A stretch of 64,000 nucleotides of DNA from Thioalkalivibrio nitratireducens DSM 14787 (GTDB lineage: Bacteria; Pseudomonadota; Gammaproteobacteria; Ectothiorhodospirales; Ectothiorhodospiraceae), in the NCBI RefSeq assembly GCF_000321415.2, contig NC_019902.2, positions 496,001-560,000 on the forward strand, read 5' to 3'. A program made the translations under genes and the position numbers. Below are positions 1-64,000 of the stretch, piece after piece; positions within the stretch are counted from its first letter, which is position 1; each line of letters starts with the position of its first letter. The notes beneath the pieces were generated by a model, which saw nothing but the letters and a program-made list of their open reading frames with translations, searched no databases and was not told where the DNA came from.

Positions 1-139
1 TGGCGCTGCCGAACTGCCGCAGCGTCCGGCCGGCGGTGGCGATGAACTGCTCCGGATCGATCGCCAGCCGATCCAGCAGCCGGGGCATCTCGCCAGGAAT
101 GTACCCCCGCTTGTCCTCGCGGATCACCCGCCCGGTGGA
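1..139 (-). pseudogene. C-terminal fragment of a RAYT/Y1-type transposase (runs off left edge)
   Basis: Read on the minus strand from 139 downwards, the frame is open to the window edge. It encodes a segment with the look of the C-terminal part of the ~320-residue Y1 (REP-associated, HUH) transposase family: an arginine-rich 'REDKRG.IP' stretch followed by 'LLDRLAIDPEQF'. No start is present. The frame begins exactly where repeat R1 starts at about 137. An N-terminal half of the same family lies at 7016-7568 on the same strand, also ending at an R repeat. The two pieces are probably the halves of one gene, with roughly 70-100 middle codons missing. Family assignment is from motif memory; the fragment is short. 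Confidence 0.55.
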
Positions 140-281
140 GCGCGGGCGCATCGTGCGAGCACGCCTTCCGTGGAACCGGGGCTGAGGAGAGGCTGCCGGG
201 GCGGTGGCTGGCGTTCAGGCACAGGGTTCTGGGGTTCGCGCACCGCTCCCGATGTTCGCATGCGAGACCTGACCCCGTTCC
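137..281. repeat. R element, copy 1 of 6
   Basis: A ~145 bp sequence found six times in the first 10 kb, always in the same orientation. It starts with gtggagcgcgggygc and ends with a palindromic ttcgcatgcgag followed by acctgaccccgttcc. Read on the minus strand, the end is ggggtcaggtctcgcatgcg, the kind of palindromic tail seen next to RAYT-family transposase genes. This copy abuts the transposase fragment on its left and is followed by an extra 'gaccccgttcc' duplication (282-296). I see no coding potential in it. Confidence 0.85.
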
Positions 282-361
282 TTGTGACCCCGTTCCTTGG
301 AGCGGGGTGGGGGAGTTAATCCGAGTGAGCGTTCAAAGTAGCCGTTCGGGATGGCCGACCG

Positions 362-793
362 TTACTTCTCAGCTGGCCGATTCGTCTGGAGCCAGTTCTC
401 CACCCGCAGTCCGGGCACGCGCTGGAATTCTCGCTGGTTGTCGGTGACGACCGTGGCGCCGAGTGCCAAGGCGTGCGCCGCGATCAAGAGGTCATTCGGG
501 CCGATGGGCTGTCCGGTCTGCTCGAGTTGCAGACGGAGCCGCCCGTACTCGCGGTCTGAGGGTAGGTCGAGCGGCTCTACGCGCATGGCACCAAGGACCT
601 TCTCCACCTGCTCCGTCAGCGCTACGGATCCCCGCTTCGCTGCACCGAACCGTAGTTCGGCAGCAGCGATGATGGAGGTGCAGACCGCGTGTTCACCGAC
701 CCTCTCGATCCCGCGTTTGACGATTCCCTGAGGGTGGCGAACCAGATCGGAGAGGATGTTGGTGTCCAGTAGGAAAAGCGGCGTGTCCGTCAC
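362..793 (-). CDS. vapC: Type II toxin VapC, PIN-domain ribonuclease
   Basis: A 143-residue PIN-domain protein. It carries the acidic residues expected of the Mg2+-dependent RNase site: Asp in LLDTNILSDL near the N-terminus, Glu in AAELRFG, Asp in PNDLLIAAHAL and Asp in VVTDNQREF. Length and layout match VapC of the FitB/VapC group, which cleaves RNA when free of antitoxin. Its ATG overlaps the last 4 nt of vapB (ATGA), so the two are translationally coupled, antitoxin first. It is the first of four distinct TA modules interleaved with Rpn genes in this island. Confidence 0.9.
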   Translation of the reverse strand: MTDTPLFLLDTNILSDLVRHPQGIVKRGIERVGEHAVCTSIIAAAELRFGAAKRGSVALTEQVEKVLGAMRVEPLDLPSDREYGRLRLQLEQTGQPIGPNDLLIAAHALALGATVVTDNQREFQRVPGLRVENWLQTNRPAEK

Positions 794-1029
794 AGGCGTA
801 CGTCGTCCAGCGCGCCGAGCCCGGAATCAATATTGGGGAACTCTTCTTCGAGATCGTGCAGTGTGGCCAGTGTGGCAAGGAGTCCCTTGCGCCGGACGGG
901 CTCGATCACGAGGCGGTCGTCTTCCCGATAGATGACGGCTTCGTCTGTGTCCAGTTCGAACTCCCGCGGAATCCGGACCGCTTGGTTACGGCCGTTGCGG
1001 AAGAGTCGGACATGACGGGTGGTTTCCAT
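790..1029 (-). CDS. vapB: Type II antitoxin VapB (AbrB/SpoVT fold)
   Basis: A 79-residue protein with the swapped-hairpin AbrB-type DNA-binding N-terminus (RLFRNGRNQAVRIP) and an acidic C-terminal tail suited to wrapping VapC. The frame is open further upstream, but the METTRHV start at 1029 is preferred. It has a GAAGGTG-like Shine-Dalgarno sequence, matches family length, and leaves the palindrome at 1051-1070 in the promoter region. It neutralises VapC and probably autorepresses the operon through that palindrome. Confidence 0.88.
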   Translation of the reverse strand: METTRHVRLFRNGRNQAVRIPREFELDTDEAVIYREDDRLVIEPVRRKGLLATLATLHDLEEEFPNIDSGLGALDDVRL

Positions 1030-1050
1030 CTCGGCACCTTCGGAACCTGG

Positions 1051-1070
1051 GCATATGCTCCAGCATATGC
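1051..1070. promoter_or_regulatory. Probable VapBC operator (palindrome)
   Basis: gcatatgct-cc-agcatatgc is a perfect inverted repeat with 9 bp arms. It lies 22 bp upstream of the vapB start, where TA autorepressor complexes normally bind. Binding by VapB is inferred from position and symmetry. Confidence 0.6.
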
Positions 1071-1236
1071 CATCACTCCGTCTTGCTGCAAGGGGCTGGG
1101 TCAAATTGACCCCTTCCCTGCACGACGCATTACGAGCGGGTGGCGATCGCACAAGGAGTTCAGTTCGGCCCTTGCAACAAGGGAAGCGTCCATATGGATC
1201 CCCCCGGGGCGGTGCGTCTCCCGGGGTGGCGCTTAC

Positions 1237-1727
1237 AGGCCATGCTGGGCAGGTTCAGCCGGGCCACCAGGTTGGGGCTGTCGAAGTGCTGCCGGGCTGG
1301 AATGCGCGGCAAGGCGTACGCCAGGAAGCGGAAATCGAGAAGGTGCCTGCGTCGCCCCCAACGCAAGTCGCTCGGGGAATTCACCCGCGTGCAGGAACAC
1401 CAACACCGGCACGACGCGCTGCGTATCCAGCAGTTCCGAAAGGTCCAGGCAGTAGTGGGCGAGCCGATGCACCGAAAACCGTGCCGGCTCGGTTTCCTCC
1501 TCGATCACGAACAGGACCGCTTCGCGCCGGCCGTCTGGCCACTGGACGAGGAGCGGAACGTCCAGTTCCCGGAAGCGCTCGCCGAGGCGTTCCTGCAATT
1601 GTTCCTGGCGGACCGGCGTAACCCGCGCGTCCGCGTCGATGGCTTGCGCCTCGCTGGCCGCGAACAGCGCGATGGCCTCGCGCGGATAGTCGAGAATGAG
1701 GTTCTTGAAGTTCTGGTCGTGCGTCAT
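1237..1727 (-). pseudogene. Rpn-family nuclease copy A: frameshifted and lacking the C-terminal half
   Basis: The start (ATG at 1727) and first ~165 codons match the complete copies at 3004-3978 and 5707-6657. A single-base deletion near 1340 ('gagaagg' where the intact copies read 'gagatagg') breaks the frame after the nuclease core. Homology stops at about 1237, so the C-terminal region with the EQGL repeats and the internal start is missing. The same deletion is in copy D (8619-9591). Both the nuclease and the putative internal antitoxin are therefore lost. The 150 bp to its left (1080-1236) is not shared with the other units and holds a GGGTCA-AAT-TGACCC palindrome (1098-1112). Confidence 0.85.
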
Positions 1728-1993
1728 GCACCCGAGCCCTCCGTCCGTGGCGGGAATCGCGAAGGCTAGCACCGGGAACAGCCGATGTCAGGCTGCGGTC
1801 ACCGGCAAGTGGGTGCCCTGACGTTTCTTGCTTGTGGACGTGCCCGACCGGCGGTATGGAGATCACCGTCGGAGACGGGTCTTTGTATGGCTCCTGGGCG
1901 GAGTGGCAATCCATGCCGAAGAGATCCCCGCGTCCCCGCGTCGGGCTGCGCGAGACGACGAGGTACCAGGGCGTGGCGTCGCGGGCGACGGGA

Positions 1994-2140
1994 GTGGAGA
2001 GCGGGTGCGTCGTGCCGGGACGCCTTCCGTGGAATCGGGGCTGCGGAGAGGCTGCCGGGGCGGTGGCTGGCGTTCAGGCGCAGTGTTCTGGGGTTCGCGC
2101 ACCGCGCCCGATGTTCGCATGCGAGACCTGACCCCGTTCC
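1994..2140. repeat. R element, copy 2 of 6
   Basis: Same ~145 bp R sequence, ending in the ttcgcatgcgag palindrome and gacctgaccccgttcc. The ~265 bp between the Rpn-A start and this copy (1728-1993) is non-coding and is repeated upstream of the other Rpn genes, so Rpn gene, leader and R form one duplicated unit. A second 'ctgaccccgttcccc' follows directly (2143-2158). Confidence 0.85.
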
Positions 2141-2191
2141 CCGCTGACCCCGTTCCCCGCGTGGGGTGTCCCGGGGCTGCGTGACGACTTG

Positions 2192-2491
2192 CTAAGCCGC
2201 GCGCGGTTCGACCTCGCGGCGTACGCGGGCGGCAGACTGGATCTGCGCGAGGCGAAGTTCGTATTCGGTTTGCAGGTTCAGCCAGTAGCGCTCAGTGGTA
2301 CCAAAATAGCGTGCGAGTCTCAGGGCGGTGTCCGCCGTTACGCCGCGGCGCTCGCGAACGATGTCATTCATGCGGGTCGCCGGCACGTGCAGCGCGCCCG
2401 CCAAGGCATTCACGCTCATGCCCAGGGGCGCCAGGTACTCCTCGCGGAGGATCTCGCCGGGATGGATAGGGCGCATGCCGTTGGTACTCAT
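2192..2491 (-). CDS. higA: HigA-type antitoxin, XRE-family regulator
   Basis: A 99-residue protein with the HigA opening MRPIHPGEILREEYL and a helix-turn-helix (SVNALAGALHVPATRMNDIV, then TADTALRLARYFG). This is typical of the addiction-module antidote HigA, which binds HigB and represses its own promoter. It is the second gene of a toxin-first operon (higB-higA), the order characteristic of this family, with a 12 bp gap. A start five codons later (MRPIHPGE) is also possible. Confidence 0.92.
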   Translation of the reverse strand: MSTNGMRPIHPGEILREEYLAPLGMSVNALAGALHVPATRMNDIVRERRGVTADTALRLARYFGTTERYWLNLQTEYELRLAQIQSAARVRREVEPRAA

Positions 2492-2503
2492 CGATTTGTC
2501 TCC

Positions 2504-2782
2504 TCAGTGGTAATCCACGATTTCTACATGCTCGGGTCCTTCCGGCGTCCAGCGGAAACAGATTCGCCACTGGTCGTTGATCCGAATGCTGTGCTGGCCC
2601 TCTCGATCGCCTGCGAGCGCCTCCAGCCGGTTGCCTGGGGGTGCCTTGAGATCAGCGAGGGCTTCCGCCGCATGTAGTTGTATAAGCTTGCGTTCCGCCA
2701 CCGCCTTGAGAGAAGGCCATCGGCGGGTCTTTCCTGTCTCGAACAGCGCCTGCGTGTCCTTGCAGCGGAAGCTCCTGATCAT
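2504..2782 (-). CDS. higB: HigB-type toxin, RelE superfamily mRNA interferase
   Basis: A 92-residue basic protein. It has the RelE/HigB fold hallmarks: the N-terminal IRSFRCKDTQALFE segment, a central R-L-EAL-GDREGQHSIRIN turn, and the C-terminal WRICFRW strand followed by VEIVDYH. HigB toxins cleave mRNA on the ribosome. It precedes higA, and the ATG at 2782 lies 14 bp from a perfect palindrome at 2797-2814. Confidence 0.92.
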   Translation of the reverse strand: MIRSFRCKDTQALFETGKTRRWPSLKAVAERKLIQLHAAEALADLKAPPGNRLEALAGDREGQHSIRINDQWRICFRWTPEGPEHVEIVDYH

Positions 2783-2796
2783 GCTGAGAGGCTATA

Positions 2797-2814
2797 CCGT
2801 TTAACGTTAAACGG
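2797..2814. promoter_or_regulatory. Probable HigBA operator (18 bp perfect palindrome)
   Basis: ccgtttaacgttaaacgg is perfectly self-complementary and lies just upstream of higB. It is far more AT-rich than its surroundings. The position is that expected for HigA autorepression, which is inferred. Confidence 0.7.
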
Positions 2815-3003
2815 CAAGCTCGGTCGCTGGCGGTACCACCGGGGGCCTTTCGCGTGGGCCTGGCATGCGCAGGCAGTTCTGCGCGAGCGGATAGCTGCAG
2901 AAAGTGGGTGTCCCGGAGTTGCCGCAGCTGGTCGTTTCCTTGGCGTGGATGTGTTGCGCGCGGGGGCAGTGCCCGAGCGCGCGGATCGGGTCGGTCGCTC
3001 TTG

Positions 3004-3312
3004 TTATTGCAACACTTCGTCCAGTGTCTTTGCGCTCAGTATCCGGTCGGACCATAGCAGCAACGTATCGGCGTCGGCGGATTCCACCCGCGTGAGTACT
3101 GCCTCGGGCAGCGGGCCGAACTTCAGCGTCAGTTGCCGCGTCAGTACGCGTGCCTCGCCCAGGCCAATGCCTTCCTGCCGGCCCTTCTCCAGTCCCTGTT
3201 CGAGGCCTTGTTCGAGGCCTTGTTCGATGCCTTGTTCGATGCCTTGTTCCAGGCCTTGTTCCAGGCCTTGTTCCAGGCCTTGCTGGATGAACCGTTCTGC
3301 GAAGCGCGTCAT
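3004..3312 (-). CDS. Candidate internal short product of Rpn copy B (RpnS-like antitoxin)
   Basis: An in-frame ATG at 3312 is preceded, with 7 nt spacing, by GGAGGAGGT (3328-3320), one of the best Shine-Dalgarno sequences in the window. Translation from here gives a 102-residue protein made of the EQGL repeats and the C-terminal domain. E. coli Rpn genes are reported to make such a separately translated C-terminal product that blocks the full-length toxin. The GAG GAG GTG codons also encode Glu-Glu-Val of the long form, so coding need alone could explain part of the match. Confidence 0.5.
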   Translation of the reverse strand: MTRFAERFIQQGLEQGLEQGLEQGIEQGIEQGLEQGLEQGLEKGRQEGIGLGEARVLTRQLTLKFGPLPEAVLTRVESADADTLLLWSDRILSAKTLDEVLQ

Positions 3313-3978
3313 CTCTGCCACCTCCTCCGGGTACCGCTGGCGGTAGACGATACGCTCATTCTCGTCCAGTGCCGCGTAGATGTCGATGAAATCCAGGTAT
3401 TTGAGCCGCCGCTCGGGGTCCGGTTCCAGGTCGGTCAGCCCCCGTACTGCGTGGGCATAGACGTCTACCTTGTCCTCGGGACCGTAGGCCATGTTGGGCA
3501 GGTTCAGCCGGGCCACCAAGTTGGGGCTGTCGAAGTGCTGCCGGGCTGGAATGCGCGGCAAGGCGTACGCCAGGAAGCGAAAGTCGAGATAGGTGCCTGC
3601 GTCGCCGCCCAGCGCAAGCTGTTCTGGGAATGCGCCGGCGTGCAGGAACACCACCACCGGCACGACTCGCCGCGTATCCAGCAACTCCGAGAGGTCCAGG
3701 CAGTAGTGGGCGAGCCGATGCACGGAAAACCGTGCCGGCTCGGTTTCCTCCTCGATCACGAACAGGATCGCTTCGCGCCGGCCGTCCGGCCACTCGACGA
3801 GGAGCGGAACGTCGAGTTCCCGGAAGCGCTCTCCGAGGCGTTCCTGCAACTGCTCCTGGCGGACCGGCGTAACCCGCGCGTCCGCGTCGATGGCTCGCGC
3901 CTCGCTGGCGGCGAACAGCGCGATGGCCTGGCGCGGATAGTCGAGAATGAGGTTCTTGAAGTTCTGGTCGTGCGTCAT
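3004..3978 (-). CDS. Rpn-family recombination-promoting nuclease/putative transposase, complete copy B
   Basis: A 324-residue protein with a PD-(D/E)XK-type N-terminal nuclease core: Asp56 in LDVPLL, a strand pair around VEWPDG, then FVIEEETEP with acidic residues 76-80. A helical region and eight QGLE/QGIE tetrapeptides (about residues 234-265) follow. Family members promote DNA cleavage and RecA-independent recombination, and E. coli Rpn proteins are reported to be toxic anti-phage proteins controlled by their own C-terminal part. An internal ATG (Met223) with an exact GGAGGAGGT Shine-Dalgarno lies just before the repeats. The gene sits between the HigBA module and R3. It is nearly identical to copy C, which has two fewer tetrapeptides. 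Confidence 0.85.
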   Translation of the reverse strand: MTHDQNFKNLILDYPRQAIALFAASEARAIDADARVTPVRQEQLQERLGERFRELDVPLLVEWPDGRREAILFVIEEETEPARFSVHRLAHYCLDLSELLDTRRVVPVVVFLHAGAFPEQLALGGDAGTYLDFRFLAYALPRIPARQHFDSPNLVARLNLPNMAYGPEDKVDVYAHAVRGLTDLEPDPERRLKYLDFIDIYAALDENERIVYRQRYPEEVAEMTRFAERFIQQGLEQGLEQGLEQGIEQGIEQGLEQGLEQGLEKGRQEGIGLGEARVLTRQLTLKFGPLPEAVLTRVESADADTLLLWSDRILSAKTLDEVLQ

Positions 3979-4234
3979 GCACCTGAGCCCTCCGTCCGTG
4001 GCGGAACACCAAGGCTAGCACCGGGGGCAGGCGATGTCAGGCTACGGTCATCCGCAAGTGGGTGCCCCGACGTTTCTTGCCTGTGGACGTACCCGATCGG
4101 CGGTGTGGAGATCACCGTCGAAGACGGGTCTTTGTATGGCTCCCGGGCGAAGCGGCAATCCATGCCGAAGAGATCCCCGCGTCGGGCTGCGCGAGACGAC
4201 GGGGTACCGGGGCGTGGCGTCGCGGGCGACGGCA

Positions 4235-4381
4235 GTGGAGCGCGGGCGCGTCGTGCGAGGGCGCCTTCCGTGGAACCGGGGCTGCGGAGAGGCTGCCGGG
4301 GCGGTGGCCGGCGTTCAGACACAGTGTTCGGGAGTTCGCGCACCGCTCCCGATGTTCGCATGCGAGACCTGACCCCGTTCC
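4235..4381. repeat. R element, copy 3 of 6
   Basis: Same R sequence, closing the Rpn-B unit. The preceding 3979-4234 is the non-coding Rpn leader shared with copies A, C and D. Its right end runs into a short tandem array of its own terminal motif (4371-4440). After that, 4441-4560 shows nothing recognisable before the next TA module. Confidence 0.85.
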
Positions 4382-4440
4382 CGTGACCCCGTTCCCGGCT
4401 TGACCCCGTTCCCGGCTTGACCCCGTTCCCGGCTGACCCC
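4371..4440. repeat. Tandem array of the R-element terminal motif
   Basis: The motif tgaccccgttcccggct is repeated about four times head to tail, directly after R3. Partial duplications of the same motif follow R1, R2 and R5. The terminal motif of R therefore tends to multiply locally, by slippage or by repeated end-joining events. Confidence 0.85.
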
Positions 4441-4560
4441 ACCTTCCTACGCTCGATCGCTTCGCGGATCAGACGCTGACATGGGATCCCTGGTGTCTGT
4501 GCCTTAGCCTTCACGGCTCGGCGTAGTGGTTCGGATGCGTCCTGGGGCCCGGGGGCGGCG

Positions 4561-4803
4561 CTATTTCGGCGGTTCGTCGCCCTCGATGGGTGGCTCGTCC
4601 GGGCTGGAGGACAACCAGTCATCGAAGGCTGCGAGATCGCCCCGCGACTGTCGCTCGAGGAAATAGGCCTCGGTCTTCAGCGCGGAAACCTTCTCGGCAA
4701 TGGCAGTGACGAAAAACTGGTTCATCGAAACTTGTTCTTCCTCCGCGAGCTTACGTGCGTACTGGTACAGGGACTCGGGAACCCGGAGTGCGTATTGAGC
4801 CAT
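4561..4803 (-). CDS. RHH/HicB-like antitoxin partner of the PIN toxin
   Basis: An 80-residue protein with a short strand (QYALRVPESLY) followed by two helices, as in ribbon-helix-helix antitoxins (HicB/toxin-antitoxin 'MNQFFVTAIAEKVSAL' type), and an acidic proline-rich tail. Its ATG overlaps the TAA stop of the upstream PIN gene by 1 nt (TAATG), so the toxin is translated first. The role as cognate antitoxin and autorepressor is inferred from this arrangement. Confidence 0.75.
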   Translation of the reverse strand: MAQYALRVPESLYQYARKLAEEEQVSMNQFFVTAIAEKVSALKTEAYFLERQSRGDLAAFDDWLSSSPDEPPIEGDEPPK

Positions 4804-5249
4804 TAGAGGACCTCCTCCTGTAACCTGCGAAGGAATTCGCCGGGTGTCAGAACCGTTAGCCCGAAGCGGCCGGCAGCCACGAAATCGGCGCCGTTTAACG
4901 TAACCAAGGCATCGGCGCGCCCGTTCAGCGCCGTTTCCAACACCATCTCGTCCGCCGCATCGCGCAATTGCGGGCGCCAGAGATAGTGAAGATGCACGGG
5001 TTCAACAAGCCGGCTCAACGCATCCAGGAATACACCGGTCTGTTCCACCGACCGGCCGCTCTTGGCGAGTTGGGTTGGCCGCAACAACACCGCCTCGTAC
5101 TCCAACATCAGTGGGACCGACACCAGCGCGCTGAACTTCCGCCTCCGCAATGCCTGAAGCAGGGCGAACGACGCGCCTTGCCGACTGCGCGAAGCGCCGA
5201 CAAACACATTCGTATCCAGTACGACCCGCCATCGCGTCATATTGCCCAT
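4803..5249 (-). CDS. PIN-family putative toxin (COG1569 type)
   Basis: A PIN-domain protein of about 148 residues. The N-terminal VVLDTNVFVGA gives the first catalytic Asp, LEYEAVLLRP supplies the Glu, and the C-terminal ALVTLNGADF motif is characteristic of the 'putative toxin-antitoxin system toxin component, PIN family'. Starts at 5249 or 5240 (MTRWRVV) are both possible; neither has a clear Shine-Dalgarno, and both lie inside an inverted repeat. It is encoded before its antitoxin, the reverse of the two VapBC-like modules in this island. Confidence 0.8.
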   Translation of the reverse strand: MGNMTRWRVVLDTNVFVGASRSRQGASFALLQALRRRKFSALVSVPLMLEYEAVLLRPTQLAKSGRSVEQTGVFLDALSRLVEPVHLHYLWRPQLRDAADEMVLETALNGRADALVTLNGADFVAAGRFGLTVLTPGEFLRRLQEEVL

Positions 5250-5257
5250 AATATGAT
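5238..5257. promoter_or_regulatory. Inverted repeat over the PIN toxin start, probable operator
   Basis: TCATATT and AATATGA (7 bp arms, 6 nt spacer) flank and include the two candidate start codons of the PIN gene. A repressor bound here would cover the translation start as well as the promoter. Function is inferred. Confidence 0.5.
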
Positions 5258-5417
5258 TTCAGACTGGGTTGGGCAAGCCAGCTCGGTGACTTGCCATCCC
5301 GGAGTTTGGCCCGAGATCTGCGTTCGTCTGGGTCGGTTGACGGAAATGTCGGACGTGCGGCTGTCCCGGAGAGCGTACGCCGAAATGTCCGTGAAGTGGG
5401 TGTTCCGAGAATTCGGA

Positions 5418-5559
5418 GTGGAGCGCGGGTGCATCGAGCGAGGACGCCTTCCGCGGAACCGGGGCTGTGGAGAGGCTGCCGGGGCGGTGGCTGGCGTTCA
5501 GGCACAGTGTTCGGGAGTTCGCGCACCGCTCCAGATGTTCGCATGCGAGACCTGACCCC
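5418..5559. repeat. R element, copy 4 of 6
   Basis: Same R sequence, but it ends at gacctgacccc without the usual gttcc and joins directly to the left end of the next Rpn unit (tgcgcaggcagttctgcgcg at 5569; the same sequence opens the copy B unit at 2867). The stretch 5258-5417 between the PIN module and R4 is non-coding and contains several short repeats of gtgggtgtyccg type. Confidence 0.85.
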
Positions 5560-5706
5560 AATCTCTTGTGCGCAGGCAGTTCTGCGCGAGCGGATAGCTG
5601 CAGAAAGTGGGTGTCCCGGAGTTGCCGCAGCTGGTCGTTTCCTTGGCGTGGATGTGTTGCGCGCGGGGGCAGTGCCCGAGCGCGCGGATCGGGTCGGTCG
5701 CTCTTG

Positions 5707-5991
5707 TTATTGCAACACTTCGTCCAGTGTCTTTGCGCTCAGTATCCGGTCGGACCATAGCAGCAACGTATCGGCGTCGGCGGATTCCACCCGCGTGAGT
5801 ACTGCCTCGGGCAGCGGGCCGAACTTCAGCGTCAGTTGCCGCGTCAGTACGCGTGCCTCGCCCAGGCCAATGCCTTCCTGCCGGCCCTTCTCCAGTCCCT
5901 GTTCGAGGCCTTGTTCGAGGCCTTGTTCGATGCCTTGTTCCAGGCCTTGTTCCAGGCCTTGCTGGATGAACCGTTCTGCGAAGCGCGTCAT
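5707..5991 (-). CDS. Candidate internal short product of Rpn copy C (RpnS-like antitoxin)
   Basis: Same arrangement as in copy B: ATG at 5991 with GGAGGAGGT (6007-5999) 7 nt upstream, giving a 94-residue product with six tetrapeptides. If the repeat number sets dimer pairing, the B and C antitoxins may differ in partner choice. That last point is speculation. Confidence 0.5.
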   Translation of the reverse strand: MTRFAERFIQQGLEQGLEQGIEQGLEQGLEQGLEKGRQEGIGLGEARVLTRQLTLKFGPLPEAVLTRVESADADTLLLWSDRILSAKTLDEVLQ

Positions 5992-6657
5992 CTCTGCCAC
6001 CTCCTCCGGGTACCGCTGGCGGTAGACGATACGCTCATTCTCGTCCAGTGCCGCGTAGATGTCGATGAAATCCAGGTATTTGAGCCGCCGCTCGGGGTCC
6101 GGTTCCAGGTCGGTCAGCCCCCGTACTGCGTGGGCATAGACGTCTACCTTGTCCTCGGGACCGTAGGCCATGTTGGGCAGGTTCAGCCGGGCCACCAAGT
6201 TGGGGCTGTCGAAGTGCTGCCGGGCTGGAATGCGCGGCAAGGCGTACGCCAGGAAGCGAAAGTCGAGATAGGTGCCTGCGTCGCCGCCCAGCGCAAGCTG
6301 TTCTGGGGATGCGCCGGCGTGCAGGAACACCACCACCGGCACGACTCGCCGCGTATCCAGCAACTCCGAGAGGTCCAGGCAGTAGTGGGCGAGCCGATGC
6401 ACGGAAAACCGTGCCGGCTCGGTTTCCTCCTCGATCACGAACAGGATCGCTTCGCGCCGGCCGTCCGGCCACTCGACGAGGAGCGGAACGTCGAGTTCCC
6501 GGAAGCGCTCTCCGAGGCGTTCCTGCAACTGCTCCTGGCGGACCGGCGTAACCCGCGCGTCCGCGTCGATGGCTCGCGCCTCGCTGGCGGCGAACAGCGC
6601 GATGGCCTGGCGCGGATAGTCGAGAATGAGGTTCTTGAAGTTCTGGTCGTGCGTCAT
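5707..6657 (-). CDS. Rpn-family recombination-promoting nuclease/putative transposase, complete copy C
   Basis: A 316-residue protein, identical to copy B apart from one Phe-to-Ser change (near residue 117) and a loss of two EQGx tetrapeptides (six instead of eight, a 24 bp difference). The same PD-(D/E)XK core and C-terminal domain are present. The unit also shares more than 130 bp on its left side and the ~200-250 bp leader on its right. Near-identity of B and C implies recent duplication or gene conversion. Repeat contraction is in frame, as reported for variable Rpn repeats. Confidence 0.85.
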   Translation of the reverse strand: MTHDQNFKNLILDYPRQAIALFAASEARAIDADARVTPVRQEQLQERLGERFRELDVPLLVEWPDGRREAILFVIEEETEPARFSVHRLAHYCLDLSELLDTRRVVPVVVFLHAGASPEQLALGGDAGTYLDFRFLAYALPRIPARQHFDSPNLVARLNLPNMAYGPEDKVDVYAHAVRGLTDLEPDPERRLKYLDFIDIYAALDENERIVYRQRYPEEVAEMTRFAERFIQQGLEQGLEQGIEQGLEQGLEQGLEKGRQEGIGLGEARVLTRQLTLKFGPLPEAVLTRVESADADTLLLWSDRILSAKTLDEVLQ

Positions 6658-6858
6658 GCACCTGAGCCCTCCGTCCGTGGCGGAACACCAAGGCTAGCAC
6701 CGGGGGCAGGCGATGTCAGGCTACGGTCATCCGCAAGTGGGTGCCCCGACGTTTCTTGCCTGTGGACGTACCCGATCGGCGGTGTGGAGCCCCCCGTTGG
6801 AGACGGGTCCTGGTGTGGCTCCCGGACGAAGCGGCAATCCATGCCGCGGGAGACGCGG

Positions 6859-7005
6859 GTGGGGCGCGGGTGCATCGTGCGAGGACGCCTTCCGTGGAAC
6901 CCGGGCTGCGGAGAGGCTGCCGGGGCAGTGGCTGGCGTTCAGGCACAGGGTTCTGGGGTTCGCGCACCGCTCCCGATGTTCGCATGCGAGACCTGACCCC
7001 GTTCC
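6859..7005. repeat. R element, copy 5 of 6
   Basis: Same R sequence. The Rpn leader in this unit (6658-6858) is about 55 bp shorter than in units A and B, the same short form as in unit D. The right end reads gacctgaccccgttcctgcgttcctgcg, a small terminal duplication, and then enters the N-terminal half of the RAYT transposase gene at about 7016. Confidence 0.85.
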
Positions 7006-7015
7006 TGCGTTCCTG

Positions 7016-7568
7016 CGCCATCGCCGTCAGCACGGCGGCTTCATCAAGCAGCGCGTGGCTCTTGAACCGCCCCTCCCAGAACCGGCCCGTGACTCCGTCC
7101 TCGGCATTCGCCATCCGCGAGATCGATTCGTTCAACACCCGCATGTACCAGGACAGGTCCCCCAGTCGCGCACGGTAGGTCGCGGCCCAACCCTGCACCG
7201 CCTCGAGCTGCGCCTCGACCAAGCCCGCGCCGCCATCCCGCAAATACTGCTGCACCAGTTCCGGGCCGGTGTAGAGCCTGGTCCAGCGCCGAAGCACCTC
7301 GTCGTCCGACCACCCCTGGGCCCGCTCCGCATCGACGCGCACGACTTGATGGAAGTGGTTCGACATCACGGCATACGCCGCTACATCGACCGCAAACACC
7401 CCGGCCAACTGCTCCATGCGCGCCACGATCCAGCCGCGCCGGTGCTCGAAGTTGCGCCCGGTCGACAGATCCTCGCCACACAGAAACGCCCGGCGCACGC
7501 AGCGGGAGATCACGTGGTACCAGGGAGTAGCCTCCAGGCTGACCAGGGACGAGCGGGGGTAGGGCATG
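7016..7568 (-). pseudogene. N-terminal half of a RAYT/Y1-type HUH transposase
   Basis: ATG at 7568 (MPYPRSSLVSLEATPWYHVISRCVRRAFL). It contains the HUH metal motif as NHFH (His71, His73) after DVAAYAVMS and the conserved GRFWEGRFKSHALLDEAA block. This is the family of ~320-residue REP-associated tyrosine transposases. Homology stops after TAMA, where 'YVDLNPVRA' would be expected, and the frame continues into R5 with unrelated residues. The downstream half, from the same family and on the same strand, is at 1-139. The gene is therefore broken, with R copies at both broken ends. Confidence 0.85.
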
Positions 7569-7745
7569 ACGGGTCTCCGGGGCGGGAGCTTTGATGGTGC
7601 TGAAGAGGATGCCAGAGCGCGGTGGGAGAGTCCATCGGAGTGAGTGTCCAATTACTTGTAAATTACTTCTTGCCCTTGTCGGAGTGAGTGTCCAATTACT
7701 TTTGCCTCTTGCCTAGTGTCCAAATTAAGGAATTAAGGTCAGGCG

Positions 7746-8168
7746 TTACAACAGGGTGGCGTTGACGCCCAAGGGTTCTGCTGCAGCCACGAGCGTCTTG
7801 TCGAGAGAGCAAAGGTTCAGGCCGTGGTTGTACGCAATTGCCAGGTGAAGGGCGTCGCCAGCGCGCAGCCCGGAGGTATGGGCGTCGGCGAAATGGGCAG
7901 CGGTGCGGTAGTCCATGGATGAGACCGGCAGCGTCGAGAGAGATGATTCCCGTAACGCCGCAAATGCACCAAGCACGGTCGCCCTTTCACCGGGTGTTAG
8001 GATCGCCATGCGGACCTTCATGGACAGGGCGGCGGAGAACTCGGTCAGTACCCAATCACTGACGCGCAGCGAATCCGCGTCCTGTCGCGCCAGCCAATCC
8101 TGCATATCCTCGGTGCGAGGCTCTCGGGTGAGAGCTGCGACCAGAATGCTGGTGTCCAAATAGCGCAT
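7746..8168 (-). CDS. vapC: VapC-type toxin, PIN-domain ribonuclease (second module)
   Basis: A 140-residue PIN protein with catalytic residues in RYLDTSILVAAL (Asp), VLTEFSAAL (Glu), LRAGDALHLAIA (Asp) and LCSLDKTL (Asp). It is unrelated in sequence to the VapC at 362-793. It follows the Phd-type antitoxin with a 1 nt overlap (TGATG) and is the fourth TA module of the island. The 177 bp between it and the RAYT fragment holds two copies of cggagtgagtgtccaattac (7635-7654 and 7680-7699). Confidence 0.9.
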   Translation of the reverse strand: MRYLDTSILVAALTREPRTEDMQDWLARQDADSLRVSDWVLTEFSAALSMKVRMAILTPGERATVLGAFAALRESSLSTLPVSSMDYRTAAHFADAHTSGLRAGDALHLAIAYNHGLNLCSLDKTLVAAAEPLGVNATLL

Positions 8169-8410
8169 CAGTAGCGGGCGTCCTCGCGCATACGCCGGAG
8201 GAAGGTCTCATCCGTGAAGTTGCGCTGGGCATCCGTAACGGCGCGGAGGGCGGTTGCGTCAATGGGCTTTTTCGGTGCGGCGACGCTGGAAAGGCGCACC
8301 ACGGCCTTGCCCCGCTTGGTGATCAGGATGGATTCACCTGCAGCGGCCCGCTCGGCAAGCTCGCTCAAGTGGGCCTTGGCGTTGGCGAGACTGATCGTCG
8401 ACTCTGGCAT
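8168..8410 (-). CDS. Phd/YefM-family antitoxin
   Basis: An 80-residue protein with the Phd fold signature: ISLANAKAHLSELAERAAAGESILITKRGKAVVRL (beta-alpha-alpha-beta-beta). A basic/acidic C-terminal tail ends in RRMREDARY, which would bind the PIN toxin. It is the first gene of the operon, downstream of a perfect inverted repeat at 8422-8441, consistent with Phd-type conditional autorepression. Confidence 0.9.
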   Translation of the reverse strand: MPESTISLANAKAHLSELAERAAAGESILITKRGKAVVRLSSVAAPKKPIDATALRAVTDAQRNFTDETFLRRMREDARY

Positions 8411-8421
8411 TTGGTGCTCTC

Positions 8422-8441
8422 ATGACCATGTAGATGGTCAT
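8422..8441. promoter_or_regulatory. Probable Phd-VapC operator
   Basis: atgaccat-gtag-atggtcat is an inverted repeat with perfect 8 bp arms, 11 bp upstream of the antitoxin start. Binding by the antitoxin is inferred from position. Confidence 0.65.
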
Positions 8442-8618
8442 ATTGTACCTCAATGGCAGCCGTGCCCGAAAGCGCGGGGGCCGGATTCGGGGCGTCCGGC
8501 TGGCTCTATCCGAGAATCCCCCCTTATGTCAAGAAAGTGGCTGTCCCGGGGTCCTGGGCGTGGATGTGTTGCGCGCGGGGGCAGTGCCCGAGCGCGCGGA
8601 TCGGGTCGGTCGCTCTTG

Positions 8619-8927
8619 TTATTGCAACACTTCGTCCAGTGTCTTTGCGCTCAGTATCCGGTCGGACCATAGCAGCAACGTATCGGCGTCGGCGGATTCC
8701 ACCCGCGTGAGTACTGCCTCGGGCAGCGGGCCGAACTTCAGCGTCAGTTGCCGCGTCAGTACGCGTGCCTCGCCCAGGCCAATGCCTTCCTGCCGGCCCT
8801 TCTCCAGTCCCTGTTCGAGGCCTTGTTCGAGGCCTTGTTCGATGCCTTGTTCGATGCCTTGTTCCAGGCCTTGTTCCAGGCCTTGTTCCAGGCCTTGCTG
8901 GATGAACCGTTCTGCGAAGCGCGTCAT
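8619..8927 (-). CDS. Candidate orphan RpnS-like antitoxin within disrupted Rpn copy D
   Basis: The internal start (ATG 8927, GGAGGAGGT at 8943-8935) and the 102-residue C-terminal frame are identical to those of copy B, although the upstream nuclease part is frameshifted. This copy could still supply short C-terminal product in trans to copies B and C. That follows only if the gene-within-gene model applies here. Confidence 0.5.
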   Translation of the reverse strand: MTRFAERFIQQGLEQGLEQGLEQGIEQGIEQGLEQGLEQGLEKGRQEGIGLGEARVLTRQLTLKFGPLPEAVLTRVESADADTLLLWSDRILSAKTLDEVLQ

Positions 8928-9591
8928 CTCTGCCACCTCCTCCGGGTACCGCTGGCGGTAGACGATACGCTCATTCTCGTCCAGTGCCGCGTAGATGTCG
9001 ATGAAATCCAGGTATTTGAGCCGCCGCTCGGGGTCCGGTTCCAGGTCGGTCAGCCCCCGTACTGCGTGGGCATAGACGTCTACCTTGTCCTCGGGACCGT
9101 AGGCCATGTTGGGCAGGTTCAGCCGGGCCACCAAGTTGGGGCTGTCGAAGTGCTGCCGGGCTGGAATGCGCGGCAAGGCGTACGCCAGGAAGCGGAAATC
9201 GAGAAGGTGCCTGCGTCGCCCCCAACGCAAGTCGCTCGGGGAATTCACCCGCGTGCAGGAACACCAACACCGGCACGACGCGCTGCGTATCCAGCAGTTC
9301 CGAAAGGTCCAGGCAGTAGTGGGCGAGCCGATGCACCGAAAACCGTGCCGGCTCGGTTTCCTCCTCGATCACGAACAGGACCGCTTCGCGCCGGCCGTCT
9401 GGCCACTGGACGAGGAGCGGAACGTCCAGTTCCCGGAAGCGCTCGCCGAGGCGTTCCTGCAATTGTTCCTGGCGGACCGGCGTAACCCGCGCGTCCGCGT
9501 CGATGGCTTGCGCCTCGCTGGCGGCGAACAGCGCGATGGCCTGGCGCGGATAGTCGAGAATGAGGTTCTTGAAGTTCTGGTCGTGCGTCAT
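8619..9591 (-). pseudogene. Rpn-family nuclease copy D: frameshifted mosaic of copies A and B
   Basis: ATG at 9591. The nuclease-core part (about 9180-9591) follows copy A, including the same single-base deletion near 9204 and matching substitutions. The part to its left, with eight EQGx tetrapeptides, follows copy B exactly. Copy D is thus a recombinant of two lineages. The full-length nuclease cannot be made without frameshifting, but the frame from the internal ATG at 8927 to the stop is intact. On the left the unit has a ~20 bp internal deletion compared with B and C (around 8552). Confidence 0.85.
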
Positions 9592-9790
9592 GCACCTGAG
9601 CCCTCCGTCCGTGGCGGAACACCAAGGCTAGCACCGGGGCAGGCGATGTCAGGCTACGGTCATCCGCAAGTGGGTGCCCGACGTTTCTTGCCTGTGGACG
9701 TACCCGATCGGCGGTGTGGAGCCCCCCGTTGGAGACGGGTCCTGGTGTGGCTCCCGGACGAAGCGGCAATCCATGCCGCGGGAGACGCGG

Positions 9791-9937
9791 GTGGGGCGCG
9801 GGTGCATCGTGCGAGGACGCCTTCCGTGGAACCCGGGCTGCGGAGAGGCTGCCGGGGCAGTGGCTGGCGTTCAGGCACAGGGTTCTGGGGTTCGCGCACC
9901 GCTCCCGATGTTCGCATGCGAGACCTGACCCCGTTCC
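9791..9937. repeat. R element, copy 6 of 6
   Basis: Same R sequence, almost identical to R5 including the preceding leader (9592-9790). It ends 20 bp from the pilE stop codon and marks the right edge of the island. Nothing of the Rpn/TA array is seen to its right. Confidence 0.85.
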
Positions 9938-9956
9938 TGTGCGGGGCGGTTCAGTT

Positions 9957-10400
9957 TCAGCGCCAGCACTGCTCAGGCGTCCGGGTCACTCCGGCAAAAT
10001 CGACCTGCAGTGTGATCGTTTGGCACTGAGCCCCGAACACGCGCTGTTCCCGGTCCTGCTGTTGTCCCGTTGCTGTCGCGGTTGCGGTGTAGCCAACGCG
10101 GCCCGCCGCCGGGACATCGATCGTGTAGCGGCCCTCGGGCGATGTTGCGAGCCCTCCGACCTCCAGCAGTGCCTCAACCTGCGCGAGCGTACCATAGCTC
10201 GCCTGCGGATCCCGCGCCCGGTAGCGTTCCTGCAGCAACTGGATCTGCTGAAGCGCCGCGTGGGCATCGCCTCGGTTGGTTTTCACGATGTGCCGTTCAA
10301 ATGCGGGGTAGGCAATGGCCACGAGAACGCCCACCACGGCCACAACGATGAGCAACTCGATCAGCGTGAATCCGACCGGACCGGGGGTTCGCTTGTTCAT
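9957..10400 (-). CDS. pilE: Type IV major pilin-like protein PilE
   Basis: Type IV prepilin with a short leader ending in Gly (MNKRTPGPVG) before FTLIELLIVVAVVGVLVAIAYPAF, the class A N-terminal helix cut and N-methylated by PilD. The mature part is about 137 residues, with a pair of Cys near the C-terminus (QC and EQCW) forming the D-region loop. This matches PilE of the fimT/pilVWXE minor pilin set. ATG at 10400 is preferred over the in-frame GTG at 10415 because it gives a normal leader. It is divergent from fimT, with a ~200 bp shared upstream region. R6 lies directly behind the stop. Confidence 0.88.
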   Translation of the reverse strand: MNKRTPGPVGFTLIELLIVVAVVGVLVAIAYPAFERHIVKTNRGDAHAALQQIQLLQERYRARDPQASYGTLAQVEALLEVGGLATSPEGRYTIDVPAAGRVGYTATATATGQQQDREQRVFGAQCQTITLQVDFAGVTRTPEQCWR

Positions 10401-10599
10401 GTCGCAACCATCCACTACGGCAAGCCGTCAACACGGGGACAGGTTCTGCTTAGAAGACTAGCACCAAAGACGTGGAACCCGCACCGCTGGAGCTGCAAGA
10501 ACGACCGCTGGGGGTATCCCAAGCGTTGCCCCTTGCCCCGTGCGCTACGCTTGAGCCATTAGCGGGAACAAATGGCCGGGAGCCGTGAGCGGGGACCAA

Positions 10600-11193
10600 A
10601 TGATCGGCAATTCGCAATCGGGTTTCACCCTGATCGAGTTGATTATCACCATCGTCGTTCTCGTCGTGCTGGTCACGTTGGCAGCACCTTCGTTCGTCGA
10701 TGTCCTAGACCGCCGTCGTATCGTCGATGCCGCGGAAACCCTGATGAAGCAGGTACAGCAGGCTCGCGCGGTTGCGATTGAATCGAATCGGGAGATCAGC
10801 ATGGTCTTCGATGATTCCGGGACCACTTGGTGCTTTGGCCTGACTGCTGCAGCGGGTTGCGACTGCTACGAAAGTGACCCCTCCGAGCCCGATTCCTGCC
10901 AGATTCCCTTCGGGGCTTTGGTAAACCTCGCCGGAACCGACTTCGAACTGATTCGTGCCTCTGGCAATGATTTCCCGGGAGTGACCCTTCAGAACTTTCC
11001 CGCCGCCCTGCGTTTCGAGCCCATGCGGGGGGTGCGTGTCGACGCGGCGGGTCCCACCGTAACCATCGAATTCGTCTCCGCACGCGATCGCGAAGCACAT
11101 GTGGTTGTGAATCGCCTAGGGCGGGCAGGCACCTGCTCGCCGGCCGACGCCGGCGGCGATCCCTCGGTGACGACCATGAGGCTTTGTCCATGA
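10600..11193 (+). CDS. fimT: Prepilin-like protein FimT/FimU (GspH family)
   Basis: A ~197-residue protein with prepilin motif GFTLIELIITIVVLVVLVTLAAPSF and a GspH/FimT C-terminal domain, including the SNREISMVF strand. Two Cys-containing segments (CDCYESD, SCQIPF) lie in the mature domain. FimT/FimU primes pilus assembly. ATG at 10600 has GGGG upstream; the GTG at 10585 is an alternative. It is the first gene of a plus-strand operon, its stop overlapping the pilW ATG (ATGA). Confidence 0.85.
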   Translation: MIGNSQSGFTLIELIITIVVLVVLVTLAAPSFVDVLDRRRIVDAAETLMKQVQQARAVAIESNREISMVFDDSGTTWCFGLTAAAGCDCYESDPSEPDSCQIPFGALVNLAGTDFELIRASGNDFPGVTLQNFPAALRFEPMRGVRVDAAGPTVTIEFVSARDREAHVVVNRLGRAGTCSPADAGGDPSVTTMRLCP

Positions 11194-11945
11194 CTATTGG
11201 CGAGCGCATTTCGTTTCGAGACAGCGGGTTCACGCTGGTCGAGTTGCTGGTGGGCCTTGTCGTCGGGGCGCTGGTGATTCTGGCGGTGCTGGTGGCCTGG
11301 GGCATCTCTGTGGGCACAACCGCTTACACTTTCGATGCCGCTCGCCTGAACCACGACCTGCGTTCGACCATGCAGATTATGGTCAACGATTTGCGCCGAG
11401 CCGACGCGGGCTCCGTGCAGTTTTCCGTGGATGCAAGCTGTGTGTCGTTCACGGTGGCGCCACGCCCGTGGAAGATTGCTACCGGCGTCTGTGGGGATCC
11501 CGACGCCAACGATCCGGAGTGCTGGGTCGTGCGTGGCTTCCGGCTGGTCGGCAATGATTTTCAGATGTACTACAGCGAGGAAACGGCTGCACCTGTCCAA
11601 CCCATCTGTTCAGATGGGGCGCCCGACGACAACTGGCACTCGATTTATGGGGACCTCGCAGTTGGCGGTTTCGAGGTCGACGATTTTCGGGCGGAATGCC
11701 AGTTCCTATGCATGGACCTCGACGATCCCCCAGGTGCGGACGTCTCAGGTAGTGGGGATGCGGCTTGCAGCCCGACTCCCTTCGGGCGGGCACGCTGCAC
11801 CGAGGCAACGCCCTTCGATTCTTGGGTTGAACGTCTGAGTGTGACATTGATGCTCGGTGGTGCTGTGCAAACCCGCGGGCAACCGAAGCGTCTCGAACTC
11901 GAGAACACGGTCGCCATCCGTAACAATCACGTGGTGCTGGACTGA
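11190..11945 (+). CDS. pilW: Minor pilin PilW
   Basis: A 251-residue protein with prepilin leader and helix (SGFTLVELLVGLVVGALVILAVLVAWGISVG). It is followed by the PilW-type region with a long Cys-containing mature domain and a conserved WVERLSVTLML segment near the C-terminus. ATG at 11190 overlaps the fimT stop. It works with FimT, PilV and PilX in the initiation complex at the pilus tip. Confidence 0.85.
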   Translation: MTIGERISFRDSGFTLVELLVGLVVGALVILAVLVAWGISVGTTAYTFDAARLNHDLRSTMQIMVNDLRRADAGSVQFSVDASCVSFTVAPRPWKIATGVCGDPDANDPECWVVRGFRLVGNDFQMYYSEETAAPVQPICSDGAPDDNWHSIYGDLAVGGFEVDDFRAECQFLCMDLDDPPGADVSGSGDAACSPTPFGRARCTEATPFDSWVERLSVTLMLGGAVQTRGQPKRLELENTVAIRNNHVVLD

Positions 11946-11959
11946 CGGGAGTGGTTGCC

Positions 11960-13195
11960 ATGGCCGATTACACACCGACGCTTCAGTTACTGCGCTGCCA
12001 GCGCGGGGCGGTAACTCTAGTCGTGACCCTTCTGGTCGTTTTGGCGATGGCGCTGCTTACCTACACCATGACTACTACCACGACGCTAGAGAACCGCGTT
12101 ACGGCCACTGATCTGAGGTCGAAGCAGGCTTTGCATGCGGCTCAGGCTGGGCTCGATTTCGCCTTGGCAAGAATGATGAGCGATGGCGGGCTCGCAGACC
12201 TGAACCAGTGTGTCCGGCGAACGGCGTCCGGCGACGACGCCACGGGGATCACTGACCAGCCCACGTTTGAGTTGCGTTTTGGAGGGGCAGCGGAATGCCC
12301 AAGTGCGACACTGGGTCTCTTGACCTCGTCGGTCGTGCGCTCGATCGGCCGCAGCCCGGATGGTAGCGCCGTGCGCGTGCTCGAGGCGCGAGCGGAATTT
12401 CGCCCCGTATGGCTCAGTGTGCCACCGGATGAGCCGGACCCTGACTCAGTCAGTGCGTTGGCGCGGCCGATGATCGCCATGCAGGACGTGAATTGGGAAG
12501 GCACCGCCGAAACAGGTCACTGCAATCGCAAGGGGGAATCCCACCCGGGGCTCAAGCAGTGCTCGCAGATCGTGCCTCCTGGAAAGCCTTTTGCTGGACT
12601 TGAGGACTTCGTATATGTCGAAGCCGGTGGCAGCATCCATGGCGGTTCGACCGGTGTGCCGTGGATTAGGCTTCAGGATCAGCACAAATACGAGAACCCA
12701 TCCCTTCCGAACGATCCCGATGTTTTCTTTGAGTCCATCTTCGGTGTCGATAAGGAGTCGTTCAAGGCGGGATCTGCGCAATATCCCAAAAAGAACCCCG
12801 ACGGAACGCTGGACTACAGCCTTCCGGACCACAACGTCGATCAGGTGATCTGGTGGGATGGGGATCTTACGCTGGAGGGTGGCGATGTCCTCGGCGACGA
12901 GGAAAAACCGGTCACGATAGCTGTGACAGGTAACCTGGACATGACCGGGAACTCTGTTCTCTGGGGCGTCGTGTATGTTGCAGGGAGTACCGGTGTCGGC
13001 AACAGCAAGATCGTCGGCGCACTGGCCTCGGAATCGGACATTGATCTAACCGGTACAGCGGCGGTCGTTTACAACGAGCTGCTTGCTACACCAGGTGCGT
13101 TGAAGACGGCGGAATCCGGGGAAGCAGCGGCACTGGTGGAAAGGATCGATATCTATTACTCATCGGATGCCTGGCGTGAGATTCCCGCGGACTGA
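11960..13195 (+). CDS. pilX: Minor pilin PilX-like protein
   Basis: A 411-residue protein with the PilX N-terminal pattern: RGAVTLVVTLLVVLAMALLTYTMTTTTTLENRV in place of the usual GFTLIE, then a helix with ALHAAQAGLDFAL. The Gly/Glu5 features of a true prepilin are weak, as often in PilX. It is much longer than P. aeruginosa PilX (~195 aa); the C-terminal ~220 residues resemble the beta-helical 'GNLDMTGNSVLWGVVYVAG' type found in long PilX proteins of other gammaproteobacteria. ATG at 11960 has GGGAG at good spacing. Confidence 0.8.
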   Translation: MADYTPTLQLLRCQRGAVTLVVTLLVVLAMALLTYTMTTTTTLENRVTATDLRSKQALHAAQAGLDFALARMMSDGGLADLNQCVRRTASGDDATGITDQPTFELRFGGAAECPSATLGLLTSSVVRSIGRSPDGSAVRVLEARAEFRPVWLSVPPDEPDPDSVSALARPMIAMQDVNWEGTAETGHCNRKGESHPGLKQCSQIVPPGKPFAGLEDFVYVEAGGSIHGGSTGVPWIRLQDQHKYENPSLPNDPDVFFESIFGVDKESFKAGSAQYPKKNPDGTLDYSLPDHNVDQVIWWDGDLTLEGGDVLGDEEKPVTIAVTGNLDMTGNSVLWGVVYVAGSTGVGNSKIVGALASESDIDLTGTAAVVYNELLATPGALKTAESGEAAALVERIDIYYSSDAWREIPAD

Positions 13196-13220
13196 GTCGT
13201 TTCGGGCGAGGGTGCTAGTC

Positions 13221-15455
13221 ATGAATATGGTGAGACGGGGCACGATGACAATGAGTCTTGAACAGGCGTCGGATCATGGGAGCTACGAGGGGTTCACAAC
13301 CCGGAATAGCGTTGTCGGGATCGCCCTTATCGAGGCTCTGATGGCGATCGTTGTGCTGTTTCTGGCGTTTGGCGCGATCATGGCGTTCCACGGGACTGTC
13401 GTCGGTAACGCGGCCCAGAATCGTCTGGCGACCGCGGCGATGAGCTTTGCCGAGGAACGTGTCGAAGCCTTGCGGGCATTGAACTTTGATCATGCGAGCC
13501 TTGATGAAGGGACCGGAGGCGATTCCGTTATAGTGGAGACCTTCGGTATGTTCTCCTCAGCGCCGATTGATGTGGCGCTAAGCCGGTGCTGGGCCATCGA
13601 GGATGTATTCGTGGAGGCCGAGGGTGTCGCTCCGTTGAAGCGCGTCAGAGTGTGGGTTGAAAGGCCAGGAGTCGCGTGTGCACCCGAACCTTCTGCCGGG
13701 GTGCTTGCCCTCCTGACGACACTGTTTGCAGAGAACGACATGCGGCTGGCCGCGCTCAACACCGCTGTTGACGATGAATTCGACCCGGACGGCCGCGGTG
13801 AGATTCGCGAGTTCACGCCGGATGAGCAGGACCAGGTGGATCAGCAAATGGGCAACGCACCCGGCGTTGGGGGAGATCCCGGTTTCCGAATCATCACGAT
13901 CGATGACGGCGACGGAAACACCTTTATCGCGATCGTGGATGAGAGCCAGCCCAATGTTGGGCTGATTCCCGATGATCAGCCGCACGGCCGGGGTCAGCTC
14001 TTTGCCACCATCAACGGCAATATTTTCCTGTCCGGTCGGCGGTGTTCCGGGGGGGGCGACCCCATCGAAGAGCGGTGCCAACTCCAGTTGGTTACGGAGG
14101 GAAACGCCCTGTGTCGGCTGGGTTATCCCGGTTCCCACAGCCCGACGCTGCCGTCCTCGCCGGCGGTCATGGATGGCGGTTTCGCCGAGTTGGGCTACCT
14201 GACGTACACCTGCGTCGTGGCCGACCAGTGGCGTCGTGCCATCGCGGTGCTGCCCGATACCTTCTTCGACGCCAACGGGGAGAAGGTGTGTGTCGGGCAT
14301 CCCGGGCTGGTCCTGGACCCCGACGATCCGACCGACGTTCTCAGAGGCTTGACCCGGTTCTACAACGGCCGGACTGAGCTCCTCGACGCAGATGGCAACG
14401 TAGTCCGCGAGGTGCCGCACGGCGTGCTCGGTGGCCCGTGGAACCCCCGCGAGGAGCACGAGGAGGTTCCCCCGGCAGAGATGAACAAGCACGCCTCTGT
14501 GATCGGAACCTTCTGCAGTGACGGGATGTCGTGCTGGGACGACGAGCAGATCCGCGGCCTGGTCCCCGGCGGGCACCAGTTCCTGGTGATGGGCAAGAAC
14601 GAGGGCAAGTGCTCGGAGCGGATGCTGGAACTGGCGGATCTGGCGGCGATCGATTTCCACGGCGACGCCTTCAACTTCAACCCGGGACCGTTCTTCTGCA
14701 CCAGTGACAAGTATTATCAGGGAGACTATTGTGGCCAGGACAGCCTGGGACAGCCGTTGTTGTTGACTCGCGTGGGGGGGTTCTTGATTGCAGACGATGC
14801 CTACCCGTTCAGTTACAGTAACACCTATGTCGCTCCCACCAGGGCGCGAATTTGCTCGGCCTACGGAACGTTCGGTGATTCGGGTGCAGCATACTCCTGC
14901 ATTGTGCGGCAGTTTTGGGGCGATCCTGATAGCGAAGAGGTCAATGCCTTTTCGACCGACGTCACGTTCGAATCCGAGGTGGAGGGTTTCAATGTAGGAC
15001 TCATCGCACGCGATTACCCGCAGGACCTGACTAGCCTGAACTTCCTGACAATTGCCGCGGGACCGGGTGATCCGGGTGATCCGGGTGATCCGGGTGATCC
15101 GGGTGATCCGGGTGATCCGGATTCTCCGCCGGCCGCTCCTAGTGTTTCTTGGTCTGGAACCGGGAACTTGCGGTCTTTGGTGTGGAGCTCTGTGCAAGGG
15201 GCTACGATGTACCGGGTATTCGAATGCGTGACTTCCGGGAATAATCGGCTGACTGTGTGTACACCGTCCACAAGTGGACCCCATTTCTCGCAGACAACCT
15301 CAACCTCTTGGTCTGTTCCACAGCCGGCTAGGGGCGAGACGGGTTGCTACGTTGTGGTGGCGACGAGTTCGGCTGGCGATAGCGCACCAAGTGCAAGGTT
15401 CTGTACGCACCGTACACCACCACCAGGTGCGCCTGACACTTCTTTTGATCCGTAG
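13221..15455 (+). CDS. PilV-like minor pilin fused to a large Cys-containing ectodomain, GDP-repeat linker and Fn3-like domain
   Basis: A 744-residue protein. Residues about 25-60 form a pilin-like helix (VVGIALIEALMAIVVLFLAFGAIMAF) with the PilV position in the operon. Residues 60-180 look like PilV. A large part (about 180-610) follows with many Cys (RRCSGG, ERCQL, NALCRLGY, TFCSDGMSCW, EGKCSERM, FFCTSDKYYQGDYCGQD) and no domain I recognise. Then come six Gly-Asp-Pro triplets and a C-terminal Fn3-like domain (APSVSWSGTGNLRSLVWSSV to the end). Usual PilV proteins are ~150-190 residues. No pilY1 follows, so the extra part may supply the tip adhesin role; that is inference. Several ATGs occur at 13221-13251. 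Confidence 0.75.
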   Translation: MNMVRRGTMTMSLEQASDHGSYEGFTTRNSVVGIALIEALMAIVVLFLAFGAIMAFHGTVVGNAAQNRLATAAMSFAEERVEALRALNFDHASLDEGTGGDSVIVETFGMFSSAPIDVALSRCWAIEDVFVEAEGVAPLKRVRVWVERPGVACAPEPSAGVLALLTTLFAENDMRLAALNTAVDDEFDPDGRGEIREFTPDEQDQVDQQMGNAPGVGGDPGFRIITIDDGDGNTFIAIVDESQPNVGLIPDDQPHGRGQLFATINGNIFLSGRRCSGGGDPIEERCQLQLVTEGNALCRLGYPGSHSPTLPSSPAVMDGGFAELGYLTYTCVVADQWRRAIAVLPDTFFDANGEKVCVGHPGLVLDPDDPTDVLRGLTRFYNGRTELLDADGNVVREVPHGVLGGPWNPREEHEEVPPAEMNKHASVIGTFCSDGMSCWDDEQIRGLVPGGHQFLVMGKNEGKCSERMLELADLAAIDFHGDAFNFNPGPFFCTSDKYYQGDYCGQDSLGQPLLLTRVGGFLIADDAYPFSYSNTYVAPTRARICSAYGTFGDSGAAYSCIVRQFWGDPDSEEVNAFSTDVTFESEVEGFNVGLIARDYPQDLTSLNFLTIAAGPGDPGDPGDPGDPGDPGDPDSPPAAPSVSWSGTGNLRSLVWSSVQGATMYRVFECVTSGNNRLTVCTPSTSGPHFSQTTSTSWSVPQPARGETGCYVVVATSSAGDSAPSARFCTHRTPPPGAPDTSFDP
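15066..15119. repeat. Six tandem ggtgatccg units encoding (Gly-Asp-Pro)6
   Basis: A 9 bp unit repeated six times without change, inside the PilV-like fusion gene. It encodes a stiff acidic linker between the ectodomain and the C-terminal domain. Perfect nucleotide identity points to recent slippage, so copy number is likely to vary between strains. Confidence 0.9.
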
Positions 15456-15461
15456 AGACAA

Positions 15462-15500
15462 GGGGAAGTGTGGGGAAGGATGTGCCCTCGCACTTTCCCC
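15462..15500. terminator. Possible bidirectional terminator between pilV-like gene and algR
   Basis: GGGGAAgTGTG and CGCACTTTCCCC can pair (one bulge) in the 83 bp gap between these convergent genes. No strong T-run follows on either strand, so the call rests on position and pairing only. Confidence 0.35.
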
Positions 15501-15538
15501 CGGCCTAGTGTGTTCGGGGAACCGCATTTCTCCAGAAT

Positions 15539-16246
15539 TCAAAACGGTTCCATGAAGCTTCGCACCTCGGCCAACTGCCTGCGACTGATCGGCACGGCTT
15601 CCAGCCCGTCCTGGAACAAAAGCCGGTGGTCGGCTGAGGAGCGAGTCTCGATCCCCGCGATCGCACTGCACACGGCGAGGCAGGAGCGGTGCACGCGCAG
15701 TAGTTCGGTCGGATATCGCTCCTCCAGATCCTGCAGGGTCGCGTCGACGAATCCCTCGATCCGTGCCGAGCGCGCGAGTACGTAGCCGCCGGCGGCGACG
15801 AAACAGTCGATCTCGTCGAGGCGAACGAGTTCCTCCCTGCGGCCGGTGGTGACGCGCAGCCGCGCCGGCTCGGGTGGCCCGTTCTGCAGGGGTTCGGCTG
15901 CACGAACCAGTGCCCGTGCGAGGCGCTCACTGCGTACCGGCTTCAGCACGTAATCGCGCACCGAGGCATCGAAGGCCTCGAGTGCGTGTTCGGGGTGGGC
16001 GGTGACAAGCACAACCGGAACCTCTGGGTGGTCGCGTTCCATCCAGCGTGCGAAGGCGAGGCCGTCGGTCCCCGGCATTTCGATGTCGAGCAGCACGGCG
16101 TCGGGCCGGGTCCGGTGGAATTCGCGCGTGGCGCTGGTACCGTCGGCCGCCTCGGCGCAGACCTCGTGCCCGAGGTCCTCGACCAAGGCCCGCAGGCGCC
16201 CGCGTGCGGGCGCTTCGTCGTCGGCGATCAGAATCCGCAGGCTCAT
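15539..16246 (-). CDS. algR: LytTR-family response regulator AlgR
   Basis: A 235-residue protein: receiver domain with acidic pocket (ADDE) and phosphoacceptor Asp54 (VLLDIEMPGTDG), TAH and KPV motifs, then a C-terminal LytTR DNA-binding domain (from RREELVRLDEIDCF to the end). It matches AlgR, which in Pseudomonas activates the fimU-pilVWXY1Y2E operon for twitching motility. Here it lies next to exactly that operon, convergent with it, and overlaps algZ by 4 nt. ATG at 16246. Confidence 0.88.
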   Translation of the reverse strand: MSLRILIADDEAPARGRLRALVEDLGHEVCAEAADGTSATREFHRTRPDAVLLDIEMPGTDGLAFARWMERDHPEVPVVLVTAHPEHALEAFDASVRDYVLKPVRSERLARALVRAAEPLQNGPPEPARLRVTTGRREELVRLDEIDCFVAAGGYVLARSARIEGFVDATLQDLEERYPTELLRVHRSCLAVCSAIAGIETRSSADHRLLFQDGLEAVPISRRQLAEVRSFMEPF

Positions 16247-17295
16247 GGCTCGCCGCACCCTTCGGCGCTGGCGTCGGCGGGCAACGTGATCCGCGCGTGG
16301 AAGCGGCCGGCTTCGCGCCGGACCTCGAGCGCCGCGCGGTCGCCGAAGCAATGGCGCAGGCGGGCTCGCGCTTCCTCGGTGGCGGTTCCGGTGCCGGCTC
16401 GATGTTCCGGCGAGATCCCGTTGGCGAACTCGACGACGAAGCCGCCGTGCGCCCGTTCGAGGCGGACTTCGACCCGCCCGCCCTCGGGCGACGGCGCGAC
16501 ACCGTGCTGGATCGCGTTTTCCGCAAGTGGCTGCAGGATCAGTGCCGGGACCTGGACGTGGTCCAGCGCCGGGTCGTCCGGCACGTTCCAGTCGAGTTGC
16601 AGGCGGTCGCCGAACCGGGTTTGTTCGATCGCGAGATAGGCGCGGACGAGGTCGAGTTCCTCGCCCAGCGTGTGCCTGGCGCCGGTTGCGAAGGTCGCAC
16701 GGAACAGGTCGGCGAGGTCCAGCGTGACCTGCTCCGCGCGCCCCGGGTCCGTGCGGCAAAGGCTGGCGATTGTATTCATGCTGTTGAACAGGAAGTGCGG
16801 GCGCACGCGCGCGCGCAGCGTCTGCTCGCGTGCCTGCGCGACCAGACGCGTTTCCTGCTTCCAGGCGGCGACGAGGTAGAAATGGCGCATCACGATCAGG
16901 CTCAGCAAGGCTGCCGCTGCGATCACGCGCACGCGGGCCTCGGCGTCGGCAAGCTGCATGTGTTCCGCAGCCAAGTGCACCAGCGCGGTATTCAGCACTG
17001 GGACGGCGGTTGGGATCACGACCTGCCAGACGAGCGGCCGGCGCCGCAGCCAGCGCTGCAGCAGGCAGATCACCAGCAGGCTGCTGAAACCGACCCAGGT
17101 AATGAACATCGCGATGGGGTAGAGCGCGACCATCGGGTCCGGCTCTGCGCCCTGCAACAGCAACACGATCAGCGCCAGCAGCATCACGACGATGAATACC
17201 CGCAACACCGTCTCGCCCGAGCAGAAGTCCGGCAACACCTGCGTGGCGATGGCCGGTGTCGTCTCGCGGGTCCCCGTGGTCTCCGATCGCTTCAT
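16243..17295 (-). CDS. algZ: Sensor histidine kinase AlgZ/FimS (LytS type)
   Basis: A 350-residue protein with four predicted membrane helices in residues 30-145. A His_kinase region with phosphoacceptor His167 in RPHFLFNSMNTIASL and an ATPase-like C-terminus (LILQPLAENAIQHG) follow. This is the AlgZ/FimS family; in Pseudomonas FimS lacks some kinase motifs, and here too the G-boxes are weak. It is the first gene of an algZ-algR operon. Confidence 0.87.
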   Translation of the reverse strand: MKRSETTGTRETTPAIATQVLPDFCSGETVLRVFIVVMLLALIVLLLQGAEPDPMVALYPIAMFITWVGFSSLLVICLLQRWLRRRPLVWQVVIPTAVPVLNTALVHLAAEHMQLADAEARVRVIAAAALLSLIVMRHFYLVAAWKQETRLVAQAREQTLRARVRPHFLFNSMNTIASLCRTDPGRAEQVTLDLADLFRATFATGARHTLGEELDLVRAYLAIEQTRFGDRLQLDWNVPDDPALDHVQVPALILQPLAENAIQHGVAPSPEGGRVEVRLERAHGGFVVEFANGISPEHRAGTGTATEEARARLRHCFGDRAALEVRREAGRFHARITLPADASAEGCGEP

Positions 17296-17340
17296 GCCCG
17301 TTCTTTCCCTTGGGGCGCCGTGCGCCTGCGCGTCCGTCCC

Positions 17341-18063
17341 GTGAATCTAGCGCATTTGGCGCGTTCAGGGAGGGTACGGCTCCTTGATCACTACCGGCCG
17401 CTGGACCGGTATGGCGTGGACGTCGTCAGCCTTGCAGTGCTTGCGGATGACCGGGCCGGCGTTCGGCCCACGGGTTATCAGCGTGGGGGCTGGGGCTGCG
17501 AAGTGGCGTTCCGGTTTCCGACGGTGAAGCTGCTGGATTGGCAGCGACGCTGGTCGGAGCTGGAACAGAGTTCGAACATTTGCGCCGTCGTGGTGATGGC
17601 GCAGATCCGGGCCAAGGCGAGCCGCGACGCGAGGGACCGCAAGGCGTGGAAGTTTCGGCCGGTACCGCTGCTCTACGATCGCGGCTACGACCGGGCGGTT
17701 ATCCTGGAGCTGTTCCGGGTGATCGACTGGATGATCCGTCTGCCCGAGGCCCTGGAAAGGGAATTCCTGGGCGAGCTGCATGCGTTTGAGGAGGAGAAGG
17801 CGATGCCGTTCATTGCACCCGCGGAGAGGCTCTGGAAGTGGCAGGGGTTCGAGCAAGGGCGCCAGGAAGGGCGCGAGGAGGGCGAGGCTCTGGGCCTGGT
17901 GGCGAGTATCGTGAACATTCTGGAGATGCGGTTCGGCCTGCAGGATGCCGGTTTGGTCTCGCGACTTCGGCGGCTCACGGCCGATGAGCTACGTCCCCTG
18001 GTGCGCCGCACGCTGGAGATTCCTGCCCCGGAGGCGCTGTTCGTGGAGCAGTCGGGGCACTGA
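17341..18063 (+). pseudogene. 5'-truncated Rpn/PD-(D/E)XK family gene (copy E, divergent)
   Basis: From about 17370 the frame encodes the part of an Rpn-like protein just after the nuclease strands (LDHYRPLDRYGVDVVSLAVLADDR), then KLLDW, and ends in a C-terminal domain with a short EQGRQEGREEGEALGL segment. The N-terminal nuclease core is absent. The frame stays open backwards, but only as antisense of algZ. A GTG at 17341 could act as start. It belongs to a different Rpn subfamily from copies A-D and lies on the opposite strand. Confidence 0.7.
17803..18063 (+). CDS. Candidate RpnS-like short product of truncated copy E
   Basis: An internal ATG preceded by GAGGAG (17788-17796, spacing 6) sits at the same relative place as in copies B-D, just before the EQGRQEGREEG region. 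It would give an 86-residue C-terminal protein. Its survival in a truncated gene parallels copy D. Expression is inferred only. Confidence 0.3.
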   Translation: MPFIAPAERLWKWQGFEQGRQEGREEGEALGLVASIVNILEMRFGLQDAGLVSRLRRLTADELRPLVRRTLEIPAPEALFVEQSGH

Positions 18064-18407
18064 CTTGCGGTCGGGGCACGGACGCGCTGAAAAAAGCGGA
18101 TGCAGGGGTCGGACCAAGTCAAGCCATTGAATCGCAGTGATTTCGCCCGCGAATAACCACGGTGATTTGTGCTTGCACGCACGTTTTGGGAATGCCCCCG
18201 CGCCTTCTTGCACAGCGCTGCGCGCGCGCCGTATCGTCACCCCCGTCCCCTCGGTGAAAGGATTCACCAATCCAACTCCCGGACAGCCACTTCAATTGGG
18301 TGCTTCGGCGATGGGTGTTCGGGGCGTGCCCTATCGGTCCTCCGCTGCCCGCCGCATAATGCGCGTTTGGTTTTTCGGGCGCTGTCGGTGACGGCTGGGG
18401 TTGCAGG
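18064..18407. other. Non-coding gap
   Basis: A 344 bp gap between the Rpn-E stop and the diguanylate cyclase GTG. I see no gene, RNA or clear promoter here. Confidence 0.5.
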
Positions 18408-19898
18408 GTGCCAGGGAACAAGGTCTATCTGATCACGGTGCTGACGCTGATGCTGCTCGCCGGCTTCATCGCGACGACGCTGATCAGCTATTTCGCCGCG
18501 GCACGGACGTTGAGCAGCCAGGTTGCCGAAGAGACGCTGCCGCTGACCAGCGACAACATCTACTCCGAGATCCAGCGGGATCTGCTCACGCCGGTGCTGA
18601 TTTCCTCGCTGATGGCCCGCGACACCTTCGTGCGCGACTGGGTGCTGGATGGGGAGGGTGAGGTGGCCCCCATGCTGCGCTATCTCCAAGAGATTATGGA
18701 CGAGTACCGCACGATCACCGCGTTCTTCGTCTCGGATCGGACGTTCCGCTATTACCATCCCAGCGGGGTGCTGAAGGAGGTCAGCCCGGAGGACCCCGTC
18801 GACAGCTGGTACTTCCGCGTGCGCGAGTCCCGGGCGCCGTACGAGATCAACGTGGATACCGACACCGCCGATCGCAGCCGCCTGAGTATCTTCGTGAATT
18901 ACCGCGTGCTGGATTACGAGGGTCGCCTGCTGGGCGTAACCGGGGTTGGCCTTGGAGTGGATGCGGTGGTGCGCACGATCGAGGCGTACCAGCGCCGCTA
19001 TGGCCGGACGATCTACTTCGTGGACCGCGAGGGCCACGTGACGCTGCACGGCAGCGATTACTCCGGGGCCCGGCGCATCCAGGATGCGCGCGGTCTCGGG
19101 CAGCGGGCCCTGCAGGTGCTGACCTCGCCCAGTGCCTCGATCACCTATGAGCGCCACGATGGACGCCTGGTGTATGCGAACAGCCGGCTGGTGCCCGAGT
19201 TCGGCTGGTACTTGATGGTCGAGCAGGACACGGTGCGGGGGATCCGGACGATCGAGACCTCGCTGCTGATCAACATCCTGCTGGCGCTGGCTGTGACCGC
19301 GTTGGTGCTGTTCGGGGCGTACCTGACTCTAAGCCGTTATCAGCAGCGCCTGGAGCAGATGGCGACCACGGACCGCCTCAGCGGGGCCGCGAACCGCCAG
19401 GTCTTCGACATCGTGTTCGAGCACATTGCTGCCACGCTGCAGCGCGACCCGCGGCCCGTGTCGGTCATCCTGCTCGACATCGATCTATTCAAGGAAGTGA
19501 ACGACAGCTTCGGCCATCCCGGTGGTGACGTCGTGATCCGGCAGCTCGTCGAGCTGATCCACCGCTGCGTGCGCGAGGAGGATACGGTCTGCCGCTGGGG
19601 CGGCGAGGAGTTCCTGGTCCTGCTCGACCGTTGCCCAGCCGAGCGGGCGCGGGCGGTGGCCGAGGGCATTCGTGAAGCGGTCAAGAGGGAGCCCACCGTG
19701 TTTGGCCGGGACCGGATCGCGATCACGATCAGTGCCGGGGTGGCGGAGCTGCTTCCTGGCGAGGGCGCGACCGGAATCATCGGCCGTGCGGATGCGGCCT
19801 TGTACCGGGCCAAGCGCGAGGGCCGCGACCGGGTGTATCTCGCCGAAGGCGCTGCCCCTGTGGCTGCGTCCGTCCCCGGGCAGCGCCGGTACGGTTGA
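18408..19898 (+). CDS. Membrane diguanylate cyclase with extracytoplasmic Cache sensor and GGDEF domain
   Basis: A 496-residue protein starting at GTG 18408. It has a TM helix at residues 7-29 and a periplasmic dCache-like sensor (about 40-280; FFVSDRTFRYYHPSG, LLGVTGVGLGVD). A second TM follows at 284-306, then a GGDEF domain with an intact active site (GGEEF, 398-402), a TDRLSGAANR start and an RxxD inhibitory site (R389-D392) five residues before it. It should make c-di-GMP in response to a periplasmic ligand and be product-inhibited. LapD/LapG at 49-52 kb are plausible downstream users of c-di-GMP. Confidence 0.9.
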   Translation: MPGNKVYLITVLTLMLLAGFIATTLISYFAAARTLSSQVAEETLPLTSDNIYSEIQRDLLTPVLISSLMARDTFVRDWVLDGEGEVAPMLRYLQEIMDEYRTITAFFVSDRTFRYYHPSGVLKEVSPEDPVDSWYFRVRESRAPYEINVDTDTADRSRLSIFVNYRVLDYEGRLLGVTGVGLGVDAVVRTIEAYQRRYGRTIYFVDREGHVTLHGSDYSGARRIQDARGLGQRALQVLTSPSASITYERHDGRLVYANSRLVPEFGWYLMVEQDTVRGIRTIETSLLINILLALAVTALVLFGAYLTLSRYQQRLEQMATTDRLSGAANRQVFDIVFEHIAATLQRDPRPVSVILLDIDLFKEVNDSFGHPGGDVVIRQLVELIHRCVREEDTVCRWGGEEFLVLLDRCPAERARAVAEGIREAVKREPTVFGRDRIAITISAGVAELLPGEGATGIIGRADAALYRAKREGRDRVYLAEGAAPVAASVPGQRRYG

Positions 19899-19990
19899 AT
19901 TCCGAAGCGGATGCGGGGTCGAATCGGGCACGCGAGAACGCCCGCGTCCGCTGTGGCGCACCCCGCGGCAATAGCGAGCAAGGATTTTCG

Positions 19991-20875
19991 ATGGCAAGTG
20001 CATTGATGCATCGGCTGGATACCCCGGATCTGCTCGATCTGCAGCAGCAGGCGGCGGCCGCCGCCGGGGTTCCGGTGGGTTTTCAGGACCGGGGCAGGGA
20101 CGGCATCCCCGTTCCCGAGCTGCGGGTCATTCCGGCGGGTGAGTTCGAGATGGGCTCGGACGGTTCCGAGTACGGTCACCGGGATACCGAGTCGCCACGC
20201 CGGTTCGTGCTCATCGAGCGGCCGTTCGCGCTGGGGCGCTATACGGTGACGAAGGCGGAGTTTGCGGCCTTCCAGCGGGCGACGGGCTGGGTGCCGCGCC
20301 GCGAGGCGATCTGGCCGAAGGGTGACCAACAGCCGGTGTTCAACCTGCGCCTCGCCGATGTCGAGGCCTACCTGGAATGGCTCAGCGGTCAGACCGGGCA
20401 GCGCTATCGCCTGCCCACCGAGGCCGAGTGGGAGTTCGCGGCGCGCGCGGGCACGCGCACCGCGTTCGCCTTTGGGGATTCGGTGGGTTGCCGGGACGTG
20501 CACTTCAACTCGCTGTTTCCGTACGACGAGCGGCGTGAGCGTCGCAAGTGGTACATCCCGCTGTGCATTCCGCTGCCCAGGCCGATGGATGTCGGCAGTT
20601 ACCCGCCGAACCTCTGGGGGCTGCACGACATGCACGGCAACGTGCAGGAGTTCACGCAGTCGCCCTGGCGGGACAGCCATTCGGGGTTGCCGCGTGACGG
20701 GGTCTACCGCCGCGGTCCCAACGAGGAATGGGTGGTGGTGAAGGGCGGTTCCTGGTTCGATCCGGCCGTGGCCTGCCGCAGTGCCTCCCGCCGGCGCCGG
20801 CATGTAACCGAAATGGACACCAACCTCGGGTTCCGGGTGCTGCGCGAGCTCGGCTCGGGCACCGGCACCCGGTAG
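19991..20875 (+). CDS. SUMF1/formylglycine-generating-enzyme-like protein
   Basis: A 294-residue protein with the FGE-sulfatase fold. It has an N-terminal IPAGEFEMGSDG, then RYTVTKAEFAAF, YRLPTEAEWEFAARAG, the LWGLHDMHGNVQEFTQS core and C-terminal VVKGGSWFDPAVACRSASR...LGFRVLRE. ATG 19991 follows AAGGA at proper spacing; an earlier frame extension has no good start. Family members oxidise Cys to formylglycine or act as EgtB/OvoA-like or ligand-binding proteins. The catalytic Cys pair of true FGE is not evident, so substrate and activity are unknown. It may be co-transcribed with the cyclase. Confidence 0.85.
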   Translation: MASALMHRLDTPDLLDLQQQAAAAAGVPVGFQDRGRDGIPVPELRVIPAGEFEMGSDGSEYGHRDTESPRRFVLIERPFALGRYTVTKAEFAAFQRATGWVPRREAIWPKGDQQPVFNLRLADVEAYLEWLSGQTGQRYRLPTEAEWEFAARAGTRTAFAFGDSVGCRDVHFNSLFPYDERRERRKWYIPLCIPLPRPMDVGSYPPNLWGLHDMHGNVQEFTQSPWRDSHSGLPRDGVYRRGPNEEWVVVKGGSWFDPAVACRSASRRRRHVTEMDTNLGFRVLRELGSGTGTR

Positions 20876-20936
20876 GGTGTGCCGCCTGCGCACCAACGCT
20901 GTGAATGATGGATGGGGCCGTCGCAGCGGCTGGCGG

Positions 20937-21449
20937 CTATAGCCACCGGGCGAGCCACAGCCTGAAGCGCAGTTCCAGCGGGGGCGCGTAGCCCTGCTTG
21001 CGGAAGACGATCTCGCCATTGCGATCGATGATGAACGTGCTGGGCACCGCGCGCACGCCGTAGGTCCGGGCCAGCTGGCCGGCGGGGTCGTTGACCACGG
21101 CCAGTTCGCTTTCCCGCTCGGTCAGGTGGGCCTCCACCTCGGCCTCGGTGCCGGACTGCATTGCGACGGTCAGCACCGGATGGCTGCGGCTCAGGCGCAG
21201 GATCTCGCCCTCTTCCAGCCGGCAGATCGGGCACCAGGTGGCCCAGAAGTGCAGCAGCATCGGTTCGTCTGCGAAGTGGGCGAGGCTGACCGGTGTACCG
21301 TCGAGCAACTGCGCTTCAAAGGCCGGGGCGGGTCCTTGTGCCAGATCGCGCGCGATCCAGGCGCGCACTAGCAGCACGAGCCCGATGACGATCGCGATCT
21401 CGAGTACCCAGCGCCAAACGGGGCGGCGTTTCTTGACTGCAGTGTTCAT
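20937..21449 (-). CDS. TlpA/DsbE-like membrane-anchored thioredoxin
   Basis: A 170-residue protein with one N-terminal TM anchor (about 13-31) and a periplasmic thioredoxin fold. The active site is WCPIC (Cys73, Cys76) and the cis-Pro loop is AVPSTFI. It resembles 'protein disulfide oxidoreductase' of the ScsD/TlpA group, which reduces periplasmic disulfides or serves cytochrome c maturation. No partner gene is adjacent; it is convergent with the SUMF1 gene. Confidence 0.85.
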   Translation of the reverse strand: MNTAVKKRRPVWRWVLEIAIVIGLVLLVRAWIARDLAQGPAPAFEAQLLDGTPVSLAHFADEPMLLHFWATWCPICRLEEGEILRLSRSHPVLTVAMQSGTEAEVEAHLTERESELAVVNDPAGQLARTYGVRAVPSTFIIDRNGEIVFRKQGYAPPLELRFRLWLARWL

Positions 21450-21783
21450 GGTCGCCTCAAGGGTGCCTGGCTATGCCCGGTTGGGCGCGATCGATTCCGG
21501 CGTCCACGCGGGGTTCTGGCGCGGCGCATGTTCCGGGAAACGATGGGCGGATTCTTGCGTGCGCATCGGACACCCGCGGCAAGCGCCGGTTCTGTCCCAG
21601 CGGGTTCCTCAACGTTCTCTATCCGCGGATCTCCCGGGCTGGCGACAGGAACGCTGCCGGCGAGCAGGAGTCGTAGTATCATGAAACCGTAATAGTGACC
21701 GCAACCCCGGTTGCCCAAGTACAGCGACCAGGGAGGTTTCCGCTACGCCGGTTGTTGGCGGCTCGCGTGTTCAGAGGTTCCCT
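21450..21783. other. Intergenic region upstream of nadA
   Basis: 334 bp between two divergent genes. It presumably carries the promoters of nadA (+) and the thioredoxin gene (-). I found no tRNA, riboswitch or palindrome that I can support. Confidence 0.4.
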
Positions 21784-22845
21784 ATGGTACTGGCAGAAGC
21801 CACCTACGATGTACCGCGAACCGCGGTGATCACCGCCGCCCGACCGCGGCTGGGCGATGCGGAACGCGCGGCGCTGGTGTCACGCATCAAGCGCCTGCTG
21901 GACGAGCGCGATGCGGCGCTGGTGGCACATTACTATGTCGATTCCTCGCTGCAGCAGATCGCCGAGGAAACCGGCGGCTGCGTCGCGGACTCGCTCGAGA
22001 TGGCGCGCTTCGGCAAGGAACATTCGGCGAGCACGCTGGTGGTTGCGGGTGTGCGTTTCATGGGCGAGACCGCCAAGATCCTCAGCCCCGAGAAACGCGT
22101 GCTGATGCCGACCCTGGAGGCCGAGTGTTCGCTCGATCTCGGCTGCCCGGCGGATGCGTTCCGGAAGTTCCGCGAACAGTATCCCGAACACACGGTAGTG
22201 GTCTATTCGAATACCTCAGTTGCGGTGAAGGCGTTGGCCGACTACGTGGTGACCTCCAGCATCGCGGTGCCGCTGGTGGAACATCTGCGCGATCAGGGGA
22301 AGAAGATTCTCTGGGCACCGGACCGGCATCTGGGCGACTATATTCGCCGCGAGACCGGCGCCGACATGGTGCTGTGGGATGGCTCCTGTGTGGTGCACGA
22401 CGAGTTCCGCTCGCGTGAACTGGAGAAGCTGTGCAACGCGCATCCCGCCGCGGCGGTGCTGGTGCACCCGGAATCGCCGCGCGAGGTGATTCTGCAGGCC
22501 GACGTGGTCGGTTCCACCAGCCAGTTGATTGCCGCGGTGCGCGAACGCCCGGAGTCGGAGTTCATCGTCGCAACCGACAACCGCATCTTCTACAAGATGC
22601 AGCAGGCGGCGCCGGGCAAGCGCCTGATCGAGGCCCCGACCGGGGGGCACAGTGCCACCTGCCACAGTTGCGCCCATTGTCCGTGGATGGCCATGAACGA
22701 CCTGAGCAGCCTCGCCGACACGCTGGAGCACTGCACCCACGAGATCTTCGTCGACGACGCTGAGCGGGTGAAGGCGCTCACTGCGACGCAGCGCATGCTC
22801 GATTTCGCCGCCGCTCACCGCCGCCGCGTCGTCGGCGACGCGTAG
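21784..22845 (+). CDS. nadA: Quinolinate synthase A
   Basis: A 353-residue NadA. It condenses iminoaspartate with dihydroxyacetone phosphate to quinolinate in NAD biosynthesis, using a [4Fe-4S] cluster. Signature segments are [50 protein letters not shown] and the C-terminal [15 protein letters not shown] with cluster Cys; further Cys occur in ECSLDLGCP and [12 protein letters not shown] 21784 has AGAGG at good spacing. nadB and nadC are not adjacent. Confidence 0.96.
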
Positions 22846-22876
22846 ACTCAGCATCGTCCCTTCCGAGTAGTCCACG

Positions 22877-23227
22877 ATGTACAAACGCCCTGCGCGCCTG
22901 CTGGTGGCTGCGCTCACCGACGATGGCCGGGCGCGGCTGGTGGAGCGGTTCGCGCGCCGGCCGGTGCTGGCGCAGTGGCTGGAGGTGCGTTCAGCCGCGT
23001 CGATGCACCGGTTGGATGCTACAGATCTGGAGTGGGCGGATCTGCTGGTCGCGGTCGACGATGCGGCCGCGCGGGCCTTCCCGAGGGAACGGCCCGCGAC
23101 CTGCCAGCTGAGGCGCTGGCGGTTGCCCGCGGCCGGCGTGCCCGGCGTCGAGGCCGCGGCGGCCTCGGCGCTGAACTGCATCGTCGGTGGCATGCGCATG
23201 CTTGCGCGGATGGACGCCGCCGACTGA
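22877..23227 (+). CDS. Uncharacterised protein resembling low-molecular-weight tyrosine phosphatases without the catalytic loop
   Basis: A 116-residue protein 31 bp after nadA. The stretch VRSAASMHRLDATDLEWADLLVAVDD resembles the 'ARSAGT... DLEWADLVLVMD' region of small LMW-PTP-like proteins. The N-terminal segment where the Cys-x5-Arg loop should be reads LLVAALTDDGRARLVERF, with no Cys. It is either a degenerate, non-catalytic relative or a chance likeness. Function unknown; possibly co-transcribed with nadA. Confidence 0.6.
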   Translation: MYKRPARLLVAALTDDGRARLVERFARRPVLAQWLEVRSAASMHRLDATDLEWADLLVAVDDAAARAFPRERPATCQLRRWRLPAAGVPGVEAAAASALNCIVGGMRMLARMDAAD

Positions 23228-23275
23228 GCCCGGCCCCGATCCGGTCCCGGGCAGCCAGGGTCAGGCACCGGGGGT

Positions 23276-24028
23276 TCAGGCTTCGCGGTGGAGCTTCTCG
23301 GCGATTTCCAGCCACAACTGTTCGAACGCGGCGGTTGCCCGGGCCCGCGGTTGGTGCACCGGCAGCGGGGCACGGTGGCGTCCCATCGCTTCCACTGCCG
23401 CGGCATAGGGCACGGCCGTGGCGAGCAGGTTCGGGATTTCGTCGCGCAGTGCGATTCCGGCGTCGCGGTGCTGCTTGCGGCGGTTGTCGACCATGGATAG
23501 AAAGGGATAGAGCTTCACCCGCCGGATCTTCTCCCCCTCCAGAAACCGGACCATCTGCTCGTAGCTGCGCAGCGACAGCTGCGAAGGGATGATCGGTACC
23601 GCGATCAGGTCGGCGGCGTGGAACAGGTTCTCGGTCACGGTGGAGAAGCTGGGCGGGCAGTCCAGCACGACGAGATCGAATGCGGACTGGAAGTCCTTCA
23701 GCAGCTTGCGGACCTGGAACGCGGGGTGTTCGGCCTTGCGCAGGTATTGGTCGAGGTGGCGGTGGTCGAAATCGGCCGGCAGGCACGACAGGCGCGGCCA
23801 GGCGGTCGCCTGTACCGAGTCGGTCCAGTCCCGCTTGCCGCGGGCGAGTTTCTTCACGCTGTCCTGCACGCCGGGTTCCAGCCCTAGGTACCAGGTGGCT
23901 GCGGCCTGGGGGTCCAGATCCCAGAGCAGCGTGTTCCAGCCGTACTGCGCGGCAAGGTAGGCGAGGTTCACGGCGCTGGCGGTCTTGCCGACGCCCCCCT
24001 TGAGGTTGTAGATCGCGAGTGTCTTCAA
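23276..24028 (-). CDS. ParA-family ATPase (orphan)
   Basis: About 250 residues. Deviant Walker A KGGVGKTASAVNLAYLAA at the N-terminus, Walker A' LLWDLDPQAAATWYLG and Walker B FDLVVLDCPPSF mark a ParA/MinD-type ATPase. TTG at 24028 (giving MKTLAIYNLKGG, as in relatives, with GGAAA upstream) is preferred; a GTG at 24046 is the alternative. No ParB or centromere-like repeats lie nearby. Such lone ParA proteins often position protein clusters or partition accessory DNA; its role here is open. Confidence 0.85.
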   Translation of the reverse strand: MKTLAIYNLKGGVGKTASAVNLAYLAAQYGWNTLLWDLDPQAAATWYLGLEPGVQDSVKKLARGKRDWTDSVQATAWPRLSCLPADFDHRHLDQYLRKAEHPAFQVRKLLKDFQSAFDLVVLDCPPSFSTVTENLFHAADLIAVPIIPSQLSLRSYEQMVRFLEGEKIRRVKLYPFLSMVDNRRKQHRDAGIALRDEIPNLLATAVPYAAAVEAMGRHRAPLPVHQPRARATAAFEQLWLEIAEKLHREA

Positions 24029-24116
24029 CAGAGATTTCCGTTGCACGCGCCGCCGTCGTGCGCCATTGGTGTCCCGGTACCGCCGCCGGGTCGAGCCGGG
24101 CGGGCTGCACCCGGGT

Positions 24117-24659
24117 TCATGGAAGGTGGCCGCCGGGCGGGTTGTCGGGCCCGGCCGCGGCGTGCAGGTCGGCCAGGTGTTGCTGGTACAACGTCCAGAC
24201 CAGGGGGGCGATCGCGCCGCGGCTTCCGGGATAGGTGATGCGGTCGGGGATCAGCTGGCGCAGATCCTCGCATTCGGTGTTGACCAAGGTGCCGCTGACC
24301 ACGTGGAAGATCAGCACTCGGGTGCCGCGCCCGGCGATCGGCAGCAGGGCCCCGATGATGCCGGTATCGTTCAGCCCCGGGCTTGCACGTGCATCGCCAT
24401 CTTCCCAGGGCGGGCGGATCAGGCTGCCCAGCAGTTCCTGGTAGGCCTCGGAACAGGCGACGCAGATCTCGCCAGCGCGTGGCCCCGGAACCCGGGCGAG
24501 CGCGGCACGGATCTGCGGGTCGGGCAGGAACATCCGCCGCTCGTCCAGGCGTACGCGGTTGCGCTGCCCGGTCGGCAACAGCCGCGGCACGGCCTCGCGG
24601 CACGAGGGGCAGGTCCAGGAAGCGATCCCGGGGCCCCGGAGGATGTTGCTCGGTGGCAT
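24117..24659 (-). CDS. Hypothetical protein with zinc-ribbon-like Cys pairs
   Basis: A 180-residue protein with TCPSC near the N-terminus and CVAC around residue 67, a possible zinc-ribbon pair, and a further Cys in TECED. The middle reads like a small alpha/beta domain (GALLPIAGRGTRVLIFHVVSGTLVN). I do not recognise the family. It lies between ParA and a thioredoxin-like gene on the same strand. Confidence 0.55.
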   Translation of the reverse strand: MPPSNILRGPGIASWTCPSCREAVPRLLPTGQRNRVRLDERRMFLPDPQIRAALARVPGPRAGEICVACSEAYQELLGSLIRPPWEDGDARASPGLNDTGIIGALLPIAGRGTRVLIFHVVSGTLVNTECEDLRQLIPDRITYPGSRGAIAPLVWTLYQQHLADLHAAAGPDNPPGGHLP

Positions 24660-24728
24660 GGTCCCGACCCGTACCCGCAGCCGTGGGCCCGTGCGGTCCG
24701 GTGGGGGTCCGCACCAGCCCCCCCTGTG

Positions 24729-25310
24729 TCAGCCGTAGTAGTCGGGCTCGTTGCCCGGCTTCCACTTGATGTTGCACCCGAGGCTCGCCTTCTGTTCGGT
24801 GGCAACCGCCTGCCCGGCGAGCAGTGCGTCGGTGGCCGCGCGCAGGTCATTGCCGGTGACCGGGATCTCGCTGCCCGGGCGGGCGTCGTCGAACTGGCCG
24901 CGGTAGACGAGCTTGCGGTTGGCATCGAACAGGTACAGGTCCGGGGTGCAGGCGGCCTGGTAGGCCCTGGCGACTGACTGAGCTTCGTCCAGGCAGTACG
25001 GGAAGGTGTAGCCGAAACGGCGTGCATCGTCGCGCATCGCGTCGGGTCCGTCTTCCGGGTGGGCCTGGATGTCGTTGGAGTTGATCGCGATCACCGCGAT
25101 GCCCTTGTCCGAGTATTCGCGGCCGTAACGCGCGAATTCGTGGCGGATGAGCTGTACGAACGGGCAATGGTTGCAGATGAATGCGATCATGAAGCCCTTC
25201 GCATCCGGAAAGGCGTCCAGACCGATGGTGTTGCCGGAAACGACGTCGGGCAGGCGGAAGTTCGGGGCTTCGGTGCCCAGGTCGATCATCTGCGAGGGTG
25301 TACGTGCCAT
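24729..25310 (-). CDS. Thioredoxin-family (AhpC/TSA-like) protein
   Basis: A 193-residue protein of the 'thioredoxin family protein' group. N-terminal LGTEAPNFRLPDVVSG is followed by the redox site FICNHCPF (Cys46, Cys49), then YSDKGIAVIAINSND and AACTPDLYLFD with the cis-Pro. This group is cytoplasmic and related to peroxiredoxins and ResA. ATG 25310 has GGAG at 5 nt spacing. A TATAAT hexamer lies 40 bp upstream. Confidence 0.88.
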   Translation of the reverse strand: MARTPSQMIDLGTEAPNFRLPDVVSGNTIGLDAFPDAKGFMIAFICNHCPFVQLIRHEFARYGREYSDKGIAVIAINSNDIQAHPEDGPDAMRDDARRFGYTFPYCLDEAQSVARAYQAACTPDLYLFDANRKLVYRGQFDDARPGSEIPVTGNDLRAATDALLAGQAVATEQKASLGCNIKWKPGNEPDYYG

Positions 25311-25349
25311 GGGTGCTCCGCGGTCATGGTTTGTTTCCAGGAGACGGCA

Positions 25350-25355
25350 ATTATA
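25350..25355 (-). promoter_or_regulatory. Possible -10 element for the thioredoxin-family gene
   Basis: Exact TATAAT on the minus strand, 40 bp upstream of the ATG at 25310, in an otherwise GC-rich gap. No clear -35 box is seen at 16-18 bp, so the call is tentative. Confidence 0.35.
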
Positions 25356-25536
25356 CGTTCGGACGCGACCGCAGGCCCGTGCCCGTCCGAAAACGCGGTG
25401 ATTGGTGCGGGAGCCTTGAAACCCCCGCGGCGCGCCGCCATGGTTCCCGGTCCGAGCCGCGCCGGGAGAGTAACGGGATCCGTCACCACCATCCGGGCGC
25501 GGGCGGATGTCGACGGCGAGTACGGAGCGTGAGTCC

Positions 25537-26280
25537 ATGTCAGGCTGGGTGGTCGGAGAGGTAACGAAACTGACGCGGTGGACCGACCGCACCTTCAGCC
25601 TGTGCGTCGACGCGGAGGTGGAGCCGTTCCGCGCGGGGCAGTACAACCGCCTGCGCCTGATGGTCGACGGCGAACTCGTCGCGCGTCCCTATTCATACGT
25701 GAATCCTCCCGGCACCCGCCCGCTCGAGTTCTATCTGATCACGGTACCCGGTGGACCGCTGAGCAACCGCCTGATCGAGTTGGCGCCGGGGGATACGGTC
25801 GAGTTGATGCCGCGCTCGAGCGGGTTGTTCACGCTGGATGCGATACCGGATGCGGTCGACCTGTGGTTGCTGGCGACCGGCACCGGGCTTGGTCCGTTCC
25901 TGTCCATGCTCGGCACCGACGAGCCCTGGCAACGCTTCGGTTCGATCCGCCTCGTGCATTCGGTGCGCCACGCGAACGAACTCGCGTACCAGGAGACGAT
26001 CGCGGGATTCACGCTGCGTGATCCGGAACGGTTCCGCTATGTTCAGATGATCAGTCGCGAGGACAGGCCGGGTCTGCTGCGGGCGCGGATCCCGTCGGCG
26101 CTCGACGACGGTCAGCTCGAGGCGCTTGCAGGCCTGGAAATCGGTGCGGATCACTCGCAGGTGATGATCTGCGGCAGCCCCGATATGGTGCGCGACACGC
26201 AGGCGGTGCTGCGTGCACGCGGGTTGCAGCGGCTCCGGCGTGGCATGCCGGGCCAGGTCACGGTGGAAAATTACTGGTGA
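25537..26280 (+). CDS. fpr: Ferredoxin/flavodoxin-NADP+ reductase
   Basis: A 247-residue FNR of the bacterial Fpr type. FAD-binding RPYSYVNPPG, NADP-binding ATGTGLGPFLSML and the C-terminal VENYW (the FAD-stacking Tyr followed by Trp as in E. coli Fpr) are all visible. MSGWVVGEVTKLTRWTD aligns with the start of E. coli Fpr (MADWVTGKVTK), so ATG 25537 is preferred over 25507. It moves electrons between NADPH and ferredoxin or flavodoxin, for example for Fe-S and oxidative-stress functions. Confidence 0.93.
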   Translation: MSGWVVGEVTKLTRWTDRTFSLCVDAEVEPFRAGQYNRLRLMVDGELVARPYSYVNPPGTRPLEFYLITVPGGPLSNRLIELAPGDTVELMPRSSGLFTLDAIPDAVDLWLLATGTGLGPFLSMLGTDEPWQRFGSIRLVHSVRHANELAYQETIAGFTLRDPERFRYVQMISREDRPGLLRARIPSALDDGQLEALAGLEIGADHSQVMICGSPDMVRDTQAVLRARGLQRLRRGMPGQVTVENYW

Positions 26281-27047
26281 GGGCGTAGCAGGTCGTAGGC
26301 CCAGGCGTGGATCAGCCGCGCGACGTACGCGGTATGTTCCGGGCGCGTCAGCAGGTGATCCGCACGGTGCAGCGCGACGAAACTCTTGGGATGCCGCGCG
26401 CGCTCGAAGATCCGGCGCGCGTGATCGATTCCGACCACGCTGTCCTTCGGCGAATGCAGCACCAGCAGCGGGCGCCCCAGCGCCGGCAGCGCATCGTCGA
26501 GATGCTGCTCCTCGACGGAGTCCATGAATTCCCGGCCGATCATGATCGTGCGTCCGCCGATATCCACCTCCGCCGAACCGGTCTCGCGGATCCCGCGCGC
26601 CCGTGCTTCGAACAGCCGGGTCACGTGGCCCGGTTCCGCCGGTGCGGCGATGGTCACGACCCCCTGCAATTCGTCGCGATTCCCGGCCAGCGCAAGCGCC
26701 ATCGCGCCGCCGAAGCTGTGGCCGATCAGCAGGTCGGTGGGGAAGCCGGTGTAGGTGTCGAATGCGTCCAGTGCGGCGCCGAGGTCTTCGCAGTAGGTCG
26801 CGAAGCTGCTGTCCCCGAAGCGGCCCTGTGCCTCGCCAAGGCCCATGAAATCGAAGCGCAGCACGACGATGCCCTCCTGGGCGAGGGCGCGCGCAAGCCG
26901 CACCGTGGCCGGGAAGTCCTTGGAACAGGCAAAGCAATGGGCGATGCAGACCTGCCCCACCGGGATGCCCTCGGGTTCTACCACCACACCGCTCAGACGG
27001 ATCCCCCTCGGGGTGTCGATCGGCAACGCCCTGTTCCTGATGCCCAT
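26271..27047 (-). CDS. Alpha/beta hydrolase
   Basis: A 258-residue hydrolase with nucleophile elbow GHSFGG, catalytic Asp in HSPKDSVV and His in RADHLL. The N-terminal VCIAHCFACSKDFPATVRLARALAQEG and FDFMGLGEAQG are typical of the 'alpha/beta fold hydrolase/OsmC-associated' group, where the hydrolase is often fused to or paired with OsmC; no OsmC gene is adjacent here. ATG 27047 has GGAGC upstream. The 3' end overlaps the fpr 3' end by 10 bp (convergent). Confidence 0.85.
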   Translation of the reverse strand: MGIRNRALPIDTPRGIRLSGVVVEPEGIPVGQVCIAHCFACSKDFPATVRLARALAQEGIVVLRFDFMGLGEAQGRFGDSSFATYCEDLGAALDAFDTYTGFPTDLLIGHSFGGAMALALAGNRDELQGVVTIAAPAEPGHVTRLFEARARGIRETGSAEVDIGGRTIMIGREFMDSVEEQHLDDALPALGRPLLVLHSPKDSVVGIDHARRIFERARHPKSFVALHRADHLLTRPEHTAYVARLIHAWAYDLLRPHQ

Positions 27048-27216
27048 GTCAGCTCCGGTTGCGATGTCTGCGCCGGCATCCGCTCGCGCGCCTGCCAGCA
27101 GTGGCAGCGCCGGTGGGGCCTGCGGGCCGGGGCCCCCGCCGCATGGGTGCGTGATGGCGGCCATGCCCGAGCTCTGAGATGATACGCGAGCCGTTCCGGA
27201 TGCAGCAGGGGGTTCC

Positions 27217-27420
27217 GTGGTCGACGACGAGGGTGAACTGCGCGCGCGGATCGTGGAACTCGAGGCCGAGCATCAGGCGCTGGAGAGCGCAATCCAGGCG
27301 CTGCAGCAGACGGCCGCGCCCGATCTGTTCGCATTGCGGCGGTTGAAGAAGCGCAAATTGCTACTGAAGGACGCGCTCGCCCGCCTGCGCAGTCGCCTGA
27401 TCCCCGATCTCAACGCCTGA
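27217..27420 (+). CDS. YdcH/DUF465 family protein
   Basis: A 67-residue coiled-coil protein (EGELRARIVELEAEHQALESAIQ...LKKRKLLLKDALARLRSRL), matching the small YdcH/DUF465 family in length and in its KKRKLxLKD motif. GTG start at 27217 after AGGGGG. Function of the family is not known. A MITE-like element begins at the base after its stop codon. Confidence 0.85.
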   Translation: MVDDEGELRARIVELEAEHQALESAIQALQQTAAPDLFALRRLKKRKLLLKDALARLRSRLIPDLNA

Positions 27421-27699
27421 CCTGATTATCAGGGAAGCTCCGCAAATTGGAACGGGCCGTCATCGAAACCACCGTCATCGCGAGGAGCGAAGCCTTTAGC
27501 CGCGAGCGCAGCGTGGCGGGACGTGGCGATCCAAGCGGAGATGGTCTTCCCCATGCCGCCTGGATTCTTCGCTGCGCTCACCCTGCGGGCCAGCCTTTGG
27601 CTGTTCAATGCGCTGCGCGCATTGGTGCCGCGCTACGCTCGCAATGACGACCGATGCCGCACGGCGTCGCACTCGCTGCGGAGGTTCGTGATAATCAGG
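27421..27699. mobile_element. MITE-like element, 279 bp with imperfect terminal inverted repeats
   Basis: The left end cctgattatcagggaagctc is mirrored by ctgcggaggttcgtgataat cagg at the right: the two 23-24 bp ends pair with a few mismatches. The interior holds several 'tcattgcgaggagcgaagc / gcgctacgctcgcaatgacg' modules, the widespread REP-like sequence, in opposing orientation. The right 75 bp recurs, inverted, at 59748-59824. It has no coding capacity of its own. Confidence 0.7.
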
Positions 27700-27714
27700 A
27701 CACCTGAAACGCAA

Positions 27715-27746
27715 ACGGCGCTCCGGGGCAAGCCCCGGAGCGCCGT
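27715..27746 (-). terminator. Strong hairpin, probable fccAB terminator
   Basis: A 15 bp perfect stem (ACGGCGCTCCGGGGC with GCCCCGGAGCGCCGT, tiny loop) lies 20 bp after the fccB stop codon. On the minus strand it is followed by GTTTGCGTTTC, a modest T-rich stretch. Confidence 0.75.
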
Positions 27747-27765
27747 ATCGGCAGTCGGGCCCGTG

Positions 27766-29064
27766 TTAGCCCCAGATGTCGGCGGTAATGCCGTCGTACC
27801 AGCCCTTGGTGTAGAGGGCCTCCTGCTGGCGGAACGACGCCGGCGCGTCGGCCGGGCTGACACCGCCCGCGCCTTCGACCGCCGAAATCGTGCCGTCCTT
27901 GTACGCATACACGGCCGCGACGCTGATCGCGTGATCGGGCGTGATCAGGCTGTAGCAGGTGTTGGCCGTCGACGGCATCAGCGGCTCCTGTCCGGAGAGT
28001 TCGCGCACGATCGCGGCCGCGGCCACCTTTGCTTGGTTGTTCGCCGAATGCCCCGACTTGGGCATCGCCCCGGCAACGCTCGAATCGCCGATCACGTAGA
28101 TTCCCGGGTGGATGCTGGACTCGAAGGTCAGCTGATTCACCGGGCACCAGAAGGTGTCGCCGACCAGCCCCGCCTGCTGGGCGATCGCACCCGCACTCTG
28201 CGGCGGGATGTAGTTCAGCACGTCGGCCTTGATCCGGGTGAAACCGGCGTCGGAGATGGCGGTCAGGTTGGCAGCGTCGATCTCCTCGACCTGTCCACCC
28301 TGGGAACTCGGCACCCACTCGATCATTTCGCCGTAGTGCTGCTCCCAGCCGGACATGAACAGCCCCTGCTTGGAGAAGTTCTCCTTGTTGTCGAGGATGA
28401 TGATCTTCGAACGCGGCTTCGCCTGCTTGAAGTAGTGTGCGACCATCGACGCCCTTTCGTACGGCCCTGGCGGGCAGCGAAACGGGTTGCCGGGGGCCAC
28501 CATCACGAATACGCCGCCGTTGGGCATCGCTTCGAGCTGGCTGCGCAGCAACCGGGTCTGCTCGCCGGCCTTCCAGGCATGCGGGATGCGCTCGGCGTCG
28601 GCCGCGGTGATGCCCGGCACCGCGTCGTAGCGAAAGTCGATCCCCGGCGACATGATCAGCCGGTCGTAGTTCATCGTCGCGCCGCCCGCGGTCCGCACGG
28701 TCCGGCGTGCCGGGTCGACCTCGGTCACGGTGTCCTGGACCACGTTTACACCATGGCGGTCCTTCAGGGCGCCGTAGGTGTGCTTGATGTCGTCCATCAA
28801 GGCATGACCGCCAATTACCCAGTTGCTGCCGTAGCAGGTGTAATAGGTGGCGTTGGGTTCGATCAGCGTCACCTGCATCTCGGGCGAGAAGCGTTTCAGG
28901 TACTTGGCCGCAGTGGCCCCACCGGAGCCGCCGCCCACGACGACCACGTGGGCGCTGCGTGCATCGGCGACTGTGCCATTGGCCGCGCAGCCGAACCCGG
29001 TCGCTGCCGCGGCACCGCCGATGCCGATGGCCTTGAGAAAATTACGACGTGTAACGTTTGCCAT
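27766..29064 (-). CDS. fccB: Flavocytochrome c sulfide dehydrogenase, flavin subunit FccB
   Basis: A 432-residue protein with a Tat signal (TRRNFLK, then GIGGAAAATGFG) and an FAD-binding VVVVGGGSGGATAAKYL motif. YYTCYGSNWVIGG holds the Cys that in Allochromatium FccB carries covalent FAD, and further Cys in PFRCPPGP and FWCPVN match the redox-active disulfide. It oxidises sulfide (HS-) to sulfur or polysulfide in the periplasm and passes electrons to FccA. It lies 18 bp after fccA in an fccAB operon closed by a strong hairpin. This is the clearest metabolic marker of sulfur chemotrophy in the window. Confidence 0.94.
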   Translation of the reverse strand: MANVTRRNFLKAIGIGGAAAATGFGCAANGTVADARSAHVVVVGGGSGGATAAKYLKRFSPEMQVTLIEPNATYYTCYGSNWVIGGHALMDDIKHTYGALKDRHGVNVVQDTVTEVDPARRTVRTAGGATMNYDRLIMSPGIDFRYDAVPGITAADAERIPHAWKAGEQTRLLRSQLEAMPNGGVFVMVAPGNPFRCPPGPYERASMVAHYFKQAKPRSKIIILDNKENFSKQGLFMSGWEQHYGEMIEWVPSSQGGQVEEIDAANLTAISDAGFTRIKADVLNYIPPQSAGAIAQQAGLVGDTFWCPVNQLTFESSIHPGIYVIGDSSVAGAMPKSGHSANNQAKVAAAAIVRELSGQEPLMPSTANTCYSLITPDHAISVAAVYAYKDGTISAVEGAGGVSPADAPASFRQQEALYTKGWYDGITADIWG

Positions 29065-29082
29065 TTGTGCTGTCCCCCTGCG

Positions 29083-29388
29083 TTATTCGATGGTCGAGAA
29101 GTAGTCGGCCATCAGGACGATTTCCTCGTCCGTGTAGCCCCGCGCATGACGGTTCATGATCGTGCCCGGACGCGAGCCGTCCTTGAAGGCCTGCATCTGC
29201 GAGATCATCAGGTCGCGCGGGTAACCGACCAGGCCGGGCATGTTGCCGGTGCCGTCGATGCTGTGACAGGAAAAGCAGGAGGTGGTGAGCAATGCACCCC
29301 GGGTGACCTCGGCCGTGGCCTGAGGCACGAAGGCCGCCGTTGCCAGGGACGCCGCGAGGCCCGCAGCGAGAATTCGGGAACGTTTCAT
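29083..29388 (-). CDS. fccA: Flavocytochrome c sulfide dehydrogenase, cytochrome subunit FccA (monohaem)
   Basis: A 101-residue protein with a Sec signal peptide (to about QATA, residue 26) and a single haem-binding CFSCH (Cys38, Cys41, His42). IDGTGNMPGLVGYPRDLMISQMQAFKDGSRPGTIMNRHARG follows, typical of FccA/c4-like cytochromes; a Met in the latter part is the likely sixth ligand. Allochromatium FccA has two haems; this is the short one-haem form. ATG 29388 has GGAG upstream. It takes electrons from FccB to the respiratory chain. Confidence 0.92.
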   Translation of the reverse strand: MKRSRILAAGLAASLATAAFVPQATAEVTRGALLTTSCFSCHSIDGTGNMPGLVGYPRDLMISQMQAFKDGSRPGTIMNRHARGYTDEEIVLMADYFSTIE

Positions 29389-29715
29389 AAAGTCTGGGCT
29401 CCTCCGATTAAGGTTCTGGACTGGGATCGTTTCGAGTGGCACTTCGGATTGATCGCTGTCCGCTTTTCTTCTTGCGTGCGGGATCCCGGCACCGGCGCCG
29501 CGACCGCTCTCCATGGCGGCAGCGGGCTGTTTCCGGCAGGACCGTGGGGCTTACCCGGATCGCTACTGGGCGATCGGGTACCGGGAACCCGTTGAGGCTG
29601 AATTAACCCCAAGTAGGTAGCCTAGACTTTGAATCCACTGATTTCCAGCGATTTCCCCCATGCTTTCGGCCAGCCGGCACCCATCGCTTACGATAGGGCG
29701 CCAGACGGCCTCGCG
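29389..29715. other. Upstream region of fccA; no gene seen
   Basis: 327 bp between the DUF3775 stop and the fccA start, both on the minus strand. It must carry the fccAB promoter. I cannot point to convincing -35/-10 boxes, and no palindrome stands out. Confidence 0.4.
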
Positions 29716-30105
29716 TCATTCCTCGTGCTCGATTCCGAGGATATCCAGTGCTTCGAGCAGGTACTCGGAGATCAACGGGGTCGCGATCAGGCGGTCCATT
29801 ACCTCCGGCGACCAGTTTTCCAGCGCTTCCCGTTTCGCCTCCTCCCATTCGGAGGACCCGTAATCGCCGCGACCCAGCCATTTCAGCGCCAGCAGCTCGG
29901 CCTGCTGTCCGGGTTCGAGCCCGCGCAGCCCGATGCGGAGTTCCTGCAGGGTCAGGTCGCTCCCGTGGTCGGCGAGAATCTGCATGGCCCAGTCGCCGTC
30001 GTTGCCGTCCGGCGAATCGTCGGGGAAAACAACCTCTTCCTTCGCGTGGAACTCGCGGGTTGCGCGCACGACCCAAAGCACGGTATCGAGGTTGATGCTG
30101 AGCAT
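29716..30105 (-). CDS. DUF3775 family protein
   Basis: A 129-residue acidic protein (LSINLDTVLWVVRATREFHAKEEVVFPDD; DLTLQELRIGLRGLEPGQQAELLALKWLGRGDY; FSPEVM-like NWSPEVMDRLIATPLISEYLLEALDILG), matching the DUF3775 pattern of ~120-130 residues. ATG 30105 follows AGGGAGAGGTG, a good Shine-Dalgarno sequence. Function unknown. Confidence 0.8.
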   Translation of the reverse strand: MLSINLDTVLWVVRATREFHAKEEVVFPDDSPDGNDGDWAMQILADHGSDLTLQELRIGLRGLEPGQQAELLALKWLGRGDYGSSEWEEAKREALENWSPEVMDRLIATPLISEYLLEALDILGIEHEE

Positions 30106-30192
30106 GGACACCTCTCCCTTTGCAGGATGTTGCGAAAGCTTCCCCGCGCTCTTTCGCAACGCACCGCAATCAGGATGCTCCGATCGGTACTA

Positions 30193-30306
30193 GGGAAACG
30201 CTGAACAAAGGGCCCTGTCATTGCGAGCGAAGCGCGGCAATCCAAGCGGCGCCAACGAAATCATTGCCTTATGGATCACCACGTCGCTTCGCTCCTCGCG
30301 ATGACG
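30193..30306. repeat. REP/MITE-like repeat
   Basis: gggaaacgctgaacaaaggg is followed by ccctgtcattgcgagcgaag, cggcaatcc, a spacer, and an inverted ...cctcgcgatgacg end. The same sequence with the same lead-in is at 62258-62394 in the feo cluster, and related 'cattgcgag' modules are inside the element at 27421-27699. Confidence 0.75.
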
Positions 30307-30490
30307 AATCTATCAGCGCTCCCTGGCGGCCGGCCATTGCCCTGGTCGTTTTCAGACGGGGTTCAGGCTAGGCTTCTAGTGTAATACGCAGCCCCCGGGG
30401 CTGCATTCGCAAAGGCAGACCCGCAGTCCGCGATCGATCGCCGGCCCGGGAGTGTGTCGAGGGATGCGGGAGATCTCTGGAGATAGGAGC

Positions 30491-30778
30491 ATGCAACTGG
30501 ATCCAATCGAGAAAGCCCGCCGCATCGGCCGGGCCGCGCCGGTCGTGCTGATGACCCTGCTGTTGCTGATCATGCTGCCGGCGACCGGTCTGGCGCGTGA
30601 CGCTCCGGCCAGCCTGGAGGAGGCGGTGGCGCAGGTGGAGCGTGCGCACGGGGGACGTATCCTGTCGGCCCGGTCCGAGCGCAGCAACGATCGCGTGGTC
30701 TACCGGATCCGGTTGCTGACCCAGGATCAGCAGGTGCGTACCTTCGAGATCCCCGGGGCCGAGGGGGCGCAGCCGTGA
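30491..30778 (+). CDS. Small periplasmic PepSY-like protein
   Basis: A 95-residue protein with a signal peptide (RRIGRAAPVVLMTLLLLIMLPATGLA) and a single PepSY-like repeat (LEEAVAQVERAHGGRILSARSERSNDRVVYRIRLLTQDQQVRTFEI). Start is uncertain: ATG 30491, ATG 30464 and GTG 30452 are in frame. It overlaps the response regulator by 4 nt (GTGA). PepSY proteins placed before PhoPQ-like systems are thought to modulate the sensor; that role is inferred. Confidence 0.75.
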   Translation: MQLDPIEKARRIGRAAPVVLMTLLLLIMLPATGLARDAPASLEEAVAQVERAHGGRILSARSERSNDRVVYRIRLLTQDQQVRTFEIPGAEGAQP

Positions 30779-31479
30779 ATCTGCGTGTGGTGCTGATCGA
30801 GGACGACGATTCGCTGCGGGAGCGCCTGGCCGATGCCTTGAGTGCGGCCGGCTGGCGCGTGGATCGGACTGCAGACGGAAAGGACGGGCTATACCAGCTG
30901 ACCGAGTACCCCTGCGACATCGCGATCGTCGATCTCGGCCTGCCGGGGCTCGACGGCCTCGAAGTGATCCGCCGGGCCCGGGCGGTCAATGCCCGTCTTC
31001 CGATCCTGGTTCTGACCGCCCGGGATCGCTGGCAGGACAAGGTGGAAGGCCTCGAGGCGGGGGCGGACGACTACCTGACCAAGCCGTTTCACGTCGAGGA
31101 GTTGCAGGCACGGTTGCGCGCCCTGGTGCGGCGTAGCCTGCAGGATGGCCAGGAACGCCTGGACTTCGGTCCGCTGGTCATCGACACAGCGACCGATACC
31201 GTGCTGGTGCACGGTGAGGCGGTGACCCTGACCACTTTCGAGTATCGGCTGCTCTTGCAGCTGGTGCGGCAGGCCGGGCGCCCGCTGAGCAAGGATATGC
31301 TCGCCGACTACCTCTACGAACACGATGACGACCGCGAGAGCAACGTGATCGAGGTGCTGATCGGTCGCTTGCGGCGCAAGCTCGATCCGGACGGGCGCCT
31401 GGGCGTGATCGAGACACTGCGCGGGCGCGGCTACCGATTCACACTGCAGCCGGCCGAGGCGCGCAGTTCCGGCACATGA
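30775..31479 (+). CDS. OmpR/PhoP-family response regulator
   Basis: A 234-residue protein: receiver with acidic pocket (EDDD, 10-12), phosphoacceptor Asp53 (IVDLGLPGLDG), Lys103 (TKPF), and a winged-helix C-terminal domain ending in IETLRGRGYRFTL. It is PhoP/QseB-like. GTG start at 30775 overlaps the PepSY gene stop; the 3' end overlaps the kinase gene by 4 nt, so all three are one operon. Confidence 0.92.
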   Translation: MNLRVVLIEDDDSLRERLADALSAAGWRVDRTADGKDGLYQLTEYPCDIAIVDLGLPGLDGLEVIRRARAVNARLPILVLTARDRWQDKVEGLEAGADDYLTKPFHVEELQARLRALVRRSLQDGQERLDFGPLVIDTATDTVLVHGEAVTLTTFEYRLLLQLVRQAGRPLSKDMLADYLYEHDDDRESNVIEVLIGRLRRKLDPDGRLGVIETLRGRGYRFTLQPAEARSSGT

Positions 31480-32777
31480 GCGCGCCCGGCCTGAGCCTGA
31501 CGCTGCGCATCACGCTGGTGACCGTGGCCGTGATCGCAGTGTTCTTCCTGATAACCGCCACGCTGCTCGAACGGGCTTTTCGCGAGAACGCCGAGGACGC
31601 GGTGATGACGCGCCTGGAAGCGCAGCTGCTGCTGTTGATGGGGGTGGTCGAGGTGTCCGGCCCGCACGAAGTGCGGTTGCCCGAGCTGCTGCCCGAGGCC
31701 CGCCTGTCGTTGCCCGCGGGCGGGCTCTATGCGCGCATTCTCGACCGGGACGGCGAGACACTCTGGCGCTCGCCGTCGGCGCTCGGGGTGGCCCTCGGCG
31801 ACTGGCGCGAGCGGCAGATGTTTCAGCACGAAATGACGGTGCGCTGGGAATTGCCGGAGCAGTCGTTTCCGCTGACGTTCCAGGTGCTCGAGGACCGCGA
31901 GGCGTACATCGCCCAGATCGATCGTTACCGCCGCACTCTATGGGGTGCGCTGGCCCTGCTGACCGCGCTGCTGATGGCGGCGCAGGCGCTGGCGCTGGGC
32001 CTGTGGGGACTACGGCCGCTGCGCCGGGTGCGGGCGGATCTCGAGGCGTTGCGCCTGGGGGAAAACCGACGGCTGGAAGGTCGTTACCCGCGCGAGATCG
32101 GGATGCTGACCGACAGCATCAACGCCCTGCTCGAATTCGAACGCGAGCGCCTGCAGCGTCAGGGCAACGCACTCGCGGACCTGGCGCACAGCCTGAAAAC
32201 CCCGCTATCGGCGTTGCGCTTGGCCGTGGACAGGGGGGTGGGTGAGCGCAGCGACATGCGGTTGCAGATCGAGCGCATGCAGGAGATGATCGAGCACGAG
32301 CTGAACCAGGCGCAGCGCCTGGGGCCGTCGCCGTTTCAGGCCCCGCTGGTGTTGGCCCCGGTGATCGAGCGCACCTGCGCCGCGTTGCAGCGCGTGGCCG
32401 ACCATCACGGGGTCGTGCTGGAGACGGTGCTGCAGCCGGAGTGCACGCTGCGCATCGACACCGGTGCATTGTTCGAACTGCTGGGTAACGTGCTCGACAA
32501 TGCGCTGCGCCACGCGCGTTCCCGGGTCCGAGTCACCCTGGGCTGCGGCGCGAAAAACCTGGTCCTTTGCGTCGACGACGACGGTCCGGGTATTCCGGAG
32601 GCGGAACGCGAGCAGGTGCTGCAGCGCGGGACGCGCAGGGATACACGCGTCGGCGGGCAGGGGCTCGGTCTGCATATCGTGCTCACGCTGGTGCGGGACC
32701 ACGGCGGCGAGTTGAGCATCGAGCACGCGCCGGAGCTTGGCGGAGCCCGCATCCGGATGATGTTCCCGGGTGACTAG
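31476..32777 (+). CDS. PhoQ-like sensor histidine kinase
   Basis: A 433-residue protein with TM helices at about 8-30 and 155-177 enclosing a ~120-residue periplasmic sensor, then HAMP. The dimerisation box has phosphoacceptor His238 (LADLAHSLKTPLSALR) and the HATPase contains NVLDNALRHA, DDDGPGIP and GGQGLGLHIV. The LAHSLKTPL box is characteristic of PhoQ-type kinases. The signal is unknown. Confidence 0.92.
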   Translation: MSAPGLSLTLRITLVTVAVIAVFFLITATLLERAFRENAEDAVMTRLEAQLLLLMGVVEVSGPHEVRLPELLPEARLSLPAGGLYARILDRDGETLWRSPSALGVALGDWRERQMFQHEMTVRWELPEQSFPLTFQVLEDREAYIAQIDRYRRTLWGALALLTALLMAAQALALGLWGLRPLRRVRADLEALRLGENRRLEGRYPREIGMLTDSINALLEFERERLQRQGNALADLAHSLKTPLSALRLAVDRGVGERSDMRLQIERMQEMIEHELNQAQRLGPSPFQAPLVLAPVIERTCAALQRVADHHGVVLETVLQPECTLRIDTGALFELLGNVLDNALRHARSRVRVTLGCGAKNLVLCVDDDGPGIPEAEREQVLQRGTRRDTRVGGQGLGLHIVLTLVRDHGGELSIEHAPELGGARIRMMFPGD

Positions 32778-32821
32778 TGGGCCAAGCGCAGCGTGCCCAC
32801 CACCCCGAGCCCGGGTGCCCT

Positions 32822-34078
32822 CTACAGCAGGAACGGATCCAGCGGCAGGGCTGGATCGACGCCCAGTACGCTGTCGCGCAGCAGACAGGCGGAGCCACAG
32901 GCGAAGGTCCAGCCGAGGTGGCCCGCGCCGGTGTTCAGGAACAGGCCGGGTACCCGGGTGGGCCCGAGGATCGGCGTGCCGCGAGCGCTCATCGGCCGCA
33001 GTCCGGTCCAGGGTTCCATCGTCGCGGCATCGAAATACTCGGGTAGCCGGGGCAGGGTGCGCCGGCATTGCGCGAGCACGTTCGCCACGCGCGAGGGGTT
33101 CAGGCGCAGGTCCGTGCCGGTGAACTCGGCGGTTCCGGCGAGGCGCAGCTGGCCGCCGAGTGGGGTCAGCACCACCTTGTTTGCGTCGTCGATGATTGGC
33201 AGTCTGGGGCGCCAGACCTCGGGAAGGTCGAGGGTCAGCGAGTAGCCCTTCACCGGGGCCACCGGCAGGCGCAGGCCCAGCTGCCGAAGCAATTCGGGAG
33301 CGGCGAAACCGGAGGCCAGCACCACGGCGTCGGCTGCCATCGGACCGGCCGAGGTCTCCACCCCGTTGATGTGCCCCCGGAACAGCCGCCATCTGGTGAC
33401 CCGCGTGTTCGGGCACCAGCGTACGCCGGCGTGTTGCGCGGCGGTGGCGAGCTCGCGGGTGAAGGCCGCAGCATTGCCGATCGCATCGTCCGGGAAATAT
33501 AACGCGCCGCACAGGCGGTGCGCAATCGGCGCGAGTGCCGGTTCTTCGGCCGCGACGCGCTCGGAGTCCCAGTCCTCGAAGCGAACCCCGGCATCGGCCA
33601 TGGCCTGGCTGGCGCTGCGGTTCCTGCGAAGACTTTCCGGATCCTGGAAGATCTTCAGGATTCCCGACTCGACGAACTGGAAGTCCAGCTGGAGCTGACG
33701 CTGCAGGTCGCGCAGTTGGCGCAGCGCATATTCGGCGAGGCGGGCGTTGTGCAGGGTATTGCGTTCGAAGCGGGAACGGCGGCTGTTCCAGAGGAACTCG
33801 ATGCCCCAGGGCAGAATGCCGGGCAGGGCACGCGGGCGCAGCAGCAGCGGCGAGCTGTCGCGGCCGACGTAGCGCAGCAGATCCCAACTGACCCCGGGAG
33901 CATTCCAAGGTTCGGCATGGCTGGCGTGGAGCATGCCGCCGTTGGCGGCGCTTGCGCCCCGCGCCGGCAGGTCGGCGGCGTCGACGAGGGTGACGTCGAT
34001 GCCGGCGGCCCGCAGATACCAGGCGGTGGCGGTTCCGGTGACCCCGGCCCCAATCACGATTACATGCATCGGCATCAT
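32822..34078 (-). CDS. dadA: D-amino-acid dehydrogenase-like FAD oxidoreductase
   Basis: A 418-residue DAO/DadA-family protein with N-terminal FAD-binding VIVIGAGVTGTATAWYL, LVDAADLPARGASAANGGMLHASHAEPWNAPG and a C-terminal AGHLGWTFACGSA with GLRPMSARGTPILGPT. DadA oxidises D-amino acids to 2-oxo acids with electrons going to quinone. ATG 34078 overlaps the stop of the upstream metalloprotease gene (ATGA), so it is the last gene of a five-gene run whose other members act on peptides. True DadA and related glycine/sarcosine oxidases are hard to separate by eye. Confidence 0.85.
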   Translation of the reverse strand: MMPMHVIVIGAGVTGTATAWYLRAAGIDVTLVDAADLPARGASAANGGMLHASHAEPWNAPGVSWDLLRYVGRDSSPLLLRPRALPGILPWGIEFLWNSRRSRFERNTLHNARLAEYALRQLRDLQRQLQLDFQFVESGILKIFQDPESLRRNRSASQAMADAGVRFEDWDSERVAAEEPALAPIAHRLCGALYFPDDAIGNAAAFTRELATAAQHAGVRWCPNTRVTRWRLFRGHINGVETSAGPMAADAVVLASGFAAPELLRQLGLRLPVAPVKGYSLTLDLPEVWRPRLPIIDDANKVVLTPLGGQLRLAGTAEFTGTDLRLNPSRVANVLAQCRRTLPRLPEYFDAATMEPWTGLRPMSARGTPILGPTRVPGLFLNTGAGHLGWTFACGSACLLRDSVLGVDPALPLDPFLL

Positions 34079-35082
34079 TCCCTGTTCGGCCCGGCTGCGC
34101 TCGCGATCGTGCCGGCGGAGGGCGGTCCTCCGAGCGCGACCCCGCAGGCGTCGCGCAGGGCGCGGTGGTCTGCGGCGGTCAGGCGCGTGAGGCCGCGGTT
34201 CTGGTCGGTGATACGGTAGTACATCAGGGCACCCGGATCTTCGACATGGGAGATCCCGAGCGCATGGCCGAGTTCATGTGCGAGCACCTGGCGCAGGTCG
34301 TCCCGGTCGTGAAACTGGTAGACGGTGATGCTGTGCGTGACCACGCCGCCCCGCTGGCGCCGGGTGTAGCGCGCCTTGTCGTAGCCGGGCTCCGCGGCGA
34401 AGCGTTCGTTCAGGTATGCCACCTGCCGGTTCAGATCTTCGACCGCCACGCGTATCGCCTCCACGCTCTGATTCACACGCAGCCTGGATCGCTCCGCCGC
34501 CGCCGCCTGTTCCTCGAGCGCCTGGCGCTGCCGTTCGAGTGCCTGCGCTTCCTGGTCGAGCTGGCGGGCGCGGGCCGCGTTGTGCGCGATCTCGCCCCGG
34601 TTCCATTGCCGGACGCGCGTGTTGTGCGCCGCCAGGCGCAACTCGTAGCGCTGGATCTGCTGCCGGTACGCGGCCTGTCGTGTCTCGAGGGCCTGGCGCA
34701 GCGTGTCATGCTCCTCGCGCAGGACCTCGTAGCGTTGGCGTGCGTGCTCGAGCGCCTGCTCGGCCTGTTGTCGCGCTTCCCATCGATCCTGGCGCTTATC
34801 GTACTGCAGGTGGATGGCGAGCGAGCCGGAGCGATCGGCCTTGAACAGCGTGCGGCCGCTTTCTGCCTGCCAAAGGGCCATCGCGTCGTCCAGGATGTCG
34901 CGCAGTTCGGCGTCGGGCACGCCGAAGCGCGGGTCGAGCTCGCCGATCCGGTACGTCACTGGCAACTGGCAAGTCGCGGACAAGCCGGGCCAGAGGCCGG
35001 TCTGCGCCGTGCCCGTGGGAACCCACAGGGCGGCCAGCAGGCAACCGGAGGCGAAGGCGGCAGACAGGAGCGATCGTTGCAT
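34075..35082 (-). CDS. Secreted metzincin-type zinc metalloprotease with long coiled coil
   Basis: A 335-residue protein with a signal peptide (MQRSLLSAAFASGCLLAALWVPTGTA). The zinc motif HELGHALGISH is at residues 269-279 (three His and catalytic Glu), followed by ALMYY as the Met-turn, the matrixin/metzincin signature. A ~130-residue coiled coil rich in Arg, Gln and Glu (about 95-225) is placed inside the catalytic domain, between the N-terminal LPVTYRIGELDPRFG strand and the zinc helix. It is translationally coupled to dadA and 74 bp downstream of the ATP-grasp gene. Confidence 0.82.
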   Translation of the reverse strand: MQRSLLSAAFASGCLLAALWVPTGTAQTGLWPGLSATCQLPVTYRIGELDPRFGVPDAELRDILDDAMALWQAESGRTLFKADRSGSLAIHLQYDKRQDRWEARQQAEQALEHARQRYEVLREEHDTLRQALETRQAAYRQQIQRYELRLAAHNTRVRQWNRGEIAHNAARARQLDQEAQALERQRQALEEQAAAAERSRLRVNQSVEAIRVAVEDLNRQVAYLNERFAAEPGYDKARYTRRQRGGVVTHSITVYQFHDRDDLRQVLAHELGHALGISHVEDPGALMYYRITDQNRGLTRLTAADHRALRDACGVALGGPPSAGTIASAAGPNRE

Positions 35083-35156
35083 GGGGTCAGGATTTTAGCG
35101 GGCACCGGTGCACCAGGGCCAATGCCCGCGTGCGCGCGACCGAGCTGCACGAGGCC

Positions 35157-36110
35157 TCAGGAGGGTTCCGGCAACTGCCGGACGAACGCGGCGCGTCCGG
35201 CCGCGTCGGCGGCATCGCGCGCCGGGTGGGTGTCGACGGCCCGGATCCGATCCAGCAGGCCGAGGCTGTTGGCCGTTTGCACCGCGAGGCCCGGTCGGGC
35301 GTTCAGTTCCAGAATCAATGGGCCGAACTGCCGGTCGAGCACGACGTCGACCCCAAGGTAGCCCATGCCGATGAGTTCCCGGCATCCAGCAGCCAGTTCC
35401 AGCAACCGGTTCCAGCCCGGAACGGCAATGCCCGCGAGCGACGCGCCGGTGTCGGGATGCCGGTGAACGATCTCGTTGTGCCAGACGCCGTGCCCGGTGA
35501 CGCCCGTGGCGATGTCGATGCCCGCGCCGACCGCGCCCTGGTGCAGATTGGCCTTGCCGTCGGAGGCGCGGGTGGGCAGCCGCACCATGGCCATCACCGG
35601 GTAGCCCTTGTACACCACGGTGCGGATATCCGGTACGCCCTGGAAGCTGACTTCAGCGAACAGCGGGTCAAAACGTACCCGGTACTCGATCATCGCCCGG
35701 TCGGGCTGGCCGCCGAGGCTATACATGCCGCTGAGGATGTTGGACACGTGGTGCTTGACTTCGTCCAGGTCCACCAGCATGCCCGATGCCTTGCGAAAAC
35801 GCTCACCCATGCGCCCGGTGATGACCAGGATCCCGTTGCCGCCGCTCCCGTGGGCGGGCTTGATCACGAAGTCGTCGCGTCCGGCGACGATGGCCGACAG
35901 GCGCCGGATGTCGTGTTGGGTCTCGATCACGCCGTACAGCTCCGGGACCGCAATGCCCGCGCCGAGGGCCAGTTCCTTGGTCTGCAGCTTGTCGTCCACC
36001 AGCGGGTAATGGCTGCGCGGGTTCAGCGTTGCGATCATCTCGGTGTTGCGCCGGTTCATGCCCAGCACCCCACGCCGGCGCAGCTCGCCCGGTGTCGCGA
36101 ACCATCGCAT
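35157..36110 (-). CDS. Alpha-L-glutamate ligase-like ATP-grasp protein (RimK-related)
   Basis: A 317-residue protein with an ATP-grasp core: FVIKPAHGSGGNGILVI (ATP loop), MIEYRVRFDP, and ILELNARPGLAVQTAN (Mg2+ site). MNRRNTEMIATLNPRSHYPLVDDK at the N-terminus is typical of the RimK-related 'alpha-L-glutamate ligase-like' family, which is always found with a 7TM inactive-transglutaminase protein and a retropepsin-like protease, as here. It presumably adds amino acids to a protein or peptide acceptor. ATG 36110 overlaps the upstream stop (TGATG). I recall recent names RloA/B/C for this trio. Confidence 0.88.
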   Translation of the reverse strand: MRWFATPGELRRRGVLGMNRRNTEMIATLNPRSHYPLVDDKLQTKELALGAGIAVPELYGVIETQHDIRRLSAIVAGRDDFVIKPAHGSGGNGILVITGRMGERFRKASGMLVDLDEVKHHVSNILSGMYSLGGQPDRAMIEYRVRFDPLFAEVSFQGVPDIRTVVYKGYPVMAMVRLPTRASDGKANLHQGAVGAGIDIATGVTGHGVWHNEIVHRHPDTGASLAGIAVPGWNRLLELAAGCRELIGMGYLGVDVVLDRQFGPLILELNARPGLAVQTANSLGLLDRIRAVDTHPARDAADAAGRAAFVRQLPEPS

Positions 36111-37639
36111 CAAGTCGCCTCCTTGCGGGCCAGCGCACGGAAGCGCAACAGTTCGGAGAGGCGGTACCCGGTGTACCGCCCGAGCAGCAGGGTGACTGCG
36201 AGCACGATCAGCAGCAGCTCGGGGAACACGAAGATCAGGTGGTCGATGTAGACGTTGATCATCAGCAGGTAACCGGCCACCGCGACCACCAGGCTGCCGA
36301 TGCCCTGTCGGATCGCATCGCCGGCGCCATGTTCCTCCCAGACGATGGACATCCGCTCGATCGTCATCGCGAGGATGACCATCGGGAACAGCGCGATCGC
36401 GAGTCCGTGCTCGATCCCCAGGTGATGGCTGAGCACGCTCAGCGCCAGCATCAGCATCACCACAATGCTGACCACCGCGGCCAGCCGGGGCACGAGCAGG
36501 AGCTTCAGGTGTTCGAGATAGAAACGGATTGCCAGGCCGAGCGATACGATCAGGGTGAACAGGATCACACCGCCGAGCAGCTCGGTTTCGCGGAACGACA
36601 GTGCGATCAGCACCGGCATGAAGGTGCCGAAGGTCTGCACGCCGACCACGTTGCGCAGCAGCACGATGATCATCGCGCCGACCGGGACCATCAGCAGCAC
36701 GCGGTACATGTTCTGGGTCTGGACCGGCAGGCCGAACAGCGAGAAATCGACCAGCCGCGAGTTCATCAGTTTCGCGCGCTGCTGCGCGGCGTCCACCGCG
36801 TCCTGGAAGTTGCGGGTCACCGCGAAGCTGATCTGCGGGTTGCGGGCGCGGTTCAGTTCGACCGCTTCGTGATCGCCGTACCACCACACGAGGAAATCCT
36901 TCGGGTAGCCCACGCTGCCGTCCATGGGATTGATCGGTACCCATTCGCGCGTGTTGTGCACCTCGAGCCAGGTGCGCGGCTGCAGATCCCGGGCGCGGTC
37001 CGCAAGCTGCAGGCCGTGGACCATGCGCGCGGGGATCCGGGCGCCTGCCAGCAGCTCGATGGCGGTGCGTACGCGTTCGCGGTCACCGGCGTCCGCCGAG
37101 ACGAACAGCGCCATGTTTTCGTCGGTCGAGACGTTCATGTCGCGCACCAGCACCGTGGCGAAGCTGGTGATGTCGGCGGATCGGCCGCGCACCCGGTCGA
37201 CCACGGCCTGGGCCGCGGACCGGAACGGTTCCTCCAGATCGACCGGGGCCGCGGGGCCCGGGTAGTCGGTATCGTTGGGCAGCGACGACCCGACCTGGTA
37301 GACGGTGGCCCGGTAATAGAGGACCTGGCGCCCCGCGGGACTTCGGGTGGTCCAGACTGCCTCGCGGTTCTCGCCGTTCGTGCCGGTCGTCAGCCCGTAG
37401 CCGCGGGACACGAAATGCTCATCGAGCAGTGCCAGTCCCGGCGGATCCTGCGGCAGGAACACGCGCGCGGTAACGGCACCGCCGGTCGGTTCGAACGCCA
37501 CCCGTGCCTCGACGATCCAGTTGTCCGTGGTCTGCGCCGGAAGCACCGGGAAGCCGAGGTTCCAGGCCTTGTGGTAAAAGATCGTCAGGCTGAGACCGAG
37601 CAGTACCAGGATCAGCAGCGGGAGATGCAGGCGCCTCAT
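36110..37639 (-). CDS. Inactive-transglutaminase fused to 7TM domain
   Basis: A 509-residue protein with an N-terminal TM, a periplasmic domain with transglutaminase-like fold, and about seven TM helices from residue 315 to 500. The fold includes GARIPARMVHGLQLADR and ...WLEVHNTREWVPINPMDG, which lack a catalytic Cys at the expected place. It matches the family annotated as 'inactive transglutaminase/7TM'. It overlaps the protease gene by 4 nt and the ATP-grasp gene by 1 nt, implying tightly coupled production of a membrane complex that links periplasm and cytoplasm. Confidence 0.88.
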   Translation of the reverse strand: MRRLHLPLLILVLLGLSLTIFYHKAWNLGFPVLPAQTTDNWIVEARVAFEPTGGAVTARVFLPQDPPGLALLDEHFVSRGYGLTTGTNGENREAVWTTRSPAGRQVLYYRATVYQVGSSLPNDTDYPGPAAPVDLEEPFRSAAQAVVDRVRGRSADITSFATVLVRDMNVSTDENMALFVSADAGDRERVRTAIELLAGARIPARMVHGLQLADRARDLQPRTWLEVHNTREWVPINPMDGSVGYPKDFLVWWYGDHEAVELNRARNPQISFAVTRNFQDAVDAAQQRAKLMNSRLVDFSLFGLPVQTQNMYRVLLMVPVGAMIIVLLRNVVGVQTFGTFMPVLIALSFRETELLGGVILFTLIVSLGLAIRFYLEHLKLLLVPRLAAVVSIVVMLMLALSVLSHHLGIEHGLAIALFPMVILAMTIERMSIVWEEHGAGDAIRQGIGSLVVAVAGYLLMINVYIDHLIFVFPELLLIVLAVTLLLGRYTGYRLSELLRFRALARKEAT

Positions 37640-38181
37640 GCGCCCCGCTCGGGATCACGATCCTCGTTCCCCTCGGCCGTGTCACAGCGGGGGGGCTGAA
37701 TGAACGTCTCGGCGGGGTCGACCAGGATGATGCCTTCCATGTGATTGCGACCGACCAGCGCCTGGTAGTTCAGCTTCGTGCGGTCGATCAGGCTCATCTC
37801 TTCCTCGCGGTAATGCGTTCCCATGCACAGGCCGACCGATACCACCGGACGGCGCTGGTGCTCGCCGTCGTGGCGGATGATGCGCACGAAGCGGGTGATT
37901 CTGCGTTCGATGCGGACTTTGCCATCCGGATCTTCGGGGTCGATGATGTCGAATGCGATCCAGCGCTCGCCGTCGCGCTCGAACCTTTCCTTGTTCAGCG
38001 CGTTCAGCGACGACGTCGTGGCGCCGGTGTCCATCTTGGCCTTCAGTGGAATGCCCTCCGGCAGGATCTGGATACGTTCCACCCAGCCATGGATGGTGCG
38101 GGTGTCGGGTTCGCCTGCCGCCACCGCGGCGGTGGCGATCAGTGCCGGCAGTAGAACGGTGGAAAGGGCGGGCAGGGCCAT
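37636..38181 (-). CDS. Retropepsin-like aspartic protease (formerly 'ATP-dependent zinc protease')
   Basis: A 181-residue protein with a signal peptide (to about VAAG, residue 23). The MDTGATTSSLNA motif (Asp51) is the retropepsin D-T-G-A signature, and FVRIIRHDGEHQRRPVVSVGLCMG then LNYQALVGRNHMEG complete the half-barrel. Retropepsins act as dimers with one Asp per chain. ATG 38181 follows GGAGGAG; the frame continues upstream without a good start. First gene of the protease / 7TM / ATP-grasp set, which has been linked to osmotic adaptation (recalled, not verified). Confidence 0.87.
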   Translation of the reverse strand: MALPALSTVLLPALIATAAVAAGEPDTRTIHGWVERIQILPEGIPLKAKMDTGATTSSLNALNKERFERDGERWIAFDIIDPEDPDGKVRIERRITRFVRIIRHDGEHQRRPVVSVGLCMGTHYREEEMSLIDRTKLNYQALVGRNHMEGIILVDPAETFIQPPRCDTAEGNEDRDPERGA

Positions 38182-38323
38182 CGGCTCCTCCATTCGCATC
38201 GCGGGTACGCGGTGCCCGAAGACTGCAGCCGTATCCCGGGAACCCTGCAGAATACGGCAATCCGATCGGCCCGACCTTGAACCCTTCCGCATTTCGACCG
38301 CGGCGGCCCTGCGCGGCACCTGT

Positions 38324-39247
38324 TCAGGTGTAGGGGTCGGGCAGGCCCTTGCGCGCCTTGAAGCGTCGGTGGCTCCAGAAGTACTGCTCCGGGGCTTCCA
38401 GCACGGCCCGCTCGATGACCTGGTTGATGCGAGTGGTATCGGCGATCGGGTCATCCGACGGGAAATCGGCGAGCGGCGGGTGGATCGTGAGCCGGTAGCG
38501 GCCGTCGGACTGCCGGCTGCCGAAGAAGGGCAGGACCGGCGCCCGGCTCACGCGTGCGATCCGGTGGGTGGCCGTCTGGGTGGAGGCGGGAATCCCGAAG
38601 AACGGGATCAACTCGGTCTGGCGCCCGCTCCTGCTCTGGTCCGGCGCATACCAGACCGGGGTGTTTCGCTTCAGTGCGCGCAGCAGCCCCTTGATGTCGT
38701 TGCGTTCGATCGCTCCCAGCGTGTGGTGCTCTCGGTTGCGCTTGAACAGGTAGTCGACCACCGCCTGCTCGTTGGGGCGGTACATCGCGGCAAAGGGCCG
38801 GTGCAGCGACAGGATCCTGGCGCAGAACTCGAGCGTCGTGAAGTGGGCGCTCAAGAGCAGCGCGCCGTGACCCCGTTCCAGCGCGCGGTCAAGGTGCTCG
38901 ACGCCCTCCAGCGTATAGTGGCCGTCGAAGCGCCGGGCCGGTGCCCACCACCCCGATACGGTTTCCAGCAGTCCGGTGCCGGCGGCTTCGAAATGGCGGC
39001 GCAGCAGGGTTTCGCGTTCCTGCTCGGTCTTCTCCGGGAAGCAGAGCCGCAGGTTTACCCGGGTGACCTCGCGGCGGCTCCGGCCCAGGCGCTGGAACAG
39101 CCGCCCGATGCCGCGGCCGAGCGCATGCTGCCAAGTGAACGGCAGCCGTGTCGCCAGCCAGAGTACGCCAACGACCGGCCACACGGGCCAGGTGGAGGGG
39201 CCGAGCGGCGGCCGGGCCATGGTCTGCTTGCGTGGGGTCTGGGTCAC
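38324..39247 (-). CDS. lpxL: LpxL/HtrB-family lipid A acyltransferase
   Basis: A 307-residue protein with an N-terminal hydrophobic segment, the H-x4-E catalytic motif AHFTTLEF, MYRPNEQAVVDYLFKRNR and the VWYAPDQSRSGRQTELIPFFG block of late lipid A acyltransferases. A C-terminal YFWSHRRFK motif completes the family pattern. It transfers a secondary acyl chain to Kdo2-lipid IVA at the inner membrane. Whether it is LpxL or a paralogue (LpxM/LpxP) cannot be decided here. Start 39247 gives MTQTPRKQTMARPP; the inner Met is possible. Confidence 0.85.
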   Translation of the reverse strand: MTQTPRKQTMARPPLGPSTWPVWPVVGVLWLATRLPFTWQHALGRGIGRLFQRLGRSRREVTRVNLRLCFPEKTEQERETLLRRHFEAAGTGLLETVSGWWAPARRFDGHYTLEGVEHLDRALERGHGALLLSAHFTTLEFCARILSLHRPFAAMYRPNEQAVVDYLFKRNREHHTLGAIERNDIKGLLRALKRNTPVWYAPDQSRSGRQTELIPFFGIPASTQTATHRIARVSRAPVLPFFGSRQSDGRYRLTIHPPLADFPSDDPIADTTRINQVIERAVLEAPEQYFWSHRRFKARKGLPDPYT

Positions 39248-39347
39248 AACCGGGTCACTCCTGCCATCGGCGGTCTGCCCTTGAGCGTGCTTCCCCGTTC
39301 CCGCCTCCGGGAAAGGCGTGAGCGGGCATCGCGATGATCGTTAGCGT

Positions 39348-40837
<1,490 letters not shown>

Positions 40838-40896
40838 CGCGGTCAGGCGCCATCAAGAATTATCGCGACCTCAGCCCGACGCGACAGCACGCCCAT

Positions 40897-41139
40897 TATC
40901 TTTCATCATCGGGGGTGCCGCGCGCCCGGCGGCATGACAGTTAGCGTGAAAATACGCCGCCCTAGAATCGTATGTCTCTGATTTATAATCGTATTTTCAT
41001 CCTTCGGGGTGCCTCGCGGCCGAGGGCATGACAGTTAGCGTGAAAATACGCTGCCCGGGAATCGTATCTCTCTGATTCATAATCGTATTTTCATCCTTCG
41101 GGGTGCCTCGCGGCCGAGGGCATGACAGTTAGCGTGAAA
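40897..41139. repeat. Tandem repeat, 94 bp period, about 2.5 copies
   Basis: The core gttagcgtgaaa recurs at 40940, 41034 and 41128. Each copy carries a 'tttcatccttcggggtgcc / gcggccgagggcatgac' lead and an AT-rich tail with aatcgtat repeated. The first copy is more diverged. The core also flanks the IS110 at 39339. I do not recognise the family; it looks like an intergenic repeat rather than a gene. Confidence 0.8.
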
Positions 41140-41226
41140 GTCGCGTCCCGGCGACGTGTGGGGCGGAAGGGCGCAGCGTCCGGGGGCTCGAACGAGCCGA
41201 CAAAGAGCGCGTGCCGCGACGACCGC

Positions 41227-41928
41227 TCAGGGCTTGCGCAGCAGGTCGGCCCGGTTCGGGTTGCGGAACTCGGCGACGCCATCCTCGCCCGCGTGCTGCA
41301 TGAACCGGTCGCGGATGGTCGCATACAGCACTTCGTCGATCGCGAATTCGGTGTGGGTCGCGCCGAGGACGCGGTCTTCGAACTCCTCGAACCCCTGGAA
41401 CCGGCTGATGCTATCGAAGAAGATCTCGTCCTCCAGGATGAACAGGCCTTCGTCGACGGCGGTCTGCATTGCCTCGAAAGCCGCGATTCGAACATCACGT
41501 TCATCATGAAAAAGTTTTAAAATATCATTGAATTTACCGGCATAAACAGGTTCCGAGAAATAGGCGATGCCGCCCGGTCTCAGCACGCGGTGGATCTCCG
41601 CGAGGCCCTGGCGCAGTCTTGGTTGCGGAACGTGATGCAACGACTTCAGCATGATCACCGCGTCGACCGAGTCATCGGCTTCGGCGATCGCCTCGATTCC
41701 GCCCAGCCGGAACGAGGCGCGGGGCAGGTCGCTGATCCGGAGGTTCTTCTCGTGCTGAGCCCGATCGACTTCGGTGGCGATTATCTCCGCTACCGGCAAC
41801 TGCTCGGCGATGCGGCGCGTGGTCTCGGCCCTGCCGCAACCCAGTTCCAGCAGGCGCGCTCCGGCCACCGGGAGGCGTTCGGCGATCAGTTCCAGATCCG
41901 ACAGGACCGGCAGCGGTCCGGATTTCAT
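41227..41928 (-). CDS. Class I SAM-dependent methyltransferase
   Basis: A 233-residue protein with SAM motif I LLELGCGRAETTRRIAE, an acidic EVDRAQHEKN motif II, SVDAVIMLKSLHHVPQP (motif IV-like) and EIHRVLRPGGIAYFSEPVY. It resembles UbiE/SmtA-like small-molecule methyltransferases, but the substrate is unknown. No neighbour indicates the pathway. Confidence 0.82.
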   Translation of the reverse strand: MKSGPLPVLSDLELIAERLPVAGARLLELGCGRAETTRRIAEQLPVAEIIATEVDRAQHEKNLRISDLPRASFRLGGIEAIAEADDSVDAVIMLKSLHHVPQPRLRQGLAEIHRVLRPGGIAYFSEPVYAGKFNDILKLFHDERDVRIAAFEAMQTAVDEGLFILEDEIFFDSISRFQGFEEFEDRVLGATHTEFAIDEVLYATIRDRFMQHAGEDGVAEFRNPNRADLLRKP

Positions 41929-42418
41929 CAGTTGCAGGGGAGTCTCCTTGCGTGGGCGGGTTCGCCGTCAGGGTAGCGATTTCCCGGTGATTGTCACGCC
42001 CATCCCGGTCGGTGCACCGGGGATCTTCCGCTAGGGCGCCCGCGTGGTCGAGGTGGGGCAGGTGCTCACCGGTTGCACGGGGTGCCACGGTCGGGCCGTA
42101 CACCTGCTTGTTCGCGCGCGCTGCCGCAACATGGGACCCTGCGCCGAGAGGCTGGCGCGGGCATCGTCCCGCTGGAGCCAGCGACCGGTATTCCGGGCAT
42201 GTGCCGGTGTTCGATCGCCGGGCGGGGGTTTGAACCCGAAGTCGGTTCTGGGAGTCACCGCCGATGCCGGGAACCGTGGACGCGGAGAACGGGAGCCGCT
42301 GCATGAAGGTTGAATATATCGTGATGCCGGTTGGGGCCGGAGTCGATCGACCCGGTCGGGTTGCCGATTGCCGCCGGGCAACGGGGCCGCGCACCTGTGC
42401 ACTGGACCGGGGGACGCC
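41929..42418. other. Intergenic region between divergent genes
   Basis: 490 bp upstream of both the methyltransferase (-) and the ABC exporter (+). Several frames are open but none has a convincing start or known motif. I see no RNA or palindrome to support. Confidence 0.4.
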
Positions 42419-44200
42419 GTGACCGGCTGGAACGATCTGGCGGCGCCTCGCCCGGCGGGCCGCGATTTGCGCGTCCTGGTGCCCCTGGCGCAGTTTCTGC
42501 GGCCCTACCTGCGCACGCTGGCGCTCGGGGTGCTGGCGTTGCTGGTCGGTGCCGGTGCCATTCTGGCCTTCGGTGCGGTGCTGCGGCTGTTGATCGACGC
42601 AGGCCTCACCCAGCAGGATCCCGCCGCGCTGAACCGGGCATTGCTGATCTTGCTGGGAGCGGTGGCGGTGATGGCGGCGGGCGCGGGCGCGCGCATCTAC
42701 TTGGTCGCCTGGCTGGGGGAGCGCGTGGTGGCCGACCTGCGCCGCGCGGTTTTCGCCAACGTGATCGAACTGGACCCCGGGTTCTTCGAGCGTACTCGGA
42801 CCGGCGAGGTCATTTCACGGCTCACCGCCGATACGACGCTGATCCAGTCGGTGGTCGGGCATACCCTGGCGATCGCGGCGCGCAACCTGCTGTTGATCGC
42901 GGGCGGCCTTTTCTTGATGCTGCACACCAGCCCCGTGCTAACCGCCTGGCTGCTGCTGGGTCTGCCAGTGGTGGCCCTGCCGGTATGGTTCCTTGGCCGC
43001 AGGGTGCGCGCGCTGTCGCGCCGGGCCCAGGATCAGGTGGCGGCTGTCGGGGGACGGGTGGACGAGAGCCTGTACGCGATCCAGACCGTGCAGTCGCATG
43101 TCCAGGAAGCCGCCGAACGCGCACGCTACGGCCAGGCCGTGGAGCAGGCTTTCGGGGTGGCCGTCCGGCGTGCCGCGGTCGGAGCGCTGCTGGCCGCGTC
43201 GGTGATTCTGCTGATGTTCGTGCTGATCACGGCCGTGCTCTGGGTCGGGGGACACCGGGTGCTCGCCGGGTTGATCACACCGGGCGAACTGGCGGCGTTT
43301 CTGTTCTACGCGGTACTGGTGGCCGGATCGGTCGCGGCCCTCAGCGAGGTCGCGAGCGAACTGCTGCGCGCGGCGGGCGCGGCCGAGCGGCTGCTGGAAC
43401 TCCTGCAGGTTCGTTCTGGTCCGCCTTCGCCGCGGCATCCGCAGCATTTCCCCGAATCGGCGCGCGGCACGATCCGGTTCGAGAACGTGTCCTTCGCCTA
43501 CCCGACACGCCCGCAACCGCCGGCGCTGCAGAATTTCGATCTGGAGATTCCCGCCGGCGCCACGATAGCGCTGGTCGGGCCCTCGGGAGCCGGCAAGTCC
43601 ACGGTGTTCCAGTTGTTGCTGCGTTTCTACGATCCCGACGGCGGCTGCGTGCGCGTCGATGGCGTGGACGTCCACCGAGTGCATCTCGCGGCGCTGCGCG
43701 GCCGCATCGCGCTGGTGCCTCAGCAGCCGGTGCTGTTTGCCGCCAGCGTCCGGGACAACATCGCCTACGCGGCGCCGGAGGCGCCGGAATCGGCGATCCT
43801 GGATGCCGCCGTGGCAGCCCATGCGATGGAATTCATTTCCGCGCTTCCTGAGGGCCTGGACACGCCGCTGGGCGAGCGCGGGGTCCGGTTATCGGGAGGG
43901 CAGCGCGCCCGCATTGCGCTGGCGCGGGCGATTCTGCGCGATCCGGCCATCCTGCTGCTCGATGAGGCGACCAGCGCCCTGGATGCGGAGAGCGAGCGGC
44001 TGGTGCAGGCGGCGCTGGAACGCATCAGCCGCGGGCGTACGACGGTGACGATCGCGCACCGCCTCGCGACCGTACAGGCAGCGGACCGGATCGTGGTGAT
44101 GGATCGCGGCCGTATCGTCGCCCAGGGGTCGCACGCCGAGCTGGTGGACGAGAACGGGCTGTACGCGCGCCTGGCGGCCCTGCAGTTCTCGACGACCTGA
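42419..44200 (+). CDS. MsbA-like ABC half-exporter (permease-ATPase fusion)
   Basis: A 593-residue protein starting at GTG 42419 (GGGGGA upstream). Six TM helices lie in residues 20-310, followed by an ABC ATPase: Walker A VGPSGAGKST, Q-loop VPQQPVLF, signature RLSGGQRARIALARA, Walker B ILLLDEATSALD and H-loop TIAHRL. This fits homodimeric lipid/drug exporters of the MsbA/BmrA type. An 'ABC transporter transmembrane domain-containing protein' of this length is common in gammaproteobacteria outside the lpxK-msbA locus. Substrate unknown. Confidence 0.9.
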   Translation: MTGWNDLAAPRPAGRDLRVLVPLAQFLRPYLRTLALGVLALLVGAGAILAFGAVLRLLIDAGLTQQDPAALNRALLILLGAVAVMAAGAGARIYLVAWLGERVVADLRRAVFANVIELDPGFFERTRTGEVISRLTADTTLIQSVVGHTLAIAARNLLLIAGGLFLMLHTSPVLTAWLLLGLPVVALPVWFLGRRVRALSRRAQDQVAAVGGRVDESLYAIQTVQSHVQEAAERARYGQAVEQAFGVAVRRAAVGALLAASVILLMFVLITAVLWVGGHRVLAGLITPGELAAFLFYAVLVAGSVAALSEVASELLRAAGAAERLLELLQVRSGPPSPRHPQHFPESARGTIRFENVSFAYPTRPQPPALQNFDLEIPAGATIALVGPSGAGKSTVFQLLLRFYDPDGGCVRVDGVDVHRVHLAALRGRIALVPQQPVLFAASVRDNIAYAAPEAPESAILDAAVAAHAMEFISALPEGLDTPLGERGVRLSGGQRARIALARAILRDPAILLLDEATSALDAESERLVQAALERISRGRTTVTIAHRLATVQAADRIVVMDRGRIVAQGSHAELVDENGLYARLAALQFSTT

Positions 44201-44249
44201 ACGCCTCGGCTGTGGTGTCGGGACGCACATTTTTTTTCGTCGGGTGAGC

Positions 44250-44272
44250 ACTGGCTCACCTGGTGAGCCAGT
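44250..44272. promoter_or_regulatory. Perfect inverted repeat downstream of the ABC exporter
   Basis: actggctcacc-t-ggtgagccagt: 11 bp arms around one base. A T8 run lies before it on the plus strand, not after, so a classical terminator for the exporter is doubtful; an operator is equally possible. The rest of 44273-44658 shows no gene and only two 'ttttcacgtt' motifs. Confidence 0.45.
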
Positions 44273-44658
44273 ACCCCGGGGATAATGACGCTGCGGGGTC
44301 CCAGGGAAGGGAATCAGACAGCCGCAGGGTCGCGGCCCCCGCCTTTCCCGCCATCCCTCTCCCCATCCCATCACTCCGGGCATCCTGCCCTACGCCGTTC
44401 GGGCCAGCCTGCGGCTGTTCGAAATCGGCTCCCGGCGGATTTGTCCCGTTTGCGGGAAAGGGGGATTTCGTGCGCGCTGCGCGCGATTTTCACGTTAAAA
44501 AGACTTTGCATGCCCTTCATTTTCCGTGATGTCCGTGTCCTTCCGTGGCAGCTTTTTCACGTTGATCGGGTGGGCCGGGAACTTCCGCGCGTCGGTTCGT
44601 TTCTGATCACGAGAGGCCCGGGGGCGGGCACGGCTACATGCCGGAGGGGGATGGCGGG

Positions 44659-45609
44659 ATGGAGCCTTCGCTGAAGGACAGCATCTACTTGCAGCGCGAG
44701 CGGCTTGCGCAGATCCTGCACGAACCGCTGGCGCAGCTGGCCGGGAAATGCGTGCAGGTCTGGGGAGATCGGGCGGGCCTCGACGAGGTGCTGCGAAACG
44801 GTTTCTGCAGCATCCCGCATCGCACTTTTCTCTACTGTTTGGGTACCGACGGGATACAGATCTCCGACAACGTCGCGGCCACCGGGCTGGTGTCCGAACA
44901 TTTCGGGCGCGACCGATCGTCGCGCCCGTATATGAAGGAGGCCGTGCCCAGCTGGGGTTTCCTGCTCTCGGATGCCTACATCAGTCTGTACGCAAGGCGG
45001 CCGTCGATCACCGCGCTGCAGGTCGTGCGCTCGGAGAGCCAGGGGGTGGTCGGGTACCTGGGCGCGGATTTCGATCTGCGCAACCTGCCGCTGACCGCCG
45101 AACTCTACGAGGAACCCTCGTACTGGCGCCAGCTCAAGGGCGACCCGGCGATTCGGGGGGGCGTGTTCCAGCAAAGCCGCGTCGAAAGCCCGCTGGACCG
45201 CAGCTTGGACCAGTCCCTGTCGATCCTGGACGAACTGCTGACCCAGCGCGGCGTGTTCCAGTGCCAGGTGCACTTCTCAAGCAGCCAGGCGACCGTGTGG
45301 ACGGTGAATGACCCTCTGCGCTATCGCCTGCTGGACCACGAGGCGCTGAGCGACCCCGACGTCTGCCTGGTGTATCCGCAGACACCCTATCCGGCTGATG
45401 CCACGATACCCCAGCAGTGCGTCGGTCCGATCCTCTTGGCCCTGCGGTCGTTGCGGCTGACCGACGAGACCTTCTACCTGCGCATGTCGTCGATCAACCT
45501 GTTCAACGGCATGGTCAGCGTTACGTTCTCCTGCGACGGGTCTCACTACATGCGCTACGACGAGTTTCTGGCCAAGAGCCATTCGTTCTGGTTCGGGACA
45601 GGCAACTGA
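44659..45609 (+). CDS. PDC/Cache sensor-only protein
   Basis: A 316-residue protein without TM helices. Residues about 20-170 form a PDC/Cache-like sensor (GFCSIPHRTFLYCLGTDGIQISDNVAATGLVSEHFGRDRSSRPYMKEAVPSWGFLLSDAYIS...). The remainder is an alpha/beta domain without a known output module. Relatives are annotated 'PDC sensor domain-containing protein'. ATG 44659 is chosen because GGAGGGGG precedes it; 44638 is in frame. It may be a stand-alone cytoplasmic ligand sensor. Confidence 0.75.
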   Translation: MEPSLKDSIYLQRERLAQILHEPLAQLAGKCVQVWGDRAGLDEVLRNGFCSIPHRTFLYCLGTDGIQISDNVAATGLVSEHFGRDRSSRPYMKEAVPSWGFLLSDAYISLYARRPSITALQVVRSESQGVVGYLGADFDLRNLPLTAELYEEPSYWRQLKGDPAIRGGVFQQSRVESPLDRSLDQSLSILDELLTQRGVFQCQVHFSSSQATVWTVNDPLRYRLLDHEALSDPDVCLVYPQTPYPADATIPQQCVGPILLALRSLRLTDETFYLRMSSINLFNGMVSVTFSCDGSHYMRYDEFLAKSHSFWFGTGN

Positions 45610-45828
45610 CGCGCGGAAGAACCGTCGGTGCAGCACGCTTCCGCATCCATCGACCTGATGATCACGCTTCCTCGTTCAGCCCGCTGAACTGGCTGGACCC
45701 CGGAGTTGCTCGCCCGCGAGACAGGCGTACACGAAGGCCCCGAAGTGCAGGAGCGAACCTCGCGAGTGGGCACGCGGCGGTACGTTCCCTGCCATGGCTT
45801 TGCGCCACCCCCGACGATGGGAATCGCC

Positions 45829-45858
45829 TTCCCCGCTTGCGGGGGAGGGTTGGGGAGG
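45829..45858. repeat. REP-like palindrome
   Basis: cttccccgcttgcgggggag followed by ggttggggagg is the widespread 'CCCGCTTGCGGG' bacterial repeat. It lies in the 577 bp gap 45610-46186, in which I see no gene, upstream of the SulP transporter. Confidence 0.6.
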
Positions 45859-46186
45859 ACGCGCGGCATGCGATGGTCATGCGGATATCGAATCTCGGGT
45901 TCCCCCATGGGCGTCTGCGTGGGACGACTGACGACGCATCCGGGGTGCCGGTGGGCTCCCGGGTTACGGGCGGGCGGTCGCTGCAAACCATTGCGCGGTC
46001 GTGCGAAAAGCCCTAGCGTTTCAGCCGGGCATGGCGCGGCCGCCGGTGCCGGCCCTGTCCAGCGCCAAATCAGAAAGGATCCCGGCGCCGCGGTTCCCGC
46101 GGTCGGCTTCGTGCGCCAGAGTCAGGCAGCGACGGGAGTTGGCGGGCAGGGGATCGTTCGAAGGATCCAGACAGAGGGGAACGTCT

Positions 46187-48448
46187 TTGAACGAAAAACC
46201 CAGTAACGGAATCAAGGGTCTGAAACACTGGCGCTACGACCTGGGTGCGGGTCTGCAGGTGGCGCTGGTATCGTTGCCGCTGTCGCTCGGGATCGCGATC
46301 GCCTCCGGGGCACCGCCGGTGGCGGGTGTGGTGTCGGCGATCATCGCCGGGCTCGTGTTTCCGTTCCTGGGCGGGGCCTACGTGACCATCAGCGGACCCG
46401 CTGCGGGGCTCGCGCCCGCGCTGCTGTCCGGGATGCTGCTGCTGGGGGGCGGCGACCTCGCGGCCGGTTATCCGCTGGTGCTGGTGGCCATCTGCCTGAC
46501 CGGACTGGTGCAGATTCTGCTCGCGTTCGTGAACGCCGGACGCTTCGCGATCTTCCTGCCGGTAACGGTCGTCGAGGCGATGCTCGCGGCGATCGGCATC
46601 ATGATCATTCTGAAGCAAGTCCCGCCGCTGCTCGGTGACCTCTCGCCGGTCGCGCCTACCACGCTCGATTCCATCGCCAAGCTGCCTGAGACGCTGACGC
46701 GCATCGAACCGACGGTGTTCTTCATCGGCGCGCTATGTCTGTTCCTGATGTTCTTTCTGAATGCGACGCGCAGGGTCTGGATGCGGCGCATTCCTCCGCC
46801 TCTGTTCGTCGCGATGCTGGGACTGGTGCTCGCGGTGGTGCTGGGGCTCGAGGAACCGTACCTGATCGTGATGCCGGAAAACGTGCTGGAAGGGGGGATC
46901 ACGGTTCCAGCGTTTGGTGAGGTGTTCAATCGGCCCGAACTGTGGGTCAGCATGCTGATCGTGGTGATCACCCTGACGTTGATCGACGGCATCGAATCGC
47001 TGGCGACGATCGCTGCGGTGGACAAGATCGATCCCTACCAGCGCAAGTCCGACCCGAACGTGACACTGCGTGCGATGGGCGTGTCCAACGTCGCCTCGAG
47101 TCTGGCAGGTGGCCTTACCATCATTCCGGGCGGCGTGAAGAGCCGGGTGAACATCGACGCGGGCGGGCGCACGCTCTGGGCCAACTTCTACAACGCGATT
47201 TTCCTGATCGTGTTCCTGCTGCTGGCCACCGACCTCATTTCGATGATCCCGCTGGCCGCGATCGCGGCGATCCTGATCTACGTGGGCTGGCGCTTGTGCG
47301 AGTACCGGGTGTTCAGCAAGACCTACGCGATCGGACGCGACCAGATGCTGATCTTCCTGGTGACCATCGCCGCGATCCTGCTCACGGACCTGCTATGGGG
47401 CATCCTGATCGGCATGGCCGCCGAGATTCTGATGCTGGCCTACCTGCTTACACCTTCGTTCCGAGCGGTGCTGACCGGCCGGCTCGCCTTTGTCCAGTCC
47501 CTCGAGTTGATCGGGCGCAACCTGGCCAGCCTGTTCCGGAACCCGGTCATCAAGGTGCACGCGGACCAGCGCGACGGCCGGCCTCACTACGAAATCTCGC
47601 TGGGTTCGCTGGTGTGTTTCAACCTGTTGCCGTTCGACAAGCTGTTGCAGAACCTGCCGTCCGATGCCGCGCTGACCGTCATCGTGACCGAATCCGGGCG
47701 GATCGTGGACCACACCGCGATGGAATACCTGCACCAGCTACAGGAGCAGGCGCTGCGCGAGGGGCGGCCGTTCGAGTTGCGGGGGCTGGAGCACTACTAC
47801 CAGTTCACGCAACACTCGCTGTCCGCGCGCATGCACGATGCCGCGCTGGTCCGGCGCGAGGCGCGGCTGTCGGCGCGTGCGGAGCAGATGGCCGCTTTCG
47901 CTCGAAGCCATGGGCTGGAGTTCGACCCCGCCACCTCCGCGGTGCTGGACGCGCACGGCTTCACCTATCTGCGGCGGGGCGACCTGAAACAGGAACGCAA
48001 CGTGCTCACCGGCGAGTACCGGGGCCACGATATCCGGCTGTTCGACTACAGCCATACTGCTGCTCCGGATCACTACGTCGAGCACCGCCACACCGTGGCC
48101 ATCATCACGCCCCCGTCGGGCGTTACGCCGTTGCCGGACCTGGTGCTGGCACCGGGGCATTACCTGAAGCGCTACCTGGTCGATTACCAGGAACACGATG
48201 CCCCGGTCGACATCGACTACCCTGAAGGGTACCGGGTGTATACGCGCGAAGATCGTTCGCTTCCGGCCGCAGAACGGCTGCTCGGCTATGTCCAGCGCCA
48301 TCCCGGGGTGTATGTGGAAGTTCGCAGCGGGGCCCTGCTGGTGTTCCGGCCGGACCGCGAGCTGGAGGATCCCGAGAGCATGGAAGGGCTGCTCGAGGTC
48401 ATCGATGCCGCGATGTCACCGTCTGTGCAGCACTCGACATCCGCGTGA
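46187..48448 (+). CDS. SulP-family inorganic anion transporter with C-terminal extension
   Basis: A 753-residue protein starting at TTG 46187, chosen for the AGAGGGG Shine-Dalgarno 6-7 nt upstream and because relatives begin just before HWRYDLGAGLQVALVSLPLSLGIAIASGAP. About 12 TM helices run to residue 450 (SGPAAGLAPALLSG, GVKSRVNIDAGGRT), and a STAS-like domain follows at about 470-560. An extra ~190 residues (from HGLEFDPATSAVLDAHGF to the end) then come, not usual in SulP. It imports sulfate, bicarbonate or similar anions; in an autotroph bicarbonate is plausible, but the sequence does not decide. Confidence 0.87.
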   Translation: MNEKPSNGIKGLKHWRYDLGAGLQVALVSLPLSLGIAIASGAPPVAGVVSAIIAGLVFPFLGGAYVTISGPAAGLAPALLSGMLLLGGGDLAAGYPLVLVAICLTGLVQILLAFVNAGRFAIFLPVTVVEAMLAAIGIMIILKQVPPLLGDLSPVAPTTLDSIAKLPETLTRIEPTVFFIGALCLFLMFFLNATRRVWMRRIPPPLFVAMLGLVLAVVLGLEEPYLIVMPENVLEGGITVPAFGEVFNRPELWVSMLIVVITLTLIDGIESLATIAAVDKIDPYQRKSDPNVTLRAMGVSNVASSLAGGLTIIPGGVKSRVNIDAGGRTLWANFYNAIFLIVFLLLATDLISMIPLAAIAAILIYVGWRLCEYRVFSKTYAIGRDQMLIFLVTIAAILLTDLLWGILIGMAAEILMLAYLLTPSFRAVLTGRLAFVQSLELIGRNLASLFRNPVIKVHADQRDGRPHYEISLGSLVCFNLLPFDKLLQNLPSDAALTVIVTESGRIVDHTAMEYLHQLQEQALREGRPFELRGLEHYYQFTQHSLSARMHDAALVRREARLSARAEQMAAFARSHGLEFDPATSAVLDAHGFTYLRRGDLKQERNVLTGEYRGHDIRLFDYSHTAAPDHYVEHRHTVAIITPPSGVTPLPDLVLAPGHYLKRYLVDYQEHDAPVDIDYPEGYRVYTREDRSLPAAERLLGYVQRHPGVYVEVRSGALLVFRPDRELEDPESMEGLLEVIDAAMSPSVQHSTSA

Positions 48449-49227
48449 GTGAAAACAGGCAAACGATCGACTGGTCCCGGCCATGGCTGGCGCCGTTGCG
48501 GCCGTTGGCTCCGTTGCTGGCTGCCGACGATCTGCGTGCGGCGTTGAACCGGACCGCCCGCGAGCGGGATTTGCGTACGAGCACCGGGCGCCCGGTACGG
48601 TTCGTCGCGGCAGCCGACGCCGGGGCCGGTCGGAATGCGCGCCCGTACGAGTCGCATATCGCGGAAACGGGCCGTGTCCCTACCCGTGATGACCTCCACG
48701 ACGTGTTCAATGCACTGGTCTGGCTCACCTTTCCGCTCACGAAGGCGGCGCTCAACGCAGTGCAGGCCCAGGTCATCGCACGCGAGGGAGTGCGCGGCCG
48801 GCGGGGGCCTGTGCGCGATGCCGCAACGCTGATCGACGAGAGCGGGCTGTTGCTCGCGGCCGCGGATCCACGCGTGTTCGGGGCGCTGGCCGCGCATGAC
48901 TGGCCGCGCTTGCTGGTGCGGGAACGTGCACGCTGGGGGCCTGCGATCCTCCCCATGGCATTTGGGCATGCGCTGTTCGAAAAGCTGGTGCATCCGTTCA
49001 AGGCCATCACCGCCGTGGTGGTGCCGCTGCCGCTCGCGGTTCCAGGAGAGGGAGCCGACACTCGGACGCTCGATGCGGCAGCGGCGGGTTTCGTGCGCGA
49101 TCCCCTGCTGGCGCCCCGGCGGCTGTTGCGCCTGCCGGTGCTGGGAATCCCCGGTTGGCACGAGTCCAATGCCGACGCAGGGTTCTACGACGACGCCGCG
49201 GTGTTCCGCCCCGCGCCGAACCGGTGA
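48445..49227 (+). CDS. DUF3025 family protein
   Basis: A 260-residue protein with the DUF3025 pattern: N-terminal W-RPWLAPL, RFVAA, AYESHI-like RPYESHIAETGRVPTRDDLHDVFNALVWLTFPLTKAALNAVQA, and C-terminal GHALFEKLVHPFKAITA...VLGIPGWHESNADAGFYDDAAVF. GTG start overlaps the sulP stop by 4 nt, so it is co-transcribed. Function unknown. Confidence 0.87.
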   Translation: MSENRQTIDWSRPWLAPLRPLAPLLAADDLRAALNRTARERDLRTSTGRPVRFVAAADAGAGRNARPYESHIAETGRVPTRDDLHDVFNALVWLTFPLTKAALNAVQAQVIAREGVRGRRGPVRDAATLIDESGLLLAAADPRVFGALAAHDWPRLLVRERARWGPAILPMAFGHALFEKLVHPFKAITAVVVPLPLAVPGEGADTRTLDAAAAGFVRDPLLAPRRLLRLPVLGIPGWHESNADAGFYDDAAVFRPAPNR

Positions 49228-49264
49228 ACCGCAACGGTCGGGACCGGATCCCGCGCCTCGCGTA

Positions 49265-51184
49265 CTACCGGTAGTCCACGACCCCGGGTCCGGTGACTCC
49301 GTCGATGCCCAGTGCCTCCAGCGCCTGACGCTCCTCCTCGGTGCGTACGCCCTCGGCGATCACGATCACTCCGATCGAATGGCCGATGGTGCACAGCGTG
49401 CGCAGCAGAGTCTGGTTCGCGGGGTTCTTCTCGACGCTCCGGACGAACGAGCCATCGGCCTTCAGGTAATCGAGGCCGATGTCGTGCAGGCGCCCGATCT
49501 CCGAGACCTGGTGGCCGAAATGCTCGATCCCCATCCTGCATCCGAAGGCCTTCGCCTCGCGGGATAGGTGTGCGAAGGCGTCGAGGTGGCGGAAGGCCAT
49601 CGCTTCGGGCAATTCGAGCCAGAGCTGCCGGGCAGCGTCGGGGGCTGCCGCGCAGCGGTGGCCCAGCCAGGACGGGAAGTCCGGATCGATCAGCGCGTCG
49701 ACCGAGAGATTGATCCCCACCGGCCGGCCCTGTTCCCCGATCAGGCTCAGCGCCAGGTCGACCACCCGCCGGTCCAGTTCCGACGACATCTCCAGCCGGT
49801 GGATCCACGGCAGGAAATGCCCGGCGGCCAACATCTCTCCCTCCCAGCGCAGGCGTACCGGAGCTTCCAGGTGAATCAGCCGATCCTGCAGATCGACCAC
49901 AGGGAAGGTCGCGAGGGAGAAAGCGCGTTCTGCAAACGAGTCGGCCAGGATACTGCGCCAGCGCTCCAGCTGCTCGTGGATCGGCGTGGTGTCGGCGTCT
50001 CCGGCGCGCGCGACGTTGATCGCCGAATCCCCCTGTCGGTCGGCGGCCTGGAGCGCACCATCGAGTCGGGTCAGCAGGCCGCTGACGGTCGCCCCGTGAG
50101 TGAACACGGTCGCGGCGCAGGGCAACGTGATTCCGGTATCCATGCTGTGACGTTCCAGAACTTCGCGCAGTGCCTGTTGCACATCGGTGGCCACCCGGTG
50201 GGGTTCCATGGAGCGCGGTGCCAGCACCGCGAAGTCGGAGCCGTTCAGGCGCGAGGCGCCCCAGCCGCTTTGCTGGCCGACGATCGCGTTGAGCGCGGCC
50301 CCCATCTCGGCCAGCAGACCGTCGATTGCCTTGCGGCCATACGCCACGTTCAGGTCTGCCAGCCCGTTGATCCGGATCAGCGCCAGCGAGCCCGCCGCAT
50401 TCTCGTCGTCGCCCTGCAACGTGGTATCCAGCGTCTGCAGGAAGGGGTCGCGGCAGAGCAGCCCGGTGACCTTGTCGATATGCGCGTCGCGCTGGAATCG
50501 CTCGAGGCGCCGGGCCTCCTGTTCGAGCATGGCCCGCACACGGTCCGACAGCGCGTTCATCGCAACGACCACGCGCCTGAATTCCAGTGTCGCCGGTTCG
50601 GCCACGGTGATGAATCGCCGATTGCCGATCGCCTCGGCCTGGTGGACGACGGCATCCAGTGGACGCACCGTGCGGCGCAGCAGCAGCGTGCCGAGAAGCC
50701 CGATCAGGATCGCGCCACCGGCAAAGATCAACGCCAGTTGCCGGGTGCCATCCCACAGCGATTCGTAGGCGTAGCTGGTCTGGCTTTCGACGGTCAGCGC
50801 CCCGAACTGTGACCAGCCATCGGTGATCTGCGCGACCCCGGGCTCGATATCGAACGCCATCAGGTGCACGAACCAGCCTGGAACCCCCTCCGGATCCACG
50901 AAGTTGGTCCGCTCCTGCATCACCTCTCCGCGCGGGTTCGTGATGCGGATCAGCCGGTAGTGACCGGTATCGAACTGTGCTGCGAGCGCCAGTTCCACCG
51001 TGGCTTCGTCCTTCGGCAGTTGCGTGAGTGAGAGCGCCAGCGATGCGGCGTTGTCCACGTTCTTCACGTGCAGTTGCTGGGCCAGGTAGTTGCGTGCCGA
51101 AACCGTGCTGACCGCGACGCTGACCAGCAGGGACAGCAACATCAGGAGGGCGACGGCAATCCAGAGCTGTGTTTTGAGTGACAT
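49265..51184 (-). CDS. lapD: LapD, c-di-GMP receptor controlling LapG
   Basis: A 639-residue protein with TM at 8-30, a periplasmic LapD_MoxY_N output domain (31-150) and a second TM at ~153-172. HAMP, a degenerate GGDEF (NGSDF in place of GGDEF) and a degenerate EAL (EAPVRLRW in place of EAL) follow. The loss of both catalytic motifs fits an effector that binds c-di-GMP with the EAL domain and holds LapG at the membrane. It lies directly downstream of lapG (36 bp) on the same strand. Confidence 0.93.
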   Translation of the reverse strand: MSLKTQLWIAVALLMLLSLLVSVAVSTVSARNYLAQQLHVKNVDNAASLALSLTQLPKDEATVELALAAQFDTGHYRLIRITNPRGEVMQERTNFVDPEGVPGWFVHLMAFDIEPGVAQITDGWSQFGALTVESQTSYAYESLWDGTRQLALIFAGGAILIGLLGTLLLRRTVRPLDAVVHQAEAIGNRRFITVAEPATLEFRRVVVAMNALSDRVRAMLEQEARRLERFQRDAHIDKVTGLLCRDPFLQTLDTTLQGDDENAAGSLALIRINGLADLNVAYGRKAIDGLLAEMGAALNAIVGQQSGWGASRLNGSDFAVLAPRSMEPHRVATDVQQALREVLERHSMDTGITLPCAATVFTHGATVSGLLTRLDGALQAADRQGDSAINVARAGDADTTPIHEQLERWRSILADSFAERAFSLATFPVVDLQDRLIHLEAPVRLRWEGEMLAAGHFLPWIHRLEMSSELDRRVVDLALSLIGEQGRPVGINLSVDALIDPDFPSWLGHRCAAAPDAARQLWLELPEAMAFRHLDAFAHLSREAKAFGCRMGIEHFGHQVSEIGRLHDIGLDYLKADGSFVRSVEKNPANQTLLRTLCTIGHSIGVIVIAEGVRTEEERQALEALGIDGVTGPGVVDYR

Positions 51185-51220
51185 GGTATCCGCGACCGTT
51201 GAGTTATCTGCCCGAGTGGG

Positions 51221-51973
51221 TTATCTGTCCGAGGCGATCGGGCGGGAAAGGTTGATTCCGTCGGCCTGCATGCGCTCGAGCACACCACGCCAGTTCGACA
51301 GGCGCGCGGTGGAGTCTCCGGCCGAGGTCGTGGCCCCGTCCGGCCACAGTCCCTGGCTGTTGAAGCTGAACACCGGCGTCAGGTCGTCGCGCCGGGAGGC
51401 CGGACGGATGTCGGAGATCAGGTTGTCCAGGATCAGGGGTTCGGCATCCTCGGACGGATAATAGCCCAGCACCATGTGCACCTCGGTTGCGTTGCTCGCC
51501 AGCGCGCCGAGCCGGGCATGGACATAGAACAGGCGCAGGCGCGAGTCGGGTATGCCCAGCTTGCGCAGGCTCACGTATTTGGCGATGGAGTAGTCCTCGC
51601 AGTCGCCACCGCCCTTGCCGAGGGTTTCCAGCGGCGTGGCCCAGTAATCGTTCTTTCCCCAGAGATCCTGGTCCGTCGTGTAACGCACGTTTCGGTTGAA
51701 AAAATCGTTGATCCGATGGATCTGGCGGCGCTCGTCGAGCGAAGCCGCGCGCACCAGCGTGTCCCGCCAGTCCTGGACACGCTGGACGGCCTGGCCATCG
51801 TAGCGCTGGGCAGCGAGGCGCTCGAGGCGGGCGAAATCGGACAGGCCTGCGTGCAGCCAGCCGGCTGCGACCAGCGCGAAAAGGAGCAGTACCGACACGA
51901 TCGCCGGCAGGGTGGTGGTGACGTACCGGGAACGCACGGGCTTCACCCCGAACTCCACGGGATCCCGGGGCAT
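51221..51973 (-). CDS. lapG: LapG, periplasmic transglutaminase-like cysteine protease
   Basis: A 250-residue BTLCP with one N-terminal TM/signal (about 22-42) and catalytic triad Cys125 (GGDCEDYS), His166 (EVHMVLGYY) and Asp183 (LILDN). FFNRNVRYTTDQDLWGKNDYWATPLETL contains the calcium-site region of LapG. It cleaves the N-terminus of LapA-type giant adhesins and releases cells from biofilm when c-di-GMP is low. The adhesin gene itself is not in this window. Confidence 0.94.
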   Translation of the reverse strand: MPRDPVEFGVKPVRSRYVTTTLPAIVSVLLLFALVAAGWLHAGLSDFARLERLAAQRYDGQAVQRVQDWRDTLVRAASLDERRQIHRINDFFNRNVRYTTDQDLWGKNDYWATPLETLGKGGGDCEDYSIAKYVSLRKLGIPDSRLRLFYVHARLGALASNATEVHMVLGYYPSEDAEPLILDNLISDIRPASRRDDLTPVFSFNSQGLWPDGATTSAGDSTARLSNWRGVLERMQADGINLSRPIASDR

Positions 51974-52212
51974 GCGGGTGCATCGGCCGGAAACAGGACC
52001 GGTACAGGGTTGGCAGGGCCGTTGGGATCGGGCTCCGCCGCGTATCGATCCGTGCAGGTTCCGGGAATGCTGCGGCGCGGGCGGGGCCGGGGGACGGTTC
52101 GTGAACCAGGCTGCCCGTTACCCGGTACCGATGGCTGCGCGCGCAGTGCATTCGGGAACCGGTGCGGGTTGCAGCTGAGGACCGACATGGTGTGTCCGGC
52201 CGATGCGTCGGG

Positions 52213-52734
52213 TCACCGGAACGGCATCCCCGGCATCAAACCTTCCGGCCGGGTCATGCGGTGCATGTCGGTCGAGATGCGTCCCATCGTGCCGCTCATC
52301 GTACCGGCGGCGTGGGTCATCCGCCCGACCGTACCGTCCATGGCTCCCACATCCCCGGCCATGCCCCGGATGCTCAGCGTGATACGGTCGACATCGGCAT
52401 TCATGGAACGCAGATCGGACCCCATGAATTCGGCATCGGTCCGGATCCGGGCGAGGTCGCCGGACATGCCGGTCTGGCCTGCCACGATGCTCTCCGCCAT
52501 GACCTCCATGTCTCCGACCATGTAGGACATGTCCACGTTCATGCTGGACACATCGGCACCCATCTGCGTTACGGCGCGGGTCATCGTGCTCATGTCGCGG
52601 CCCATGTTGATCATGAACAGCCCCATGCCCGCAAAGGCCAGCGCGAAGCCGATCAACACGATGCCTGCACCGATCATCTGCGCTCTGGAAATAGCGGTTG
52701 TGGGCTCTTGCTGCTCCCTGAACTGCTCGGACAT
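52213..52734 (-). CDS. Methionine-rich single-TM protein of unknown function
   Basis: A 173-residue protein: a short cytoplasmic start, one TM helix (about 20-43, MIGAGIVLIGFALAFAGMGLFMI), then ~125 residues with Met every three to four positions (MGRDMSTMTRAVTQMG, SSMNVDMSYMVGDMEVM). In all 25 of 173 residues are Met. The spacing and lack of Pro suggest a long amphipathic helix or coiled coil with a Met face. ATG 52734 has AGAGGA upstream. It lies upstream of lapG on the same strand (240 bp gap). No known family. Confidence 0.75.
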   Translation of the reverse strand: MSEQFREQQEPTTAISRAQMIGAGIVLIGFALAFAGMGLFMINMGRDMSTMTRAVTQMGADVSSMNVDMSYMVGDMEVMAESIVAGQTGMSGDLARIRTDAEFMGSDLRSMNADVDRITLSIRGMAGDVGAMDGTVGRMTHAAGTMSGTMGRISTDMHRMTRPEGLMPGMPFR

Positions 52735-52812
52735 GCTTCCTCTCCAGCTGGTGCCGACGCAGTTGCACGCCCTTGGGCTGATTGAAGTCGGCAGGGGTGG
52801 CCGCGGGCCGGT

Positions 52813-52832
52813 GTAGCCAAAAGGCTGGCTAC
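52813..52832. promoter_or_regulatory. Small inverted repeat between divergent genes
   Basis: GTAGCCA-aaaggc-TGGCTAC, 7 bp arms, in the 220 bp gap between the Met-rich gene and selO. It could be an operator or a 5' UTR hairpin of the Met-rich gene; no T-run follows. Confidence 0.3.
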
Positions 52833-52954
52833 ATCAGAGCATAATCCATGAACGGCGGGACTGCCCGGGGCCGGCGAAGACGCGCAGTCGCCAATTCCCC
52901 GCACAGAGCGGCGACAAACGGACGCAAGGACGGGTTTGTGAAATAGTCGGGTCC

Positions 52955-54482
52955 ATGCGCTGGAACTTCGATCACAGCTATGCCCGCCTGCCCGAACCGT
53001 TTTACGCCCGGGTCGAACCCGTGCCGGTCAACGCTCCTGAACTGGTGCTGCTGAACCGCGCCCTGGCCGATGATCTGGGGCTGGAAGCGGATGCACTGGC
53101 GGGGGCGGACGGCGCCCTGATGCTCGGCGGCAACCGGGTCGAAGCCACGAGCGAGCCTATCGCGCAGGCCTATGCGGGGCACCAGTTCGGTCACTTCACC
53201 CTGCTCGGGGACGGCCGCGCGCATCTGCTGGGCGAACATCGCACACCGGACGGACGGCGCGTCGACATCCAGCTCAAGGGTTCCGGGCCGACGCCCTTCT
53301 CACGCCGGGGTGATGGGCGCGCGGCGCTGGGGCCGATGCTGCGCGAGTACCTGATCAGCGAGGCGATGCGCGGGCTGGGTAGTCCCGACCACCCGCAGCC
53401 TGGCCGTAGTCGCGACCGGGGAGCGGGTGTTCCGGGAAGACGCGCTGCCCGGGGCCGTGCTGACGCGGGTGGCCGACAGCCATCTCCGGGTCGGAACCTT
53501 CGAGTACGCGGCGGCACTCGATGCCGGTCTCGACGTTCCCGGCCGCGCGGGAACGGGGACCGACGCCGATGCGGTCGCGCCCGACGGTGCGTCGTTCACG
53601 CGTGCGCTTGCCGACTACACGCTGCGGCGCCACTACCCCGAACGGCTCGACCGGCCGACGCGCTATCTCGACCTGCTGGAAGCGGTGATGGATCGCCAGG
53701 CGGCACTGATCGCGCAATGGATGCGGGTGGGTTTCGTGCACGGAGTGATGAATACCGACAACATGGCGCTGTCCGGCGAGACCATCGATTACGGCCCCTG
53801 TGCGTTCATGGACGAGTACGATCCGGCCACCGTATTCAGTTCCATCGACCGCCAGGGCCGCTATGCCTTCGGGAATCAGGCGCCGATCGCACAGTGGAAC
53901 CTCGCGCGGTTTGCGGAGACATTGCTGCCGCTGATCGATCCGGATCCGAAAGCGGCGGTGGCCAGGGCCGAGGAAGCGCTCGGCCGCTTCCCGGCATTGT
54001 TCACCGGGTACTGGCGCGCCGCGATGCGCGCAAAACTCGGGCTCGAGCGGGAGGAACCCGGCGATCAGGCGCTGATTGAGTCGCTGCTGGAGTGGATGCA
54101 GCACAGCGGCGCGGACTACACGAACACGTTCCGCGATCTCGCCGATCGGGCCGCGATCGATGCGCCCGCGCGGGTCGATCGCGCGTTTCAGGATCCGGAG
54201 TTCCTGGCCTGGCACGCGCGCTGGAAGGAACGGCTGGCACGCGAGCCCGGTGATCCGGACGATGCAATCGCCCGGATGCGTGCCGCCAGCCCGGCGGTGA
54301 TTCCCCGCAACCACCGGGTGGAACAGGCCCTTGAGGCCGTGGTTCATTCCGGCGACCTCGAACCCGTGCACCGACTGCTGGAGGTGTTGGCCGACCCTTA
54401 CGATACCCGCCACGACGATTCCGAGTACCGTCGCCCGCCGCCACCGGACCAGCGCGTCTACCAGACCTTCTGCGGTACCTGA
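52955..54482 (+). pseudogene. selO: SelO/YdiU protein adenylyltransferase, split by a one-base insertion
   Basis: The first frame (ATG 52955) gives the SelO N-terminus ([72 protein letters not shown]). An extra base at about 53381 breaks it after GLG. Removing it restores [20 protein letters not shown] and joins the second frame, which carries [30 protein letters not shown] and the C-terminal CGT. SelO is a pseudokinase-fold enzyme that AMPylates proteins under oxidative stress. One clean indel in an otherwise well-kept gene could be a sequencing error. Confidence 0.88.
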
Positions 54483-54913
54483 ACCGGTTCCGGACCGACC
54501 GGTTGCCGGGGATCGCGCCGCTGGCTCGCTGCACGCAGCGCCGGATACAGCATCTGCCGTCGGCGACCCGGATGCGACAGCGGGCGATAGTGCGTGGCCG
54601 CGGTACGCGGGTAACAGCACGGGGCCAGGGTGAGGCGGCAGCCGCTGCGGGCGGCGAGTTCGATGAGTCTGAGATGCAGATCCCCGCAGGCGTGCAGCGC
54701 TGCCACCTGGACGCCTGCACCGATCCAGCTCGAAGTGTCGGCGGCCAGGACATCCTGCGGCTGCAGCGTGACCGGCAGCCCCTGACGGTCGGCCAGTCTC
54801 TGGCCTTCCGCACACAGCGAGGGCCGCTTTTCCAGCGCAAGCACACCGAGGCCGTGCCGCCGGGCCAGCAACGCGGTGTGGCGGGCAAAACGTTCGGCGT
54901 GAGAAAGAGGCAC
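54458..54913 (-). pseudogene. Truncated methyltransferase (Methyltransf_32-like)
   Basis: A 151-residue frame with VLALEKRPSLCAEGQRLADRQGLPVTLQPQDVL and ALHACGDLHLRLIELAARSGCRLTLAPCCY, the core of Methyltransf_32 proteins, which are normally ~400 residues. The SAM motif I (D-x-C-x-G-K-G) that should precede is missing, and the C-terminus overlaps the selO 3' end. It is probably a remnant; a functional short protein cannot be ruled out. Confidence 0.55.
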
Positions 54914-55092
54914 GGGCGGGCGCGGGGATCCGGGGCGTCGGCGTCATTGAAGCATGTCGGCTGCAGGTGCGTTCCGTGGGGCACCGCGTGTGCGCGAACC
55001 GCGTGGCGGTACCCTTTACAGCACGAAGCCGATCCGCGACCCTGCGCTACAGCGCAATAGCTGGGGTCGACCGAGCCCTCGGGAAGGAAGAC

Positions 55093-55866
55093 ATGCAGGA
55101 AACGGGTTCCGAATCCATTCGGACAGCACTCATCACGGGCAATTCCAGTGGTCTGGGCCTGGGACTGACACGGGTACTGAAGCGTGGGGGTACCGCGGTC
55201 TACGGGTTGAGCCGGCGCGGCTGTCCCGAGCCGGTCGCGGGAGACGTGCGGGTGGATCTCGCCGAGCACGACCGGATTGCACCTGCGCTGGGCCGGCTGC
55301 TCGAAGGTGTCGAACGCCTGGACCTGGTGGTGCTCAATGCCGGGATCCTGGGCCAGATCCAGCGCATGCAGGATGCCGACCTCGCCGAACTCAAGCACGT
55401 GATGGACGTCAACGTCTGGGCCAACAAGCCGATCCTGGACGAACTGCTCCGGCGCGAGATTCCGGTCGGCCAGATCGTGGCGATCTCGTCTGGCGCGGCC
55501 GTGTTCGGGAGTCACGGCTGGAGTGGTTACGCGCTCTCCAAGGCGGCGCTGAACATGCTGGTGCAGCTCTACGCGCACGAGTTTCCGGATACACCAGTGC
55601 ACAGCCTCGCTCCGGGCCTGGTCGATACGGCCATGCAGGAGTATCTGTGCGAGGACGCCGATGTCGGGGCGTTTCCCGGCCTGGAGCGCCTGCGCGAGGC
55701 CCGCGGAACGGCCGATATGCCGGACTCGGAGGCTGCCGCGCAGCAGGTGCTCGAGAGTCTGACGGCGCTGCGGGCGGAGCCAAGCGGGCGCTTTCTGGAT
55801 CTGCGCGCGTTGCGCGACCCCGATGCCTACCAGCGTCTGCTGGCCAGCAAGGCCACCGGGCGCTGA
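55093..55866 (+). CDS. Short-chain dehydrogenase/reductase
   Basis: A 257-residue SDR with cofactor motif TALITGNSSGLGLGLTRVL, LVVLNAGI (NAG), catalytic Ser in AISSGAA and Tyr-x-x-x-Lys in YALSK, and a C-terminal APGLVDTAMQ. ATG 55093 has GGAAGGA upstream; the longer frame to 54967 lacks support. Substrate unknown. It stands alone on its strand. Confidence 0.88.
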   Translation: MQETGSESIRTALITGNSSGLGLGLTRVLKRGGTAVYGLSRRGCPEPVAGDVRVDLAEHDRIAPALGRLLEGVERLDLVVLNAGILGQIQRMQDADLAELKHVMDVNVWANKPILDELLRREIPVGQIVAISSGAAVFGSHGWSGYALSKAALNMLVQLYAHEFPDTPVHSLAPGLVDTAMQEYLCEDADVGAFPGLERLREARGTADMPDSEAAAQQVLESLTALRAEPSGRFLDLRALRDPDAYQRLLASKATGR

Positions 55867-56249
55867 GGGGGGGGCGGCGTCAGGGTTTGTGAGAATGCGG
55901 TCTGCCGGGGCGAAGCTGACCGGGAAACCGGCCAAGACTGGCGCAGTTGCTCGTGCGCGGAGAGCTGCGCATCGCGGCTCGCGGCCGGCGGCGGACTTCC
56001 CGGTTGCACCTGAGCCGCCGGATCGCAGCAGCCGAGATCCGCGGGATGGGCGCGTACCGGCCGATCGTCTGCCGTCGAACACTTCAAGGTGCAGCGGCGG
56101 TACTCTAGGAAATCGTCGTACTCCTCGTGCGCGACCACAGTCGCCGGCCATGGTGCGCGCGGTTCCGGTCGCTCGGGGGGCAGTTATGACAGCGGTGCGG
56201 GGGCTGATCCCCGCGCTGGAAACGTCGTCAGAACGCGGGAGGCAGTGAG
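55867..56249. other. Non-coding gap
   Basis: 383 bp with no convincing gene, RNA or repeat. Open frames here are short and lack Shine-Dalgarno sequences. It presumably contains the promoter of the next gene. Confidence 0.45.
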
Positions 56250-56774
56250 ATGCGCAAACGGATCGTCCCGGCAACACAGGAGCGGGCTGCGGGAGCACGC
56301 AGCGACTGGCTGGATCTGCAACGGGTGGTCGAGGTCGAGATGACTTCCGAGGATCCCGAACACCCGATCGAAAATGCGCTGATACCCGGCAGGGAGGGGG
56401 GCTGGCGCGCGTCCGGGCCGGGGGCACAGGTGATCCGGTTGCTGTTCGACGAACCCCGGCCGATCCGGCGGATCTGGCTGCATTTCGAGGAGCCGAGGCT
56501 GGAGCGCACGCAGCAGTTGGTGCTTCGCTGGTCGCCGGATCGCGGCCAGAATATGGTCGAGGTGGTGCGTCAGCAATGGAACTTCAGCCCCCAGGGCGCC
56601 ACCGCGGAAACCGAGGACATCGTCCTCGGGGTGCCGAACGTGACGCTGCTGGAACTGGCCATTATCCCGGACATCAGCGGCGGCGAGGCCCGGGCATCGC
56701 TTGCGCAGTTGCGGGTGGAAGTCAGCGAATCGGAACCGTCGCAGGCACCGGCTGCCCCCGGTGCCCGGGAGTAG
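56250..56774 (+). CDS. Hypothetical protein, possible beta-sandwich (discoidin-like)
   Basis: A 174-residue protein with a good Shine-Dalgarno (GGGAGG). It reads as beta-rich: DLQRVVEVEMTSEDPEHPIENALIPGREGGWRASGPGAQVIRLLFDEPRPIRRIWLHFEE and LVLRWS. That layout (unbound 'ENAL', 'W.A...G.Q.I.L.F', 'I..I.L.FEE') recalls F5/8 type C-like sandwiches, but I cannot name the family. Intracellular by lack of a signal peptide. It is followed after 47 bp by DUF2891. Confidence 0.7.
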   Translation: MRKRIVPATQERAAGARSDWLDLQRVVEVEMTSEDPEHPIENALIPGREGGWRASGPGAQVIRLLFDEPRPIRRIWLHFEEPRLERTQQLVLRWSPDRGQNMVEVVRQQWNFSPQGATAETEDIVLGVPNVTLLELAIIPDISGGEARASLAQLRVEVSESEPSQAPAAPGARE

Positions 56775-56821
56775 CGGCCGGGTCGTCAGCGCACGGTATC
56801 CGGCGCGGTGGGCGTGAACCC

Positions 56822-57844
56822 GTGGATCCCGTGCTCGATGCCGCGACCACCGAGGCGTATGCGCGCGCGGGATTGGCCAACATCCGGCGCGAGTATCCCA
56901 ACCATCCCGGACACCTTCTGACCGGCGAAGAGGATCTCCGCGCGCCGTCGCAGCTGCATCCGATCTTCTACGGCTGCTTCGACTGGCACTCGTCGGTGCA
57001 CCAGCACTGGATGCTCGTGCGACTGCTGCGCCGGTCGCCGCGCCTCGGTATGGCCGACGCGGTCCGGAACACGCTGGACCGCCAGTTCGACGTCGGCGCT
57101 GCGCGGATCGAGGCCGCTTACTTCCAGCATCCCCAGCGCCGCAGTTTCGAGCGCCCCTATGGCTGGGCCTGGTTGCTGACGCTGGCCGCCGAACTCGAGG
57201 CCTGGGGGGAAGCAGCGCCGCGGCGCTGGGCCGCGGCGCTGCAGCCGTTGACCGACACGGTGCGGGGTCGCTGCCTCGACTGGCTGGCCGGGACACGGTA
57301 CCCGCAGCGCGCCGGCACCCACGGCAACAGCGCGTTCGCCTGCGCTCTGCTGCTGGATGCCGCGAATGTCAGCGGCGACGTCGATCTGGCCGAAGCGGCG
57401 GTGGCGGCGGCATGGCGCTGGTACGCGGCCGATGCCGGGTATCCGGCCTGGATCGAACCGTCGGCCACCGACTTCCTGTCGCCGGCGCTGGTCGAGGCCG
57501 ACCTGATGGCGCGCATCGTGCCGGGCGACGGGTTCCCCGAGTGGCTGGAGGGCTTCCTCCCGGTCCCCGATCCGCTCGAGGAACCGGTGGTGGTGACAGA
57601 ACGGGGTGACCCTCAGGGTGTGCATCTCGACGGCCTCAACCTCAGCCGGGCCTGGTGCTGGCGCAGGATCGGGGCCACGCTTCCAGCGGATCATCCGTGG
57701 CGGCCTGCCGCACACAGGGCGGCTGCGCGCCACGCGGTCGCCTCGCTCCCCGCCGTGCTGTCCGGCGACTACGTGGCGGAACACTGGCTACCGAGCTTTG
57801 CCGTCTACCTGTTCGAAGGCGCTCTCGTGCCGCCCGGAACCTGA
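56822..57844 (+). CDS. DUF2891 family protein
   Basis: A 340-residue protein with the DUF2891 hallmarks HPIFYGCFDWHSSVHQHWMLVRLLR near the N-terminus, GTHGNSAFACALLLDAA in the middle and LDGLNLSRAWCWRRI...AEHWLPSFAVYLFEG near the end, an alpha/alpha-barrel-like layout. GTG 56822 (MDPVLDAA) is chosen by family length. Function unknown. Confidence 0.87.
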   Translation: MDPVLDAATTEAYARAGLANIRREYPNHPGHLLTGEEDLRAPSQLHPIFYGCFDWHSSVHQHWMLVRLLRRSPRLGMADAVRNTLDRQFDVGAARIEAAYFQHPQRRSFERPYGWAWLLTLAAELEAWGEAAPRRWAAALQPLTDTVRGRCLDWLAGTRYPQRAGTHGNSAFACALLLDAANVSGDVDLAEAAVAAAWRWYAADAGYPAWIEPSATDFLSPALVEADLMARIVPGDGFPEWLEGFLPVPDPLEEPVVVTERGDPQGVHLDGLNLSRAWCWRRIGATLPADHPWRPAAHRAAARHAVASLPAVLSGDYVAEHWLPSFAVYLFEGALVPPGT

Positions 57845-57895
57845 TGGATGTCGACCGGAATGGCGACCGGGGATGCGCGACGCCAGTATCGGATG

Positions 57896-58384
57896 CTAGC
57901 GGGGTTCGCCGGGTGCAGGAGCGGGCGGGTCGCGCTCGCGGAGCTGTCGCTGGAGGAACCGGTCCAGCTGGTTGGCGAAGGCTTGCCGGTCGCGCGGATG
58001 CAGCGCCGACGGACCGCCGGTGTCGACGCCCGATGCGCGCAACGTCTCCATGAAGTCGCGCATGCCGAGACGTGCGCGAATCGTGTCCGCGCCGTACATC
58101 TCGCCCCGAGGGTTCAGCGCATGGCCGCCGCGTTCGATGACCTCGGCCGCCAGCGGGATGTCTGCGGTGACTACCAGGTCGCCCGCCTCCAGCCGCGCCA
58201 CGATCTCGTTGTCGGCCACGTCGAACCCCGAACCAACCTGGATCGCGCGCACGAACCGGGAAGGGGGCACCCGTAGCGGCTGGTTCGCCACCAGCGTCAC
58301 CGGTACCCGGGTACGCTCGGCCGCCCGGAACAGGATTTCCTTGATCACGCCGGGGCAGGCGTCGGCATCGACCCAGATTTTCAT
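57896..58384 (-). CDS. yaiI: YaiI/YqxD family protein (DUF188)
   Basis: A 162-residue protein beginning [18 protein letters not shown], then [39 protein letters not shown] and [30 protein letters not shown], the full DUF188 pattern. The fold is PIN-like with conserved Asp residues, suggesting a nuclease; the role is not established. Convergent with DUF2891. Confidence 0.92.
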
Positions 58385-58539
58385 CGGTGGGCGTTCATGG
58401 CTGGACGTTCACGAGCAGTCTCCTTGGCGCTGGCCCCGACCCGGCTCCGGATCCGGGCAAATCCGGTGCGGCCGCGGCCATCGCGGGGCGTGCATGATAC
58501 CATCGCCTGCACCACCCACCGGAACCCCGGGAACCGAGC

Positions 58540-59085
58540 ATGGCGGGCTCACTGAAGGATCAATTGCTGAAGGCCGGCGTTGCCAGCAGGAAGCAGGCGA
58601 AAGAAGCCGAACTGGAGAAGCGCCGGAAGCAGAAACAGGGCCGGCAGCGGGCCGACAAGGAAGAGCGCGAACGGGCGGCCGCAATCGAGGCAGCGCGCGT
58701 GGCGAAGCTGGAGAAAGACCGGCAGCTGAACGAGCAGCGCAAGCAGGAGCAGGCGCAGCGTGCCCTGCAGGCCGAGATCCGGCAACTGGCCGAGCAGCAC
58801 CGGATCGATCCGCCCGAGAACGCGGACCTGCGCTACCACTTCGTCTGGGAGAACAGGGTCCGTTCGCTGTGGGTCGATGCGGGCCTGCGTGCCCAGCTGT
58901 CGGACGGCCGGCTGGCGCTGGTGGCGGTCGATCAGGCGTTTCTTCTCGTGCCCGCTGCGATCGCCCACCGCATCCGGCTCCGGGATCCGAACGCGGTAGT
59001 GCAACCCGAGTCCGGGGCCACGGACGGGGCACCCGGCGACGACGAGTACGCGGACTACCCCGTCCCGGACGATCTTCACTGGTAG
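58540..59085 (+). CDS. DUF2058 family protein (YaiL-like)
   Basis: A 181-residue protein: N-terminal SLKDQLLKAGVASRKQAKEAELEKRRKQ, a long charged coiled coil, then YHFVWENRVRSLWVDAGLRAQLSDGRLALVAVDQAFLLVPAAIAHRIRLRDP and an acidic C-terminus (DEYADYPVPDDLHW). This is the DUF2058/YaiL layout. It is a putative nucleoprotein/polysome-associated factor; function not established. Confidence 0.9.
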   Translation: MAGSLKDQLLKAGVASRKQAKEAELEKRRKQKQGRQRADKEERERAAAIEAARVAKLEKDRQLNEQRKQEQAQRALQAEIRQLAEQHRIDPPENADLRYHFVWENRVRSLWVDAGLRAQLSDGRLALVAVDQAFLLVPAAIAHRIRLRDPNAVVQPESGATDGAPGDDEYADYPVPDDLHW

Positions 59086-59265
59086 CCGGTTGACCTGCCA
59101 TGCCCGGATCGGAACCGATGTCGGGTGAAGTCCGCCTGTACGCGGCCTGCAGCGTGGCCCGCGACGGGTACGGGCCAAGAACTCGGCGGCCGAGAACGGA
59201 CCCGCGACTCCCGGCTGCTGTTCCCGCCCGGCCTGCCGATCCGCGATCCTGGTCCGGAACCGGTG

Positions 59266-59747
59266 ATGAACGCTCGATCCGCCAGCGCCTTTTCGACCGC
59301 CTCGCTGGAGAACCTGCGCCGCCGCCTCCTGGACCTGACCGGGCGCAACCGGTTGCTGGACTTCACCCACGGGCGCTCCGGCAACATCCGGATCATCGAC
59401 GATGCCGACAGTTCGCAGCACCGTGCGCTGGTGGACGCGATCGACCGCCGGAATCTCGTCATCAAGGGACCGCCCGGACAGGCACGTCGCAGACGATCAC
59501 CGATCCGATCGCTCTGCGACCCTCGCGCAGGGCCGAAGGTGCTGTTCGTGGCCGAGAAGCTCGCTGCACTGGAAGTGGTGAAGCGCCGCCTCGATCACGC
59601 GGGAATTGGTGATTTCTCTCTCGAACTGCACAGTCTGAGATCCAGAAGCGCCGGGTGCTCGATGTCGAATCCAGGAGCGTCTTGCCAACCAGGGCCGCTA
59701 TCGGCCGCCGGCGGAGCTCGATGTCGACATTGCCCGCCAAGAGAAGT
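59266..59747 (+). pseudogene. Remnant of a large DUF4011-domain helicase
   Basis: ATG 59266 leads to SLENLRRRLLDLTGRNRLLDFTHGRSGNIRIIDD, the start of DUF4011 proteins (usually >1,500 residues). After a few dozen residues the sequence jumps to VIKGPPG, where a one-base loss breaks the Walker A (restored frame GPPGTGTSQTIT). KVLFVAEKLAALEVVKRRLDHAGIGDFSLELHS of the helicase core follows, then another shift (restored ERLANQGRYRPPAELDVDIA). Hundreds of residues are deleted and the tail is cut by the MITE fragment. Relatives are often found in defence islands. Confidence 0.8.
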
Positions 59748-59824
59748 CCTGATTATCGCGAAACCTCCGCAGCGAGTGCGACGCCATTCTGCGTCGGTCG
59801 TCATTGCGAGCGTAGCGCGGCGCC
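59748..59824. repeat. Fragment of the MITE-like element, inverted relative to 27625-27699
   Basis: cctgattatcgcgaaacctc then cgcagcgagtgcgacgcc and tcattgcgagcgtagcgcgg match the right end of the element at 27421-27699 over about 75 bp. It sits exactly where the DUF4011 remnant stops, its cctgatt supplying the stop codon. Confidence 0.75.
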
Positions 59825-60620
59825 ACCTGTTGCCATCACGGTAGCCACCGCCGACCCTGCAAGAAACGCAGGCGAACGAAGCCAACGACCGTCATCCGCC
59901 ATCCTCACGCAGTGTGCACCACAATCTGCGGCCAGAGGCTCACGCGGCTAGTGGGCCATGCGGGGAGTTCCTCACCCGATCGCTTCGCCAGACACGCCGG
60001 CGCTGCGTTGGGCAAGTTTGAAATAGGTTGCCATTCCTGCACTTGGCCGCTTTGCCCGCCTGCGCGCCTTGCTCCGGCGCTCCCGGCTGTGCTCCATAGG
60101 CACCGAACGTGCCGTATGGCCCGCTAGCGTCGCCCGGTTCGGCCTTTCTTGAATCCACCAATCAGAATGATTATCATTGATGATATTGGTGGCTCCGAGT
60201 GAAAGCCCGTCACCCGGTGCCTCATGCGATCGTCGCGACGCCTGTCGCGAAAGCCTTCGGGGACCGATGACGGCTTCCGGGGCCTCGTAGCCAGCCAGCC
60301 GTTGACGGCCAGCCAGCCAGCCAAGCAGCCCGTATCCATGACTGGAGCGAGAGATGCCCGCGCGTGCTGACCCGTCCACTGTACCCGTCGCGCCACCTGC
60401 GGGGGCGACCCGGGCTGTGCCGATCGCAGAAAACAGCCCCGTTGTCGGCCAGGCGACCGTCTCTCCCGCCTCTCCCATGTGCCTACGGCGCGGCTTCTCC
60501 CGGTTTCAGGGCGATGTCGCGTCGGTGCGGGATTTCGTGCACCGACCGCATTCGTCGGCTCCTGTGCAGCCACGCTGCACCCTCCACGTTCGATTCAACC
60601 CCCAGTTCGGGAGACCTGTC
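59825..60620. other. Long intergenic region upstream of the iron cluster
   Basis: About 800 bp. It includes a Fur-box core (60166-60178) set within an outer inverted repeat CCACCAAT (60155-60162) / ATTGGTGG (60185-60192). The part 60193-60620 would be an unusually long 5' leader for the first gene; frames there are open but carry no recognisable protein. 59825-60150 shows nothing I can name. Confidence 0.5.
60166..60178. promoter_or_regulatory. Fur-box core
   Basis: aatgattatcatt (minus strand AATGATAATCATT) equals the central 13 bp of the 19 bp Fur consensus. It is upstream of a run of iron genes ending in feoAB and lies in an AT-rich island in GC-rich DNA. Iron-dependent repression of the cluster is a reasonable inference. 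Confidence 0.75.
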
Positions 60621-60932
60621 ATGAAGCCCCTTGTGTCCGCATTTGTCCCGCTGCTGATCTTCAGCGCTCCGGCGCTGGCGCATACACCGTTGTTTGCCTG
60701 TTACGACAATTCCGACGGCACCGTGCTATGCGAAGGCGGTTTTTCCGATGGCTCATCGGCTGCCGGCGTCGCCATCCGGGTGCTCGGTGCTGATGGCTCG
60801 GTGCTTCTCGAGTCGCAGCTGAATCACCTGAGCGAGATCGAGTTCGACAAGCCGGACGGCGAGTACACCGCGGTGTTCGACGCCGGTGAGGGCCACCGTC
60901 TGGAGATCCCCAGCAGCCGCATCCTGCCCTGA
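60621..60932 (+). CDS. Small periplasmic protein of the iron cluster
   Basis: A 103-residue protein with a clear signal peptide (MKPLVSAFVPLLIFSAPALAHT). The mature part (PLFACYDNSDGTVLCEGGFSDGSSAAGVAIRVLGADGSVLLESQLNHLSEIEFDKPDGEYTAVFDAGEGHRLEI) looks like a single small beta-sandwich with one Cys pair. His directly follows the cleavage site, a common metal ligand. Same strand as DUF4198, 62 bp before it; I do not know a name for it. Confidence 0.78.
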   Translation: MKPLVSAFVPLLIFSAPALAHTPLFACYDNSDGTVLCEGGFSDGSSAAGVAIRVLGADGSVLLESQLNHLSEIEFDKPDGEYTAVFDAGEGHRLEIPSSRILP

Positions 60933-60994
60933 CCCATGTCCATGCCCATGTCCATGTTCACGTTCACGGAAAGCCCGAACCAAGGAGATCCCGC

Positions 60995-61792
60995 ATGTCT
61001 GGCTTGATCCGCGCCTCGATGATGGTCGCGTTGCTGTCCCTCACGGTTACCGCCCAGGCCCATTTCCAGTTGCTCTACACGCCGCAGCTCAACCACGCCG
61101 ACCCGGCCACGCTGCCGTTCAGGCTGGTGTTCACCCACCCCGCCGGCAACGGCGCAGTGATGGACATGGCCGATCCCGAGGCTTTCTTCGTCGTGCATCG
61201 GGGCGAACGCACCGACCTGCTCGGGCAACTCAAACCCATCACCTGGCAGGGTGCTCAGAATCAGGGCCGCGCGTTCGAGGCTGAGATCCCGGTGCGGCGC
61301 GTCGGCGACTACGTGTTCGTGCTGACCCCGGCGCCGTATCACGAGGCGGGCGAGGGATACATTCAGCAGTTCACCAAGACCATCGTGAACCGGGGCGGCG
61401 GACCGTCGGACTGGAACGACCCGGTCGGGCTGCCCGCCGAGATCCTGCCGCTGGTCAAGCCCTACGCGCTGTACACCGGCATGCTCTTCAGCGGCCAGGT
61501 TCTCTCGGATGGCGAACCCGTGCCCGGGGCCGAGATCGAGGTCGAGTTCATGAACCACGATGTGATTCTGGAAGAAAACAACCTGCGCGCCGAGGGGCAT
61601 CTGGCATTCCCGTCGCCGGCCTTCGAGACCTTCGTGATCCATGCCGATGCCAATGGCATCTTCCATTTTGCCCTCCCGCACGCCGGGTACTGGGGCTTCT
61701 CGGCCGTCGAGGTCGGCCCCGTCACCGAACACCAGGGCGAGCCTTTGAGCCAGGAGGCAGTGATCTGGGTGCAGGCACATGAGCTCCGTTGA
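60995..61792 (+). CDS. DUF4198 periplasmic metal-uptake-associated protein
   Basis: A 265-residue protein with signal peptide (to AQA) and mature N-terminal HFQLLYTP. It matches DUF4198/NikM-like proteins (LPFRLVFTHPAGNGAVMDM, YVFVLTPAPYHEAGEGYIQQFTKTIVN, GEPVPGAEIEVEFMN, ADANGIFHFALPHAGYWGFSAVE). Members accompany transition-metal transporters and have an N-terminal His and a Gly-rich Fn3-like end. Here it overlaps feoA by 14 nt, indicating service to ferrous iron uptake. Confidence 0.87.
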   Translation: MSGLIRASMMVALLSLTVTAQAHFQLLYTPQLNHADPATLPFRLVFTHPAGNGAVMDMADPEAFFVVHRGERTDLLGQLKPITWQGAQNQGRAFEAEIPVRRVGDYVFVLTPAPYHEAGEGYIQQFTKTIVNRGGGPSDWNDPVGLPAEILPLVKPYALYTGMLFSGQVLSDGEPVPGAEIEVEFMNHDVILEENNLRAEGHLAFPSPAFETFVIHADANGIFHFALPHAGYWGFSAVEVGPVTEHQGEPLSQEAVIWVQAHELR

Positions 61793-62063
61793 GCCGACTC
61801 GGCACCGGCACCGGGCAAGCGGAGCGTCACTCCGCCTGGACCGTGCCATTCCCGGAGCGCGCTGCCGTATCCTGCGCCTGGCCGCGCGCGGCCCGGTGCG
61901 GCAGCGCTTGCTCGACATGGGCCTGTTGCCCGGGATGCCGGTATCGCTTGTGCGGCGCGCCCCGCTCGGCGATCCCCTGGAGATCCGGGTCGGGGACGGC
62001 GAAAGCTTCATCGCCATCCGCCAGGCAGAAGCGGAACAGGTCCATGTCGTCCCTGAACCGTAA
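61779..62063 (+). CDS. feoA: FeoA, ferrous iron transport accessory protein
   Basis: A 94-residue protein with the SH3-like FeoA pattern: GARCRILRLAARGPVRQRLLDMGLLPGMPVSLVRRAPLGDPLEIRVGDGESFIAIRQAEAEQVHV. It has a slightly long N-terminus. ATG 61779 overlaps the DUF4198 gene. FeoA is a small cytosolic partner of FeoB. feoB follows 467 bp later instead of the usual few bases. Confidence 0.92.
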   Translation: MSSVEPTRHRHRASGASLRLDRAIPGARCRILRLAARGPVRQRLLDMGLLPGMPVSLVRRAPLGDPLEIRVGDGESFIAIRQAEAEQVHVVPEP

Positions 62064-62217
62064 GCGTTCTCCGTCCCCCGGAGGCGCCACCGTCGCCGCG
62101 ATGGCCAACAGACCGACGAACGCACCGGGGCCGACCCGGCCCCGAGGCTGGCCGGGCGGACCGCGCGCCGGGGGCGGTCCGCTGCGGAATTTTCCGAGAA
62201 ACGCAGGGCCTGGGTTT

Positions 62218-62394
62218 CGTCATTGCGAGCCCAGCGAAGCCATCCAGCATGCTCAAGGAAACGCTGAACAAAGGACCCTGTCATTGCGAGTGAAGCGCGG
62301 CAATCCAAACGGTGCCAACGAAATCATTGGCTTATGGATCGCCACGTCCCGCCACGCTGCGCTCGCGGCGGAAGGCCGTTCCCCGCGATGACGG
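62218..62394. repeat. REP/MITE-like repeats inserted between feoA and feoB
   Basis: gtcattgcgagcccagcgaa (62218) and tcattgcgagtgaagcgcgg (62281) in direct order, with ggaaacgctgaacaaaggac between them, then an inverted end ccgcgatgacgg. The second part matches 30193-30306. The element accounts for much of the 467 bp feoA-feoB gap (62064-62530). Confidence 0.75.
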
Positions 62395-62530
62395 ATCGAA
62401 TCATCGTTTTCCTGCCGTGCCGATCGCTCCGCCACGTCGTGTGGCGTCCGCGTCGGAAGGTTGCGTGTGCGCTGCGCAATGACATCCGTTGCAGTGTTGC
62501 TCTGCAAGTCGAACCAGCCCGAGTCGATCC

Positions 62531-64000
62531 ATGCTCAGCCAGACCGCGTCGTCCCACTCCGTAACCGTCGGCCTCGTCGGCCAGCCCAACAGCGGCAAGT
62601 CCACGCTGTTCAACGCGCTGACCGGCCTGCGCCAGCATATCGCCAACTACCCCGGGGTCACCGTCGAGAAGAAGACCGGCCGGCTCGATCGTAACGGACG
62701 GCGGATCGAGCTGGTCGACCTTCCCGGAACCTATGGCCTGAGTGCGTTCTCTCCGGAAGAGCGGGTGGTCAGCCAGTTTCTGCTGCAGGACGGAGCGCAG
62801 GCGCTGGTCAATGTCCTGGACGCGACCCAGCTGCGGCGCGGCCTGATGCTGACGCTGCAGCTCCTGGAGATGGGGCTGCCACTGATTGCTGTGCTGAACA
62901 TGAGCGACGTTGCCGAGCGCAACCGGCAGCCCGTGAACCCCGAGCGCCTTTCCGCCGCTCTGGGCGTGCCGGTGGTCAGCACCGTCGGGCGGCGGGGACG
63001 CGGGGTCGAGCCCCTGACCCAGGCCCTCGACGACATGCTCGACGGCCGGGTCCGCATCGCCACTCGCCTGCCCGATTACGGCCCGCTCGAGGCGTCGCTC
63101 ACGAAGATCCTCGAAGCCCTGCCGGACGGACTGCGCACCCGCTGGCTCGGGCTACATCTGCTGGAGGGCGAAAGCGACGCCCGATCTTTGATCGGAAAGT
63201 ACCTGTCCGGCGAAGAACTCGAGCGCGTGCTGGAGGTGGCCACGGGTCAGCGCGCCGATTTCGCCCAGCGCCAGGGCATCAGCGTCGCCGATCACATCGT
63301 CGGTACCCGGGATCGTCATGCGCTGGAGATCGAGGCGGGCTGCATGCCTGGCGGGCAGCCGGGGCGCATCCCGCTGTCCGAGCGCGTCGACCGCGTGGTC
63401 CTGAACCGCTGGCTGGCGCCCGTGTTTCTGCTCGCGACCGTCTACGCGATCTACCACACGGCCATTGTGCAGGGCTACGAACTGACCCACTACACCTGGC
63501 CGCTGCTCGCCGGCATGCGCAACCTTGCCGCCGAATGGCTGCCCGCGGCGGGATTCCTCTACGATCCTTTGACCCGTTCGCTGGCGCTTTGGCTCATCGA
63601 CAGCGTGAACACGCTGCTCAACTACGTGCCGATCTTCCTGATCCTGTTCGCGCTGATCGCGATCCTCGAGGACTCGGGCTACATGGCCCGGATCGCGTTC
63701 ATCCTCGACCGGGTGCTGCACCGCTTCGGCTTGCACGGGCAGTCCACGCTGCCGTTCGTGCTCGGCGGTGTCTTCGCCGGCGGCTGTGCCGTTCCCGGAG
63801 TGATGGCCACTCGAGCGATCCCCGATCCGCGGGCCCGGCTCGCGACCATCCTGACCGTGCCCTACATGAACTGTCTGGCCAAGGTGCCGTTGTACACGCT
63901 GCTGATCGGTATCTTCTTCGTCGACCACAAGGGCCTGATGCTCTTCTTCATCGCGACCATCACGGTCATGGTCGCGTTGCTGGTCGCACGGCTGCTCACT
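62531..64000 (+). CDS. feoB: FeoB, ferrous iron transporter (partial, runs off right edge)
   Basis: ATG 62531; 490 codons to the window end without a stop. The N-terminal GTPase has G1 GQPNSGKST (residues 18-25), G3 DLPGTYGL and G4 NMSD. A helical GDI-like domain follows (DYGPLEASLTKILEAL...), then the membrane domain with gate region LILFALIAILEDSGYMARIAFILDRVLHRFGLHGQS, the first Cys of the pore (GGCAVPGVMATR) and the start of the later TM helices. It imports Fe2+ across the inner membrane. About 250-300 residues are expected beyond the edge. Confidence 0.95.
   Translation, partial: MLSQTASSHSVTVGLVGQPNSGKSTLFNALTGLRQHIANYPGVTVEKKTGRLDRNGRRIELVDLPGTYGLSAFSPEERVVSQFLLQDGAQALVNVLDATQLRRGLMLTLQLLEMGLPLIAVLNMSDVAERNRQPVNPERLSAALGVPVVSTVGRRGRGVEPLTQALDDMLDGRVRIATRLPDYGPLEASLTKILEALPDGLRTRWLGLHLLEGESDARSLIGKYLSGEELERVLEVATGQRADFAQRQGISVADHIVGTRDRHALEIEAGCMPGGQPGRIPLSERVDRVVLNRWLAPVFLLATVYAIYHTAIVQGYELTHYTWPLLAGMRNLAAEWLPAAGFLYDPLTRSLALWLIDSVNTLLNYVPIFLILFALIAILEDSGYMARIAFILDRVLHRFGLHGQSTLPFVLGGVFAGGCAVPGVMATRAIPDPRARLATILTVPYMNCLAKVPLYTLLIGIFFVDHKGLMLFFIATITVMVALLVARLLT

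Follow-up and report, generated by a model that had tools for sequence, protein, structure and literature searches.

A mosaic rpn-like gene of Thioalkalivibrio nitratireducens with a broken long frame and an intact internal frame for a candidate antitoxin

The rpn-Like Copies and Their Setting

The genome of Thioalkalivibrio nitratireducens DSM 14787 is a single contig of 4.0 Mb. The stretch of it analysed here, referred to as the window (64,000 nucleotides, C1:496001–560000), carries in its first 10 kb four minus-strand copies of one gene (A, B, C, and D), and further on a remnant of a second rpn family (P). The main features are the following, in window positions:

362–1092, minus strand: vapBC-like module beside A (PIN 362–793; MazE-type antitoxin, scanned as 802–1092)
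1237–1727, minus strand: copy A, N-terminal part alone, homology stopping at codon ~164, with two one-base deletions; likely donor of the tract in D
3004–3978, minus strand: copy B, intact, 324 aa, with an internal frame of 102 codons
5707–6657, minus strand: copy C, intact, 316 aa, with two 4-residue repeats fewer than B and D
8619–9591, minus strand: copy D, chimeric rpn-like gene with a broken long frame
8619–8927, minus strand: internal frame of D, 102 codons, DNA identical to that of B; RpnS-like candidate antitoxin
8935–8943, minus strand: Shine-Dalgarno-like site GGAGGAGGT, 7 nt before the internal ATG
8971–9591, minus strand: N-terminal frame of D, 206 codons, ~124 of them in the family register and the following ones out of frame
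9195–9509, minus strand: putative conversion tract in D, outer limits 9135 and 9522, 315/315 identity to A
17389–18063, plus strand: copy P, second-family rpn remnant, N-truncated and C-open, internal ATG at 17803 after GAGGAGGAGAAGGCG

Four modules resembling type II toxin-antitoxin systems are interleaved with the four rpn copies between 362 and 8410, the order being PIN/MazE, A, HigB with an HTH partner, B, HicB-like/PIN_3, C, PIN/Phd, and D. A 263-base repeat found upstream of the copies has at least 10 matches in the genome among the best 40 of 49 candidates, all located at ~493–506 kb, and offers a source of homology for duplications and conversion. The frame at window positions 7047–7568, which runs into this repeat and which we took by its look to be a small transposase, has no Pfam match at E<=0.01, and that naming was dropped; two further genome copies of the frame carry stops.

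Relatives were searched for in 47 genomes (the same set for family and order), 369 genomes of the class and 398 of the phylum, the copy numbers for class and phylum being lower bounds (best 6 and 5 candidates per genome), and in one additional scan of genome contigs (14 loci). Most of the named related loci (10/14) are labelled Thioalkalivibrio, and two plasmid records carry the C-terminal part (C part) alone.

A Divergent Family with the Layout of RpnL/RpnS Pairs

RpnL and RpnS of Escherichia coli are described as intragenic toxin-antitoxin pairs (Zhong et al., 2023; PMC10327210). The genes studied here resemble the pairs of that report in several respects: a nuclease-like N-terminal part (N part), an internal start and a small C-terminal protein; a variable count of 4-residue repeats soon after the internal Met; and multicopy arrays with extra stand-alone copies (RpnES and RpnCS in the published case). 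They differ from them in that the B-type proteins score below the Rpn profiles PF04754 and TIGR01784. None of 11 B-type proteins matches PF04754 at E<=0.1, and of the two proteins scanned with TIGR01784 (NCBIfam) B gave no row and the C-terminal frame of D reached E 0.45 (10.3 against 52.1 bits). Copy I, a member of the second family, scores 16.7 bits with PF04754 (cut-off 21). According to the same report, DUF4351 is the label of some stand-alone RpnS proteins (PMC10327210). The C part of the present family is like DUF4351 proteins (PF14261) in matching this profile weakly in 10 of the 11 members (E<=0.1, best 3.7e-6), and unlike them in that copy B and its C part lie under the curated cut-off (18.5 and 22.2 vs. 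25 bits). In layout the genes agree with the RpnL/RpnS pairs described for E. coli; the family itself is divergent and escapes the Rpn profiles.

The model of the N part (pLDDT 77) contains a predicted nuclease-like domain at residues ~1–159. Its structural matches include PaqCI (Z 6.2, rmsd 4.3, 132 residues aligned), EndoMS (Z 5.8; 3.3, 103), McrC (Z 5.3; 4.2, 117) and BamHI (Z 5.0; 4.7, 125), and the best Foldseek match was EcoO109I (E 0.03). Nucleases make up 8 of the 11 rows shown at Z >=5.0, with a top Z of only 6.2, and non-nucleases such as DolP (Z 5.8) score alike. As modelled, the N part may resemble restriction-type nucleases. Residues D56..E76-x-E78 are conserved in the B-type family, and the second family of this genome reads, by eye, E-x-Q at the latter positions. 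We take the D56..E76-x-E78 arrangement of the B-type proteins to be BamHI-like.

Near the end of the gene lies an internal start preceded by a Shine-Dalgarno site, as in an RpnL/RpnS pair. In 15 of 22 family genes the site at codons 222–230 pairs with the anti-Shine-Dalgarno sequence better than, or as well as, that of any other in-frame start scanned; in 2/22 it ranks second and in 4/22 no good site is present there, one further gene being cut short. The scan excluded the last 50 codons and so missed the site of L041 and of L118. Synonymous shuffling of 20 genes taken singly (L053 and L072, with no ATG at codons 215–232, fell outside its scope) found the site significant in none (P 0.085–0.62). 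The site is strong, and the single-gene shuffles do not demonstrate selection on it independently of the protein. The 4-residue repeats start ~10 residues past the internal Met, within the 8–20 residues that characterize RpnL/RpnS pairs, and their number varies among members: the internal frame has 102 aa in B and D and 94 aa in C, and relatives have other repeat numbers. The C parts of the B-type and second in-genome families are clearly related (hhalign probability 99.7).

The modelled small protein is all-helical (pLDDT 88). The solved RpnA-S entry was listed neither by Foldseek with this fold nor by profile search, and no RpnS entry appeared when solved structures were searched with the C part of B, with the whole profile or with that of the C part. 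For the repeats, FliH was rejected, its profile matches being far under the cut-offs (39.9 vs. 192 bits), and PADLOC yielded no more than a weak hit to "putative invertase" in the repeat region.

Mosaic Structure of Copy D

The copies were aligned base by base, and sites setting A apart from both B and C were taken as informative. At the 65 sites so defined D is A-type at 27, B/C-type at 36 and gapped at 2; all 27 A-type sites lie in one unbroken run, which was produced by 0 of 20000 shuffles. This run and the alignment bear out the proposal of an earlier note on this DNA that D is a mosaic. The gene consists of three parts: a C-like flank with the first 23 codons, an A-identical tract and a B-identical end.

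The C-like part extends rightwards from 9523 (23 codons and ~340 bp of flank), and upstream of the tract D agrees with C at 427/427 aligned bases (2 one-base gaps), with B at 403/427 and with A at 387/427. Within 9195–9509, where A is matched at every base, B is matched at 290/315. From the tract down to the stop, D agrees with B at 576/576 bases and with C at 552/552 plus a 24-base gap, so that the B-likeness of this end is decided by the 24-base repeat indel alone, both B and C being identical to D elsewhere. The description of D as A-like on the right and B-like on the left therefore stands for the A tract and for the left end, identical to B apart from the caveat just given; the tract is internal, however, and the C-like right end rules out a two-part mosaic. 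Two single bases present in C are missing from the upstream flank of D (window 9639–9680), each from a G/C-rich run.

Copies A and D have in common two one-base deletions, next to positions 1357 and 1341 of A and 9221 and 9205 of D (net −2). The deletion noticed earlier near 9204 and 1340 is the second of them, and a single shared deletion is ruled out by the alignment. Both copies also have Gln at position 62, where 11/11 aligned relatives have Glu. One recombination point of D falls between 9134 and 9195, overlapping the expected interval 9110–9180. Homology between A and the gene stops at D 9101, 33 bp past the B-type site at 9134, and A does lack the C-terminal half, as had been stated. 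A departs from B/C within the tract as well as beyond it, and D resembles A nowhere but in the tract, which makes A the likely donor; since A has no homology beyond D 9101, conversion from A could not have reached the C-terminal part of D.

As the earlier note had it, the long frame of D is disrupted and the internal start and C-terminal frame are intact, leaving a 206-codon N-terminal frame and a 102-codon internal frame. The long frame is gone from ~codon 125, which in the predicted PD-(D/E)XK-like fold would place the break ahead of the final strand and of the helices that follow it. D56, E76 and E78 are kept in the N-terminal frame; nuclease activity has nevertheless presumably been lost. 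From the internal start, D may produce a putative C-terminal protein of 102 residues, the same as that of the intact B.

Proposed History of Copy D

The reading that we favour, and consider probable, is that D was a B/C-type gene converted by pseudogene A and is now most likely a spare RpnS-type antitoxin for B. Starting from a B/C-type rpn-like gene, a recent gene conversion from the neighbouring pseudogene A would have overwritten D from codon 23–28 to codon ~133–153, and D would thereby have inherited the two one-base deletions of A together with the change of Glu62 to Gln. A tract carrying these deletions would account for the loss of the long nuclease frame, and the C-terminal part would have been spared because A has none left. 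The product of D would now act as a spare antitoxin pairing with the long form of B and less well with that of C, since C has two fewer 4-residue repeats, as may be expected from the published work on RpnL/RpnS. The mosaic itself is observed; we infer the conversion and its direction, and two crossovers would yield the same sequence of D. By analogy with the E. coli pairs, the long form of this family would be a putative toxin and the small form its putative blocker.

Loss and Retention of the Two Parts in Other Copies

The condition of the N and C parts was inspected in the other copies of the genome and in relatives, among them G013, a sister genome:

Same genome, intact: B, C, E (5679–6575), I (3993572–3994582)
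Same genome, N part lost and C part open: D, F (10255–10884), G (18198–18518), J (3999047 area), P (window 17389–18063)
Same genome, both parts hit: A; H (3395961 area)
Relatives, N part lost and C part open: G013:53685, M (G013:461783), L045, L108, C-only copy in G166
Relatives, both parts dead: G013:727010, L046, L047, L142, L143
Short N-only pieces: G037:C365 (2–42), G046 (1–28), L044 (6–48), L144 (1–136)

Nine queries placed the first ~103 residues of P in no upstream frame. The C-only copy of G166 lies ~50 bp after a full gene. G013:53685 has the junction of F and was counted with it as one event; G013:41760 was counted with J on the basis of an equal query range. In L041, a metagenome-assembled relative (draft genome), the N part is open and a stop occurs 13 codons into the internal frame. 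In K (G013) both parts are open and are uncoupled by a frameshift ~6 codons before the internal start; L144 is like K, with the frameshift ~18 codons before that start and the N part cut by the contig end. Copies cut by contig ends were left out (L141, G405:C54, G014:C31, L043/L054, L044 at 3–404, G030:C105 and C81, G035:C163, G038:C311, G005:C44). Inspection of the second family covered I, J, P, L108, and L109, and rows outside it include G001:C3:2257, G007:C1:1403303 and 1404749, and G002:C5:4603 (short frames or N-only ranges).

Eight events apart from D removed the N part and left in place an open C part with its internal start (F, G, J, P, M, L045, L108, and the C-only copy of G166), and no inspected copy had lost the C part by deletion with the N part open. 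This distribution (8 vs. 0, D excluded) has P = 0.008 under a 50:50 null and 0.050 when weighted by part length; with D and L041 included (9/10) the values are 0.021, two-sided, for 50:50 and 0.13, one-sided, by length.

Such a bias would follow if the long form is toxic, so that copies losing the antitoxin part had to die and antitoxin-only copies were favored or tolerated. As an account of D we regard selection of this kind as possible while leaning against it. Besides the count of eight to none, it is consistent with copy A, the one inspected copy that lacks the C part and kept codons 1–164, which carries two deletions and Gln62, and with the published RpnP2L*, a long form without the small protein under its native promoter, for which every construct is reported to have carried inactivating mutations (PMC10327210). 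Against it stand the length-weighted nulls for the deletion-type events and for all ten, the open N parts of L041 and K, which lack an intact in-frame C part, and the fact that the donor A was incapable of altering the C part of D. The claim that the two copies look as they should if the long form is toxic is accordingly weak for D, which is too recent and whose donor A lacks the C sequence, and finds moderate support in the copies elsewhere, where the trend favors the idea and is not decisive. The proposed survey of toxin-dead, antitoxin-intact copies against the opposite class likewise gave a one-sided count for deletions, qualified by L041 with its broken C part and by the uncoupled K; an intact long form without a C part, the finding that would have spoken against toxicity, did not occur in the own genome among the matches listed. 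In D itself retention of the C part is passive. Being identical in pieces to its sources, D leaves no visible time for selection to have acted, and taken alone it is no evidence of selection. The survey suggests that leftover antitoxins are often kept in related genomes.

The same piecewise identity to A, B, and C, with selection on D unreadable, agrees with a somewhat unlikely reading in which D is a decaying pseudogene of a repeat array, its C frame intact merely from recency and its product irrelevant. Other remnants are dead in both parts (A, H, G013:727010, L046, L047, L142, and L143), as this reading would have it, but the eight other events are at odds with it, and so is the F pair, whose frame has been preserved and whose omega has stayed low after the N part was lost. 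In this pair (one N-loss junction in two species) omega is ~0.12 in the N remnant and C part alike, with 13 synonymous and 5 nonsynonymous changes in the former and 12 and 5 in the latter. The substitution pattern indicates that the F orphan is maintained, though not visibly as a bare antitoxin only, since equal values in the two parts are not predicted by an antitoxin-only reading.

The omega of 0.12 in the N remnant of the F pair (codons ~87–215), the same as in its C part, would be expected if the selected unit exceeded the internal frame and the N remnant with the C part formed a longer decoy, a catalytically dead partner of the intact long forms. This we consider unlikely: G and L045 retain just ~34 codons upstream of the internal start, and a start site for the longer product was not identified. 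Passage of the tract from D to A, with which the identity of the two tracts would agree, is very improbable, as A differs from B/C in and outside the tract and D is A-like only in it.

Significance of Copy D

Gene-within-gene pairs of this kind are already known, and D provides a good natural test of them. Conversion of D by pseudogene A, the history favored here, would distinguish this orphan from the published RpnL/RpnS cases; the terms "gene conversion" and "pseudogene" have 0 occurrences each in the main text of PMC10327210. Read in this way, D would be a base-by-base example of a stand-alone antitoxin arising from a gene-within-gene pair with the intact parents in the same genome. As D matches B and not C in repeat number, specificity by repeat number can be tested cleanly on this natural case. 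It also cautions against reading selection into every broken copy whose antitoxin frame is intact.

A broader, speculative proposal, to which we give little credence, is that within this island of toxin-antitoxin genes a dead rpn copy serves as a template that spreads nuclease lesions to intact copies by conversion, making antitoxin-only genes with a preset repeat number. If this were true, detoxified copies would arise by recombination and not by selection on point mutations, and the repeat number would set which sister toxin is silenced.

Neighbors of Copy A and of Orphan C Parts

The vapBC block beside A (334–1190) is 97.7% identical to a block of the sister genome G013 (L201:1209–2066), which directly abuts the C-terminal rpn fragment M, starting at codon ~163, where the homology of A ends. 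Given this arrangement, loss of the C half of A by simple deletion is doubtful. Possibly, and as a lead only, a vapBC cassette interrupted a single rpn gene, of which the two species retained opposite halves; an N half upstream of vapBC was not found in G013, and the 46 bp between the vapBC block and A are at odds with such a split.

Three of eight orphan C parts (L106, L030, and L029) are found immediately downstream of a type II toxin gene or of the end of one: M follows a PIN gene, G a PIN gene (E 4e-8) and F the end of a HicA gene (E 1e-8). Copy H has lost its N part, and its C part is split by an insertion of 3.45 kb (L031, G000:C1:3392425–3395903) with frames that look, by eye, transposase-like and ATPase-like; the motif ATCTGCG is present at both joints of this insertion, like a target duplication.
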